Below, in pieces: positions 1 to 44,254 of a stretch of 44,254 bases of DNA. The stretch is from positions 1-44,254 of the forward strand of contig PEVN01000539.1 in assembly GCA_002779825.1 (NCBI GenBank), given 5' to 3'. Each line of letters starts with the position of its first letter. The stretch's first letter is position 1. This stretch comes from Armatimonadetes bacterium CG06_land_8_20_14_3_00_66_21 (GTDB lineage: Bacteria > Armatimonadota > Abditibacteriia > CG2-30-66-41). The notes below the pieces were generated by a model. It saw only the letters and a program-made list of their open reading frames with translations, ran no database searches and was not told the origin of the DNA. Both the position numbers and the translations under genes were made by a program.

Positions 1-1
1 G

Positions 2-1303
2 ACGGCATGGGTTGTGTCGTCGGTGGGGCAGGCCGTCCGCCTGCTCTACCTGACTGGCGCCAGGCGAATCGGCAAGTCTACGGTGCTCCGGCAAGCAGCC
101 CCCGAGCTGGCGAGCCGATACGCCACGCTCTACGCTTCCGCCGAAGACCTGCTGGCCTACGACAGAACCGTCGCGCTGGTCGAGGAGGTGCTGGCATTTT
201 TGGAGAGCGAAGTCCTGTTGGAGCCGCTGGCGAACCGACCGGTCGTCCTGCTTCTCGACGAGGTCCACCACCTGGAAGGCTGGCAGCAGCAGGTGAAGCG
301 TTTCCACGACGCTCGCCCCAACATTCACTTCGTTCTGACCAGTTCGCAGAGCCCCCGCGCTCAGCGCGGGAAGGAGAGCTTGGCGGGGCGCGTGCTGCGA
401 CGGGAGTTGCTGCCGTTCTCGTTCACCGAGTACCTACGACTCACCGGCGCTCCGTTCCCGGAAGCGCTCTGCGAAGCCCCGCGGTGCCTTGCGCACTACC
501 TCGATGACCGCAGCGTCGCCTCCTTGCAGTCGGGTGTGACCGACTGTTACCGCCAGCTCTCCCCCCACTGGAACGAGTTGAATGCGCACTTTGCCGCGTA
601 TCTGCGGCGCGGCGGGTTCCCGGAGTGGATCCGGCAGACGGGCGCCGCTGTCGCCCGGGAGTACTTCCGCGACGCCCTGGTTGCGAAGGTGGTGAACGAG
701 GACATCCCAGCGGGATTCGGTGTCACCGACCGGCCGCTGCTTCAGCGCCTGTTCTATGCTGCCCTCGCGCACTCGGGCAATGAGATCAATATGAGCAACG
801 TCGCCAGCACCCTTGGCGCCAATCGAGTGACTGTGAACAACTACTTCCATTACCTGGCCGAGACGCACCTGATCCACTTTGTCCCGCGGCACGCGGCCTC
901 GTTGTCGGGGCGGGCGCGCAGCTTCTCGAAGGTATTCGCCGCTGACTCGGGGCTGTTCTGGGCGTTCGAAAGCCTGGCGCGACACTCCGCCAGCGAACTC
1001 CACGGGCCGGCTGCCGAGATCGCCGTCCACACTGCCCTGAAGCGGTTGTGCGGATCGGCAGTGCCCATTGCCTATTGCCGAGACCAGTCGAAAAGGGAAG
1101 CCGACTTCCTGCTCGAACTGGGCGGTGGACAGCACCTGCCGGTGGAGGTGAAAGCCTCGTCTCGCGTGCCCGGCGGGACGGACCGGCTGCTCGCGCAACT
1201 TGCCCAGGAGCTGGGCTCGCCCTTCGCCCTTGCCGTGTCCAGCGACGATTTCTGTGCCGACCGACCGGTGCTACACCTGCCTCTGCTGATGGTGTGCGCG
1301 TAA
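2..1303 (+). CDS. AAA ATPase with DUF4143 domain (5' partial)
   Basis: ATP-binding protein of the AAA_14/DUF4143 family. Members pair an N-terminal P-loop ATPase with a C-terminal PD-(D/E)xK nuclease-like fold; their cellular role is poorly known. Counting from the GTG at 14, the Walker A motif GARRIGKS is at residues 15-22 and the Walker B motif LLLDE at about 79-83. The C-terminal part shows an EADF...VEVK pattern, which fits the nuclease-like Asp and Glu-x-Lys. The frame stays open to the window edge, and only about ten residues precede the first beta strand if GTG 14 is used, so the true start is probably upstream of the window. It ends just before the leader of the secreted haem protein. 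The family call is confident; the function is not. Confidence 0.85.
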   Translation, partial: TAWVVSSVGQAVRLLYLTGARRIGKSTVLRQAAPELASRYATLYASAEDLLAYDRTVALVEEVLAFLESEVLLEPLANRPVVLLLDEVHHLEGWQQQVKRFHDARPNIHFVLTSSQSPRAQRGKESLAGRVLRRELLPFSFTEYLRLTGAPFPEALCEAPRCLAHYLDDRSVASLQSGVTDCYRQLSPHWNELNAHFAAYLRRGGFPEWIRQTGAAVAREYFRDALVAKVVNEDIPAGFGVTDRPLLQRLFYAALAHSGNEINMSNVASTLGANRVTVNNYFHYLAETHLIHFVPRHAASLSGRARSFSKVFAADSGLFWAFESLARHSASELHGPAAEIAVHTALKRLCGSAVPIAYCRDQSKREADFLLELGGGQHLPVEVKASSRVPGGTDRLLAQLAQELGSPFALAVSSDDFCADRPVLHLPLLMVCA

Positions 1304-1450
1304 GTGGGGCGACGACCTCCGCCAGCAGGACCTGTGCAGACCCCAGCGATCGGCCGACACTCGCAGGAAACGCCTTCCGCCAGAAGTTCCACCCGCGAGC
1401 TGTCGCGCTTGAGCGGCCGCCGCACGCTGAGAATGGCCAGGAGAGCTCCA

Positions 1451-4400
1451 ATGCCCAACAGAGGTCCCGCCGCCCGCCCGGACAACAGGAAACCGGCTCG
1501 AATGGCTTCCGCATTGGTTGCGCTCTTGGCGCTTTGCCACGAGTTGAGCGCCGCCCCCCTCGTCAACGTCGCCGGCCCTCGCTACGGTACGCAGGTCCGC
1601 GCCGACACCCAGTTCAGCGAGAAGCACGCCGGCTCCAACGCTGTCGATGGGCGGCTGGTGGAGGGCGACGGCTGCTGGTACTCCAAGGACCAGACCAAAC
1701 TGCCCTGCGCGCTGACGCTCCAACTGGCAGGCGAGGAAGACGTGCGCAAGGTGGTGCTGGTCCAGGCGAGGTGGCAGGGCAACATGTACCACACGAAGGA
1801 CTTCGCGCTGGAAGCGTCTGGCGACGGGCAGAAGTGGGAGCGCCTCGCAACCGGGCAGTTGCCCGATGAGAACCTGGCGCGGGCCGAGCTGGAGGTGCAC
1901 GCCCGAACGCGCTGGCTGCGCATTGTCGTGCTGACGTCCTACAATTCGTTCCAGACTTGCGGGCTGACGGAGGTCGAGCTGTGGGCGGCTGGGCACCCCG
2001 GGTTTGGGCCGCCGGAGATTCTCTTCAAAGGCGAGCCCGCGCCGCCGCCGACAGCAGACGTTTGCGGGCTGTCGTTCATCGCTGCCGCGACGGGTCCGCA
2101 GCTTGCTCTCTTCGGCCCGGATTCTTCACTGCTGGTGAGCCTTGGCGCCAACGAGGAGGTCGCGCTGACGGTGCCGATCACGGCGCTGCCCGTCGGCGCC
2201 ACGGTTCGGGCCGCAGCCTCACTGATCGAGGGCGCCGGGGCGGAAGTCGAGGTCTCGTTCACGGGCGGTCTCTCGCACAAACGGGCGTTGTCTGCCCGGG
2301 CGCGGAGCGTTGCGCTCGAGGTCGGAGCCGCTGAGGGAGCGGGCGATTCGCGCGTGTGCCTGCGGGTTTGGGCGGCGAGTGAGGCCGCGGTCCGGCTGAG
2401 TAGTCTCCGGCTGACGGCAGGGACGCGCAGCTTTCCCTTGCCAATCACGGTGGTGGCGCCGGACTATGGTGCCGGCCCGCCGCCGGTCTCTCCCGAGTTG
2501 CGCCCGGCCCTCCAACGCGCCCTGATCGAGTGGGACTGGAAGCTGCAGGATGGAATCGGCACGCCGCGGAACCCGAGCACGTACCCGGCCGCCGTAGCGC
2601 AGACGCTGGAACGCGGGCAACGGTTGGTGGACGATTTGTGCGATCAGGGCCTGCGCGAGCGGCTCGGCCCGCGACTGGCGCGCTGGCAGGCACTGAAGCG
2701 CGAGAGCGACGACCTTGTTGCGGACACGGCGGCGGACGAAGCGAGGTGGGCGGATCTGTATCTGCGCGTACATTGGTTGCGGCGCGAGATCGCTTTGCAG
2801 AACCCCCTTGCCGACGTGGGGCCGCTGTTGTTCGTGAAGCGCGTGCCGGCTTGCTTCAGCCATCAGCTCACCCAATACTACGGCCGCTACGCCCGACCCG
2901 GCGGCGGCGTGTTTGTGCTGGACCAGCCAGGCGTGTCGATGGCCTGCCGACAACTTGCGCCCGGAATGCTGCCGACCGGCAGCCCGATGCACCCCGAGGT
3001 GTCGTATGACGGCAAGCGCATTCTGTTTGCGTACTGCGCGGCCGACACCACGCCGACAGACACGCGCAATGGCCATCAGGGCCGCTACTACCACGTGTAC
3101 GGGATGGACGCCGACGGCGCCGACCTGAAGCAGTTGACCGACGGCCCCTACAACGACTTCGCGCCGCGTTTCCTGCCCAACGGGGAAACTCTGTTCGTCT
3201 CCACCCGGCGCGGCGGCTGGCACCGCTGTGGCAGTCCGGGCTGCGAGACGTACACGCTGGCCACCATGAATGCCGACGGCACTGACGCCCACCCGGTCTC
3301 CTACCACGAGACTCAGGAGTGGGACCCGGCGGTACTGGCCAACGGGCGGGTCATCTACACGCGGTGGGACTATGTCGATCGCCACCCCGTCTTCTACGAG
3401 CACCTGTGGACCTCGGCGCCCGACGGCACCAGCCCAATGGCGTTCTTCGGGAACAACACGTTCAACCCCGTCGGCATCTGGGAGCCGCAGCAGGTTCCCG
3501 GCTCGCCGCGGATCATGGCTACAGCCGCCGCACACCACGCGATGACGGCCGGGTCGATCATCCTGGTCGATCCGCGAAAAGGAGTGGACGGTCTCGACTC
3601 GATCACCCGGCTGACGCCCGACGCGCCATTCCCGGAGAGCGAGACCCCGGTGCCGCCAAGCTGGTTCAACCCGCAGCCGGGGGTGAAGCCCTTCGAGACG
3701 CCCGAGTCGCAACGGTGGCCGGGGCACTGCTACCGGAGTTCGTGGGCGCTTTCCGAGACCTACTTCCTCGCCGCATACAGCTTTCAGGGGCTGATCGGCG
3801 AGCCGACCGGCAACGCAGCCAACATGTTCGGGCTGTATCTCATCGACACGTTCGGCGACAAGGAGTTGCTCTACCGCGACCCCAACATTGCCAGCGCCTG
3901 GCCGATCCCGCTCCGCCCTCGACTACGGCCACCGGTGGTGCCTTCGCAGCTCGACCCTGAACTTGGCGACGACGGGCTACTGGTGCTGCAGAATGTCTAC
4001 GACGCCAACCCGGCGCTCCCCGCTGGGTCGGTCAAGGCGCTCCGCATCGTGCAAGTGCTGCCAAAGTCCACGCCCGGCATCGACAACCCAGCCGTTGGTC
4101 GCCCCCGCGGAGCGCCGGGGAAGCAGGTCCTGGGTACGGTTCCCGTGGAACCCGACGGCTCCGCGTACTTCCGCGTACCGGCGCGGATCGAGATCGCGTT
4201 CCAGGCGTTGGACCAACGCGGCATGGCCGTCCAGGTCATGCGCAGCGAGACCTACTTGCACCCAGGCGAGCGCGTCACTTGCGTCGGCTGTCATGAGTCG
4301 CGGTTGGGCTCGCCACCGGAAACCACGCCGCAGGCGCTGTCCCGCGCGCCCTCCCAAATCACACCCGGGCCGGACGGGTCCAAGCCCCTCAGCTACCCGC

Positions 4401-4774
4401 TCCTGGTGCAGCCCGTCTTGGACAAGCACTGCGTATCCTGCCACTCCGGCGACAAGCCCAAAGGCGACGTCACCCTCACGGCCGAACCCGAAGGGCACTA
4501 CACCAAGTCCTACAACGCGCTCGTCGAGCGAGTTCCGTTCTCCGACCAAGGCAACGCCGAAGCGATCAGCCAGCCCGGCCGCTTCGGCGCCCTCGGCAGC
4601 CCGGTCATGCAGAAGCTGCTAGCGGGTCACCACGAGGTGAAGCTGACCGCCGAGGACACCGAACGGTTGGCCACGTGGATGGACGCGAACGCGCTGTTCT
4701 ACGGCACGTTCGACCCCGCCGATCAGGCGCGACAGCTTCTCGCCGAGCACATCGAGGGGCCGAAGCTGGAGTAG
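1451..4774 (+). CDS. Secreted discoidin/propeller di-haem protein, hydrazine synthase alpha-like
   Basis: A 1,107-residue exported protein. The ATG at 1451 follows AGGAG (1439-1443) at 7 nt and begins a basic signal peptide with a hydrophobic core ending near ELSAAP. Next comes an F5/8 type C (discoidin)-like domain (about residues 35-180, ending in GLTEVELW). A middle region has PD40/TolB-like propeller signatures (SYDGKRILFAY, MDADGADLKQLTDG). The C-terminal part has two c-type haem motifs, C944-VG-C947-H948 and C994-VS-C997-H998. This layout resembles proteins annotated as hydrazine synthase alpha-subunit-like, which are widespread beyond anammox bacteria, so hydrazine chemistry is not implied. 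The second haem motif also resembles the single-haem domains of planctomycete secreted proteins. No beta or gamma hydrazine synthase subunit is nearby. Exact substrate unknown. Confidence 0.85.
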   Translation: MPNRGPAARPDNRKPARMASALVALLALCHELSAAPLVNVAGPRYGTQVRADTQFSEKHAGSNAVDGRLVEGDGCWYSKDQTKLPCALTLQLAGEEDVRKVVLVQARWQGNMYHTKDFALEASGDGQKWERLATGQLPDENLARAELEVHARTRWLRIVVLTSYNSFQTCGLTEVELWAAGHPGFGPPEILFKGEPAPPPTADVCGLSFIAAATGPQLALFGPDSSLLVSLGANEEVALTVPITALPVGATVRAAASLIEGAGAEVEVSFTGGLSHKRALSARARSVALEVGAAEGAGDSRVCLRVWAASEAAVRLSSLRLTAGTRSFPLPITVVAPDYGAGPPPVSPELRPALQRALIEWDWKLQDGIGTPRNPSTYPAAVAQTLERGQRLVDDLCDQGLRERLGPRLARWQALKRESDDLVADTAADEARWADLYLRVHWLRREIALQNPLADVGPLLFVKRVPACFSHQLTQYYGRYARPGGGVFVLDQPGVSMACRQLAPGMLPTGSPMHPEVSYDGKRILFAYCAADTTPTDTRNGHQGRYYHVYGMDADGADLKQLTDGPYNDFAPRFLPNGETLFVSTRRGGWHRCGSPGCETYTLATMNADGTDAHPVSYHETQEWDPAVLANGRVIYTRWDYVDRHPVFYEHLWTSAPDGTSPMAFFGNNTFNPVGIWEPQQVPGSPRIMATAAAHHAMTAGSIILVDPRKGVDGLDSITRLTPDAPFPESETPVPPSWFNPQPGVKPFETPESQRWPGHCYRSSWALSETYFLAAYSFQGLIGEPTGNAANMFGLYLIDTFGDKELLYRDPNIASAWPIPLRPRLRPPVVPSQLDPELGDDGLLVLQNVYDANPALPAGSVKALRIVQVLPKSTPGIDNPAVGRPRGAPGKQVLGTVPVEPDGSAYFRVPARIEIAFQALDQRGMAVQVMRSETYLHPGERVTCVGCHESRLGSPPETTPQALSRAPSQITPGPDGSKPLSYPLLVQPVLDKHCVSCHSGDKPKGDVTLTAEPEGHYTKSYNALVERVPFSDQGNAEAISQPGRFGALGSPVMQKLLAGHHEVKLTAEDTERLATWMDANALFYGTFDPADQARQLLAEHIEGPKLE

Positions 4775-4837
4775 ATCCGCGGCAGCCGGCGGTTGCTGAC
4801 CGACCGTGCTTTCCTCCCGTTGCCCTTGGAAGCACCC

Positions 4838-7279
4838 TCAGCGGGCGCGCGTGCCCACCAACTCCTCGTCGAGTTCCTCTGCGTAGTCGTCGTCGAACTC
4901 GACGATGGTCTCGTGTGGGCCTTCAGACCGGGCCGTCAACTCGCCGTCGGCAAAGGCGCCGATCAACACCTCGCGCGCCTTGCTGCCGTCCTGGGAGCCA
5001 ATGACGCCGGCCTGCTCCAGTTGGTCGATGATCCGGCCGGCCCTCGGATAGCCGATCTCGAACTCACGCTGCAGCATCGAGGCCGAAGCCTGCCGCCGGC
5101 GGCGGACCAGGGCGGTGGCGTCGTCGAACAGCGCATCTTGGTCTGATGACTTCCTGTTCTTGCCGCCCGTGGGCTGGTCGTCGTCTTCGATGGACTCCAG
5201 GTCGAGGCCGAATTCCGGTTCGGAGTAGTCGGTTTCCTGGAGGATCTCGACGATCCGATTCACCTCGTTTTCGTCGACGTAGGCGCCTTGGAGCCGGACG
5301 GACTTCGGGTAGTCGATGGGATGGTACAGCATGTCCCCGCTGCCCAGAAGCCGCTCGGCGCCGTTTGCGTCCAGGATCACGCGCGAGTCCATCTGAGAGG
5401 CGACAGAGAAGGCGATGCGCGAGGAGATGTTCGCCTTGATGATGCCGGTGATGACATTCACCGAGGGCCGCTGCGTGGCAACCACCAAGTGGATGCCGGT
5501 GGCGCGCGCCAACTGGGCGAGGCGACAAATCAACCGCTCTACCTCAGCCGCCGCCTGCATCATCAGGTCCGCCATTTCGTCGATGACGATGACGATGTAG
5601 TAGAGCTTCTCGCTGTCGTCCTCCACTCGCTGGTTGAAGGTCTGGATATTGCGGACGCCTCGCGAGGCGAACAGCTTGTAGCGGTTCTCCATCTCACGGA
5701 TGGCACCGCGCAGGGCACGGATGGAGTCGCGGGCATCCACAACCACTGGGTGGAACAGGTGGGGGATCTCCTGAAACAGCGTCAACTCGACGCGCTTGGG
5801 GTCGATGAGGGAGAACTTCACCTCATTGGGTTTGGCCCGCGACAGGATGCTGCTGATGATGCAGTTCAGACACACGCTCTTGCCGGAGTTCGTGGCGCCG
5901 CCGATCAGCAAGTGCGGCATCTTCGCCAAGTCGCCGATCATCGGCTTGCCGGCGATATCCTTCCCGATGGCGAACGCCAGCTTGGAGGGGTGGTTGATGA
6001 ACTCGTCCAGCTCGATGATCTCTCGCAGCCGGACGATCGTGTTCCGTTTGTTCGGCACCTCGATGCCGATGACGGACATGCCGGGCACCGGCGCCTCGAC
6101 GCGGATGGAGATGGCAGCCAGGGCCAGGGCGAGGTCGTCGGCGAGCGCGGTGATGCGGTTGACCCGGATGCCGGGAGCAGGCTGGATCTCATACCGCGTG
6201 ACAACAGGCCCGCGCTTGACGTTGGTGACTTTCGCCTCAATTCGAAAGCTCGCCAGCGTGTTCTCGACCAACTGGATGTTCGCCTGCGAATCGGCTTTGC
6301 TCTCCCGGACATCGTCGGGCGAGGGAGACTCCAGCACCTTGATCATGGGGGAGTAGTGGGAAGGGAGCTGCGGGCGATCCGGGAACAACCCCAACTGGTC
6401 CGCCGGCGAGGGCTTGCGGCGCGACGTCGAGGGCTTCTTCTTTCGAGCCGTTGTGGGCGCGAGCGGCGAGTCGGCTTCGGGTTCGAGATCCGCCGGGGGG
6501 GGCGGTGGCGCTTCTTCCGGCACCGCGGCGGCGGCCGGGCGGGGTGCTCGTCGCGGCAGGGGCCGACGGGCGCCGGGACGCAAGTGCGCGTCGAGCCACT
6601 CCACTCCCTCCAACACCCGCAGCAGGAAGTTGCGCAAGACCTCCCCCGGCTCCCCTTCGGTGGCAATCAAGAAAGCGGCGAAGGCCAAGGCACCCAGGAC
6701 GATATAGCCCCCGATCTCCCCCACGCACTTGCGCAGCACGAACGCCAGCAGCGCGCCGAAGGCGCCGCCGTACTCCGGCCACTGCTCGAAATCCATCATT
6801 CGGTCAGCAGGCACGCGTAGGTGGACCAACGCCAGGAAGACCCAAAACGCCAACCCGAACCCTAGCGCCGGTCGAGCAACTGCGAACCGCTGCCCTCCGG
6901 CCAGGAGCAGCGTGCCGGTGAAGATCATCGCGACGGGGACAACGAATACGCCGATGCCGAGAAGTCGGCGGAGGACCCCGACCAGGAACCCCGTCAGTGC
7001 CCCACTGTCGTCGCGGACCGCGGCAATCAGCAGAAGCGCACCCAGAGTCAGGGCGACAAGCCCGACGATCTCGGCGCCGCGGTCACGGGGCGGAAGAGCG
7101 CTGTGAGGAGGCACTCGAATCACTTCCTGTTGCTGTAGTTGGATCCACCGGGCGGGGCTCGGCAGTCCGTGCTGAGACTGGTGCTTCGGCGTTGCTGTGC
7201 GAACGGGCGCAGCGGTCGGCGCGTCCGAACGGCGGGGTCGGCGAGGGATAGGCGCTGGGGCCGTCGGCGCCCGCGCCAT
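4838..7279 (-). CDS. ftsK: DNA translocase FtsK/SpoIIIE
   Basis: An 813-residue septal DNA translocase that pumps chromosome termini during division. The N-terminal part has a hydrophobic multi-pass membrane region (about residues 45-200), then a Pro/Ala-rich linker, then the motor. The motor has Walker A GGATNSGKS with Lys467 and Walker B IVIDEMADLM. It ends in a winged-helix gamma domain (SASMLQREFEIGYPRAGRIIDQLE), which in this family reads KOPS sequences. I chose ATG 7279 because the residues upstream look non-coding; no strong ribosome site is visible there. The gene is divergent from htrA. The final acidic tail (FDDDYAEELDEELV) follows the gamma domain. The family call is certain. Confidence 0.96.
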   Translation of the reverse strand: MARAPTAPAPIPRRPRRSDAPTAAPVRTATPKHQSQHGLPSPARWIQLQQQEVIRVPPHSALPPRDRGAEIVGLVALTLGALLLIAAVRDDSGALTGFLVGVLRRLLGIGVFVVPVAMIFTGTLLLAGGQRFAVARPALGFGLAFWVFLALVHLRVPADRMMDFEQWPEYGGAFGALLAFVLRKCVGEIGGYIVLGALAFAAFLIATEGEPGEVLRNFLLRVLEGVEWLDAHLRPGARRPLPRRAPRPAAAAVPEEAPPPPPADLEPEADSPLAPTTARKKKPSTSRRKPSPADQLGLFPDRPQLPSHYSPMIKVLESPSPDDVRESKADSQANIQLVENTLASFRIEAKVTNVKRGPVVTRYEIQPAPGIRVNRITALADDLALALAAISIRVEAPVPGMSVIGIEVPNKRNTIVRLREIIELDEFINHPSKLAFAIGKDIAGKPMIGDLAKMPHLLIGGATNSGKSVCLNCIISSILSRAKPNEVKFSLIDPKRVELTLFQEIPHLFHPVVVDARDSIRALRGAIREMENRYKLFASRGVRNIQTFNQRVEDDSEKLYYIVIVIDEMADLMMQAAAEVERLICRLAQLARATGIHLVVATQRPSVNVITGIIKANISSRIAFSVASQMDSRVILDANGAERLLGSGDMLYHPIDYPKSVRLQGAYVDENEVNRIVEILQETDYSEPEFGLDLESIEDDDQPTGGKNRKSSDQDALFDDATALVRRRRQASASMLQREFEIGYPRAGRIIDQLEQAGVIGSQDGSKAREVLIGAFADGELTARSEGPHETIVEFDDDYAEELDEELVGTRAR

Positions 7280-7353
7280 GTCCACAGGCACGAATAGTAG
7301 CACCTTTGCCGGGCGATTGCAACCGACAGAGCGCCAAAAGCCAGCAGGCAGCC

Positions 7354-7379
7354 TTGGCGGGCCTGATCTCTTGTATAAT
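7354..7379 (+). promoter_or_regulatory. Candidate sigma70 promoter for htrA-pfkA
   Basis: A perfect TATAAT -10 box lies at 7374-7379, about 45 bp before the htrA start at 7424. A TTGGCG at 7354-7359 could act as a -35 box, but the 14-bp gap is short, so only the -10 box is convincing. It sits in the divergent ftsK/htrA gap. Confidence 0.45.
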
Positions 7380-7423
7380 ACGTGGGAGGTTTGCCAGCCC
7401 GCACGAACAGGAGTCCGTTCACT

Positions 7424-8701
<1,278 letters not shown>

Positions 8702-8716
8702 GCAGCGGAGGACTCG

Positions 8717-9703
8717 ATGGGGAACAGTGACTCCGTGACGCGTCTCGGCGTCTTCACCAGCGGCGGCGACGCCCCAGGAATGAACGCCTGCATCCGTTCG
8801 ACCGTTCGCACGGCCATCGCGCGCGGTCTGGAGGTCGTGGGCCTCAGGCGAGGATTCGCTGGTCTCCTGGAAGACGACTTCGTGGAGATGGATCTATCGT
8901 CGGTGTCCAACGTGGTGCAGCACGGCGGGACCATTCTGAAGTCGTCCCGCTGCATGGAGATGTATGCGCCGGGCGGGCGCGAAGCCGCCGCGAAGAAGCT
9001 CCGCGAACACGGGATCGATGCCCTGGTACCCATCGGTGGCGACGGGACCTTTCACGGCGCCCACTTGCTCTGGGAGGAGCACGGCGTCCGGTCCGTCGGC
9101 ACACCAGGCACCATCGACGCCGACCTGTTCGGCAGCGACAGCAGCATCGGCTTCGACACTGCCGTCAACACGGCGCTGGATGCCATCGACAAGCTCCGCG
9201 ATACCGCCGAGTCCCACGACCGGCTGTTCTTTGTGGAAGTCATGGGCCGGCACGCCGGCTATCTCGCGCTGGAGGTGGGAATCGCCGGCGGCGCCGAAGC
9301 CGTGCTCCTCCCCGAGCGGGATCTGCCTCTGGAAGCGCTTGCCGATCAACTCCTGGCCGGGAAGCGGCGCGGCAAGACCAGCCACTTGGTGGTCGTCGCC
9401 GAAGGGGACCAAGCGGGCGGCGCCTTCGAGATCGCGAAGCGGGTGGGCGAACTGGCGGAGATGGACTACCGCGTATGCATTCTGGGCCACGTCCAACGCG
9501 GCGGCTCCCCCACAGCCCGCGACCGCGTCCTGGCCAGCCGCCTGGGCGCCGCGGCAGTCGATGCGCTGCTCGCGGGCGAGACAGACAAGATGGCCGGCGA
9601 GGTGGGCGGTCAGGTTGTGCTGACGCCCTACGAGGAAACCTGGGTCAAGAAGAAGCCGATCTCTCCGGAGATGCTCGACTTGGCGGGAACGCTGGCGATG
9701 TAG
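8717..9703 (+). CDS. pfkA: 6-phosphofructokinase
   Basis: A 328-residue glycolytic enzyme that phosphorylates fructose 6-phosphate to the 1,6-bisphosphate. The nucleotide-binding segments TSGGDAPGMN and PIGGDGTF, the catalytic loop PGTIDAD and the MGRHAGYLAL segment are all present. Gly after GGD and Gly before TID are the residues usually associated with ATP use rather than pyrophosphate use. The catalytic Asp is kept, but the usual TIDND motif reads TIDAD, so the conserved Asn is Ala. A strong GCGGAGGA ribosome site precedes ATG 8717. Length is normal for the bacterial enzyme. It lies 15 bp behind htrA. Confidence 0.95.
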   Translation: MGNSDSVTRLGVFTSGGDAPGMNACIRSTVRTAIARGLEVVGLRRGFAGLLEDDFVEMDLSSVSNVVQHGGTILKSSRCMEMYAPGGREAAAKKLREHGIDALVPIGGDGTFHGAHLLWEEHGVRSVGTPGTIDADLFGSDSSIGFDTAVNTALDAIDKLRDTAESHDRLFFVEVMGRHAGYLALEVGIAGGAEAVLLPERDLPLEALADQLLAGKRRGKTSHLVVVAEGDQAGGAFEIAKRVGELAEMDYRVCILGHVQRGGSPTARDRVLASRLGAAAVDALLAGETDKMAGEVGGQVVLTPYEETWVKKKPISPEMLDLAGTLAM

Positions 9704-9722
9704 GCGGGAGCGCCGGCGCCGG

Positions 9723-10931
9723 TCAGGACCCCCAAACGACTTCCCGGTGGTCCGCCAGCGCCTCTGTAAGCCGGCGGTCCTTGCCCCCGGAGAGCTCAAC
9801 CACGTAGAACAGGTTCCGTTGGGTGTCGCCGTCGCCCTGCTGCTTCAGGAACCCGAGCTGCGTGCCCTCGGGCGACCAGGTCAGCCCCTCGCTCGGGACG
9901 GCGTCGTCGGGAAGCGGAAGGGCTCGGGGCTCTCCGCCCGTCGCGGAAACGACGCCGACGACAGGTTTGTCACCGAGGACCCAGTAGGCGAGCTGGGTCC
10001 CGTCCGGCGACCAGACCGGCGGCAGCGGCTTCACCTTGTCGACGACCCGACGCGGCGTCGCGTTGTCACCCTCGACAGAGTCGAACACGCACAGCGACTC
10101 ACCACGGAGGAAAGCCAGTGCCCCCGGCCGCCGACTGCCTACGACGAAGCGGTCCCGCACGTCGGTGGTCAGTGGGCGCGTGCGACCCGTCTCGGCGTCC
10201 ACCAAGAGGAGCCCGGTAGCCGGCGCCTTTCCCTCCTCGTCCTTGCTGTCCTTTGCCTTCGCTTTGTCCGCCTTGCCCGGTGCCCCTGCCGACGCCTTGG
10301 CCGGCGATTGCGCTTCCTTCTGTACCAGCGCCAGAGCGAGCGTGTGTCCGTCGCCCAACCAGCAGAGCGACTGGATCGAGGCAGTCGTCGGCACAGCCAT
10401 CAGCTTGCGGCTCTTGGCGTCCTCGAGTGGCACCACTTGGAGGGACGTGCCGTCATCCGCCTTCACGAGGAAGGCGACCGAGGCGCTGACTGGCGCCGCC
10501 GCGAGCTGCAGGACCCTCTCCTTCTCCAGCGTGACAAGCGTTCGGTCGGCGTTGTCCGGCAGGTAGTGCTTGACGAGCTCCGTTTTGTCCTTCGTTTCCC
10601 GGAGGAACACCAGCGACCGGCCACCGTCTGCCCAGTGCGGCGACCGTTCCACTGCCTCGTCATTCGTGACGCCCGTCCGGTGGGAACCGTCAGAGTCCAT
10701 GAGCCACACGTCGGGGTGCCCGTTCTCGTTGCTGACGAAGGCAATCCGCGTCGGCACGGCTGCGGCGGTTGCCGTTGAGTCCGAGGTGGTCCGGGAGGGT
10801 CGGCGTGGGGAGAGACCCGACCCCAGCCCCGAGTTGCGCGGCGAGAGAGACGACGTGTTGCCCCCACAGGAGCATAGCATCGGCAGCAAAGCCAGCGCGG
10901 CCAGGAGACGAGTAAAGCCAGTCCGATTCAT
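9723..10931 (-). CDS. TolB-like beta-propeller lipoprotein
   Basis: A 402-residue predicted lipoprotein. The N-terminus has a hydrophobic signal ending in LPMLCSC, a usable lipobox with acylated Cys. The remainder has WD40/PD40-like propeller repeats, for example DVWLMDSDGSHRTGV...SPHWADGGRSLVFLRE and SPDGTQLAYWVLG. A Lys/Ala/Asp-rich low-complexity insert sits mid-protein (AKASAGAPGKADKAKAKD). ATG 10931 is chosen because the signal peptide begins there; an in-frame upstream ATG at 10967 would add 12 non-signal residues. It resembles TolB propellers but has no TolB N-terminal domain, and no Tol-Pal genes are nearby. Its partner is unknown. It converges with pfkA. Confidence 0.85.
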   Translation of the reverse strand: MNRTGFTRLLAALALLPMLCSCGGNTSSLSPRNSGLGSGLSPRRPSRTTSDSTATAAAVPTRIAFVSNENGHPDVWLMDSDGSHRTGVTNDEAVERSPHWADGGRSLVFLRETKDKTELVKHYLPDNADRTLVTLEKERVLQLAAAPVSASVAFLVKADDGTSLQVVPLEDAKSRKLMAVPTTASIQSLCWLGDGHTLALALVQKEAQSPAKASAGAPGKADKAKAKDSKDEEGKAPATGLLLVDAETGRTRPLTTDVRDRFVVGSRRPGALAFLRGESLCVFDSVEGDNATPRRVVDKVKPLPPVWSPDGTQLAYWVLGDKPVVGVVSATGGEPRALPLPDDAVPSEGLTWSPEGTQLGFLKQQGDGDTQRNLFYVVELSGGKDRRLTEALADHREVVWGS

Positions 10932-11138
10932 TGAGTCTCGCTCTCGTTCGGCAGTTCTATAGGGCACTCAGACGCTCCGAGGCGCCCGCGAACCCACAGA
11001 GGTAAACATACGCGATCCTGACGCGCAATGCAAGTGGGCAGCGCCGCTCCCGCCCGCCGGCCTTGCCCGCGGGCTCCCGGCTGCGGTACCATGTTCGGCC
11101 TCTCTCAGTACGCACTGCCCCCTACCGGTGGCCCACCT

Positions 11139-12089
11139 ATGCCCCAACTGCCGAAACTGCTGATTGTGGACGACAACCCCTCCATCCTCCTTGTCGTGAA
11201 GGCAGCCTTGCGCGGCTACTTCCGCTTCGAGACTGCCCCCGACGGTCTCCGGGGCTGGGAGATGGTCCAGTCGTTCGAGCCCGACATCGTGCTCAGTGAC
11301 TACTCCATGCCGGGGATGAATGGCGAGGAGTTCTGCCGAAAACTGAAGACCGACCCCGCCCGGCACCACCTCCCCTTCGTGATGCTCACGGCGCTCGTTG
11401 ATGTCGACGACATCGTCCGTGGGCTACAGGCCGGCGCGGACGACTACATGTGCAAGCCGTTCTCGCCCGCGGAACTCCGAGTCCGGCTGCAGACCCAACT
11501 CCGCCGGCGCGATCACGATCTGCAAGCCGATCCGCTGACTCTCCTGCCCAGCGGCGACCTTATCCGTTCGGAACTCGCCCGACGACTGGAGGTGGGCGCC
11601 CCCTTCGCGGCCACCTATGCCGACCTGGACCACTTCAAGGCATTTGCTGACTATTACGGCTTCCTTCGCGCCAGCGACGTAATCCGCCACACGGCGGCTC
11701 TCCTCCAGAAGACAGCGCTGGAGACCGTGGGGCGTTCCGCCTTTGTGGGGCACATCGCGGGGGACGACTTCCTGCTGACCTGCACAATCGAGGAAGCGGA
11801 CCCGCTTTGCCGGGCCATCGTCGAAGCGTTCGACGCCGGCATCGCCGCCTTCTACGACCCCGAAGACGCGCGAGCCGGCTTCATCTTAGCGAACTCCCGC
11901 GACACCGGGCAGAAGAAGCGCTACCCGCTCTTGTCCTTGTCGCTCTGCGTGGTCCGCAGCGACAGAGAGAAGCTGACGACCCCCTACGACATCGCCGCCA
12001 GCGCGCTGTGGCTGAAGGAACGCGGCAAGCGCCAGCCGGGCAGTGTCATCGTGACCAACGCCGTTCCCGCAACCGACGAGCCGAGCTGA
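11139..12089 (+). CDS. Response regulator with degenerate GGDEF-like output domain
   Basis: A 316-residue two-domain regulator. Residues 1-125 form a receiver domain with the acidic pair (LIVDDN), the phospho-acceptor Asp in VLSDYSMPGMNGEEF, Thr in MLTAL and Lys in CKPF. The C-terminal part has the GGDEF-family frame: DPLTLLPSGDLI like the start of the fold, ADLDHFKAF, and AGDDF where the signature GGDEF would be. Gly to Ala and Glu to Asp changes argue against normal diguanylate cyclase activity; binding or another cyclase-like role is possible. ATG 11139 starts at the receiver domain; an earlier ATG at 11091 is also open. No histidine kinase is adjacent. A nucleoside hydrolase follows after 40 bp. 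Confidence 0.88.
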   Translation: MPQLPKLLIVDDNPSILLVVKAALRGYFRFETAPDGLRGWEMVQSFEPDIVLSDYSMPGMNGEEFCRKLKTDPARHHLPFVMLTALVDVDDIVRGLQAGADDYMCKPFSPAELRVRLQTQLRRRDHDLQADPLTLLPSGDLIRSELARRLEVGAPFAATYADLDHFKAFADYYGFLRASDVIRHTAALLQKTALETVGRSAFVGHIAGDDFLLTCTIEEADPLCRAIVEAFDAGIAAFYDPEDARAGFILANSRDTGQKKRYPLLSLSLCVVRSDREKLTTPYDIAASALWLKERGKRQPGSVIVTNAVPATDEPS

Positions 12090-12129
12090 GGACGCGACCT
12101 GCGACCACCAACGCGAAGGACTCCTGAAC

Positions 12130-13053
12130 ATGGACTTCCCCCCAATTGACGAAGCCACTCGCCTGCGGCGCCTCGCGCCCCCTACCGGAAAGGTGTCGAT
12201 GGTGCTCGACACGGACACCTACAACGAGATCGACGATCAGTTTGCCGTCGTGTACTCACTTCTTTCGCCCGACCGGCTAGACGTAGAGGCGCTCTACGCG
12301 GCGCCGTTTCACAATAACCGCTCCTCGGGGCCGGGCGACGGGATGGAGAAGAGCTACGAGGAGATCCTTCGTCTGCTCGACCGCCTCGGTCACCGTCACG
12401 ACGGGTTCGTCTTCCGAGGGTCGCCCTCCTACCTGCCGGCGCCGGGCGAGCCGGTCCGCAGCGAAGCGGCGGAGCACCTCGTCGGGCGCGCCCTGGCCGA
12501 CCGGGAAGGACCGTTGTACGTCGTCCCCATCGGCTGTGCGACCAACGTCGCCTCTGCCATGCTGTTGGAACCCAAGATCATCGAGCGGATCGTTGTCGTC
12601 TGGCTGGGCGGCAACCCGCACACGTGGCCCAGCGCCAGTGAGTTCAATCTGATGCAGGACCCGCCGGCGTCGCGACTGCTCTTCGACTGCGGCGTCCCGC
12701 TGGTGCATCTCCCATGCCGCAACGTGGCGGAGCACCTCCGCACAACTGTCCCCGAGATGGAGCGCCACGTGAAGGGTCAGGGCGCCATTGGCGACTACCT
12801 GTTCGACATCTTTTGTGGCTACCACACGAACCACTTCGCGTGGTCGAAGGTGATCTGGGACATCTCGACCATCGCCTGGCTCCTCGATAGCCGCTGGGTG
12901 CCGACGCACCTCACGCACAGCCCCATTCTGACCAGCGAACTGACGTGGAGTCACGACGCGTCCCGGCACTTCGTTCGCGAAGCCACCACCTGCAACCGTG
13001 ATGCGATCTTCGGCGATCTGTTCCGGAAACTCGAGCGCCATGCCTCGGCGTAG
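12130..13053 (+). CDS. Nucleoside hydrolase (inosine-uridine-preferring family)
   Basis: A 307-residue N-ribohydrolase-family protein that would cleave nucleosides to base and ribose. The diagnostic calcium-binding motif is near the N-terminus: DTDTYNEIDDQFA, residues 27-39. A later EFNLMQDPPASRLLF segment fits the second conserved block, where family members carry EFN and substrate-binding Asp. The typical DPGxDD is altered to DTDTYNEIDD, as in divergent subfamilies, so the substrate should not be assumed to be inosine. AAGGA lies 12 nt before ATG 12130. It is codirectional with the response regulator. Confidence 0.88.
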   Translation: MDFPPIDEATRLRRLAPPTGKVSMVLDTDTYNEIDDQFAVVYSLLSPDRLDVEALYAAPFHNNRSSGPGDGMEKSYEEILRLLDRLGHRHDGFVFRGSPSYLPAPGEPVRSEAAEHLVGRALADREGPLYVVPIGCATNVASAMLLEPKIIERIVVVWLGGNPHTWPSASEFNLMQDPPASRLLFDCGVPLVHLPCRNVAEHLRTTVPEMERHVKGQGAIGDYLFDIFCGYHTNHFAWSKVIWDISTIAWLLDSRWVPTHLTHSPILTSELTWSHDASRHFVREATTCNRDAIFGDLFRKLERHASA

Positions 13054-13069
13054 ACCTTCCGCTCGAAGG

Positions 13070-14110
13070 TCAATCTCCCGGTGCCGCGGCCAAGCCCGCC
13101 GCGGGGTCCTCGCCCTGCCAGCTCCAGCCGATGCCTCCGTGCTCCGCGGCGACGCCGGCGATTCGGGTGCCTGTGTAGACCACCACCACGTCGTCAAAGG
13201 GAAGCAGCGCGACCACGGTTTCCCGCAGGTCGGGGCTGTGCCAGCGCGGCTCTGCTGTCGTCAGGTCCAGCGCACTGAGCCGTTTGGATCCCGGGGCCGA
13301 GTAGTAGAGCCGGTCGCCATGAACCACCGCCGCTTGCCCCTCGGTCTGACTCGACCACGCCTGCTGACCGGACTGGAGGTCCAGCACCGCCACGGCCCGG
13401 TCCGCCCGCGCCACCAGCTTGCCGCCTGCCTCCGCGAAGAAGATGTCATTGCCCAGGCTGGTGAGGGCCAGCCAGACCGGCTTGCCGGTCTTGAGGTCAA
13501 CGCGCAGGATCTTGTCCTTGCACTTGCAGTAGAGGCGGTCGCCGATGACCTGCGCGCGGTCGCCCAGTCCCATTGGGGCTTGGGCGACCCACCAGAGCTG
13601 GCGGCCGGTCTTCAGATCGAGGGCGTACAACCCGGGTTTGTCCGCCGCCACGAACACAAGCCCGTCCGCAGCGAAGAGCCGCACCGACAGCTTGAACGGT
13701 CCCGCTGCTGACCACACCACTTTGCCGGTACCGGCGTTCAGGCAGTAGATCTGGTCACTCACCTTGAGCAACACATTGTCGTCGACGACCAGCAGTCCGC
13801 CGCCCAGGCTCTGGGTGCGGGGCGAGGGCCTGCCAAACCACTTCACCGGGTCCCGGTCCTGCGTGAGGACCCACGCTCTGTCCAGCATCCCCTTGAGCGG
13901 CTGGAACCACAGCACTTTGCCGTCGGTCAGCGAGAGCCCACCGACCGCCTTTCCGTTGAGCAGCACCAGCACCTCGCCAGCGACGGCCAGCGACTCGACG
14001 TTGTCAGACAACGGCGTCTCCCAGAGGGACTGACCGCTGTTGAGGTCGAGAAGCTGTAGCTTCTGCGCGTTCATCTCCCCGGCGACAATCGGGAGCCGGC
14101 CCTGGTCCAT
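13070..14110 (-). CDS. PQQ-type beta-propeller repeat protein (signal peptide out of frame)
   Basis: A 346-residue visible frame with about seven blade motifs of the PQQ-enzyme repeat type: LDLNSGQSLWETPL, LSLTDGKVLWFQ, LNAGTGKVVWSA, LDLKTGRQLWWV, VDLKTGKPVWLA, LDLQSGQQAWSS and LDLTTAEPRWHS. There is no dehydrogenase active-site signature, so it is more like a BamB-type scaffold or ligand sensor. The frame continues upstream of ATG 14110 with further repeat-like sequence (EVLLWETPC) but has no ATG there. A strong AGGAGGGG site and ATG 14234 open a signal-peptide-like stretch (MKALTLRCTTIACL) in the frame one base away. The native gene was probably 13070-14234, and a 1-nt change now separates leader and body. 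Confidence 0.8.
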   Translation of the reverse strand: MDQGRLPIVAGEMNAQKLQLLDLNSGQSLWETPLSDNVESLAVAGEVLVLLNGKAVGGLSLTDGKVLWFQPLKGMLDRAWVLTQDRDPVKWFGRPSPRTQSLGGGLLVVDDNVLLKVSDQIYCLNAGTGKVVWSAAGPFKLSVRLFAADGLVFVAADKPGLYALDLKTGRQLWWVAQAPMGLGDRAQVIGDRLYCKCKDKILRVDLKTGKPVWLALTSLGNDIFFAEAGGKLVARADRAVAVLDLQSGQQAWSSQTEGQAAVVHGDRLYYSAPGSKRLSALDLTTAEPRWHSPDLRETVVALLPFDDVVVVYTGTRIAGVAAEHGGIGWSWQGEDPAAGLAAAPGD

Positions 14111-14425
14111 CAGGTCGTCGAGGTCAGAGACCTGCTTGCAGGGCGTCTCCCACAGCAGAACTTCCGGCTCCTCTTGCTTCAGTGCGTGGACACAGGCACG
14201 CGATGGTCGTACAGCGCAAGGTCAGTGCTTTCATGGGACTCCCCTCCTGATCGCGCGCGAACGGGCGGAGTGCCAACGCCGCCCGGCGCGTTGGCCAGGA
14301 GGGTGCCTTGTCCTCAAGGAGATGTCAACCCCTGTGAGTGCCGAGGGGAGGCAATCGCGCGCAAGGGTAGAATAGGGACCACGAAACCTCGGGCACAACC
14401 GTTGTCCTCAGGAGGGAGCAGACCC

Positions 14426-15088
14426 ATGAAACGGATCGGCGTAGTGCTTTCAGGCTGTGGAGTCTATGATGGCTCCGAGATCCATGAGGCAGTGCTGGCA
14501 CTGCTATACCTCGACAAGGCAGGTGCGGAGGTCCAGTGCTTCGCGCCGGACAAGCCGCAACGCGACGTCATCAACCACCTCAAAGGCGAGACGGCAGCCG
14601 GCGAGCAACGCAACGTGCTGGTCGAGGCCGCCCGCATAGCCCGCGGGAACATCAAACCGCTCTCCGAGCTATCCGTCGAAGCACTCGACGCCGTGGTCTT
14701 CCCCGGTGGGTTCGGTGCCGCCAAGAACCTGTCGGCATTCGCGGTCGAGGGACCCGCGGGTGAAGTAGAGGCGGAGGTCGGTCGAGTCATCCGGGCAGCC
14801 GTCGACCAAGGGAAGGTAGTCGGCGCAATCTGCATCGCCCCCGCCGTCATCGCCAAGGCGCTGGAAGGCACGGGACGCACCCCCAAGCTGACCATCGGCA
14901 CGGACTCAGGCACTGCCGGAGCGCTGGAGACCATGGGCGCACTGCACTGTTCGGCTTCCGTCTCCGAGGTGTGCGTCGACGAAGGCAACCGCCTCGTCAG
15001 CACCCCGGCCTACATGCTGGGCCAGTCGATTGCCGAGGTAGCCGTTGGCATCGAGGCGTTCGTGACGAAGGTCATGGAACTCGCGTAA
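14426..15088 (+). CDS. elbB: ElbB-like isoprenoid biosynthesis glyoxalase (DJ-1/PfpI superfamily)
   Basis: A 220-residue protein of the class I glutamine amidotransferase-like superfamily. It has the ElbB signatures SGCGVYDGSEIHEAV, FAPDKPQRDVINHL, VFPGGFGAAKNLS and GTDSGTAGALE. Cys136 in GAICIAP sits at the nucleophile elbow used by DJ-1-type glyoxalases. E. coli ElbB has been linked to isoprenoid synthesis, but the physiological reaction is not firmly settled. AGGAGG at 14410-14415 precedes ATG 14426 by 10 nt, which fixes the start. The length matches E. coli ElbB. A C9 run follows in the short gap before the methyltransferase gene. Confidence 0.93.
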   Translation: MKRIGVVLSGCGVYDGSEIHEAVLALLYLDKAGAEVQCFAPDKPQRDVINHLKGETAAGEQRNVLVEAARIARGNIKPLSELSVEALDAVVFPGGFGAAKNLSAFAVEGPAGEVEAEVGRVIRAAVDQGKVVGAICIAPAVIAKALEGTGRTPKLTIGTDSGTAGALETMGALHCSASVSEVCVDEGNRLVSTPAYMLGQSIAEVAVGIEAFVTKVMELA

Positions 15089-15145
15089 GACCCGGCCGAC
15101 AGCGCCGGCCGACCCCCCCCCGCTGACCGCAGGAGTGTGACCCGC

Positions 15146-16567
15146 ATGGACAATGCCGCCGCCCTTTCTCTGCTGACCGGCGGGCAGCTCAGCCGGATCT
15201 GCGACGCCGCCTTCGCGGTCTTGGAGCGCACCGGTGTTCGGTTCGCCGACCCCAGGATCCTCGACGAGTTTGCGGAGCGCGGAGCGCGAATCGAGGCGGA
15301 ACGAGGGCGCGTTCACTTCCCGCGCGCACTGGTCGAGTGGGTGCTCAGCGCGGTCACGCGCACGTTCGCGCTGTACTCGCGCGAGGGCGACCGGGTCGAG
15401 ATCGGTCGGCCACACGTCCGTTTCAGCAACTCGACTTACGACGTCTGGGTGCTGGACTACGAGACGGGGCAGCGTCACCGGAGCACCCTCGCCCATGTCG
15501 AGCAGTTCGTGCGGCTGGGGGACGCGCTCGACGACATTGATATCCTCGGCGCGCAGGTCGTCCCGCAGGATGTGCCGGAGCCAATGCGGCAGATCAGGGC
15601 GGCCCAAGCGCTGCTGAAGCACACCACCAAGCCCTTCGTCATGAACCTGCTCAACGTCGAGGAGGGGGAGACGGTGTTGGCAATGGTGGAAGCAGCCTCG
15701 ACCGGAACGTTGCGCGAACGGCCGCGGCTGTTCGTCCTCTTCTGCCCCGACAGTCCACTTCGGTACGAGGCGTGCGTGACCGACGTAATGCGACTGGCAG
15801 TGGGGCGCGGTGTGCCGGTCGGCATCGGGCCCTGTCCCGTGCTGGGCGCCTCGGCGCCCGTCACCCTGGCTGGGGCACTGGTCCAGACCGTTGCGGAAGC
15901 GCTGGCGGGGCTGGCGTTCGCCAAGCTGCTGGACGAGCGGTGCCTCGCCTACCTCGGCGCCACCCCCTTCGCCATGGCTCCCCACGGCAACCTGCTGATG
16001 GCTGCGCCGGAGTGCTACTTGATCTCGGCCGGATTCGCCCAAGTGTGTCGCCACTTGGGCCTCCCCAACTCCTTCTCCTGTACGCACACCGACTCGAAGC
16101 TCCCCACCATGCAGACCGGCTACGAGAAAGCAATGGGGCTGACCCTGGCCGCTCTCTCCTTCAGCCCGCTGGTCCAAGTCCCGGCCATTCTGGATGACGG
16201 CGCCACTACGTCCCTGCAGCAGCTCGTGATCGAGGCAGAGATGGCAGGCGCAGCACGCCGCCTGCTGCGCGGACTCTCACCCTCCGACGAGACTCTTGCA
16301 CTGGACGTGATTCACGAGGGCGCAGCCGCGGGGAACCTCGTCGCCCACGACCACACCGTGGCGCACCTGCGGTCAGAGTTCTGGCGGCCGGCCGTCCTGC
16401 ACCGCGGCACCCGCGAGCAGGCGGAGAGCGGGCAGAGCACGGTGGAGAAGAACGCCGTCGAGCGCGTCAAACACCTCCTGGCGATTCACTCTCCCCTCCC
16501 CCTGACTGCCGCCGCTGAACGCGAACTCGACAAGCTCGTCGGCAGGGCGGAGCAGCAAGCAGTCTGA
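15146..16567 (+). CDS. Trimethylamine methyltransferase (MttB) family protein
   Basis: A 473-residue protein of the MttB superfamily, in which non-archaeal members demethylate quaternary amines such as glycine betaine onto a corrinoid protein. Recognised features are the N-terminal helix region LLTGGQLSRICDAAFAVLERTGVRF, SNSTYDVWVLDYETG, the central barrel text including CTHTDSKLPTMQTGYE, and the typical C-terminal NLVAHDHTVAHLRSEFWRP. No in-frame amber codon interrupts it, so it is a non-pyrrolysine member. ATG 15146 is set by AGGAG at 15131-15135; an earlier GTG at 15137 is too close to that site. No corrinoid-binding protein or activator is in the window, so the methyl acceptor and substrate are unknown. 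Confidence 0.9.
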   Translation: MDNAAALSLLTGGQLSRICDAAFAVLERTGVRFADPRILDEFAERGARIEAERGRVHFPRALVEWVLSAVTRTFALYSREGDRVEIGRPHVRFSNSTYDVWVLDYETGQRHRSTLAHVEQFVRLGDALDDIDILGAQVVPQDVPEPMRQIRAAQALLKHTTKPFVMNLLNVEEGETVLAMVEAASTGTLRERPRLFVLFCPDSPLRYEACVTDVMRLAVGRGVPVGIGPCPVLGASAPVTLAGALVQTVAEALAGLAFAKLLDERCLAYLGATPFAMAPHGNLLMAAPECYLISAGFAQVCRHLGLPNSFSCTHTDSKLPTMQTGYEKAMGLTLAALSFSPLVQVPAILDDGATTSLQQLVIEAEMAGAARRLLRGLSPSDETLALDVIHEGAAAGNLVAHDHTVAHLRSEFWRPAVLHRGTREQAESGQSTVEKNAVERVKHLLAIHSPLPLTAAAERELDKLVGRAEQQAV

Positions 16568-16666
16568 CCGAGGGCTCGCAGAGGACCGGGTCGTCAGCCG
16601 CATACCACCGTCGCGCCACCCGGTCAGCGGCTGCCGCGGGCGTCACAATAGGCAGCCCACGATCGT

Positions 16667-16725
16667 CCATAGGCGTGCGATGACGCTCCATAGGCAACCT
16701 ATGGGGGTCCATAGGCGACCTATGG
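16667..16725. repeat. 21-bp-period palindromic repeat array
   Basis: CCATAGG occurs at 16667, 16688 and 16709, exactly 21 bp apart. The last two copies are full palindromes, CCATAGGCAACCTATGG (16688-16704) and CCATAGGCGACCTATGG (16709-16725), each with a 7-bp stem and 3-nt loop. The array lies between two convergent genes and could act as a transcription end or as a REP-like element. Confidence 0.75.
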
Positions 16726-16780
16726 CGCTCCTCTGCTCGCCCTCCCTGGAGACGCATTCACCAGCCGCGCTCTCGGAGCG

Positions 16781-17880
16781 CTACGGGTCCCGCTTCCACT
16801 GAAGCTCCGCGCCAACACGCTCGCACACCGCCTCGGCCTTGAGCACGAACTCCCGCACCAACCGGACGGTGTGCCCGAAGTCGTCCAGCCGCAGGAGGCT
16901 GTTGGGTGAGTGGATGTAGCGACAGGGCACCGACACGACACCGACACGACACCGGTGAGGACCCCGCGGCGGGAGGTGTGGATCGCGCCGGCGTCGGTGC
17001 CACCGTAGGTGGGCAGCTTGTACTGGAACGAGATGCCCTTCCCCTTCGCCAGGTCCTCCAAGGCTTGGACGAGCTTGCGGTTGACGATGATCGTCCGGTC
17101 TGCCACGGAGAGGGCGGGACCCTTTCCCAGCGCGGTGGGGCACTTGTCTTCAGACACGCCGGGCATGTCGCCGCCGATGGTGCCCTCCAGCGCCAGCGCG
17201 AGGTCGGGCTTGACGCCGAAGGTAGCCGTCTTGGCGCCGCGCAGCCCGACTTCCTCGCAGACCGAGAAGCTGCAGACCAACGTGAAGGGCAGCGACCGCC
17301 CCTTCAACGCGTCCAGCACAACGATCCTCACCGCGCAACCCGCCCGGTCGTCGAATGCCTTCCCGAGGGCGACGCCCGGGCTCAGCTCCTCGAACGGATA
17401 CCAAAGCGTCTCCGGATCACCGATGGTCAGCCCGCGCGCTGCGACCTCCTCGCGTGAGGCGGCGCCGAGGTCCACGAACAGGTCCTCGAGCTTGAGCGCC
17501 TTGCTGCGCTCGGCCTCTTCGAGAATGTGCGGCGGCTTCGCCCCGAAGACACCCGCGAGCCGTTCACCGGCGCGCGTGGAGAACGTCACCCGGTGCGTCA
17601 GCAAAGTGCGGTCGTCCCACCCGCCCAGTGCCGCCAGGCGGATGAAGCCTTGGTCATCCACGTGCCGGACTGGGAACCCGACCTCATCCACATGGGCGTC
17701 CAGCATAACGCACCGCTTGCTCTCGCCCTTGCGCGTGGCAAGGAGGTTGCCCAGCGCGTCTACCTGGAGTTCGTCAACGAGGGGCTCGATCCACGTGCGG
17801 ATGGTCTGCCGGACTTCGTCCTCGAAGCCGGAGGGACCGAAGGCTTCGGAAAGGGACTTCAGTAGCTTGAGCGTGTTCAT
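16781..17880 (-). pseudogene. M42 family metallopeptidase, frameshifted near its 3' end
   Basis: An aminopeptidase of the M42 (glutamyl aminopeptidase / FrvX) family. Conserved metal and catalytic segments are in frame: DAHVDEVGF, GKAFDDRAG, VCEEVGLRGA, ALEGT and YGGTDAGAIH. After GVLTGVVSV the frame is lost. An 11-bp tandem duplication at 16928-16954 shifts it, so the expected PCRYIHSP motif, with the last metal-ligand His, is present only in the next frame, which ends at the stop at 16781. As read directly, the protein would run to 16720 with an unrelated 70-residue tail and lack that His. ATG 17880 follows GGAGAG closely. It is either a true pseudogene or an assembly error; I favour real duplication because one exact unit is doubled. 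Confidence 0.85.
16928..16954. repeat. 11-bp tandem duplication causing the M42 frameshift
   Basis: The unit ACCGACACGAC occurs at 16929-16939 and 16940-16950, followed by the start of a third (16951-16954). Removing exactly one unit restores the M42 reading frame through the conserved GVVSVPCRYIHS motif. Confidence 0.9.
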
Positions 17881-17914
17881 GGTGCTCTCCGTTGGGGGGG
17901 GGCTGTGCACGGTG

Positions 17915-17941
17915 GACCGATCCGACCGATCGGACTGATCC
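17915..17941. repeat. 9-bp tandem repeat
   Basis: Three near-identical 9-mers, GACCGATCC, GACCGATCG and GACTGATCC, lie in tandem upstream of the M42 gene, with a decayed fourth after them. A similar GACC-rich spacer occurs near 39545-39590. Function unknown; simple slippage repeats are the plainest reading. Confidence 0.6.
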
Positions 17942-17996
17942 GACAGAGCAGGCTCCTCGGCAGGCGCTGCGGGCCCGGCGGCACGAAGCCCCGCCG

Positions 17997-18821
17997 CTAC
18001 TCCTTCCGGAACTGCAAGCAGTAGTGGTGCATGGTGTTGCTCACCCAGGCATTGCCCATGCCGTAGGGTGCCAGCTTCTGGTTGTCCTGCAACCAGATCT
18101 TCTCGTCCTTCAATGCGAAGAACTCGCCGAGGCGCCGCCCGAGGTCCCAGGCCAGCGGGTAGTGCTTGCCGGCCTTCTTGACATTCTTGACGATGACCGT
18201 GAGATAGCCGCGTGGCTTCAGTACCTCGTGGACTTCGCGGTAGATCGCGACCAGCTCTTCGAGGAACCGGTTGTAGTCCTCCAGGTTGCCGACGTCACGC
18301 TCGTCGTCGGAGTAGTTGAGGTCCAGCTCGTCGCTCTCCCGCCGCTTCTTCTGCGTCTCGAAGCCCCGCATCTTGAGCATGTCCCAATAGGGCGGGCTGG
18401 TGATGCAGTAGTCGAACTCCGGCAGGTCCAGTTTCGACAGCTCGCGGGAGTCTGCAGCGATCAGCCGGGCTTCCACTTCGGTTGGGTGGTCAACTCGGTA
18501 GCTGTCCACCCACTCCTGCGCGATGCGGAGGTACTTCTCCATCAGGTCGACGCCAACGCTATTCCGGCCGCACTGCAGGCACGCCAGGCAGGTGCTCCCG
18601 GTGCCCACCATGGGGTCGAGCACCCACTGCCCTTCCTTGGTGAAGAACTCAACGAACTCCCGCACCAGCGTCTCAGGGAACTTTGCCGGGTGCGCCAGCA
18701 CGCCCTTCTTCCGCCGCGGCGGGTTGTGCACGAACCAGCTCTTCTGGAACAGCAGCCAGTCGTGGTTGGACAGGTCGTTCAGCCGGTTCTGGTAGTGGCT
18801 TTTCTTGGGCTCTGAAGACAC
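17997..18821 (-). CDS. Orphan DNA methyltransferase, N4-cytosine/N6-adenine type
   Basis: A 274-residue S-adenosylmethionine-dependent amino-methyltransferase. HPAKFPE (residues 44-50) resembles motif X, DPMVGTGST (69-77) is motif I for cofactor binding, and TSPPYW (141-146) is motif IV, the catalytic loop. The SPPYW form is common in N4-cytosine enzymes. The X-I-IV order differs from the usual beta class (IV before I) and is alpha/gamma-like. No restriction enzyme or specificity subunit is adjacent, so it may be a regulatory or solitary modifier. It starts at GTG 18821. The sequence between it and the kinase gene (18822-19004) holds no gene that I can support. Confidence 0.9.
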   Translation of the reverse strand: MSSEPKKSHYQNRLNDLSNHDWLLFQKSWFVHNPPRRKKGVLAHPAKFPETLVREFVEFFTKEGQWVLDPMVGTGSTCLACLQCGRNSVGVDLMEKYLRIAQEWVDSYRVDHPTEVEARLIAADSRELSKLDLPEFDYCITSPPYWDMLKMRGFETQKKRRESDELDLNYSDDERDVGNLEDYNRFLEELVAIYREVHEVLKPRGYLTVIVKNVKKAGKHYPLAWDLGRRLGEFFALKDEKIWLQDNQKLAPYGMGNAWVSNTMHHYCLQFRKE

Positions 18822-19004
18822 GGCTGCTCACAACTCCGCAAATGGCAGGGCCGCCGCGCCGGGACCCAACGGCAGGCACACTTCGCCAGGATGGACTACG
18901 TGCCCGGGTGCAGCTTTGTTGCCGAGGTCGCATTGCCCGGCGGCTTGTGCAAATGTGCATTCGAGAGGCATGATTGCAGGCCCGGGTTGTCTGCCGCTTC
19001 GCGC

Positions 19005-20246
19005 TCATCCAACCAGGTGAACGAACCTGGCTCCTCCGGCCGAGGCGCAGAAGTGGACCTCCATGCGCGTGGCCGCGTTCGGGTGGGCGGCTCGGTACTG
19101 CGCGGCAAGGGTCTCCCGAATCTGCTCGCGTCGTGACGGGTCGCTGAACCCGATGCACGAGCCGCGGAAGCCGGCACCACTGAACCGCGCACCGAGGACG
19201 CCTTCGCACTGGCATAGAATGGTGTAGAGCGAGGTCAGTTCCGGCGAACCGCATTCGTAGTTCTCGAGGGAGCTGCGGCCGGAGTCGCGGACCAAGTGAC
19301 CAAACGCCTCGAGATCGCCGCGGCGCCAGGCTGCGACCCCGGCAGTCACCCGCTCGCACTCGGAGAAGAAGTGCACCGCGCGTTTGCGCAGTTCCAGCGG
19401 GAGCTTGTCGCGGTGGCGAAGGTATACCTCGCGAGGGACCCCGCGCAGCCTGGCTCGCTGCGGCGCCGGTTCACCGGCGAGCTGCAGCAAGCGCTTCGCG
19501 GCCTCCCCGCACTGGGCGACGCGCTGGTTGTAGTCAGTTCCAGTCAACGCCTGGGTGACGCCTGAGTGGACTATTAGCAGGTCGACGTTTGGCAGGCTCG
19601 CAGCCGGCGGGATCGACTCGACGGTCCGCGCCTGACAGTCCAGGAAAGCCAAATGGCTCCGTTTGGCGAGCAGGATCATGGATTGATCCAGGATGCCATT
19701 CTGCAGGCCGAGGTAGCCGTTCTCGATTCGCTGATCTAGCGAGATGTTGGCGAAGGCGTCAACGTCCAGCGCATTCACCTTCTCCAACGCCAGCAGGTAC
19801 GCGCAGCCCACCGCAGCCGAGGAACTCAGGCCGCCGATGGGCACGCTGCCGCCGATAACGGCATCCATGCCTGTCAGCAACTCGTAGTGCTCTGTGAGAG
19901 CCATCGTCGCGCCGCGGACGTAGTTGCCCCAATCGCCCGCGGTGCCGGCCGGCACCGCGTCGAGGGGGAACTCCACCAGCCCGGGGAAGTCGAGCGAGCG
20001 GACGCGGACGCGCTTCGCTTCGTTTGGGGCGAACGCCAGCAGCACACCGCGGTCGAGGGCCATGCCGGTGGCGAGCCCCAATTGGTGATCCACGTGGGCG
20101 CCCAACGGACACAGGCGATACGGAGCCAGCACGAACTGCAGCTCGCGTGGCTCCGAACCGAACGCCTCGCGGAACACGGCCGTCAAACGCCGCGCCAAGG
20201 CCGCCTGCCACGAACCGGCGCCCCCCTCACACTGCGCCATGCGCAT
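19005..20246 (-). CDS. GHMP sugar kinase, galacturonokinase-like
   Basis: A 413-residue galactokinase-family enzyme that phosphorylates the anomeric carbon of a sugar. The signature is not the galactokinase GRVNLIGEHTDY but APYRLCPLGAHVDHQLG (residues 41-57). As I recall, this matches plant galacturonic acid kinases, suggesting galacturonate or another non-galactose substrate. The ATP loop is GGSVPIGGLSSSAAVG (132-147). NGILDQ provides the catalytic base Asp187. The C-terminal GHMP motif is SGAGFRGSCIGF. It starts at ATG 20246 inside the 3' end of the cupin gene (20-bp overlap), after GAAGGTGG. It is the last of four overlapping genes. Confidence 0.9.
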   Translation of the reverse strand: MRMAQCEGGAGSWQAALARRLTAVFREAFGSEPRELQFVLAPYRLCPLGAHVDHQLGLATGMALDRGVLLAFAPNEAKRVRVRSLDFPGLVEFPLDAVPAGTAGDWGNYVRGATMALTEHYELLTGMDAVIGGSVPIGGLSSSAAVGCAYLLALEKVNALDVDAFANISLDQRIENGYLGLQNGILDQSMILLAKRSHLAFLDCQARTVESIPPAASLPNVDLLIVHSGVTQALTGTDYNQRVAQCGEAAKRLLQLAGEPAPQRARLRGVPREVYLRHRDKLPLELRKRAVHFFSECERVTAGVAAWRRGDLEAFGHLVRDSGRSSLENYECGSPELTSLYTILCQCEGVLGARFSGAGFRGSCIGFSDPSRREQIRETLAAQYRAAHPNAATRMEVHFCASAGGARFVHLVG

Positions 20247-20571
20247 AGACCACCTTCACCGGTTCTTCGCCCGTGCGCCGCGTGGCATGGGTCGTGTTCG
20301 GCGGCACAGAGAGCGCGGTGCCGGGCCTCACTGCGTGTACAACGTCGCCCACACAAACCTCGCCGGTGCCACTGACGACGTAGAGGGCTTCCTGGTCACC
20401 ATGCGTCTGCAGCGGCCCGAACTCCTGCGTATGGTACTCCGCAACACCCAGGCTGAAGCCCGCCGTGGTGGGGAGACCCTCGGTTCCCACCAGGTCTTTG
20501 CTCCAGCGGTCGGGGTGCTGTTCCGGGTTCACGTCGTCTTCATGGATGGGCGAACACACACTTGCGCTCAT
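20227..20571 (-). CDS. Small cupin-domain protein
   Basis: A 114-residue single-domain cupin. The two cupin motifs are visible: motif 1 around THGDQEALYVVSGTGEV and motif 2 around RPGTALSVPPNTTHATR, supplying His and Glu metal ligands. Small cupins of this size next to sugar kinases are often sugar epimerases, isomerases or ligand sensors, but the sequence does not decide. Its ATG overlaps the antitoxin stop by 4 bp (ATGA), and its own 3' end overlaps the kinase start, implying translational coupling. Confidence 0.85.
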   Translation of the reverse strand: MSASVCSPIHEDDVNPEQHPDRWSKDLVGTEGLPTTAGFSLGVAEYHTQEFGPLQTHGDQEALYVVSGTGEVCVGDVVHAVRPGTALSVPPNTTHATRRTGEEPVKVVYAHGAV

Positions 20572-20864
20572 GCTGGGGCAACCTCCACCGACAGCCGCAA
20601 ACCGACTCCCTCAAGGAGGGACCGCAGGCTCGACAGCCGCGGATTGCCTTGGGAGGAGAGCATGCGGTACAGATTCTCGCGGTTGAGCTGAGCCGTGCGA
20701 GCCACCTCGCTCATCCCTCGCGCTTCGGCTACATCGCGCAACGCAAGCAGAAACACCTCGGAGTCCCCCTCATCCAGTGCTGCGCTGAGGTAGTTTGCGG
20801 CTTGCTCAGGATCTGTAAGACGGTCTCGGAGACCCTCCGCGTAGCTAACTGTAAGTGTGCTCAT
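20568..20864 (-). CDS. HTH antitoxin, HI1420/HigA-like addiction module family
   Basis: A 98-residue antitoxin. The N-terminal half (YAEGLRDRLTDPEQAANYLSAALDEGD) and the helix-turn-helix (MSEVARTAQLNRENLYRMLSSQGNPRLSSL) match the 'putative addiction module antidote' family, which neutralises HigB/RelE-like toxins and represses its own promoter. Its ATG overlaps the toxin stop by 4 bp and its stop overlaps the cupin start by 4 bp. Toxin-first order is typical of this family. Confidence 0.9.
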   Translation of the reverse strand: MSTLTVSYAEGLRDRLTDPEQAANYLSAALDEGDSEVFLLALRDVAEARGMSEVARTAQLNRENLYRMLSSQGNPRLSSLRSLLEGVGLRLSVEVAPA

Positions 20865-21196
20865 GGCTTTCTCCGTTGGTAGTCGGCCCAGTAGTCGCGA
20901 GCCTTCTTGAGGTCACGCGCCTGAGTCCCCTTGGCGCCGGTGCACAGAAGAACAACAAGGGTGTTGCCGTCGCGGCCGAAGTAGACGCGGTAGCCCGGGC
21001 CATGGGGTGCCCGCAGCTCGCTCACGCCCTCTCCGACGAGCTTGCAGTCGCCGAAGTTGCCGACGCGAACTCGCCCCAAGCGGGCATCGATCCGAGCAAC
21101 AGCGCCTTTGTCACGCAGCCGCAGAAGCCATCGCCTGAAGGGGACGCGCCCGTCCACCGTGACGTACTCAGCGATCTCGATTCGAGACGCGGCCAC
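20861..21196 (-). CDS. RelE/ParE-superfamily (HigB/HI1419-like) toxin
   Basis: A 111-residue toxin of the phage-derived Gp49/HI1419 type, whose relatives act as ribosome-dependent mRNA interferases. Recognised segments are VPFRRWLLRLRDKGAVARIDARLGRV, CKLVGEGVSELR and PGYRVYFGRDGNTLVVLLCTGAKGTQARDLKKARDY. The start is GTG 21196. No Shine-Dalgarno sequence precedes it, and a possible -10 box lies only a few bases upstream, so leaderless translation is possible. It heads the four-gene overlapping set. Confidence 0.9.
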   Translation of the reverse strand: MAASRIEIAEYVTVDGRVPFRRWLLRLRDKGAVARIDARLGRVRVGNFGDCKLVGEGVSELRAPHGPGYRVYFGRDGNTLVVLLCTGAKGTQARDLKKARDYWADYQRRKP

Positions 21197-21202
21197 GGGA
21201 GG

Positions 21203-21231
21203 ACTGTAGCACAGAAACTACAGAGGCGCAA
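21203..21231 (-). promoter_or_regulatory. Possible promoter of the toxin-antitoxin-cupin-kinase set
   Basis: On the minus strand TTGCGC (21231-21226) and TACAGT (21208-21203) are separated by 17 bp. The -10 box ends 6 nt before the toxin GTG, so transcription would start at or next to the start codon. Match quality is moderate. Confidence 0.35.
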
Positions 21232-21337
21232 TCAGGTCCCGCTCTGCGGTCCAAGGGCACGCCGCGGCATGGCGGTTTGCTCGCGCACGGTGTATCATCC
21301 TCCGCAAACTGCACTTCATCCGACCGGAGGCTGACCG

Positions 21338-22399
21338 ATGTCCAGCAGCTTGTGGCAACCTAACTTCGACCGTGTGTTGACCGTCCTTCGCCGCGAGGGC
21401 GAACCGGATCGCGTGCCGTTCTTCGAGCTATTCCACGACGCCCAGGTCATCGAGGCAATCATGGAGCGACCGATCCCCGGCGACCAGGACGAGTGGCGCA
21501 GATACCGAATCGAGTTCATGACGAAGCTGGGCTACGACTACGTTGTGGGGTGCCACACCTTCGGCTTCCCCGGGAAGGCAGCGCTGTTGGCCGACGACAC
21601 GGCCGACTTGAGCAGAGGCAAGCGCGGGTGGGCCGACGAGCACAGCGGTCCCATCGCCAACTGGGAGGACTTTGAGAAGTACGAATGGCCTCAGGTCACC
21701 GACGCCACCTTCGAGGACCTCCAGGAACTTGCGCCGCTGTTGCCGGACGGGATGAAGGTCACGGCCACGCTGCCGGGCGGGCCCTTCGAGAATCTCTCGC
21801 GGCTGTTCGGTTACGAGCCGCTCTGCTTCGCGCTGATCGAGCAACGCGATCTCGTTCAAGCCGTCATCGACCGGATCTGCGAAGGCGACCTGACCGTGTA
21901 CCGAGGCCTGTGCGAGATGGACCACGTGGGTGCCCTCTGGCTCAACGACGACCTCGGCTTCAAGACGCAGACGATGATCTCCCCCGCCGACCTCCGGCAG
22001 TACGTCTTTCCGTGCTACAAGCGACTCGTCGACTACGCCCACGAGCACGGCAAGCTGGTCATGCTCCACTCCTGCGGCAACCTCCGGGAGGTCATGGACG
22101 ACATCGTTGACTGCGGGCTGGACGCCAAGCACTCCTTCGAGGATGTCATCCAGCCCGTCCCCGACTTCAAGCGACAGCACGGCGGTCGGATCGCCGCGTT
22201 GGGCGGCATCGATGTCGATATGTTGTGCCGCGGCACGGAGGACGAGGTTCGTCGCTATACCCGGAACGTCCTCGAGCAATGTGCGCCGGGTGGCGGTTGG
22301 GCGCTGGGTTCCGGCAGCAGCGTCGCCAACTACATCCCGATCCCCAACTTCCTCGCGATGCTGGACGAAGGGCGGACGGCAGGGGTGTACTCGCACTGA
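21338..22399 (+). CDS. Uroporphyrinogen decarboxylase family protein (MtaA/CmuA-like)
   Basis: A 353-residue UroD-fold protein. The core text MLHSCGNLREVMDDIVDCGLDAKHSFEDVIQP includes His244 and Cys246, the Zn ligands of MtaA-type methyltransferases. DDLGFKTQTMISPADLRQYVFPCYKRLVDYAH is typical of the MtaA-like branch rather than haem-synthesis HemE. Such proteins may move methyl groups to cobalamin or thiols, but many in glycan-degrading bacteria have no known role. GGAGG precedes ATG 21338 by 7 nt. The next gene starts 54 bp downstream on the same strand and is probably co-transcribed. Confidence 0.9.
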   Translation: MSSSLWQPNFDRVLTVLRREGEPDRVPFFELFHDAQVIEAIMERPIPGDQDEWRRYRIEFMTKLGYDYVVGCHTFGFPGKAALLADDTADLSRGKRGWADEHSGPIANWEDFEKYEWPQVTDATFEDLQELAPLLPDGMKVTATLPGGPFENLSRLFGYEPLCFALIEQRDLVQAVIDRICEGDLTVYRGLCEMDHVGALWLNDDLGFKTQTMISPADLRQYVFPCYKRLVDYAHEHGKLVMLHSCGNLREVMDDIVDCGLDAKHSFEDVIQPVPDFKRQHGGRIAALGGIDVDMLCRGTEDEVRRYTRNVLEQCAPGGGWALGSGSSVANYIPIPNFLAMLDEGRTAGVYSH

Positions 22400-22453
22400 C
22401 CGCGCCGCCCTTGGGCCCCGCTGTACGTTGTTCCCAGAGAAGGAGCCGACAAG

Positions 22454-24211
22454 ATGGACGCAACAATCAGCCGCCGCATCTTCCTGGGGGTCAACGCTGC
22501 CGCCGGGGTCGGCATGGCGCTGGCTGCCTCGCAGGCGTCTCACGCCGGCGCAGAGGAGAAAGGGGCCGTCGGGGTAGGCATCGTCGGCGTGGGGGGCAGA
22601 GGCAGTGGGCTGCTGGGGCTCCTGCTGGGGATGGAAGGCGTGGCCGTGCGTGCCGTGTGCGACATCATTCCCGAGCGGGTCGCCAACGCCCAGAAGCGAG
22701 TCATCGCCGCCGGCCAGGCCGAACCGGAGGGGTGCTCGCGAAGCGAGACCGACTTTGAGCGACTGTGCCAGCGGGATGACCTGGACGCAGTAATCACCGC
22801 CACGCCGTGGGAGTGGCACACGCCGGTAGCGGTGTGCGCCATGAAGCACGGGAAGTACGCCGCCTCGGAAGTGCCGTGCGCCCTCACTGTGCAGGAGTGT
22901 TGGGATCTCGTCGACACCTCGGAGCAGACGGGCAAGCCCTTCATGATGCTGGAAAACTGGAGCTTCCGCAGCGACAACCTGGCGGTGCTCAACATGATCC
23001 GCCAGGGGCTCTTCGGCGAGATCGTCCATTGCCATTGTGCCCACTCGCACGATTGCTTGAGTCACTGGTACCACGGGTCGGCCAAAGCTTGGGCGGCGAA
23101 GTACCTGACCACCCACAACTGCGACCTCTACCCGACGCATGACCTCGGCCCCGTGCTGAGCTGGATGGACATCGGCTGCGGCGACTACTTCGACTACATA
23201 ACCTCGACCGCCACCGACTCCTTCGGCCCCAGAGACCACTACACCCGCAACTTCGGCCCGGACCACCCGCTGGCCAAACAGAAGTACACCCAGGGCGACA
23301 TTGTGACCAGCGTCGTGCGCACGAAGAAGGGCAAGACCCTCGTCATCAACTACGACATGCAGTTGCCGCGGCCGTACGACAATCGCTGGATGATTCAGGG
23401 CACGCACGGACTGTATAATGAGCAACGCAACGCGGTGTACATCGACGGCGTCGCCACCGACTGGGACCCCTTTCCGCCGTATCACGAAGCGTACAAACAC
23501 GCCTGGTGGCGCGAGGGATCGTCTGCCGACGGGCATGGCGGAACCGACTGGCTGGAGCTGAAGCTCTTCGTCGAGGCGGTGCGCAACAAGACGCAAACGC
23601 CGTTGGACGTGTACGACTCGGTGACCATGAGCTGCGTGTTCCCGCTCTCTGGCGAGTCAATCGCCAAAGGCAGCGCGCCGGTGCAGGTCCCGGACTTCAC
23701 TCGTGGGAAGTGGGAGACGCGCAAGCCGTATTTCGCACCGGACGACGGCAAGTTCGTCCGCCCCGGCGCAGCGCCTGTCGGCCGCACGGAAGACGGAATG
23801 CTCACGCAGGAGTTCGCCCTCGGACTGCGCACGCCGGAGGTGCAACTGCCCGGCGTCAGCCTCCGCTTCACCGGCGACCCGACGCCACATGCCGGCTGGG
23901 CGGCGGCGGCAGGCCAGCCAAGCCACTGCATGTTCGCCGCTGAGCAGTGGGGCATCGAGATCGGCGTGCCGAAGGGGAGCACAGGCAAAGTCGCCGTCTA
24001 CGCGTATGACCTGGAAGGCGTCCGGAAGCAGACCGTCGTCTTCGAGAACCGCGAGCCGGACAGGCTCGACGACTTCCACAAGGGCGTGTGGGTTGAGCAC
24101 GCGTTCACGGCGGAGGACACCGAGGACGGGCTGTTGCGCCTGACGGTGTCAAAAGCCGGCGACGTGGGGAACTGTGTGTTGTCGAGGCTGAGGGTGGCGG
24201 TTGCGGAGTGA
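22454..24211 (+). CDS. Tat-exported Gfo/Idh/MocA oxidoreductase, GH109-like
   Basis: A 585-residue exported protein. SRRIFLG at the N-terminus, followed by a hydrophobic stretch, is a Tat signal, consistent with folding around NAD before export. The Rossmann motif GIVGVGGRGSGLL begins near residue 40. The usual catalytic EKP is replaced by SEVPCALT, and GHGGTDW is present. Both are seen in the family containing GH109 glycosidases, which use NAD transiently to cleave alpha-N-acetylgalactosamine. After the oxidoreductase body (ending near DFTRGKWE, about residue 420) there is a further 150-residue beta-rich domain of unknown type. Glycosidase activity is inference. Confidence 0.87.
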   Translation: MDATISRRIFLGVNAAAGVGMALAASQASHAGAEEKGAVGVGIVGVGGRGSGLLGLLLGMEGVAVRAVCDIIPERVANAQKRVIAAGQAEPEGCSRSETDFERLCQRDDLDAVITATPWEWHTPVAVCAMKHGKYAASEVPCALTVQECWDLVDTSEQTGKPFMMLENWSFRSDNLAVLNMIRQGLFGEIVHCHCAHSHDCLSHWYHGSAKAWAAKYLTTHNCDLYPTHDLGPVLSWMDIGCGDYFDYITSTATDSFGPRDHYTRNFGPDHPLAKQKYTQGDIVTSVVRTKKGKTLVINYDMQLPRPYDNRWMIQGTHGLYNEQRNAVYIDGVATDWDPFPPYHEAYKHAWWREGSSADGHGGTDWLELKLFVEAVRNKTQTPLDVYDSVTMSCVFPLSGESIAKGSAPVQVPDFTRGKWETRKPYFAPDDGKFVRPGAAPVGRTEDGMLTQEFALGLRTPEVQLPGVSLRFTGDPTPHAGWAAAAGQPSHCMFAAEQWGIEIGVPKGSTGKVAVYAYDLEGVRKQTVVFENREPDRLDDFHKGVWVEHAFTAEDTEDGLLRLTVSKAGDVGNCVLSRLRVAVAE

Positions 24212-24540
24212 CGAGAAGACACGCTTGGGGCGCCCATGCCAGAGAACCTGCTCGTCCGTCTGCAGTACCGCAAGCACCTCCGGATTGCTCGTTGTGTGTG
24301 ACGTGTTCATCCTGGTCCCCAATGCCTCGTTCGGCCTACGAGGGTACTTCGATTACTCAGCCACGCACAGAGTCTCTGCTGTTCGCAGGTCTCCAGACCG
24401 CTCACCCGGCATGACCGCAGGTCTCCAACGTCTATCCACTGGCCTCTGGAGACCTTCGGTCGAACAGGTGTTCCGGTCGGGAGACCGGAACACCGCAGCG
24501 GGAACACAGCGTACACGGCGCGGGGGATGAAGCTCCCCCG
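24212..24540. other. Gene-free convergent spacer with repeated GGTCTCC elements
   Basis: No gene is supported in this 329-bp gap. It holds GCAGGTCTCCAGACCG (24385-24400), a second GCAGGTCTCCAACG (24417-24430) and the inverted form TCTGGAGACC (24445-24454). The first GGTCTCCAGA and the last TCTGGAGACC are perfect 10-bp inverted repeats. A strong hairpin follows at 24468-24493. Confidence 0.7.
24468..24493. terminator. Strong hairpin, possible bidirectional transcription end
   Basis: GTGTTCCGGTC, loop GGGA, GACCGGAACAC: an 11-bp perfect stem between two convergent genes. No T-run follows on either strand, so a classical intrinsic terminator is not shown; it could instead block RNA decay or be a REP-like element. 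Confidence 0.45.
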
Positions 24541-27500
24541 CTACTGCTCTCTCCTCACCCACAACTGCTCCTCCGCAACCACGACCTTTGGCTCGCCCCA
24601 CAGGGCGTGATCGTTGATGGTGTTGTCGGCGGGGCCGCAGTCAACGGTGAGCTTGAGGCGCACCTTCTGACCGGCGAAGGCAGCGAGGTCCGCCGTGGCG
24701 CGTTGCCACTTCCGGTCTCCGTGGTGTTGGCTGAAGACCTCGGTTTCGCGTCCAGCACCGTCGAGAACCTCAACTTTGAACACGACGCCATCGCTGGGAT
24801 CGCCACCATCAGCCATTGCCATGAAGAAGTCCAGCGACGCGGAGGGCTGCTGCGGCAAGTCGATCACGAAGGTGGCGAACACGTAGCCGGCCTTCAGTGG
24901 ACCGTAGGGTGGATGCATGAGAAAGCTGGGGCGCTCGACGCCGTCTGATCGGCCGCCGCCGCGGTTGGCGTCGCCGCTGTACGTTACCTCGCCGCCGAAC
25001 GCCTCGTCACCTCCCCGGGCACGGTAGCCTTTCACGAATGGCAACTTCGAGTCGAGCAGATCGGCGAGGACACGCTTTGCGATCTCGGCGGTCAGCGTCG
25101 CGGTGGCGACTACAGGCCCGCTGGTCGCGGCTACCTCGTAGCTGCCGTCCTGCCACGGAAGCGACAGTTCGAACGGGAGGGATGCCAGGGCTCTCGGCGG
25201 CACCGCAAGCTCGGCGTTGGCCGGCATGCAGGTTCCTTCCGGCGAGATCTTCAGCCGGATCGGCTGGGTCGTCTCCTGCTCCAGGTTGCTGCTCAGGAGC
25301 ACCTTTGCATTGAGCGCTTCACCGCGCTTCAGGTACGAACTCCGCGGAACGTCCAGCGACAGCTCGCAGGCGCCCACGGCAATGAAATCCAACCAGAGCG
25401 TGTCCGTTCCGGACGGGATCCCGAGCCAGAGGTGCCCGCCCTCCTTCGCGTCACTCGGAACTGAACAGGTGAGGGTGTTGCCCTTCACCTCCGCTGCAGC
25501 AGGCCGGCGCTGACCGCCGATCTCCCAGAACGCGTTGCCGGCGACGACCTCGATGCCCTTCGGGAGAGTCGTCCGCACGTCCGCTCCGGAGACGGCCAGC
25601 GTGGTCCCACAGACCATCTCGGGTGGACGGTTGTCCTTTGCAACCGACACCTTGTACTTCAGGGCCGGTTCGGCCCCCGCGAGGATATGGAACATGCCGC
25701 GGCTCCAGCGAGTCGCTGGCGAGGCGACAACCGAACCGTCTTCCGCATAGCCGACGGTCTTGAGCGACCGATTCCCTCCGACCTTCACCAGTGCCGGCGA
25801 AAACGCGAAGTCGGCGCACTTGGTGGTGGGAATCACCCACCAAGCGCCGCGATCCCTCTTGAGGGCCGCGCTGCCTTCCAGCGCAAGCTGCCCAAGGAAG
25901 GCAAACCCGCCACGGCTATCGGCGTAGAACTGGTCCGTGCCCAGGCTGCAGTCCACCCGCTGGCGCGGCCCGGCAGACTCACCCGGTCCCCCTGCCGGGA
26001 CGACGGCTGAGTAGGTGAGCAGCTCGTCGTCCGTCCGCGAGACGACATAGCCCCACGCGGGAAGCTCGAACGGCAGCGACAGCACTGGGGGGGTCCACGG
26101 CTCCGTCTGACCGTTGACCAGCACCTCGGTGCCGTTCTCGTAGACCACGTGCACTCGGTTCGTCGGCCACTCCGGCGACCGCATTGCCGTGGCGGAGTCG
26201 ACCAGCCTCCCGCCCACCTCGTACTCGATCGTCCGCACCGGAACCATCGCGTAGCGCTTCTGCGCTTGCTGCATCATGTAGTAGCACTTCAGGTCGCCCG
26301 GCATGTCCCACTCGCCCAGGAAGCCAATGTGTCCGTATGCCAGTGTTGTCGTCAGGAACTGGTCGAGGTTGCGAGGCGCGCCGCCGAAGAACATACCCGG
26401 GCTGCCCATGCCGGCATCCATCTGCAGCGGGTGCATCTTCAGCAGGTCGAAGTCAACCAGCAGCGGTTCCTGGGGCCGGTTGGGGCAGATGCTCTGGGCG
26501 TAGTTGCCGTCGGTGAGACCCGAGTACCACCAGTGGTTGTTGCCTTCGGAATAGACCGGGCCCTTGTGGGCGGATTTCTCGTTGTAGAGCAGCCGGCCGA
26601 AGCACTCGAACGTGCGGCGGAACGTGCCAGCGCCGGGCACCCGGGCGTCGTAGTCGACGCGCGAGAAGGGACTCACTGCAGTGTGCACGTCGCAGTAGCT
26701 GTGGTTCTCGCCGAACTTCGCCTGAATCTGCGGCGCCAGCTTCGCCTCCATCTCGACGGAGCGCATGGGCTTGGGCGCGTAGCAGCGCATCCAGGCACGC
26801 ATCCAGTCACCGTTGGGTGCCCGGGTGACCCAGTCTTCGTTCCAGTACTTGTTGACTGGAGCGTAGTCGGTGTAGTTGGTGTACAGCCCGACCCGCCAAC
26901 CCCGCGCCTGAACCGCCGCGACGAACTTGCGCAGTGCCTCGTCGCCACCACGTTTGGGCGCGGCCTCCAGCCGGAAGGTGAAGCTCTCGCCAGCGTCCCG
27001 CCACGAATCTTCGTGGTAGCGGATGCTCACCTTCTCGCAGCCGTACTTGCGGTAGCGCGTTGCCTCGTCGATCTCCGCCCGGTGGTCGGCGCCGCTCTTC
27101 ACGCGCCACAGGCGGTCGCCCTGTTCGTCTTTCATCGGTGACGGCGGATTGGGGATGGTCGGCAGCACCTCGTCGAAGTCAGGCGACACGTTGAGGAACA
27201 ACCGCTCGCGGACGGGGTTCCGACTGCCGTCGGTCTTGGGGACGTAGCGCGCGCCGCCGTTGAAGGCCGCCCAATCCGGCCCGACGGTTGCTCCGCCATC
27301 CAGCACAGAAGCGTCCGAGACGTACCAGTCGAACTGGGTGAAGAAGAACAGCCCGTCCGCGTAGAGCGCGCGCGGATCGTTGCCGCCGTAGGTGAGGTAT
27401 GGAATGCGGAACAGCTTCGCGTCGCGCACCGGTTCTGCGCGCCCAAGCGCCACTCGCTCCACCACCGGCTGCTCAACGGCCACGTCGATGACCAGCGACT

Positions 27501-28602
27501 TCTGCCAAAGGCGGAAACGGTACTCAACGTCGGCGCCCACGTCGGCGATTTGGAGATGCCACCGGACAGTGAGCGCGCCGTCTTCGAGCGATTTGCCCTT
27601 TAGGGTGCGCACCCCGTCGGGGTCGGCAGGCGACGCCAGTCCGCCTCGCGCGGCGAGCTGCAACCCGCCGCCGACGCACGGTCGGACCACCGTGTCTCCC
27701 CGGCGCACCTCGAGGTCGCCGAGCGTGCCGTCCGTCGGCGTGTACCGGTACTCGAGATCGCAGTCGCGCCCGCGGTACGAGAAGACCGTTGCCTGGCCGT
27801 CTTCGCGCACGCTGTTCTTGAAGTCACGCGTCTTGTTGGTCGGCAGAATCGTCTCCGGCCGCGTCGGGAATGGCAGCTTCGCCGGCCACGGCTCGAACTG
27901 CAGCGGCTCTAGCACTTCCTTGAAGAAGTAGAGCGGTCCCAGGTACACAGCCCGCTTCTCCGTGTTGCGCGCATTGGTGAACCGGAGGCCGACGAGCTGA
28001 ACGGGCCGCTTGAGCTTCGCCAGCTCCTCCGCGTTCAGCCGGGCGTTCGCCAGGAACCAGTACTGGTAGTCCATGCCGCCCAGCGGCTTCTCGAACTGCC
28101 AGCCGGCGGCATCGCGCAGCACGACGCTGACGTGCAGCGGCGGCGTCTTCGGGTCCGGCGCCCAGCCCCAGTTGTTGCCGTAGTTCCAAAAGTTGGTCGA
28201 GTCCCACGGGTCCGGGATCGTGAGCGGTTCCTTGGGGCGGACAAGCAGCGACGGATTGCCGCCGGTGCCAAAATAGACCAGCTTGGCGCAGTGATCCCGA
28301 TACAGCCGTTGCTCCTGCGACCGGTAGAGCCAGCCCTCCGCCTCGCGCCCTTCAACCGCCCAGCCGGACACGTCGTCGAAGGCGACGAGCGGCGGGCGTT
28401 CTTCCACGCGGCCCGCCATCTCATACGGCCTCTCCCCGACGGGGCCGGCTGCAACGTCGGCGTTGAGCGCTTCGTGGACGAGGGTGTCCTGTGCCATGAG
28501 GGGAAGACCTCCGAGGAAGAGCACCCCGAGTGTCAGCGCCGCCACGCCCACGGAGCGAGGGACCCGATGGAGGGCGCCTATCTGGAGTTCGGTCAAGTTC
28601 AT
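24541..28602 (-). CDS. Large secreted glycoside-hydrolase-like protein
   Basis: A 1,353-residue exported protein. The ATG at 28602 follows GGGGAG at about 7 nt and opens a signal peptide ending near PLMAQD. The central part reads as a TIM-barrel glycosidase of the GH101/DUF5696 kind: GWRVGLYTNYTDY, SYCDVHTAVSPFSRVDYDA with a candidate nucleophile Asp near residue 637, and VYSEGNNHWWYSGLTDGNYA with a candidate acid Glu near 684. Flanking N-terminal beta-sandwich text and C-terminal Ig-like or carbohydrate-binding regions (last 150 residues, ending KVVVAEEQLWVRREQ) complete it. Family and catalytic residues are inference from motif shape. It converges on the GH109-like oxidoreductase gene, and both could act on amino-sugar-bearing glycans. 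Confidence 0.75.
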   Translation of the reverse strand: MNLTELQIGALHRVPRSVGVAALTLGVLFLGGLPLMAQDTLVHEALNADVAAGPVGERPYEMAGRVEERPPLVAFDDVSGWAVEGREAEGWLYRSQEQRLYRDHCAKLVYFGTGGNPSLLVRPKEPLTIPDPWDSTNFWNYGNNWGWAPDPKTPPLHVSVVLRDAAGWQFEKPLGGMDYQYWFLANARLNAEELAKLKRPVQLVGLRFTNARNTEKRAVYLGPLYFFKEVLEPLQFEPWPAKLPFPTRPETILPTNKTRDFKNSVREDGQATVFSYRGRDCDLEYRYTPTDGTLGDLEVRRGDTVVRPCVGGGLQLAARGGLASPADPDGVRTLKGKSLEDGALTVRWHLQIADVGADVEYRFRLWQKSLVIDVAVEQPVVERVALGRAEPVRDAKLFRIPYLTYGGNDPRALYADGLFFFTQFDWYVSDASVLDGGATVGPDWAAFNGGARYVPKTDGSRNPVRERLFLNVSPDFDEVLPTIPNPPSPMKDEQGDRLWRVKSGADHRAEIDEATRYRKYGCEKVSIRYHEDSWRDAGESFTFRLEAAPKRGGDEALRKFVAAVQARGWRVGLYTNYTDYAPVNKYWNEDWVTRAPNGDWMRAWMRCYAPKPMRSVEMEAKLAPQIQAKFGENHSYCDVHTAVSPFSRVDYDARVPGAGTFRRTFECFGRLLYNEKSAHKGPVYSEGNNHWWYSGLTDGNYAQSICPNRPQEPLLVDFDLLKMHPLQMDAGMGSPGMFFGGAPRNLDQFLTTTLAYGHIGFLGEWDMPGDLKCYYMMQQAQKRYAMVPVRTIEYEVGGRLVDSATAMRSPEWPTNRVHVVYENGTEVLVNGQTEPWTPPVLSLPFELPAWGYVVSRTDDELLTYSAVVPAGGPGESAGPRQRVDCSLGTDQFYADSRGGFAFLGQLALEGSAALKRDRGAWWVIPTTKCADFAFSPALVKVGGNRSLKTVGYAEDGSVVASPATRWSRGMFHILAGAEPALKYKVSVAKDNRPPEMVCGTTLAVSGADVRTTLPKGIEVVAGNAFWEIGGQRRPAAAEVKGNTLTCSVPSDAKEGGHLWLGIPSGTDTLWLDFIAVGACELSLDVPRSSYLKRGEALNAKVLLSSNLEQETTQPIRLKISPEGTCMPANAELAVPPRALASLPFELSLPWQDGSYEVAATSGPVVATATLTAEIAKRVLADLLDSKLPFVKGYRARGGDEAFGGEVTYSGDANRGGGRSDGVERPSFLMHPPYGPLKAGYVFATFVIDLPQQPSASLDFFMAMADGGDPSDGVVFKVEVLDGAGRETEVFSQHHGDRKWQRATADLAAFAGQKVRLKLTVDCGPADNTINDHALWGEPKVVVAEEQLWVRREQ

Positions 28603-28643
28603 GACTACTCCCCTTGTCTGGGCGACTCGCTGGAGTCGCCAGT

Positions 28644-29078
28644 CTACTTGGCTCTCCCGCTCTCCGAGCTGGACCAGGTTGCCAGGAACTCCTCAGGCGT
28701 GAGAACCGGCGGGCCCGTTTGAGGGAAGTCGCCGGGATCGCGCGAAATGAGGTACCGCGCCTTCGCGCGCACGGCCGAGTGGAACTGAACCGCGTCCTCG
28801 AAATCGTCCAGGGGAGAGTCGATCGACTGGTTGGTGATTCTGGCGTCTGGAGCAATCGGCTCGAAGACGTCTCTTACCAGTCGCAACGCCTCTCTCGCCT
28901 TGTCCTTACTCTCGGCCTTCCTGATGATGTAGTAGAGATTGTTGAAGCTGATGGCGGACACGCACGCCTTCACCTCTCCACGTTCAGCCAAGGACCAGAC
29001 TTGCGCGGCCGCCGAGTAGAACGGCTCACGCTTCGCCAGCACGTCGAGCAGCACATTCGTGTCGACGAACAGGGTCAT
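28644..29078 (-). CDS. PIN-domain toxin (VapC-like)
   Basis: A 144-residue PIN-fold ribonuclease. The metal-binding acids are in place: Asp in FVDTNVLLD near the N-terminus, Asp in DDFEDAVQFHSAV and Asp in ISRDPGDF. Such toxins usually cleave tRNA or rRNA. The start ATG overlaps the stop of the upstream antitoxin by 4 bp (ATGA), the usual antitoxin-toxin coupling. Confidence 0.92.
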   Translation of the reverse strand: MTLFVDTNVLLDVLAKREPFYSAAAQVWSLAERGEVKACVSAISFNNLYYIIRKAESKDKAREALRLVRDVFEPIAPDARITNQSIDSPLDDFEDAVQFHSAVRAKARYLISRDPGDFPQTGPPVLTPEEFLATWSSSESGRAK

Positions 29079-29335
29079 GGCTGCACCTGGTACTTCTCAG
29101 CCAGCGCCTCGGTCAGCAGTTCGTGATCGGGGCGATCGTCCGGAAGCCGAACCAGACCGACGGCCCGCTCCGTGAGCGGACCAAGCGGCAACGCGGCTTC
29201 GTCCCGTTCAGGCCTCGCGGCAACGACGAATCGGGCGAACATGGCCGAAACGCTCGTGTGCCGGGCCCGAGCGAGTTCCTTCGCTTCGTTCACCAGCGCT
29301 CCGTCGGCGCTGAGGGTCAGCTTGACGGTTGGCAT
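29075..29335 (-). CDS. DUF6364-type antitoxin (ribbon-helix-helix-like)
   Basis: An 86-residue antitoxin partner of the PIN toxin. MPTVKLTLSADGALVNEAKELARARHTSVSAMFARF has the beta strand plus two helices of ribbon-helix-helix DNA-binding antitoxins, and the acidic C-terminus would bind the toxin. GGAGG 8 nt upstream sets ATG 29335; an in-frame ATG at 29350 lies inside or before that site. A clear promoter with flanking direct repeats lies just upstream. Confidence 0.88.
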   Translation of the reverse strand: MPTVKLTLSADGALVNEAKELARARHTSVSAMFARFVVAARPERDEAALPLGPLTERAVGLVRLPDDRPDHELLTEALAEKYQVQP

Positions 29336-29349
29336 CTGCGTAGCCTCCA

Positions 29350-29397
29350 TACGTGCTTCTCAGGGAGAATAGTACGTGCTTCAGACAAACGCGTCAA
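29350..29397 (-). promoter_or_regulatory. Promoter and candidate operator of the DUF6364/PIN module
   Basis: On the minus strand TTGACG (29397-29392), a 17-bp spacer and TACTAT (29374-29369) make a good sigma70 promoter. Two perfect copies of GAAGCACGTA (29382-29373 and 29359-29350) lie 23 bp apart, about two helical turns, one overlapping the -10 box. They are placed as an antitoxin would need for autorepression. Confidence 0.7.
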
Positions 29398-29414
29398 GGT
29401 CGCCCGGAGCCGAC

Positions 29415-29639
29415 TCACGCGAGGGCTGCGAGCCTGCGGCTCTCAATGGAGTAGTGGAGGGCATCGATTGGGTCGGGCGGGGGGACTGGGTGATGCAGCG
29501 TCCCGTAGGACTCCACGAGCGCCGTCGGGATCTCCAGCTTGTCTGCTGTCGGGGTGTTCGGGGTCGCGTCGAGCAGCGCCCCAATCTCGGCCAGCGCTAC
29601 GTCGTAGTCAGATTCGGTTTGGATCGGCTTGATCTGCAT
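29415..29639 (-). CDS. Short HigA-like antitoxin N-terminal domain, no HTH
   Basis: A 74-residue protein, MQIKPIQTESDYDVALAEIGAL... to HPVPPPDPIDALHYSIES. This matches the segment that precedes the helix-turn-helix in HigA antitoxins (the 'IxPIxTExDYxxALxEI' start and 'PDPxDAIxYxME' end). The DNA-binding half is absent and the frame stops soon after. No HigB toxin is next to it. It begins 7 bp after the stop of the membrane-protein gene. It is probably a remnant, though a stand-alone toxin-binding peptide is possible. Confidence 0.7.
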   Translation of the reverse strand: MQIKPIQTESDYDVALAEIGALLDATPNTPTADKLEIPTALVESYGTLHHPVPPPDPIDALHYSIESRRLAALA

Positions 29640-29646
29640 GGCGTAC

Positions 29647-31683
29647 TCAACAGAACCACACAATATACTCCCGCGCCTTCGGCGTGAACATCCCCAGGAT
29701 ACCCCACAGCCCGCCACCGACGAGGTAGTGCCCCATGACCAGACCGAAGAAGGCCGGCGCCATGCAAACGCGGAGGGAGGCACCGCCGAGGCGGTGGATG
29801 AGGGTCTTCAGCGTCCAGGCCGTCAGGAAGGCGAACCAGGGGACGTGACCGTAGGCGGCGGCGACGGCGAAGCCGAGGGGCGCCAGCGGGAAGCGAAGGA
29901 TGAGCGAACGCACAACGGTCAGCGCGCAGACGACGGCAAACCCGACGCCCAGGAAGGCGGCGTGCATCCGGTCCGGCGAAAGGGGCGTCGCAAGCATGCT
30001 GTCGAGCTGGCGGAAGATCGACACGGCTTGCTGCGTGCGGTAGCCGCCCAGGATGGTGCCGCCGTCGATCACGTTGTTGCCGTACTTGTAGAAGGCGGTC
30101 AGGTGCGTAAAGTAGCCGCCAGCGATTCCCAGTACCAGCCCCAGCAGAATCGCCCACACCGCCAGGTCGCGCCGCCGCGCCCCGACGACTTCCTCGGCCT
30201 TCATGGCTTCGAGTCCGTCGGCCATGAAGTTCTGAACCGCCAGGCGATCGAAGATGCTCAGCGTGGAGAGTGCCACCAATGGCCGGACCCCCGCGCCGCC
30301 GGCCAACGCCTGACTCCCAAACGTCGAGTAGAGCCCGCGCACCCACTGCCCGATTGGCCAGGCGTAGCTCATCGGGATACCCATCTCGGCGCGCATGCGT
30401 GAGTACACAAGCGGCGTGGCGAACAGCAAGGTGGTGTAGAGGGCGGCAACCCACGGCCGAATGCCGACCACCACGAAGAACGCCCACAGCGCCACGCCGC
30501 CCAGGCAGCCGCCGGCAAGCGCCAACCGGTACGGAAGCGGCTCCCGGCCCTCAGCCCCGGTGGTCCCGCGTCCGAGGACTGAGCGGGCGACGGCCGCCAG
30601 GTGGTGTCGCGCGGCGTAGACGAGACACACCGCCAGCGCCAGGTACGCCCCCTGCGACTGCGCCGCCTCGAAGGGCACGCCCGGCAGCGACAAGCCGAAC
30701 AACTCAGCGAAGAACTTCTCGAACCGCAGCACCAGGTAGAACAGCCACACCGAGAGGCACGCTTCCTGGGGCGCGAAGTAGGCCAGCCCCACCACCTCCG
30801 GGCGGAAGTGCATGGGGATCGGCCGAAGCCCGGACCACGGCTTCTCCGTGAGGAACTGCCCGAAGTCGAACTGCAACCCGGTGGCCGGAACGCTGGGGTC
30901 GAAGATGTGCGCGATGTTGAACAGGTTGAACACGGCCGACACGGCGAACCCCATCCAGAAGAGGCCGCTGCTCAGCAACGGCGGCATGCGGGTCCGACGC
31001 CGAGTGCCGCCCATGGTCTCCGACGACGCTTCGCCAGCGTCGAGAAGATGCACAGCCAGCCCCACCAGCGGGAAGGAGAGCCGCTCATTGCGCGTCCACT
31101 GCTCGCGGAACAGCGTGATCCAACACAGCATCGCCACGGTGTAGACCACCAGGATAGCCGCCCAAACCAGGAGCGGCACAGCCCACCCTCCCCACGGGAC
31201 CGCGCCGCTCGGCGTGCCCTCGAACATATCCAGGATGAGCTTCGGGTCCTGCGGTGTCAGCCAGCGAGGCAGCTCCTCCGCAAACTGAGCGAAGTGGTTC
31301 TCCGGGGAGGCGTAGTACGGCAGGACCGTCAGCGTCGGCAGCAGTTGCCGGACGATGTTGGCGCAGGAGATCGGCGCGATGATGGTCAGGGCGAAGTAGA
31401 CGACCAAGCTCTCCGGGCGCGACAGCGCCAGTTGCTTGCACCAGCGGCGCACTCTCGGTCCCAGCCCGCCAATCAGAACCAGTGCCACCACGGCAGGAAG
31501 CGCCGGCGTCCCCTCGCCGACGAGACAGGTGAAGTCGATCAGCGAGGCACGGCGGATCCAGATCAGGCTCAGCGTGCCGAGGACCAGTAGAACGAGGACA
31601 CTGCGTGGCGTGAAACCAGGCAGCGGTGCGGAGGCTGTGACCTCGGCGTCTGCGCGTTCGTTGAGGTCGGGTGAGGCGCCCAT
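29647..31683 (-). CDS. DUF6785/DUF6784-type multi-pass membrane protein
   Basis: A 678-residue integral membrane protein with about 12-14 hydrophobic segments, starting with SVLVLLVLGTLSLIW and ending in a short VGGGLWGILGMFTP region. The pattern ESLVVYFALTIIAPISC, FREQWTRNERLSFPL and MRAEMGIPMSYAWPIGQW fits the DUF6785 (N-terminal) plus DUF6784 (C-terminal) family seen in Planctomycetota, Armatimonadota and Lentisphaerota, which distantly resembles oligopeptide transporters. Substrate unknown. Its ATG lies 3 bp after the aminotransferase stop, and the ribosome site (TAGGAG) overlaps that stop, so the two are translationally linked. Confidence 0.85.
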   Translation of the reverse strand: MGASPDLNERADAEVTASAPLPGFTPRSVLVLLVLGTLSLIWIRRASLIDFTCLVGEGTPALPAVVALVLIGGLGPRVRRWCKQLALSRPESLVVYFALTIIAPISCANIVRQLLPTLTVLPYYASPENHFAQFAEELPRWLTPQDPKLILDMFEGTPSGAVPWGGWAVPLLVWAAILVVYTVAMLCWITLFREQWTRNERLSFPLVGLAVHLLDAGEASSETMGGTRRRTRMPPLLSSGLFWMGFAVSAVFNLFNIAHIFDPSVPATGLQFDFGQFLTEKPWSGLRPIPMHFRPEVVGLAYFAPQEACLSVWLFYLVLRFEKFFAELFGLSLPGVPFEAAQSQGAYLALAVCLVYAARHHLAAVARSVLGRGTTGAEGREPLPYRLALAGGCLGGVALWAFFVVVGIRPWVAALYTTLLFATPLVYSRMRAEMGIPMSYAWPIGQWVRGLYSTFGSQALAGGAGVRPLVALSTLSIFDRLAVQNFMADGLEAMKAEEVVGARRRDLAVWAILLGLVLGIAGGYFTHLTAFYKYGNNVIDGGTILGGYRTQQAVSIFRQLDSMLATPLSPDRMHAAFLGVGFAVVCALTVVRSLILRFPLAPLGFAVAAAYGHVPWFAFLTAWTLKTLIHRLGGASLRVCMAPAFFGLVMGHYLVGGGLWGILGMFTPKAREYIVWFC

Positions 31684-31686
31684 CTC

Positions 31687-32610
31687 CTACGACCCCGCCA
31701 CGATCTGACCCACGATGTCCATCCCCACCTTCTCGCTCCACGCTGCGATGAGCTTCGCGAACACCGGGCCCGGCTTCCCGGTGCCGATCTCGACACCGTT
31801 GATCCGGGTCACCGGCGCCAGGCAGTAGGGGGTGCTGGACAGGAAGGCTTCGTCGGCGTTGACCACGTCGTACACCTGTAGCTCGCGCGCCTCGAAGCCC
31901 AAGCCCAATTCGGCGCACAATTCCGCCACGGTCGCAAGGCTGATGCCCCACAGGATGTTTCGCTGGCTGGGGCTCAGGACGACGTTGTCTTTGGCGATCA
32001 GGAAGTTGGAGCCGCTGGTCTCGGTGACGTTCCCGTCGAGGTCGAGGCAGAGAGTGACGGCCTTCGGATCGACGAGATGCGCTTCCTGATCGGCCAGCCA
32101 CCAGTGCATCCGGCTGCGGCACTTGATCTTCGGGTCGATGCACTGCGGCGGGACGTGGCGGATCGACGGCGTGACGCAGTGCACGCCCTCGGTGTAGTAG
32201 TGGCTCCAGTACTCGAAGGGCAGCGGGAAGGTGTGCATGCAGTACGTCGGCGTCAGGTCGCCCGGCGCCCCCGCGGCGCCGGCGTACACGCGGAACTCGC
32301 CGGGCGAGATGAACTGGACGAGGGCAAGCTCTCTCTCGGGCGCGAGCAACGACGCGTTGTGCGCAATCAGCTCGCGCGCGAGGGTCACCGTCTCCTCGGG
32401 CGTCTCGACGGGCTGGATCCGGGCGTACTTACAGGATCGATAGAACCGCGCTACGTGATCTTCGAGGCGGTACGGCTGCTGCCGGAAGGTCCGCGTCAGG
32501 TCGGTAACCGTGGCGCCCAGGATGATCGCCGCATCGTAGATGGCGAGGTGCGCTTGCGACGCCGGCACTTTGCGGCCGTTGAGGTAGACAAGAGGCTCAG
32601 GTCCGGGCAT
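31687..32610 (-). CDS. Class IV (branched-chain-type) aminotransferase
   Basis: A 307-residue PLP-dependent fold-type IV enzyme, as in IlvE, D-amino acid aminotransferase and aminodeoxychorismate lyase. VYLNGRKVPASQAHLAIYDAAI is the family start. DPKIKCRSRMHWWLADQEA holds the likely PLP-binding Lys region, and NVTETSGSNFLIAKDN plus SLATVAELCAELGL fit the phosphate-binding part. The exact amino donor cannot be read from sequence. It is followed after 3 bp by the DUF6785 membrane protein, suggesting a common amino-compound pathway. The start ATG 32610 lies about 57 bp from the gene fragment upstream. Confidence 0.9.
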   Translation of the reverse strand: MPGPEPLVYLNGRKVPASQAHLAIYDAAIILGATVTDLTRTFRQQPYRLEDHVARFYRSCKYARIQPVETPEETVTLARELIAHNASLLAPERELALVQFISPGEFRVYAGAAGAPGDLTPTYCMHTFPLPFEYWSHYYTEGVHCVTPSIRHVPPQCIDPKIKCRSRMHWWLADQEAHLVDPKAVTLCLDLDGNVTETSGSNFLIAKDNVVLSPSQRNILWGISLATVAELCAELGLGFEARELQVYDVVNADEAFLSSTPYCLAPVTRINGVEIGTGKPGPVFAKLIAAWSEKVGMDIVGQIVAGS

Positions 32611-32667
32611 GGCTCGATCTCCTTCGACAACGCGTCTGCCCCTGTCCGGCTACTCTCCCGCGGAGGA

Positions 32668-32923
32668 CTAGTAGGGGTAATGCGCCGTCCGCCCCCAATT
32701 CCCTGCCCCGTCTCGCGAGCGGACGTGGAAGAACCACTGCCCGGGTTCGCTGGGTTGGGGGAGCAATGCTTTCGCTTCCTTGCCTTCCGGCTGCGCATCC
32801 GGCGCTGTGTCGGTGGAGCGGTCGAGGACGTAGCTGTGCTCGGCGATTCCGGTAGCGTCGACGGTCTGCCAGGTGAACGACGGGGGCGTGGGGGCGGGGG
32901 CGGTCAGGGCGAAGTTGTCGAGG
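32668..32923 (-). pseudogene. C-terminal fragment of a secreted Ig/Fn-like protein
   Basis: This frame ends in PGQWFFHVRSRDGAGNWGRTAHYPY, the type of tail found on Ig- or fibronectin-like repeats of secreted bacterial proteins, and starts with VYLDNFALTAPAP, like the end of a beta-sandwich domain. Upstream the frame runs into the inverted-repeat element beginning at 32924, and no start of such a protein is found beyond it. It is therefore a truncated gene end, cut at or by the element. Confidence 0.6.
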
Positions 32924-33072
32924 TATACCCGCGAAGGTTGGGAACACACCGAAGTCCCGGTGCGACTTCGGCTCCGTCTGGGAGAATCCCCTCTGTCCTA
33001 CGTCTGCTGCACGCCTGCCGGGGAAGTTCCGCGAACTTCCACTTCGGTGTATTCCTAACCTTCGCGACTATA
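32924..33072. repeat. 149-bp MITE-like element with 32-bp imperfect terminal inverted repeats
   Basis: The left end (32924-32955) and the reverse complement of the right end (33041-33072) match at 28 of 32 positions, sharing GCGAAGGTT, GGAA and ACACCGAAGT. Both ends begin with TATA. Inside are two further hairpins: CCGAAGTC/GACTTCGG (32949-32971, 7-nt loop) and GGAAGTT/AACTTCC (33022-33040, 5-nt loop). It encodes nothing. Gene fragments on both sides stop at its borders, which fits a non-autonomous transposable element. Confidence 0.7.
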
Positions 33073-33490
33073 GCAGAGCTTCGCTCGCGCCAAGACGATC
33101 GCGTCGTCCTGCGTCTGGAGCGCGAGGCCGTGACTCGAACCTGTTCCGGGGACAGTCTCAAGGAGATGTGGGCTGAACTGGACCGGGTCTCCGCCGGCTA
33201 CCTCCGTGTCGGCGACCAACTCCTCTGTCAGTTGGGCCACATCACCGACCCGCAGAAGCGCTGCCTGGAACAGCTCCGAGTACCGCTGACAATCCGCCTC
33301 GGTAGCGAGTAAGGTGCCGCGAAAACGGGCGGGGAAGGCTCCTACGGGCACTTCTTGACACTTATGATCAAACTTCCGTATACAGCATGGGACGGGGACA
33401 TGCGCGATGAGGATCGGACCAAACCCAAGCGTGGGTGCGACGTCATTCCCGCAGTTGGCGAACGGTCGCCCTGCCCTCCTCGGCCTGCAC
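33073..33490. other. No assured gene; two competing open frames
   Basis: On the plus strand a frame open from the element edge to the TAA ending at 33312 encodes about 80 residues (AELRSRQDDRVVLRLEREAV ... RVPLTIRLGSE) with strongly G/C-biased third positions, but it has no start codon. On the minus strand a frame from GTG 33351 to 33055 encodes 98 residues (VPVGAFPARFRG ... ARAKLCYSREG) with weaker bias. I recognise neither. The plus-strand frame may be the 3' remnant of a gene cut by the element. 33352-33490 holds nothing that I can support. Confidence 0.5.
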
Positions 33491-34378
33491 TCACGGCTCA
33501 TAGACGGCGACGACCATCCCGTAGTACGAGGGGACGGCGTACGAGAGGAAGTCGACGTCCATCGGCACAGCGTTGAGTGCGCCCGCCAGAACCAGCGTCT
33601 GCCAGAGCGAGTCTGACCAGGAGTCCACCAGCATCTTCTCACTGATGTCCAGCAGCCGATCGAGGCGGTTGGCGGTGACCGCCTCGCAGTACAGGGCATC
33701 GTACTGAGCCGATGCGGACGAGTAGCCGAACCGCTGGTGGTTGGGGTCATGCGTGTGACCGTGGTCCGCCGAAGCGATCAGTGCCAGGCGCTTGCCCGAG
33801 TCCCGCGCGACCTCGGCAAGCAAACCGCCGAAACGCACCAGCGTCTCCCGCGGCACCGCCGGACTGGGGGCAATCACCACAAGCCGCGGCCGCGGCAGCG
33901 GCAAGGGCCGGAGCGTGAACCAAAGCGGCATCAGCGCTCCGCCCACCAGCGGCAGTTCGCCGTGCTTGCCCGGGTCTTCGGCGACCGGGAATGACCCGGC
34001 CCCACCCGTCTCCAGAATGGCCCGCGCCAGGGATTCGTCGCACTGGAACTGCTCCCTAACGTGACCCATCGCGCCGCCGGCATGCGCGGCCACGCCGACG
34101 GAGAGCGTCCCTTTGCCGCGGAACAGGGAACGCTGCTCGAACGAGTTCTGCGTGTGGATCAGGCCCGTGACTGCCATCGGCTTCCGGGTGACCGACTGGT
34201 CTCTGGCCGGCACACCTCCCCTGCGGAATAGACGACAGGTCGACGTCGGTGAGCCAAACAGTCGCCGGCTCAGCGCCGAAGGGCGCCGCGGCGTCGACGC
34301 CGAGAAGTATGACGAGCCACGTGGGTTGAGGCGAGTGGCGGCTCGTGGCACGTCTCCCCGCAGTGGACGTATGTACAT
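33491..34378 (-). CDS. LigB-type (class III extradiol dioxygenase-like) protein, N-terminally truncated
   Basis: The C-terminal 220 residues match LigB/MEMO-fold proteins: GALMPLWFTLRPLP, RLVVIAPSPAVPRETLVRFG, LALIASADHGHTHDPNHQRFGY and SYAVPSYYGMVVAVYEP at the end. The normal first 60 or so residues, which carry metal-binding His, are missing. The residues before about MAVTG (ATG 34177) are Arg/Ser-rich and look non-coding in this frame. In a neighbouring frame, upstream text LLGVDAAAPFGAEPATVWL continues with TDVDLSSIPQG, resembling a signal peptide plus NPCBM start. The apparent start at 34378 is therefore doubtful and the gene is probably a remnant. Confidence 0.65.
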   Translation of the reverse strand: MYIRPLRGDVPRAATRLNPRGSSYFSASTPRRPSALSRRLFGSPTSTCRLFRRGGVPARDQSVTRKPMAVTGLIHTQNSFEQRSLFRGKGTLSVGVAAHAGGAMGHVREQFQCDESLARAILETGGAGSFPVAEDPGKHGELPLVGGALMPLWFTLRPLPLPRPRLVVIAPSPAVPRETLVRFGGLLAEVARDSGKRLALIASADHGHTHDPNHQRFGYSSASAQYDALYCEAVTANRLDRLLDISEKMLVDSWSDSLWQTLVLAGALNAVPMDVDFLSYAVPSYYGMVVAVYEP

Positions 34379-34392
34379 CCAGTGGCTATACT
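34364..34392 (+). promoter_or_regulatory. Candidate promoter of the Phd/VapC-type module
   Basis: TGGACG (34364-34369), a 17-bp spacer and TATACT (34387-34392) lie 46 bp before the antitoxin ATG. The palindrome ATGTACAT (34371-34378) sits in the spacer and could be the antitoxin operator. Confidence 0.5.
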
Positions 34393-34438
34393 GTCGGTAT
34401 CGACTTGGTCATGCCGGGCGCCCTGGAGTGATCTCCCC

Positions 34439-34693
34439 ATGAGAGCCTTCTCCATTGCCGAAGCACGAAACCGACTTCCGTCTCTCGTCCACGAAGTGGA
34501 AGCTGGACCCGCAGTCGAACTGACCAGGCACGGCCACGCAGCAGCCGTGCTTCTTTTTCATCCGCAATACCACAAGCTCACGGAGAAGCGCGCCGGGTTC
34601 TGGGACGCGCTGAGGGGCTTCCGATGGCCGGACCCGGACACGTTCGAGGGTCTGCGCGACAAATCGCCGGGACGCGAGCAGGACTTGTTCTGA
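34439..34693 (+). CDS. Phd/YefM-like antitoxin
   Basis: An 84-residue antitoxin. MRAFSIAEARNRLPSLVHEVEAGPAVELTRHGHAAAVLLF is the typical Phd/YefM DNA-binding N-terminus (compare 'ARxxLxxLxxxVxxGxxVxITRxGxPxAVL'), followed by a toxin-binding tail. GGAG lies about 10 nt before ATG 34439. The stop overlaps the start of the toxin remnant by one base (TGATG). It now lacks a full toxin partner. Confidence 0.88.
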   Translation: MRAFSIAEARNRLPSLVHEVEAGPAVELTRHGHAAAVLLFHPQYHKLTEKRAGFWDALRGFRWPDPDTFEGLRDKSPGREQDLF

Positions 34694-34883
34694 TGAAGTA
34701 CCGGCTCGACGCGAATGTCGTTTCCGAGATGCTCGCGAGCGTACCCGTCTGGTCCGCCAAGGGAAGACCCCGCCGTTCGCCGCCGGGCAGACCGCGGCCA
34801 TCGCGTACACCAATGGGCTGACTCTGGTGATGCGTAGCAGTGCAGACTGCACCGCATTCCGGGGGCTGCGGGTAGAGTGTTGG
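34693..34883 (+). pseudogene. VapC/FitB-type toxin with internal deletion
   Basis: The frame starts properly at ATG 34693 with MKYRLDANVVSEMLASVPVW, the first strand and helix of a PIN toxin including its first Asp. It then becomes unrelated and stops at 34821. From 34773, in a different frame, the sequence resumes as the last PIN segment: PFAAGQTAAIAYTNGLTLVM ... ADCTAFRGLRVECW, like 'DAxIAAIAxxxGLxLVTRNxxDF'. Around 90 middle residues, with central acidic residues, are missing. The toxin is inactive while its antitoxin remains intact. Confidence 0.75.
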
Positions 34884-34942
34884 CACTCAGGTTCGCAGGG
34901 GTTCTGGCGATCTATCCGCAACCCTCGCTCCGGCGCCACGAA

Positions 34943-35392
34943 TCAAGCCGCCGGTCTGACCTCGACGAACCGCGCAGACCGCTTGAAGTCCCCAACGTTG
35001 TGAGTGACCACGGTCCCAATCCCGTGCACCAGCATCGTTGCCACGATATTGGCGTCGTGGATCTGCTTGCCGCCGACCTCCACCTCTTCCAGGAGTTGGA
35101 GGAGTCGCAGGGTCACTGCCGGGCCGTCCTCGGCAATCTGGAACCTCTGCTCAAAGTCGCGGATGTCATTGACTGCCTCGGCCGCTGGAAGCAGCACGGC
35201 ATAGGTCTGCGGCCGGGTCAGGACAGCTAAGTACTCGCGCAGTACCTGCCGACTGACGAAGGTCTCGGTACCGGCCCTGCGGAGGTCGCCCAACAGCCTG
35301 CGGCTCTCTGCGTGCCAGGGAGCGGAGGCGATCGCAGCATACACCAAGACCGTCGTATCGACGAAGAGGCGCTCAACGCCCGGTATCGCCAT
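34943..35392 (-). CDS. PIN-domain toxin
   Basis: A 149-residue PIN-fold ribonuclease: LFVDTTVLVYAA carries the first acid, VSRQVLREYLAVLTRP the second region, HDANIVATMLVHG and THNVGDFKR the remaining acids. It starts at ATG 35392, 20 bp inside the 3' end of the antitoxin frame. All active-site acids appear to be kept, so the toxin may be functional if its antitoxin is expressed. Confidence 0.9.
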   Translation of the reverse strand: MAIPGVERLFVDTTVLVYAAIASAPWHAESRRLLGDLRRAGTETFVSRQVLREYLAVLTRPQTYAVLLPAAEAVNDIRDFEQRFQIAEDGPAVTLRLLQLLEEVEVGGKQIHDANIVATMLVHGIGTVVTHNVGDFKRSARFVEVRPAA

Positions 35393-35657
35393 AGAGGTCC
35401 TCGCGTCGCAGTGATAGGCGGTCCGGCCACGGGCCAAGATCGTGCTTCGGCAACTCGGAAACGGCTGCCCTGGGGACAGAGGGCGCAGGGCAATCGTCGA
35501 CTGTAAGGGCCACGCGATGCGCGCCGATTGGGAGATCGAACGGGAGTCGGATGACCAATGCTCCTCCCGGCTGCAGCGTCGCAGTGGTGTGGATCGTTCT
35601 CCCGGGGCAAGCACCTCCTGCCAGGTATCCGCGCGCGCTCGGAGTGAACTGACTCAC
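35373..35657 (-). CDS. Putative antitoxin of the PIN toxin; start unclear
   Basis: The frame encodes TIHTTATLQPGGALVIRLPF, then a Pro-rich linker, then HDLGPWPDRLSLRREDLYGD and a short tail. That tail ('xWPxxLSLRREDLYGDxGR') and the short beta-strand N-terminus are typical of small antitoxins found directly before PIN toxins. The position where ATG would be expected reads ACG (35597-35595), although AGGAGG lies 16 nt upstream. The nearest accepted in-frame start is GTG 35657, giving 94 residues. The same frame is open upstream into the caspase region. Expression is uncertain. Confidence 0.55.
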   Translation of the reverse strand: MSQFTPSARGYLAGGACPGRTIHTTATLQPGGALVIRLPFDLPIGAHRVALTVDDCPAPSVPRAAVSELPKHDLGPWPDRLSLRREDLYGDTGR

Positions 35658-35784
35658 TCCATGGTACCCGCAATCCTCCGGCGGCTCCAGTGCAGAGGTG
35701 TGCGCTCGCCCGTCTCCCGGCACCTCTCCGGCCGCTGTCGTCAGCGGTCTCCGAACCTCGGGCGGCGGAATTGGCGAGGGGACC

Positions 35785-37278
35785 TCACGGAGGCCTGTGG
35801 CGCCCGGCAGCCGAACGGTGGTCGGCGAGGTCAACGGTACGGTGAGTCGCGGCAGGGCGTACACGGAGCGCACCTTGTTGGGAGTGGCCGCAGGTAGAGC
35901 CAGCCGGCGCTCTCGGACCTCTGGGGTTGTGCACCAGCTCTCCCCGGCTGTGGGGGGGCGCCGCTGCCAGCGGCTCGGCGGGGAAGGGCGTGCGCACAGC
36001 GGCCGGCTGCAACGCCACCCGGCCGACGGCTGCCGAGAGCCGCGCGTGCGGCGCCGGCGGCCCGAGGACGGCCTTGCGCGGACGGCCGGCGGGTTGGTCC
36101 GCCTCCGTGAAACAGGGCGGTATAGCAAGGGAAAGCGTCGGCCCCACTGGCGCCGGCTCACCGGGCAACGGAGTGACGACGGGTGGGCCGCTCGGCGCGG
36201 CCGGCGCGTGAGGAGCCGGCGCGACGTTTGCAAGGACGACGCGGGCGTAGTTCCCGGCGGCGTACTGCCTTACCGACTGGTACGTGAGCGTCTGCTGCTT
36301 CCCGAGGGCTGCTGCCCGCTTGCCGACGCAGTCCACGAGGTACTCGATGAAGTTGTGGACCGCGACCTCCGTCTGGCCTTCGTGCAGCCCCCGGCCCTGA
36401 AGCGCCTCGATCACGCACTCGCCGAAGAGGCTCTGCGCCCTTCCGGGGCCGATCCAGGACTGCTCGTCCCGCGCGCACGAGGGGATGACGCAGCGGTAGC
36501 CGTCGGACTCCCGGAGCAGCCGCTCGAAGTACCCTTCGCTGGCGCCGCCTGTGTCGCCCCCAGCCTGGCAGGCGTTCAGGAGGAACACGACTTGGGCCTT
36601 CACGCCGCGAATTCCGTTGGCGAGTTGGTCGAAGGTGACGAACGTGTTCGACCTGTCGGGCCGGTAGTCGGGCAGCAGGAAGCGGAGCTGTTGGCCGGAC
36701 TCCGCCTCCACGAAGGCCCCGTGCGTCGCGACGTAGACGAGGACGAGATCCTCGGCACGCGTCGCCTGCTGCGCCACCTCCGACAGGGCGGCCAGCACGG
36801 ACGCGCTGCCCTCCTCGAAGCCGACATGCACCCTCGCATTGAGGACCTCTGCGGGCCGAACGCCAAGTTCTCCTGACCGCGGCGCCAGGAAAACATGGAC
36901 ACGTGCTTCGCCCTCGGGAGCTGTGTAGAGCGCCTGCGTTGCCAACGCCGCAGTGATTCCCAGGGCGTCGTTGACGCAGGCGGGCAGGTCGTTGAGCCCT
37001 TCGGTCTGGGAGAAGTCGTCCACCCCGACGAGAATCGCGAAAGCGCGACCGGCGAGCCCGGCGGCGGCGTCCGCAGCGCGTCCGTGGAAAGCAACTGCGG
37101 CGAACAGCGCCACAGTTGCCAGCAAGGCGAGGCGCGCTCCGGCGCAGCGCCCGCGCGAAGCTTGCGCTTGCGCAGCTCTTTTCTGTGCGCGGACGCGCGG
37201 CGTCCGTGCGAGGAGACTCCCCCGCCAAACCCCTGCACCCTCATGTCGCGCTACTCGGTTGTCGTGCCGTTCATCCAT
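35785..37278 (-). CDS. Caspase-like (peptidase C14) protein with signal/anchor
   Basis: A 497-residue protein. A hydrophobic segment ALLATVALFAAVAF is followed by the caspase/metacaspase p20 fold: AFAILVGVDDF, LPACVNDALGI, VLVYVATHGAF with catalytic His186, and VVFLLNACQAGG with catalytic Cys237. The dyad is intact, so cleavage after basic or acidic residues is possible. A Pro-rich tail follows. At a C7 homopolymer (plus-strand G7, 35952-35958) the coding-like signal moves to another frame that stays open to 35373, so the true C-terminus may differ. The start at ATG 37278 is a guess; upstream residues look non-coding. No cell-death partner genes adjoin it. Confidence 0.85.
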   Translation of the reverse strand: MDERHDNRVARHEGAGVWRGSLLARTPRVRAQKRAAQAQASRGRCAGARLALLATVALFAAVAFHGRAADAAAGLAGRAFAILVGVDDFSQTEGLNDLPACVNDALGITAALATQALYTAPEGEARVHVFLAPRSGELGVRPAEVLNARVHVGFEEGSASVLAALSEVAQQATRAEDLVLVYVATHGAFVEAESGQQLRFLLPDYRPDRSNTFVTFDQLANGIRGVKAQVVFLLNACQAGGDTGGASEGYFERLLRESDGYRCVIPSCARDEQSWIGPGRAQSLFGECVIEALQGRGLHEGQTEVAVHNFIEYLVDCVGKRAAALGKQQTLTYQSVRQYAAGNYARVVLANVAPAPHAPAAPSGPPVVTPLPGEPAPVGPTLSLAIPPCFTEADQPAGRPRKAVLGPPAPHARLSAAVGRVALQPAAVRTPFPAEPLAAAPPHSRGELVHNPRGPRAPAGSTCGHSQQGALRVRPAATHRTVDLADHRSAAGRHRPP

Positions 37279-37499
37279 GGAATGGCGTACCAGGTCCTGT
37301 CGAGCGCGGGAAGCCTCACCCACGAGAAGCACCCCGCTCGCGCCCGCAGGGCGCGAGCGCTCCGAGTATACACGCAGTTGGCGGCTTCGCCAATGCCACC
37401 GCGCTACTGCGGCGGTCGCCGCCCTGCCGATCAGGTACACTTGCCAAGGATGCCCCTCGTCGTCCCGCGGACGAACGGCGTCCGTGCGCGGAGTGACCG

Positions 37500-38228
37500 A
37501 TGACCCCACAGACCCGGCCGAGTGCTGCGAGAACCTTCGTCATCACGCCGGTCCTCAACGAAGAGGAGTCCCTCGGCAAGGTGCTGAGCGAGATCCCTGC
37601 CGAGCTGAACGCCACGTTGATCGTCGTCGACAACGGCAGCACCGACGGCACGCCCCAGGTTGCCGCCGCCCACGGTGCCCGCGTCGTGCACGAGCCACGG
37701 CGCGGCTACGGCGCGGCGTGTTGGCGAGGCATGGAGGAGGTGGCGAAGCTGGCGAAGCCGGCAGACGCGGTGGTCTTCCTGGATGGCGACTACAGCGACT
37801 ACCCGGAAGAGATGACCACGCTGGTTCAGCCGATCCTCGCAGGCGAAGCCGACCTGGTCATTGGCTCGCGGATGTTGGGCAAGCGGGAGGAGGGCGCGCT
37901 GCCACCGCACTCAGTGTTTGGGAACCGACTGGCCGGCAAGCTCCTGCTCTGGCTCTACGGTCAGAAAGCCACTGACCTGGGACCGTTCCGAGCGATCCGC
38001 TGGGACAAGCTGCAGGCACTCGACATGCAGGATCGGCGCTTCGGCTGGACCGTCGAGATGCAGGCAAAGGCGGCGCGATTCGGGTACCGCGTCACCGAGG
38101 TGCCCGTGCGCTACCGCAAGCGCCTCGGGCAATCCAAAATCACCGGGTCGCTGATCGGCTCCGCCCGGGCGGCGTACTGGATCGTTGGGACGCTGCTGAG
38201 GTATGCGATCACAAGTCCTCGGGGCTGA
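37500..38228 (+). CDS. Family 2 glycosyltransferase (dolichyl-phosphate-mannose-synthase-like)
   Basis: A 242-residue GT-A fold transferase. Conserved parts are TPVLNEEESLGKVLSEIP, VVDNGSTDGTPQVA (nucleotide binding), VFLDGDYSDYPEEM (DxD-like metal site) and MQDRRFGWTVEMQAKA plus VPVRYRKRLGQSKITG (acceptor side). The size and lack of C-terminal membrane domains fit soluble enzymes that load sugars onto polyprenyl phosphate. GGAG precedes ATG 37500. It is divergent from the caspase-like gene. Donor sugar unknown. Confidence 0.92.
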   Translation: MTPQTRPSAARTFVITPVLNEEESLGKVLSEIPAELNATLIVVDNGSTDGTPQVAAAHGARVVHEPRRGYGAACWRGMEEVAKLAKPADAVVFLDGDYSDYPEEMTTLVQPILAGEADLVIGSRMLGKREEGALPPHSVFGNRLAGKLLLWLYGQKATDLGPFRAIRWDKLQALDMQDRRFGWTVEMQAKAARFGYRVTEVPVRYRKRLGQSKITGSLIGSARAAYWIVGTLLRYAITSPRG

Positions 38229-38316
38229 CCGGACCTGTGCCGGCCGGGGACGAGCAGGGCCACCTGCCCCCGGCCCGTTGTGCGCAACTCCGGCAGCTCG
38301 TCCTCCCTGGCGGAGG

Positions 38317-39372
38317 TCAGGTGGTGCAGCCGTCGCCGGCCAACTCGTCCACCTCCACCGCCTTGCCCGTCCGGGACGACTCCCAGAGCGCCATCACCGT
38401 CAGGAGGGTCTTCCGGCCGTCTTCGCCGGTGCTGCGCGGTTCGAGGTCCTCCTCGACGCAGCGGAAGAAGTGCTCGTGGAGCGTCTCGCTTCGGGTGGCG
38501 ACCTGCTTGATGGCGCCGCTCTCGTCCCGTTTGCCAAGGTTGCCCTCCGGGTCGATCGCCAGGGCCGCTTCACCGTCCACGATCACCTCGTCTTCGCTGT
38601 AGCCGACGCGCTTGCGGACCTTGCCGTCTGCGCCTAAGACAATGGAGCCTTTGGTGCCGATGATCCCCATCGAACTCTCGCCGACGTGAGCCGACCAGCT
38701 ATCCTCGACGGTGGCCACGCCACCGCTGCGAAAGGCGAACATCGCCGCGCCGTGTTCGTCGCCGAGAGCACCCTCCCGGACCCGGAACGTCTTGCCGAAG
38801 ACGGTCTTGACGTCGCCGCCGACCCAGCGGAGCCAGTCGATATCGTGGCTGCCGAAGTCGAGCATGGCGCCGCCGCTCTTCTCCTGGTGCGCGTACCACC
38901 TCGCGGGTACCCACGGCATGAACCGCCGCATCCAGCAGCTCACCAGCTCGCCCAGCTCTCCGCTGGCGAAGGTGTCGCGCATGAGAACGTAGGGCATCGG
39001 CCAGAACCGCAGGCAGTACCCGAGCATGTACTTGACGCCCGCCTTCTTCGTCGCGGCGATCATGTCGTCGGCGTCCTGAAGGCTCCGGGAGACGGGCTTC
39101 TCCGTGAACACGTGCTTGCCGGCCTCCGCGCACGTGATCACGAGGTCCCGGCGGTTGAACGGTTCCGTGCAGACCCAGACGGCGTCGACGTCAGGCAGCA
39201 GCTCGCGGAAGTCCGTGCAGCACCTGCCGATGCCGTTCTTGTCGGCGAGTGCCTGCGCCTTCTCCGGGACCAGATCGCAGGCCCCCACCACGTCCACATT
39301 GGGCAACTTCACGAGCGCGGGGGCATGGGCGTTACCCATCCCACCGCAGCCGATAATTGCGACTCGAGTCAT
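38317..39372 (-). CDS. Gfo/Idh/MocA family oxidoreductase
   Basis: A 351-residue cytoplasmic NAD(P)-dependent sugar or inositol dehydrogenase-type protein. The Rossmann motif AIIGCGGMGNAHA is at the start, the catalytic Lys lies in FTEKPVSRSL, and the C-terminal domain has GGAMLDFGSHDIDWLRWVGG with the usual catalytic His. Unlike the exported relative at 22.5 kb, it has no signal peptide and keeps EKP. AGGAGGTGGAGAG directly before ATG 39372 fixes the start. Substrate unknown. It converges on the glycosyltransferase gene. The 292-bp gap upstream holds only GACC-rich sequence and no gene. Confidence 0.92.
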   Translation of the reverse strand: MTRVAIIGCGGMGNAHAPALVKLPNVDVVGACDLVPEKAQALADKNGIGRCCTDFRELLPDVDAVWVCTEPFNRRDLVITCAEAGKHVFTEKPVSRSLQDADDMIAATKKAGVKYMLGYCLRFWPMPYVLMRDTFASGELGELVSCWMRRFMPWVPARWYAHQEKSGGAMLDFGSHDIDWLRWVGGDVKTVFGKTFRVREGALGDEHGAAMFAFRSGGVATVEDSWSAHVGESSMGIIGTKGSIVLGADGKVRKRVGYSEDEVIVDGEAALAIDPEGNLGKRDESGAIKQVATRSETLHEHFFRCVEEDLEPRSTGEDGRKTLLTVMALWESSRTGKAVEVDELAGDGCTT

Positions 39373-39664
39373 CTCTCCACCTCCTGTTGGATCCGCGCCA
39401 TTGTACCGCACGAACCGGAACCGTGCGCCGTTAATGACCGGCGTAGCGAGAACGGGCCGCGGTCGGCGGCCTTGTGTGGCGCGGGGTCACCACCGGTACG
39501 CTCACGCCGTCGGTGGTCGTTTGCTTGAGATTTGAGGTGCGACCCCACGACCAACCCAACCGACCCGACCCCGACCGACCCCGGACCACAGCTCCCAGAC
39601 CAGAAGTGTTCTCTGCCACCAGATCGGACCCGCCAATCGGCGCCCATTCTGGCAGGGCGAACCG

Positions 39665-42600
39665 TTAGACCCATGCGGCAGCAACCGGAGCAGATGGTCC
39701 GACGCCCCATTGCAGGGCTGACACCACGTCGGCACTGAGCCATTCTGCCGGACGCGGTTGAGGCGCGGCGCCGGGAGGGGCTGCCAGCGCCGCCGGAGCG
39801 CCCAAGTAGTACGCTGCGGCGAGCAGCCCGAGCTCGGCATCCCCCTGGAGCCGCTCGGCGAGGGCCGCGCGGCACCCCAGGCTGGGGACGGTCACCAAGC
39901 AGATCCAGCGCTCGAAGCTGGTGGTCTCGGGGCTTTGCAGCATGTCTGGCTGGTACTTGAGGAAGAACTCCTCCAAGAGCGCGCAGTCGGTTTCCGACAA
40001 GCCCGCGACCACACACCTGCCGGCCTCAATGCTCTTGGGAGGCGGTGGGCTGCGGCGCCCTTTCCTCCTCTTTCGCTGCTCACCCCGACGGTTTTCGCAG
40101 ACCAGCACGAGTCCCTGTTCGGAACGCTCGACCACCAAGGTGGCAGCGGCCGGTCCCTTCCATGCGCCGGAGGGTGTGCTGGTTACCGACAAGCCCCCAC
40201 CCGCCCGTCGCACAGCGAGGGCCAACGGCAACTGGCACGCCTGGAGGTCGGCCCTGGGTGGTGGACCTACCAGCAAGGCCAACGCCTCCCGGTAGTGAGC
40301 CGTCAACCACTTCAGCCTCGCCAGCCGCATCCAGCCCACGCCATGTTCGGGGTCGTGTTGCGCGGCTCGTGAATAGGCGGACTCTGCCACGTCCATGATC
40401 TCGGTCAGTGCGTGCTGAACAGTGCCGGCTGCCAGGTCGAGCGTCACGCGATCCCTCCGGCCGTGGTACTTGCGGAGACCCTCGATGAGCGCGTTGCGTC
40501 GCAGCTCGATCTCCTCGAAGCAGGGCGGTACCTGGAGACTCTCCAGCGTTGTCTCGAGCTCGTCCAAGGCTGTTCGATCGACGTGGTGCGCTCCGAGGCG
40601 GATTGCCCACGCCAAGGCCACGGCTGCGTCCCCTTGGGCAACCTCATAGCAGACCCGATTCCAGCCCTCAAAGCATCCGGGCGCAAACTGGCTCTTCCGC
40701 CGCGGCGAGGCCGGTGGCTGGCCGTCGGTCTTGAGGCAACAGCGCGCATACTCCGGGGTCTGGCCGTGAAGCAGCGACCAGGATTCGAGCACCTGCGGCC
40801 CGCCGTACGAGAGGTCGGACGCCAGCTCCAAGGCGCTGCTCGCCGCCCCACTGAGCGGAGTCCGGTCCACGATGGCGCGCACGATCTGCCAGGGCGTCAG
40901 CTCGGCAACGGGCGCGACCTCCCCGGATAGGGCCGGCTGGCGCCACCCAGCGCCACCCGGGTGCCAGTCCATCGAGTGCTCCGCGTAGCTCTTCGCCACG
41001 TGCTGCGTCACCAGCCCCACAAGGTAGAGCTCCCACGCCAGGAAGTCAGGCAGCGCCCCCGTTTCCCGGCCTTCCTTGCCGCAGTCCTTCGCCAACGTGA
41101 GCAAGCTGCGCACCGTCGTCCGCGACTCGAACTCCTGCCGCAACCCGAAGGCGACTACCGGATCCACCCGGCGCGCGGCCTCCTCCTGGACCCGGTCCAC
41201 CTCGGCAGACAGTCCCTCCCTCACGAAGGTCTCGCAGAGCCGTTCGATCAGCAAGTCAACAGCCTCTCCGGAGTCGCAAGCAAGGGTGTGGAACAGACCC
41301 TCGACAGTGATCGGCCCGCCCGCCAGCACCTGGCGCATTCCGCATACGGACCGCTCCTGAGCCTGTCGCGCCGGGATCAGGCTCCGCTGTCGCTGACCGA
41401 ACGCGGGCGTAAAGAGCGTCGTTCCGCCGGACAAGTCCGGCGGTGCATCATGGTGCGGGTCCCACACGTGAAGGATGCTCAGCGAGAGAAAGTCATCATC
41501 CTCGCCGACGACGCGGAACACTGTGTTCTCGACCGCCACGGAGTCCAACGACAGCCCCCGCGTCCTCAGTGCACTGTCCAGAGCCAGCAGAGCCACTGGA
41601 CGCCATTTCTGCTGCCACTCCTGCCGGGCTTGGTCCACCCTCTCGTCGTTGGTGGGCACCGGCCACCCGCGCAGGAAGGCGTCCACCAGGCAAGCCGTCA
41701 GCCATCCCGCATTGACTTCCGGCTCCTGTTCAAGGAGCTCGATTCGGTAGGTGGCCCAGGCCCAGTACGCCAATTGGTCGGCGATCTGACGAGGCAGCCC
41801 CATCAGGTACTCAGACTCTGTCGCCGGTTTGGGAGGATCGTAACGGCGTTGCGTAGCAGTATCCGGGTCTATCGCATAGTGAACATACATGATGCGCCTG
41901 CCCAGCGCCGCTTGGCCGTCCTCCGCCAGAGCGAGCCGAAGGCGATGGAAACTGCTCACGAACTGCCGAGACCATTCCTCGTACGTGCGTCGGCGTCTCT
42001 CCCACTCGCGCCGGATCTCTTCCCGCACGCTGCGCCCGTACTCGCGCACCATGCGCTCGTACTCGTCAAGCCCCAAGCAGAGACGCGGTAGCCGGACCGT
42101 CAAGGGTTGTCCATGGTGCTGGTACTCCAGGAGCACGGGAAAGGGCTGCTCGGTCGGCGGACTCCGGTTTTCGTCAAGGGCCTGCGACACCCCGCGGTGG
42201 GCGGTTGCGTCCACGTTGGTGTTTACCAGGAAGCCCATCTCCGACTCCACCTGCTGCAGAGCTTGGGTGGCCGCCTCGAAGGTCCGCGCGTGCTGAGCCC
42301 CGGCGAATCTCGCGAGCAGAGGAGAGAGGTCCTGATTGTGCAGGACGTCCTCAACCCCCAGCCGCGCTGCCAGTTCAGTCATCCGTCGCGCCAGGGACTC
42401 CTCGTCCCACTGGATGCGAGATGCCGCGGACGGGGGTTCCGCAGTGAGGTCGAACGACGAGAATCCCGCCAAAACGAGGTCTGACGGACACGCCCGCTCG
42501 TTGGCGAGATCATTCAGGATGGCGCTCACGCGGGCGCACACGGCACTGGGACCATGGCCCGTGACGACGAATCTCACCGGTCGTGCAGCCATTCTGCGCA

Positions 42601-44140
42601 GGAGATCGGCCAGAAGAGAGGGCAGGTCCCCGGTGCCATCGGTTGGGCCGGCGAGATCCAACTCATCGGCGGCGGAATCGACGAACGTCCAGCAGGCAAT
42701 CCGGCCGCCGTAGATGGAAGTGAGGGGCGCCTGAAAGATCTCCAGCAACTGAGGGCGGTCGTCCTGCCGATGGAACCACTGGCGTTGGCCCACTCCAGAG
42801 ACGGCGGCTGCCTCGGCAAGGCGCGGCAGGAGCTGCCATTGTACGACCGCCTCCGGCAGCTCCGGCAGACGCTCCAGCAGTCGAGGGAGGGCTGCTGCGA
42901 CGCGTCCCTCACGAACCGCGTGACAGTCCCACGCCAACGCGGCGTTTGGGCTCGCCTCCTGGCGCTGCTCCAGCGCAGCCAGGAGTGGCGGCGAGAGATC
43001 TCGGTCCAAGGCCGCTATTGCGAGCGCGGCCGCGGCGACTTGACCGCCCTCGTCCCCGTCCTGGCAGTGTTGCCAAAGTGCCTCCAGAACACTTGGCTCT
43101 GCACGAGAGCAGTACTGATCCCAGAGCGCGACCGCGGCCTCTGACAGCCAACTTACGTCAGCCGCCACGTCCCACAGTACCCGCGTCAGCAGCAAGAACC
43201 CCTTCAGCGGCTCTCCGCGAAGGAGGTCATCCTGGGCGAGAACGAGCGAGGCCTCCAGCCTTGCCTCGGACAGTTGCCGCAACTCACCGCGACACGGTTC
43301 GGGAAGCGGTGCCGCCTGCCGCAGCTCCTGCAGCAGCGCCTGCAGCGCCCGGGAGCGATCTCGAGGCTCGTCGACAAAAGCCGCTAGGCACTGCGCCACC
43401 GCCGCCGTCTGCAGCGGCGCCACCAGTCCGCCGCAGAGCGAGGCTCTGGCAGCGAAGGCGGCGGCCAATGGCTCCGCGACCCAGCGGTGCCGCGGCTCGG
43501 AGAGCAGCACTTCCGACATCACACTGAGGTCGTGGAGCGCTTGGCCGGTGTCACCGCGCAAAAATGCTTCCTCGGCCAGGACAAGGTGAGCTTCAGGTCT
43601 CTCACCAGCCAACTCGCTAAGTTTGCCGCGGCAACACTCGGGGAGTCCTTGCGGACTGGCGCCCAAGGCGCTGAGTAGGTCGCGGAGCGCCTCGGGCCGG
43701 TCGTCGTTGTTGATCGCAAAGGCAGCCACCCAGCTTGCCGCTCGGACAGCCCCTAAGAGCGATTCCATGTCGGGTTGCCCGGCCGCTCTGGGACTGAAAG
43801 CCTCACGCGCGATCTCTGCGAGCCAGTGCCACTGAGGCTGCCGCAGCAGGGACTCTGGCAACCCATGGAGGCGCTGGATCGCCGAATCGATGCGCGCCCG
43901 CAGGAAGTCCTCCTCCGCCAGGACGATCAGCACATCTGGACGGCTTCCGGCGGCGACCTCCAGCTCCTCTCGACATCGCGGCGGCAGGACGCGGCGCCGG
44001 GAAAGCAGACCCAGCGCACTGTGCAGCGCATCCCGCTGGCACTCGCGACTCTGCGCCTGCAAAAGCGATCGGACCGCATTCCGGGCTTGGCCAAACGGAT
44101 CAATCCGACCGGTGGTCATGTTCAGCAACGTACCGAGCAA
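39665..44140 (-). CDS. Unrecognised 1,491-residue helical protein with N-terminal repeats
   Basis: I do not recognise this protein. It starts at TTG 44140, supported by AGGAGAGG (44154-44147) 6 nt before it; the first ATG at 44119 has no such site. The first 350 residues hold three copies of a unit of about 115 residues, each with 'C-R-x-E/K-L' then 'VLAEEDFLRG...' and a 'W-L/V...A' segment (CREELEVAAGSRPDVLIVLA, CRGKLSELAGERPEAHLVLA, CRGELRQLSEARLEASLVLA). A mid region (about 490-560) has alternating strands (RFVVTGHGPSA). A long Arg/Glu helix lies near 690, and a TPR-like unit (AYSRAAQHDPEHGVGWMRLA) near 1260. It has no signal peptide or evident ATPase motif. It is probably a cytoplasmic scaffold or accessory-system component. 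Confidence 0.8.
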   Translation of the reverse strand: MLGTLLNMTTGRIDPFGQARNAVRSLLQAQSRECQRDALHSALGLLSRRRVLPPRCREELEVAAGSRPDVLIVLAEEDFLRARIDSAIQRLHGLPESLLRQPQWHWLAEIAREAFSPRAAGQPDMESLLGAVRAASWVAAFAINNDDRPEALRDLLSALGASPQGLPECCRGKLSELAGERPEAHLVLAEEAFLRGDTGQALHDLSVMSEVLLSEPRHRWVAEPLAAAFAARASLCGGLVAPLQTAAVAQCLAAFVDEPRDRSRALQALLQELRQAAPLPEPCRGELRQLSEARLEASLVLAQDDLLRGEPLKGFLLLTRVLWDVAADVSWLSEAAVALWDQYCSRAEPSVLEALWQHCQDGDEGGQVAAAALAIAALDRDLSPPLLAALEQRQEASPNAALAWDCHAVREGRVAAALPRLLERLPELPEAVVQWQLLPRLAEAAAVSGVGQRQWFHRQDDRPQLLEIFQAPLTSIYGGRIACWTFVDSAADELDLAGPTDGTGDLPSLLADLLRRMAARPVRFVVTGHGPSAVCARVSAILNDLANERACPSDLVLAGFSSFDLTAEPPSAASRIQWDEESLARRMTELAARLGVEDVLHNQDLSPLLARFAGAQHARTFEAATQALQQVESEMGFLVNTNVDATAHRGVSQALDENRSPPTEQPFPVLLEYQHHGQPLTVRLPRLCLGLDEYERMVREYGRSVREEIRREWERRRRTYEEWSRQFVSSFHRLRLALAEDGQAALGRRIMYVHYAIDPDTATQRRYDPPKPATESEYLMGLPRQIADQLAYWAWATYRIELLEQEPEVNAGWLTACLVDAFLRGWPVPTNDERVDQARQEWQQKWRPVALLALDSALRTRGLSLDSVAVENTVFRVVGEDDDFLSLSILHVWDPHHDAPPDLSGGTTLFTPAFGQRQRSLIPARQAQERSVCGMRQVLAGGPITVEGLFHTLACDSGEAVDLLIERLCETFVREGLSAEVDRVQEEAARRVDPVVAFGLRQEFESRTTVRSLLTLAKDCGKEGRETGALPDFLAWELYLVGLVTQHVAKSYAEHSMDWHPGGAGWRQPALSGEVAPVAELTPWQIVRAIVDRTPLSGAASSALELASDLSYGGPQVLESWSLLHGQTPEYARCCLKTDGQPPASPRRKSQFAPGCFEGWNRVCYEVAQGDAAVALAWAIRLGAHHVDRTALDELETTLESLQVPPCFEEIELRRNALIEGLRKYHGRRDRVTLDLAAGTVQHALTEIMDVAESAYSRAAQHDPEHGVGWMRLARLKWLTAHYREALALLVGPPPRADLQACQLPLALAVRRAGGGLSVTSTPSGAWKGPAAATLVVERSEQGLVLVCENRRGEQRKRRKGRRSPPPPKSIEAGRCVVAGLSETDCALLEEFFLKYQPDMLQSPETTSFERWICLVTVPSLGCRAALAERLQGDAELGLLAAAYYLGAPAALAAPPGAAPQPRPAEWLSADVVSALQWGVGPSAPVAAAWV

Positions 44141-44254
44141 CCCGGACCTCTCCTTTCGCGCAAAGCGCAGGTCTTCACATTCGCCGCCAGTTCTCGTCTT
44201 GCCTTCTGCGTCTGGGGTCGGATCTTGAGTCTTAGGTTTTCCGGCGGAAGCAAG

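Follow-up and report, generated by a model that had tools for sequence, protein, structure and literature searches.

A recently spread family of TA-targeting MITEs in the draft genome of an Armatimonadetes bacterium

The RUP element of Streptococcus pneumoniae is described, in the available part of PMC2229807, as a 107-bp non-coding sequence with a TA target, present in about 108 copies of high identity and moved, on indirect evidence, by IS630-Spn1. The Correia/NEMIS elements of Neisseria, according to the accessible portions of PMC2229807 and PMC10969869, measure about 107-155 bp, carry 24-bp TIRs and TA termini, number more than 120 copies and can disrupt genes. Among IS630/Tc1-mariner elements, ISY100 inserts almost only into TA, which is duplicated, its 24-bp TIRs being probably sufficient in cis (excerpted text of PMC2170065). 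Rickettsia palindromic elements appear in part of PMC10969869 as palindromic repeats of about 150 bp that can sit in genes in frame.

Here, we analysed a window of 44,254 nucleotides (contig PEVN01000539.1, assembly GCA_002779825.1) from Armatimonadetes bacterium CG06_land_8_20_14_3_00_66_21, whose genome is available as a draft assembly of 8.29 Mb in 578 contigs. A first-pass annotation had pointed out in this window a short inverted-repeat element and had read it as a non-autonomous transposable element that broke local genes. Our analysis indicates that it almost certainly belongs to a family of non-autonomous DNA transposons (MITEs) that is young and present in high copy number, a conclusion that takes in a proposed mobilisation in trans and a proposed hybrid origin of the window copy. 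The element is thus of a known kind, while the family itself appears to be undescribed: in literature on TA-target, IS630-related and Planctomycetes-linked MITEs and on Correia, NEMIS and RUP elements, no title or abstract opening named it, the comparison being made by description and not by sequence.

The element and its copies in the genome

The element consists of 145 bp between two TA dinucleotides, corresponding to window positions 32924-33072 (149 bp including both TAs), and has no second copy within the window. Its outer 32-base ends match in inverted orientation at 28 of 32 positions and carry TATA at both extremities, which reproduces the initial description. The non-coding body (32926..33070), delimited by similarity to other copies and by subfamily typing, has a G-type interior; in its own genome it finds itself at 100% and 39 other scored copies at 95-98%. 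At 145 bp it is too short for a transposase gene, in keeping with the short, transposase-less character of MITEs. TIR typing assigned the 30-bp left TIR (32926..32955, plus strand, TACCCGCGAAGGTTGGGAACACACCGAAGT) to the G type and the right TIR (33041..33070, minus strand) to the A type, in the form with a TAGT right end that 10 A-type copies show.

Folded as DNA, the element reached -40.3 kcal/mol, versus -19.95 +/- 2.82 in 200 shuffles, none of which equalled it (z -7.2); folded as RNA, it gave a z of -7.5. Two extra hairpins had been reported inside the element, and both can be written, namely CCGAAGTC...GACTTCGG at 32949..32971 and GGAAGTTC-CGC-GAACTTCC at 33022..33040, but only the right one is present in the minimum-energy folds; the left one, read from the sequence, does not form there because it competes with the TIR stem.

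A search of the genome with the TIR pattern, allowing up to two mismatches, returned 316 matches (161 + 155), versus 0 + 0 for the reversed-pattern control, and the family comprises about 150-160 copies. We fetched 140 loci (L001-L140), covering about three quarters of these matches, and read 106 distinct end pairings. The exact length of 149 bp, counting the TAs, was found in 102 of the 106, and TA at both ends in 98; CA/CA (L033) and TC/TC (L104) are also compatible with a 2-bp duplication, and the remaining six pairings have unequal ends. Four pairings were kept out of the 102. The lengths of 153 bp (L118) and 73 bp (L075) are genuine variants, whereas we did not count as such a 221-bp pairing, an artefact of a nested copy that combines the outer left end with the inner right end, and a 179-bp pairing (L081), which is an interrupted copy. 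The 73-bp form (L075, 1334-1406, G000:C160) is a deletion form, a near-perfect palindrome with little beyond its TIRs. Similarity between the flanks of different copies ends at the element borders or within a few bases of them, and the same TIR type occurs at both ends in 87 of the 102 full-length copies.

The most direct view of an insertion event is provided by L076, where a G-type copy, intact on both sides, has an A-type copy nested in it. The host sequence ...CAGACGTAGGACAG... is split at its TA, and TA flanks the inner copy on both sides; L077, which a contig end truncates, is nested in the same way and at that very TA. Since this nesting shows a filled and an empty site, it fixes the element borders and the TA duplication independently of any related genome, and it shows that A-type copies moved once G-type copies were already in place. 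In the window, the TAs at 32924..32925 and 33071..33072 are the left and right copies of the duplicated target, both assigned from the TA/TA count over pairings and the left one also from the nested site. The first-pass annotation had named multiple copies with TA duplications in the source genome as support for its transposon reading, and a single copy conserved at orthologous positions as an RNA structure as its refutation; the genome holds the former, its copy number and duplications contradict the latter, and the copies, the TA duplication and the nested site together support a non-autonomous transposable element.

Insertions favour a palindromic context, W-G-S-TA-S-C-W, around the TA. The mean target score is 4.32 of 6 at 102 insertion sites versus 3.03 at the 4127 remaining TA sites in these loci (p 2.5e-27 by the Mann-Whitney test, an optimistic value given that the motif was derived from the sites on which it is scored, with a large gap nonetheless). 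A duplicated TA target, a trait of MITEs derived from IS630/Tc1-mariner, is found in this family, and since Tc1/mariner/IS630 elements as a rule target TA and duplicate it (PMC2170065), the mobilising transposase is probably of this type. In the mechanism that we propose, a DDE transposase acting in trans, most likely of the IS630/Tc1-mariner type, would cut at the TIRs and join the cut ends to both strands of a TA.

The transposase with matching ends that was suggested as a check did not turn up in the draft assembly. PF13358 (IS630 DDE_3) had 0 matches in the draft genome, an absence that counts as weak evidence in a draft, and three PF01609 (DDE_Tnp_1) loci all lie without a MITE TIR. A genome-wide pattern for TIRs without MITE sequence after them, which an autonomous copy sharing more than about 22 bp of the MITE ends or lost in assembly gaps would escape, hit nine places, namely eight MITE variants and contig C103. 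On this contig (L080), a frame stops just before the TIR; we rejected it as the end of an autonomous element, since the sequence recurs at 8 places beside unrelated DNA and ends at GTAGTTAC, and it is another repeat, probably an IS, inside a MITE. The occurrences of this repeat (L080/L141, G000:C103:1-160, and L142-L148) lie at or near contig ends and end in GTGAGTAGTTAC, one of them inside a MITE TIR. The lone TIR of L081 (contig C7) was also dismissed, as this site holds a different repeat end within an R-type copy and next to a stretch of N. That repeat end, TAATACTACAACCGTACTTAGC, falls within 3045-3223 of L081 (G000:C7), and related stretches occur in L053, L076 and L094. Other lone TIR ends are shortened copies or contig ends.

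Subfamilies and the hybrid copy of the window

Body and ends together divide the family into three subfamilies, A (49 copies), G (34) and R (19). The mean number of differences from the consensus per 149 bases is 1.69 in A, 1.26 in G and 1.89 in R, and 9, 11 and 6 copies, respectively, are identical to it. Copies lying about 1% from their subfamily consensus indicate a recent spread, that is, a burst. The family was matched in one of seven genomes of the class and in one of 291 of the phylum (a scan scoring at most two candidates per genome), its own genome alone both times; searches of viral contigs (exact pattern), plasmids and phages gave no match.

The A and G subfamilies differ at 47 positions, whereas G and R differ at four, mirrored in the two TIRs (17, 18 and 132, 133); both TIRs of one A-type body are of the R type. 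In the window copy, body and left end are G-type and the right TIR is A-type, which makes it a hybrid. This right TIR departs from the G type at TIR positions 5, 6, 17 and 22, always with the A-type right-end state, and its position-5 change is found at the right end of 10 A copies. The simplest origin of these mixed TIRs would be that a G-type copy and an A-type copy recombined or underwent gene conversion via the right-hand stretch that they share.

A broader reading, which we put forward tentatively, is suggested by the mirrored G/R differences and by the A-type body with R-type TIRs at both ends: the family would change both TIRs together, and the two TIRs may be kept alike, and subfamilies enabled to exchange their end types, by a step that copies one end onto the other, such as fold-back repair accompanying or following transposition; the window hybrid would then be a half-converted intermediate. 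Single-copy TIR differences fall on one arm in 57 cases versus 6 mirrored ones, which speaks against frequent ongoing conversion.

Genes around the insertions and competing explanations

At the left border of the window copy, the secreted-protein C-terminal fragment noticed initially is real as an open minus-strand frame (32671..32922, 84 aa) that looks like the C-terminus of a secreted protein. It forms the downstream piece of a frame whose upstream piece spans 33073..33777 on the minus strand and loses its coding-like character beyond about 33312. Removing the element, so that a single TA links the flanks, yields one open minus-strand frame, with positive codon scores near the element on both sides. 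Neither piece has a match in Pfam (up to E 10) or NCBIfam, nor does the upstream piece have one in PDB. With the element present, this frame meets a TAG 15 bases in, within the A-type right end, so the window copy probably interrupts one minus-strand gene; it would have inserted into that gene, whose frame would then have been stopped by this TAG.

On the other strand, the start-less frame thought to begin at the right border belongs to a 411-aa frame (32077-33312), which runs open from the left through the element and has no match in Pfam or PDB. It makes a poor gene candidate, given that to the right of the element its codon scores (0.20, 0.23, 0.12) are not above those of the opposite minus frame (0.19, 0.10, 0.26), neither strand winning. 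The flanks are therefore best read as one interrupted minus-strand gene, not as two gene fragments facing each other at the element.

Elsewhere in the window, the regions 34382-34693 (+), 34943-35614 (-) and 28644-29350 (-) hold a Phd-type antitoxin, a VapC-like PIN protein below the family cut-off and a second pair, PIN/antitoxin-like on visual inspection, with no family match. A membrane protein with DUF6785/DUF6784 is encoded at 29647-31683 (-), and a protein search of the genome contigs found no relatives of it.

Across the family, copies were called intragenic by a home-made codon score with a fixed threshold, applied to the joined flanks; by this rough measure, open coding-like frames contain 26 of 105 copies, versus 379 of 525 control TA sites. 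The family is thus depleted from genes, though not absent from them. Each of the 26 intragenic copies adds a number of bases divisible by 3, the net insert being 147 bases (49 codons); 18 of the frames, that of the window copy included, run into a stop within the element, and the other eight remain open.

A Pfam search covered 20 pieces from 10 of the 26 intragenic copies, plus the window copy. The clearest case is an alpha-L-fucosidase gene (L120), split into an upstream piece matching profile positions 10-174 and a downstream piece matching 189-345. The family match is restricted to the upstream piece for a response regulator (L126) and for DUF4838 with a weak GH67 N-terminus (L092), and to the downstream piece for a melibiase (L033). 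L019 has weak matches to two different families, one per side, and in L018 the reading frame continues through the element, with a PAS domain on one side and a histidine kinase on the other. The gene breakage claimed in the first-pass annotation therefore holds for the family in several places, cleanly so in L120, but in the window the interruption of a single gene is only likely.

Could the element instead be a conserved structured RNA or a regulatory palindrome, fixed in position and non-mobile? Its strong folding would fit, yet about 150 copies with unrelated flanks, the TA duplication and the nested insertion run against this view, as do the lack of an Rfam match in the window and of any terminator-like or promoter-like site at 32850-33150, which makes it barely credible. 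It is also very improbable that the family represents a repeat akin to the Rickettsia palindromic elements, retained in genes by in-frame read-through: although the constant multiple of 3, the eight open frames and the read-through of L018 are what such a repeat would display, most intragenic copies, including that of the window, stop the frame inside the element, and genes contain fewer copies than the control TA sites would lead one to expect. Such read-through is disfavoured for the family as a whole and could hold for single copies.

The remaining alternative concerns the window copy itself, whose flanks could derive from two genes if recombination between a G-type and an A-type copy, or misassembly, had joined unrelated loci. 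The copy is indeed a G/A hybrid between two frames without family matches, contigs break inside copies elsewhere, leaving lone ends at contig ends, and misjoining at a repeat may have occurred in a draft of 578 contigs. However, a single minus-strand frame stays open across the joined flanks, with codon scores that are positive to either side of the junction, and L002, a further hybrid, is likewise situated in an open coding-like frame, showing that hybrids need no rearrangement; we consider this explanation unlikely.

Significance and comparison with known systems

As a MITE family, these roughly 150 recent insertions, some of them in glycosidase and signalling genes, constitute a source of recent gene loss and of assembly breaks. 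In a lineage with one genome in its order among those compared, the copies provide evidence of a recent burst. The three subfamilies, the mirrored TIR changes and the hybrids offer material on how MITE ends stay matched; this question apart, the window harbours an ordinary mobile element.

Judged by the available parts of the cited descriptions, the family resembles RUP in being short, TA-targeting, non-coding and present in many near-identical copies, but differs from it in TIR sequence and size (9 contiguous pairs in RUP) and in that RUP has a candidate partner IS, whereas none was found for the window family. With the Correia/NEMIS elements, as partially described, it shares a size of about 100-200 bp, long TIRs, TA, at least about 100 copies and gene disruption, in another sequence and another taxon. 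TA insertion with duplication is common to the family and to ISY100, in the excerpted account of the latter; IS630/Tc1-mariner elements, however, encode their transposase, while the window element lacks a transposase gene and the genome yielded no gene of this type. Finally, the family resembles the Rickettsia palindromic elements, as far as the cited portion describes them, in being a palindromic repeat of about 150 bp that can sit in genes in frame, but it is mainly intergenic, and most of its intragenic copies stop the frame.
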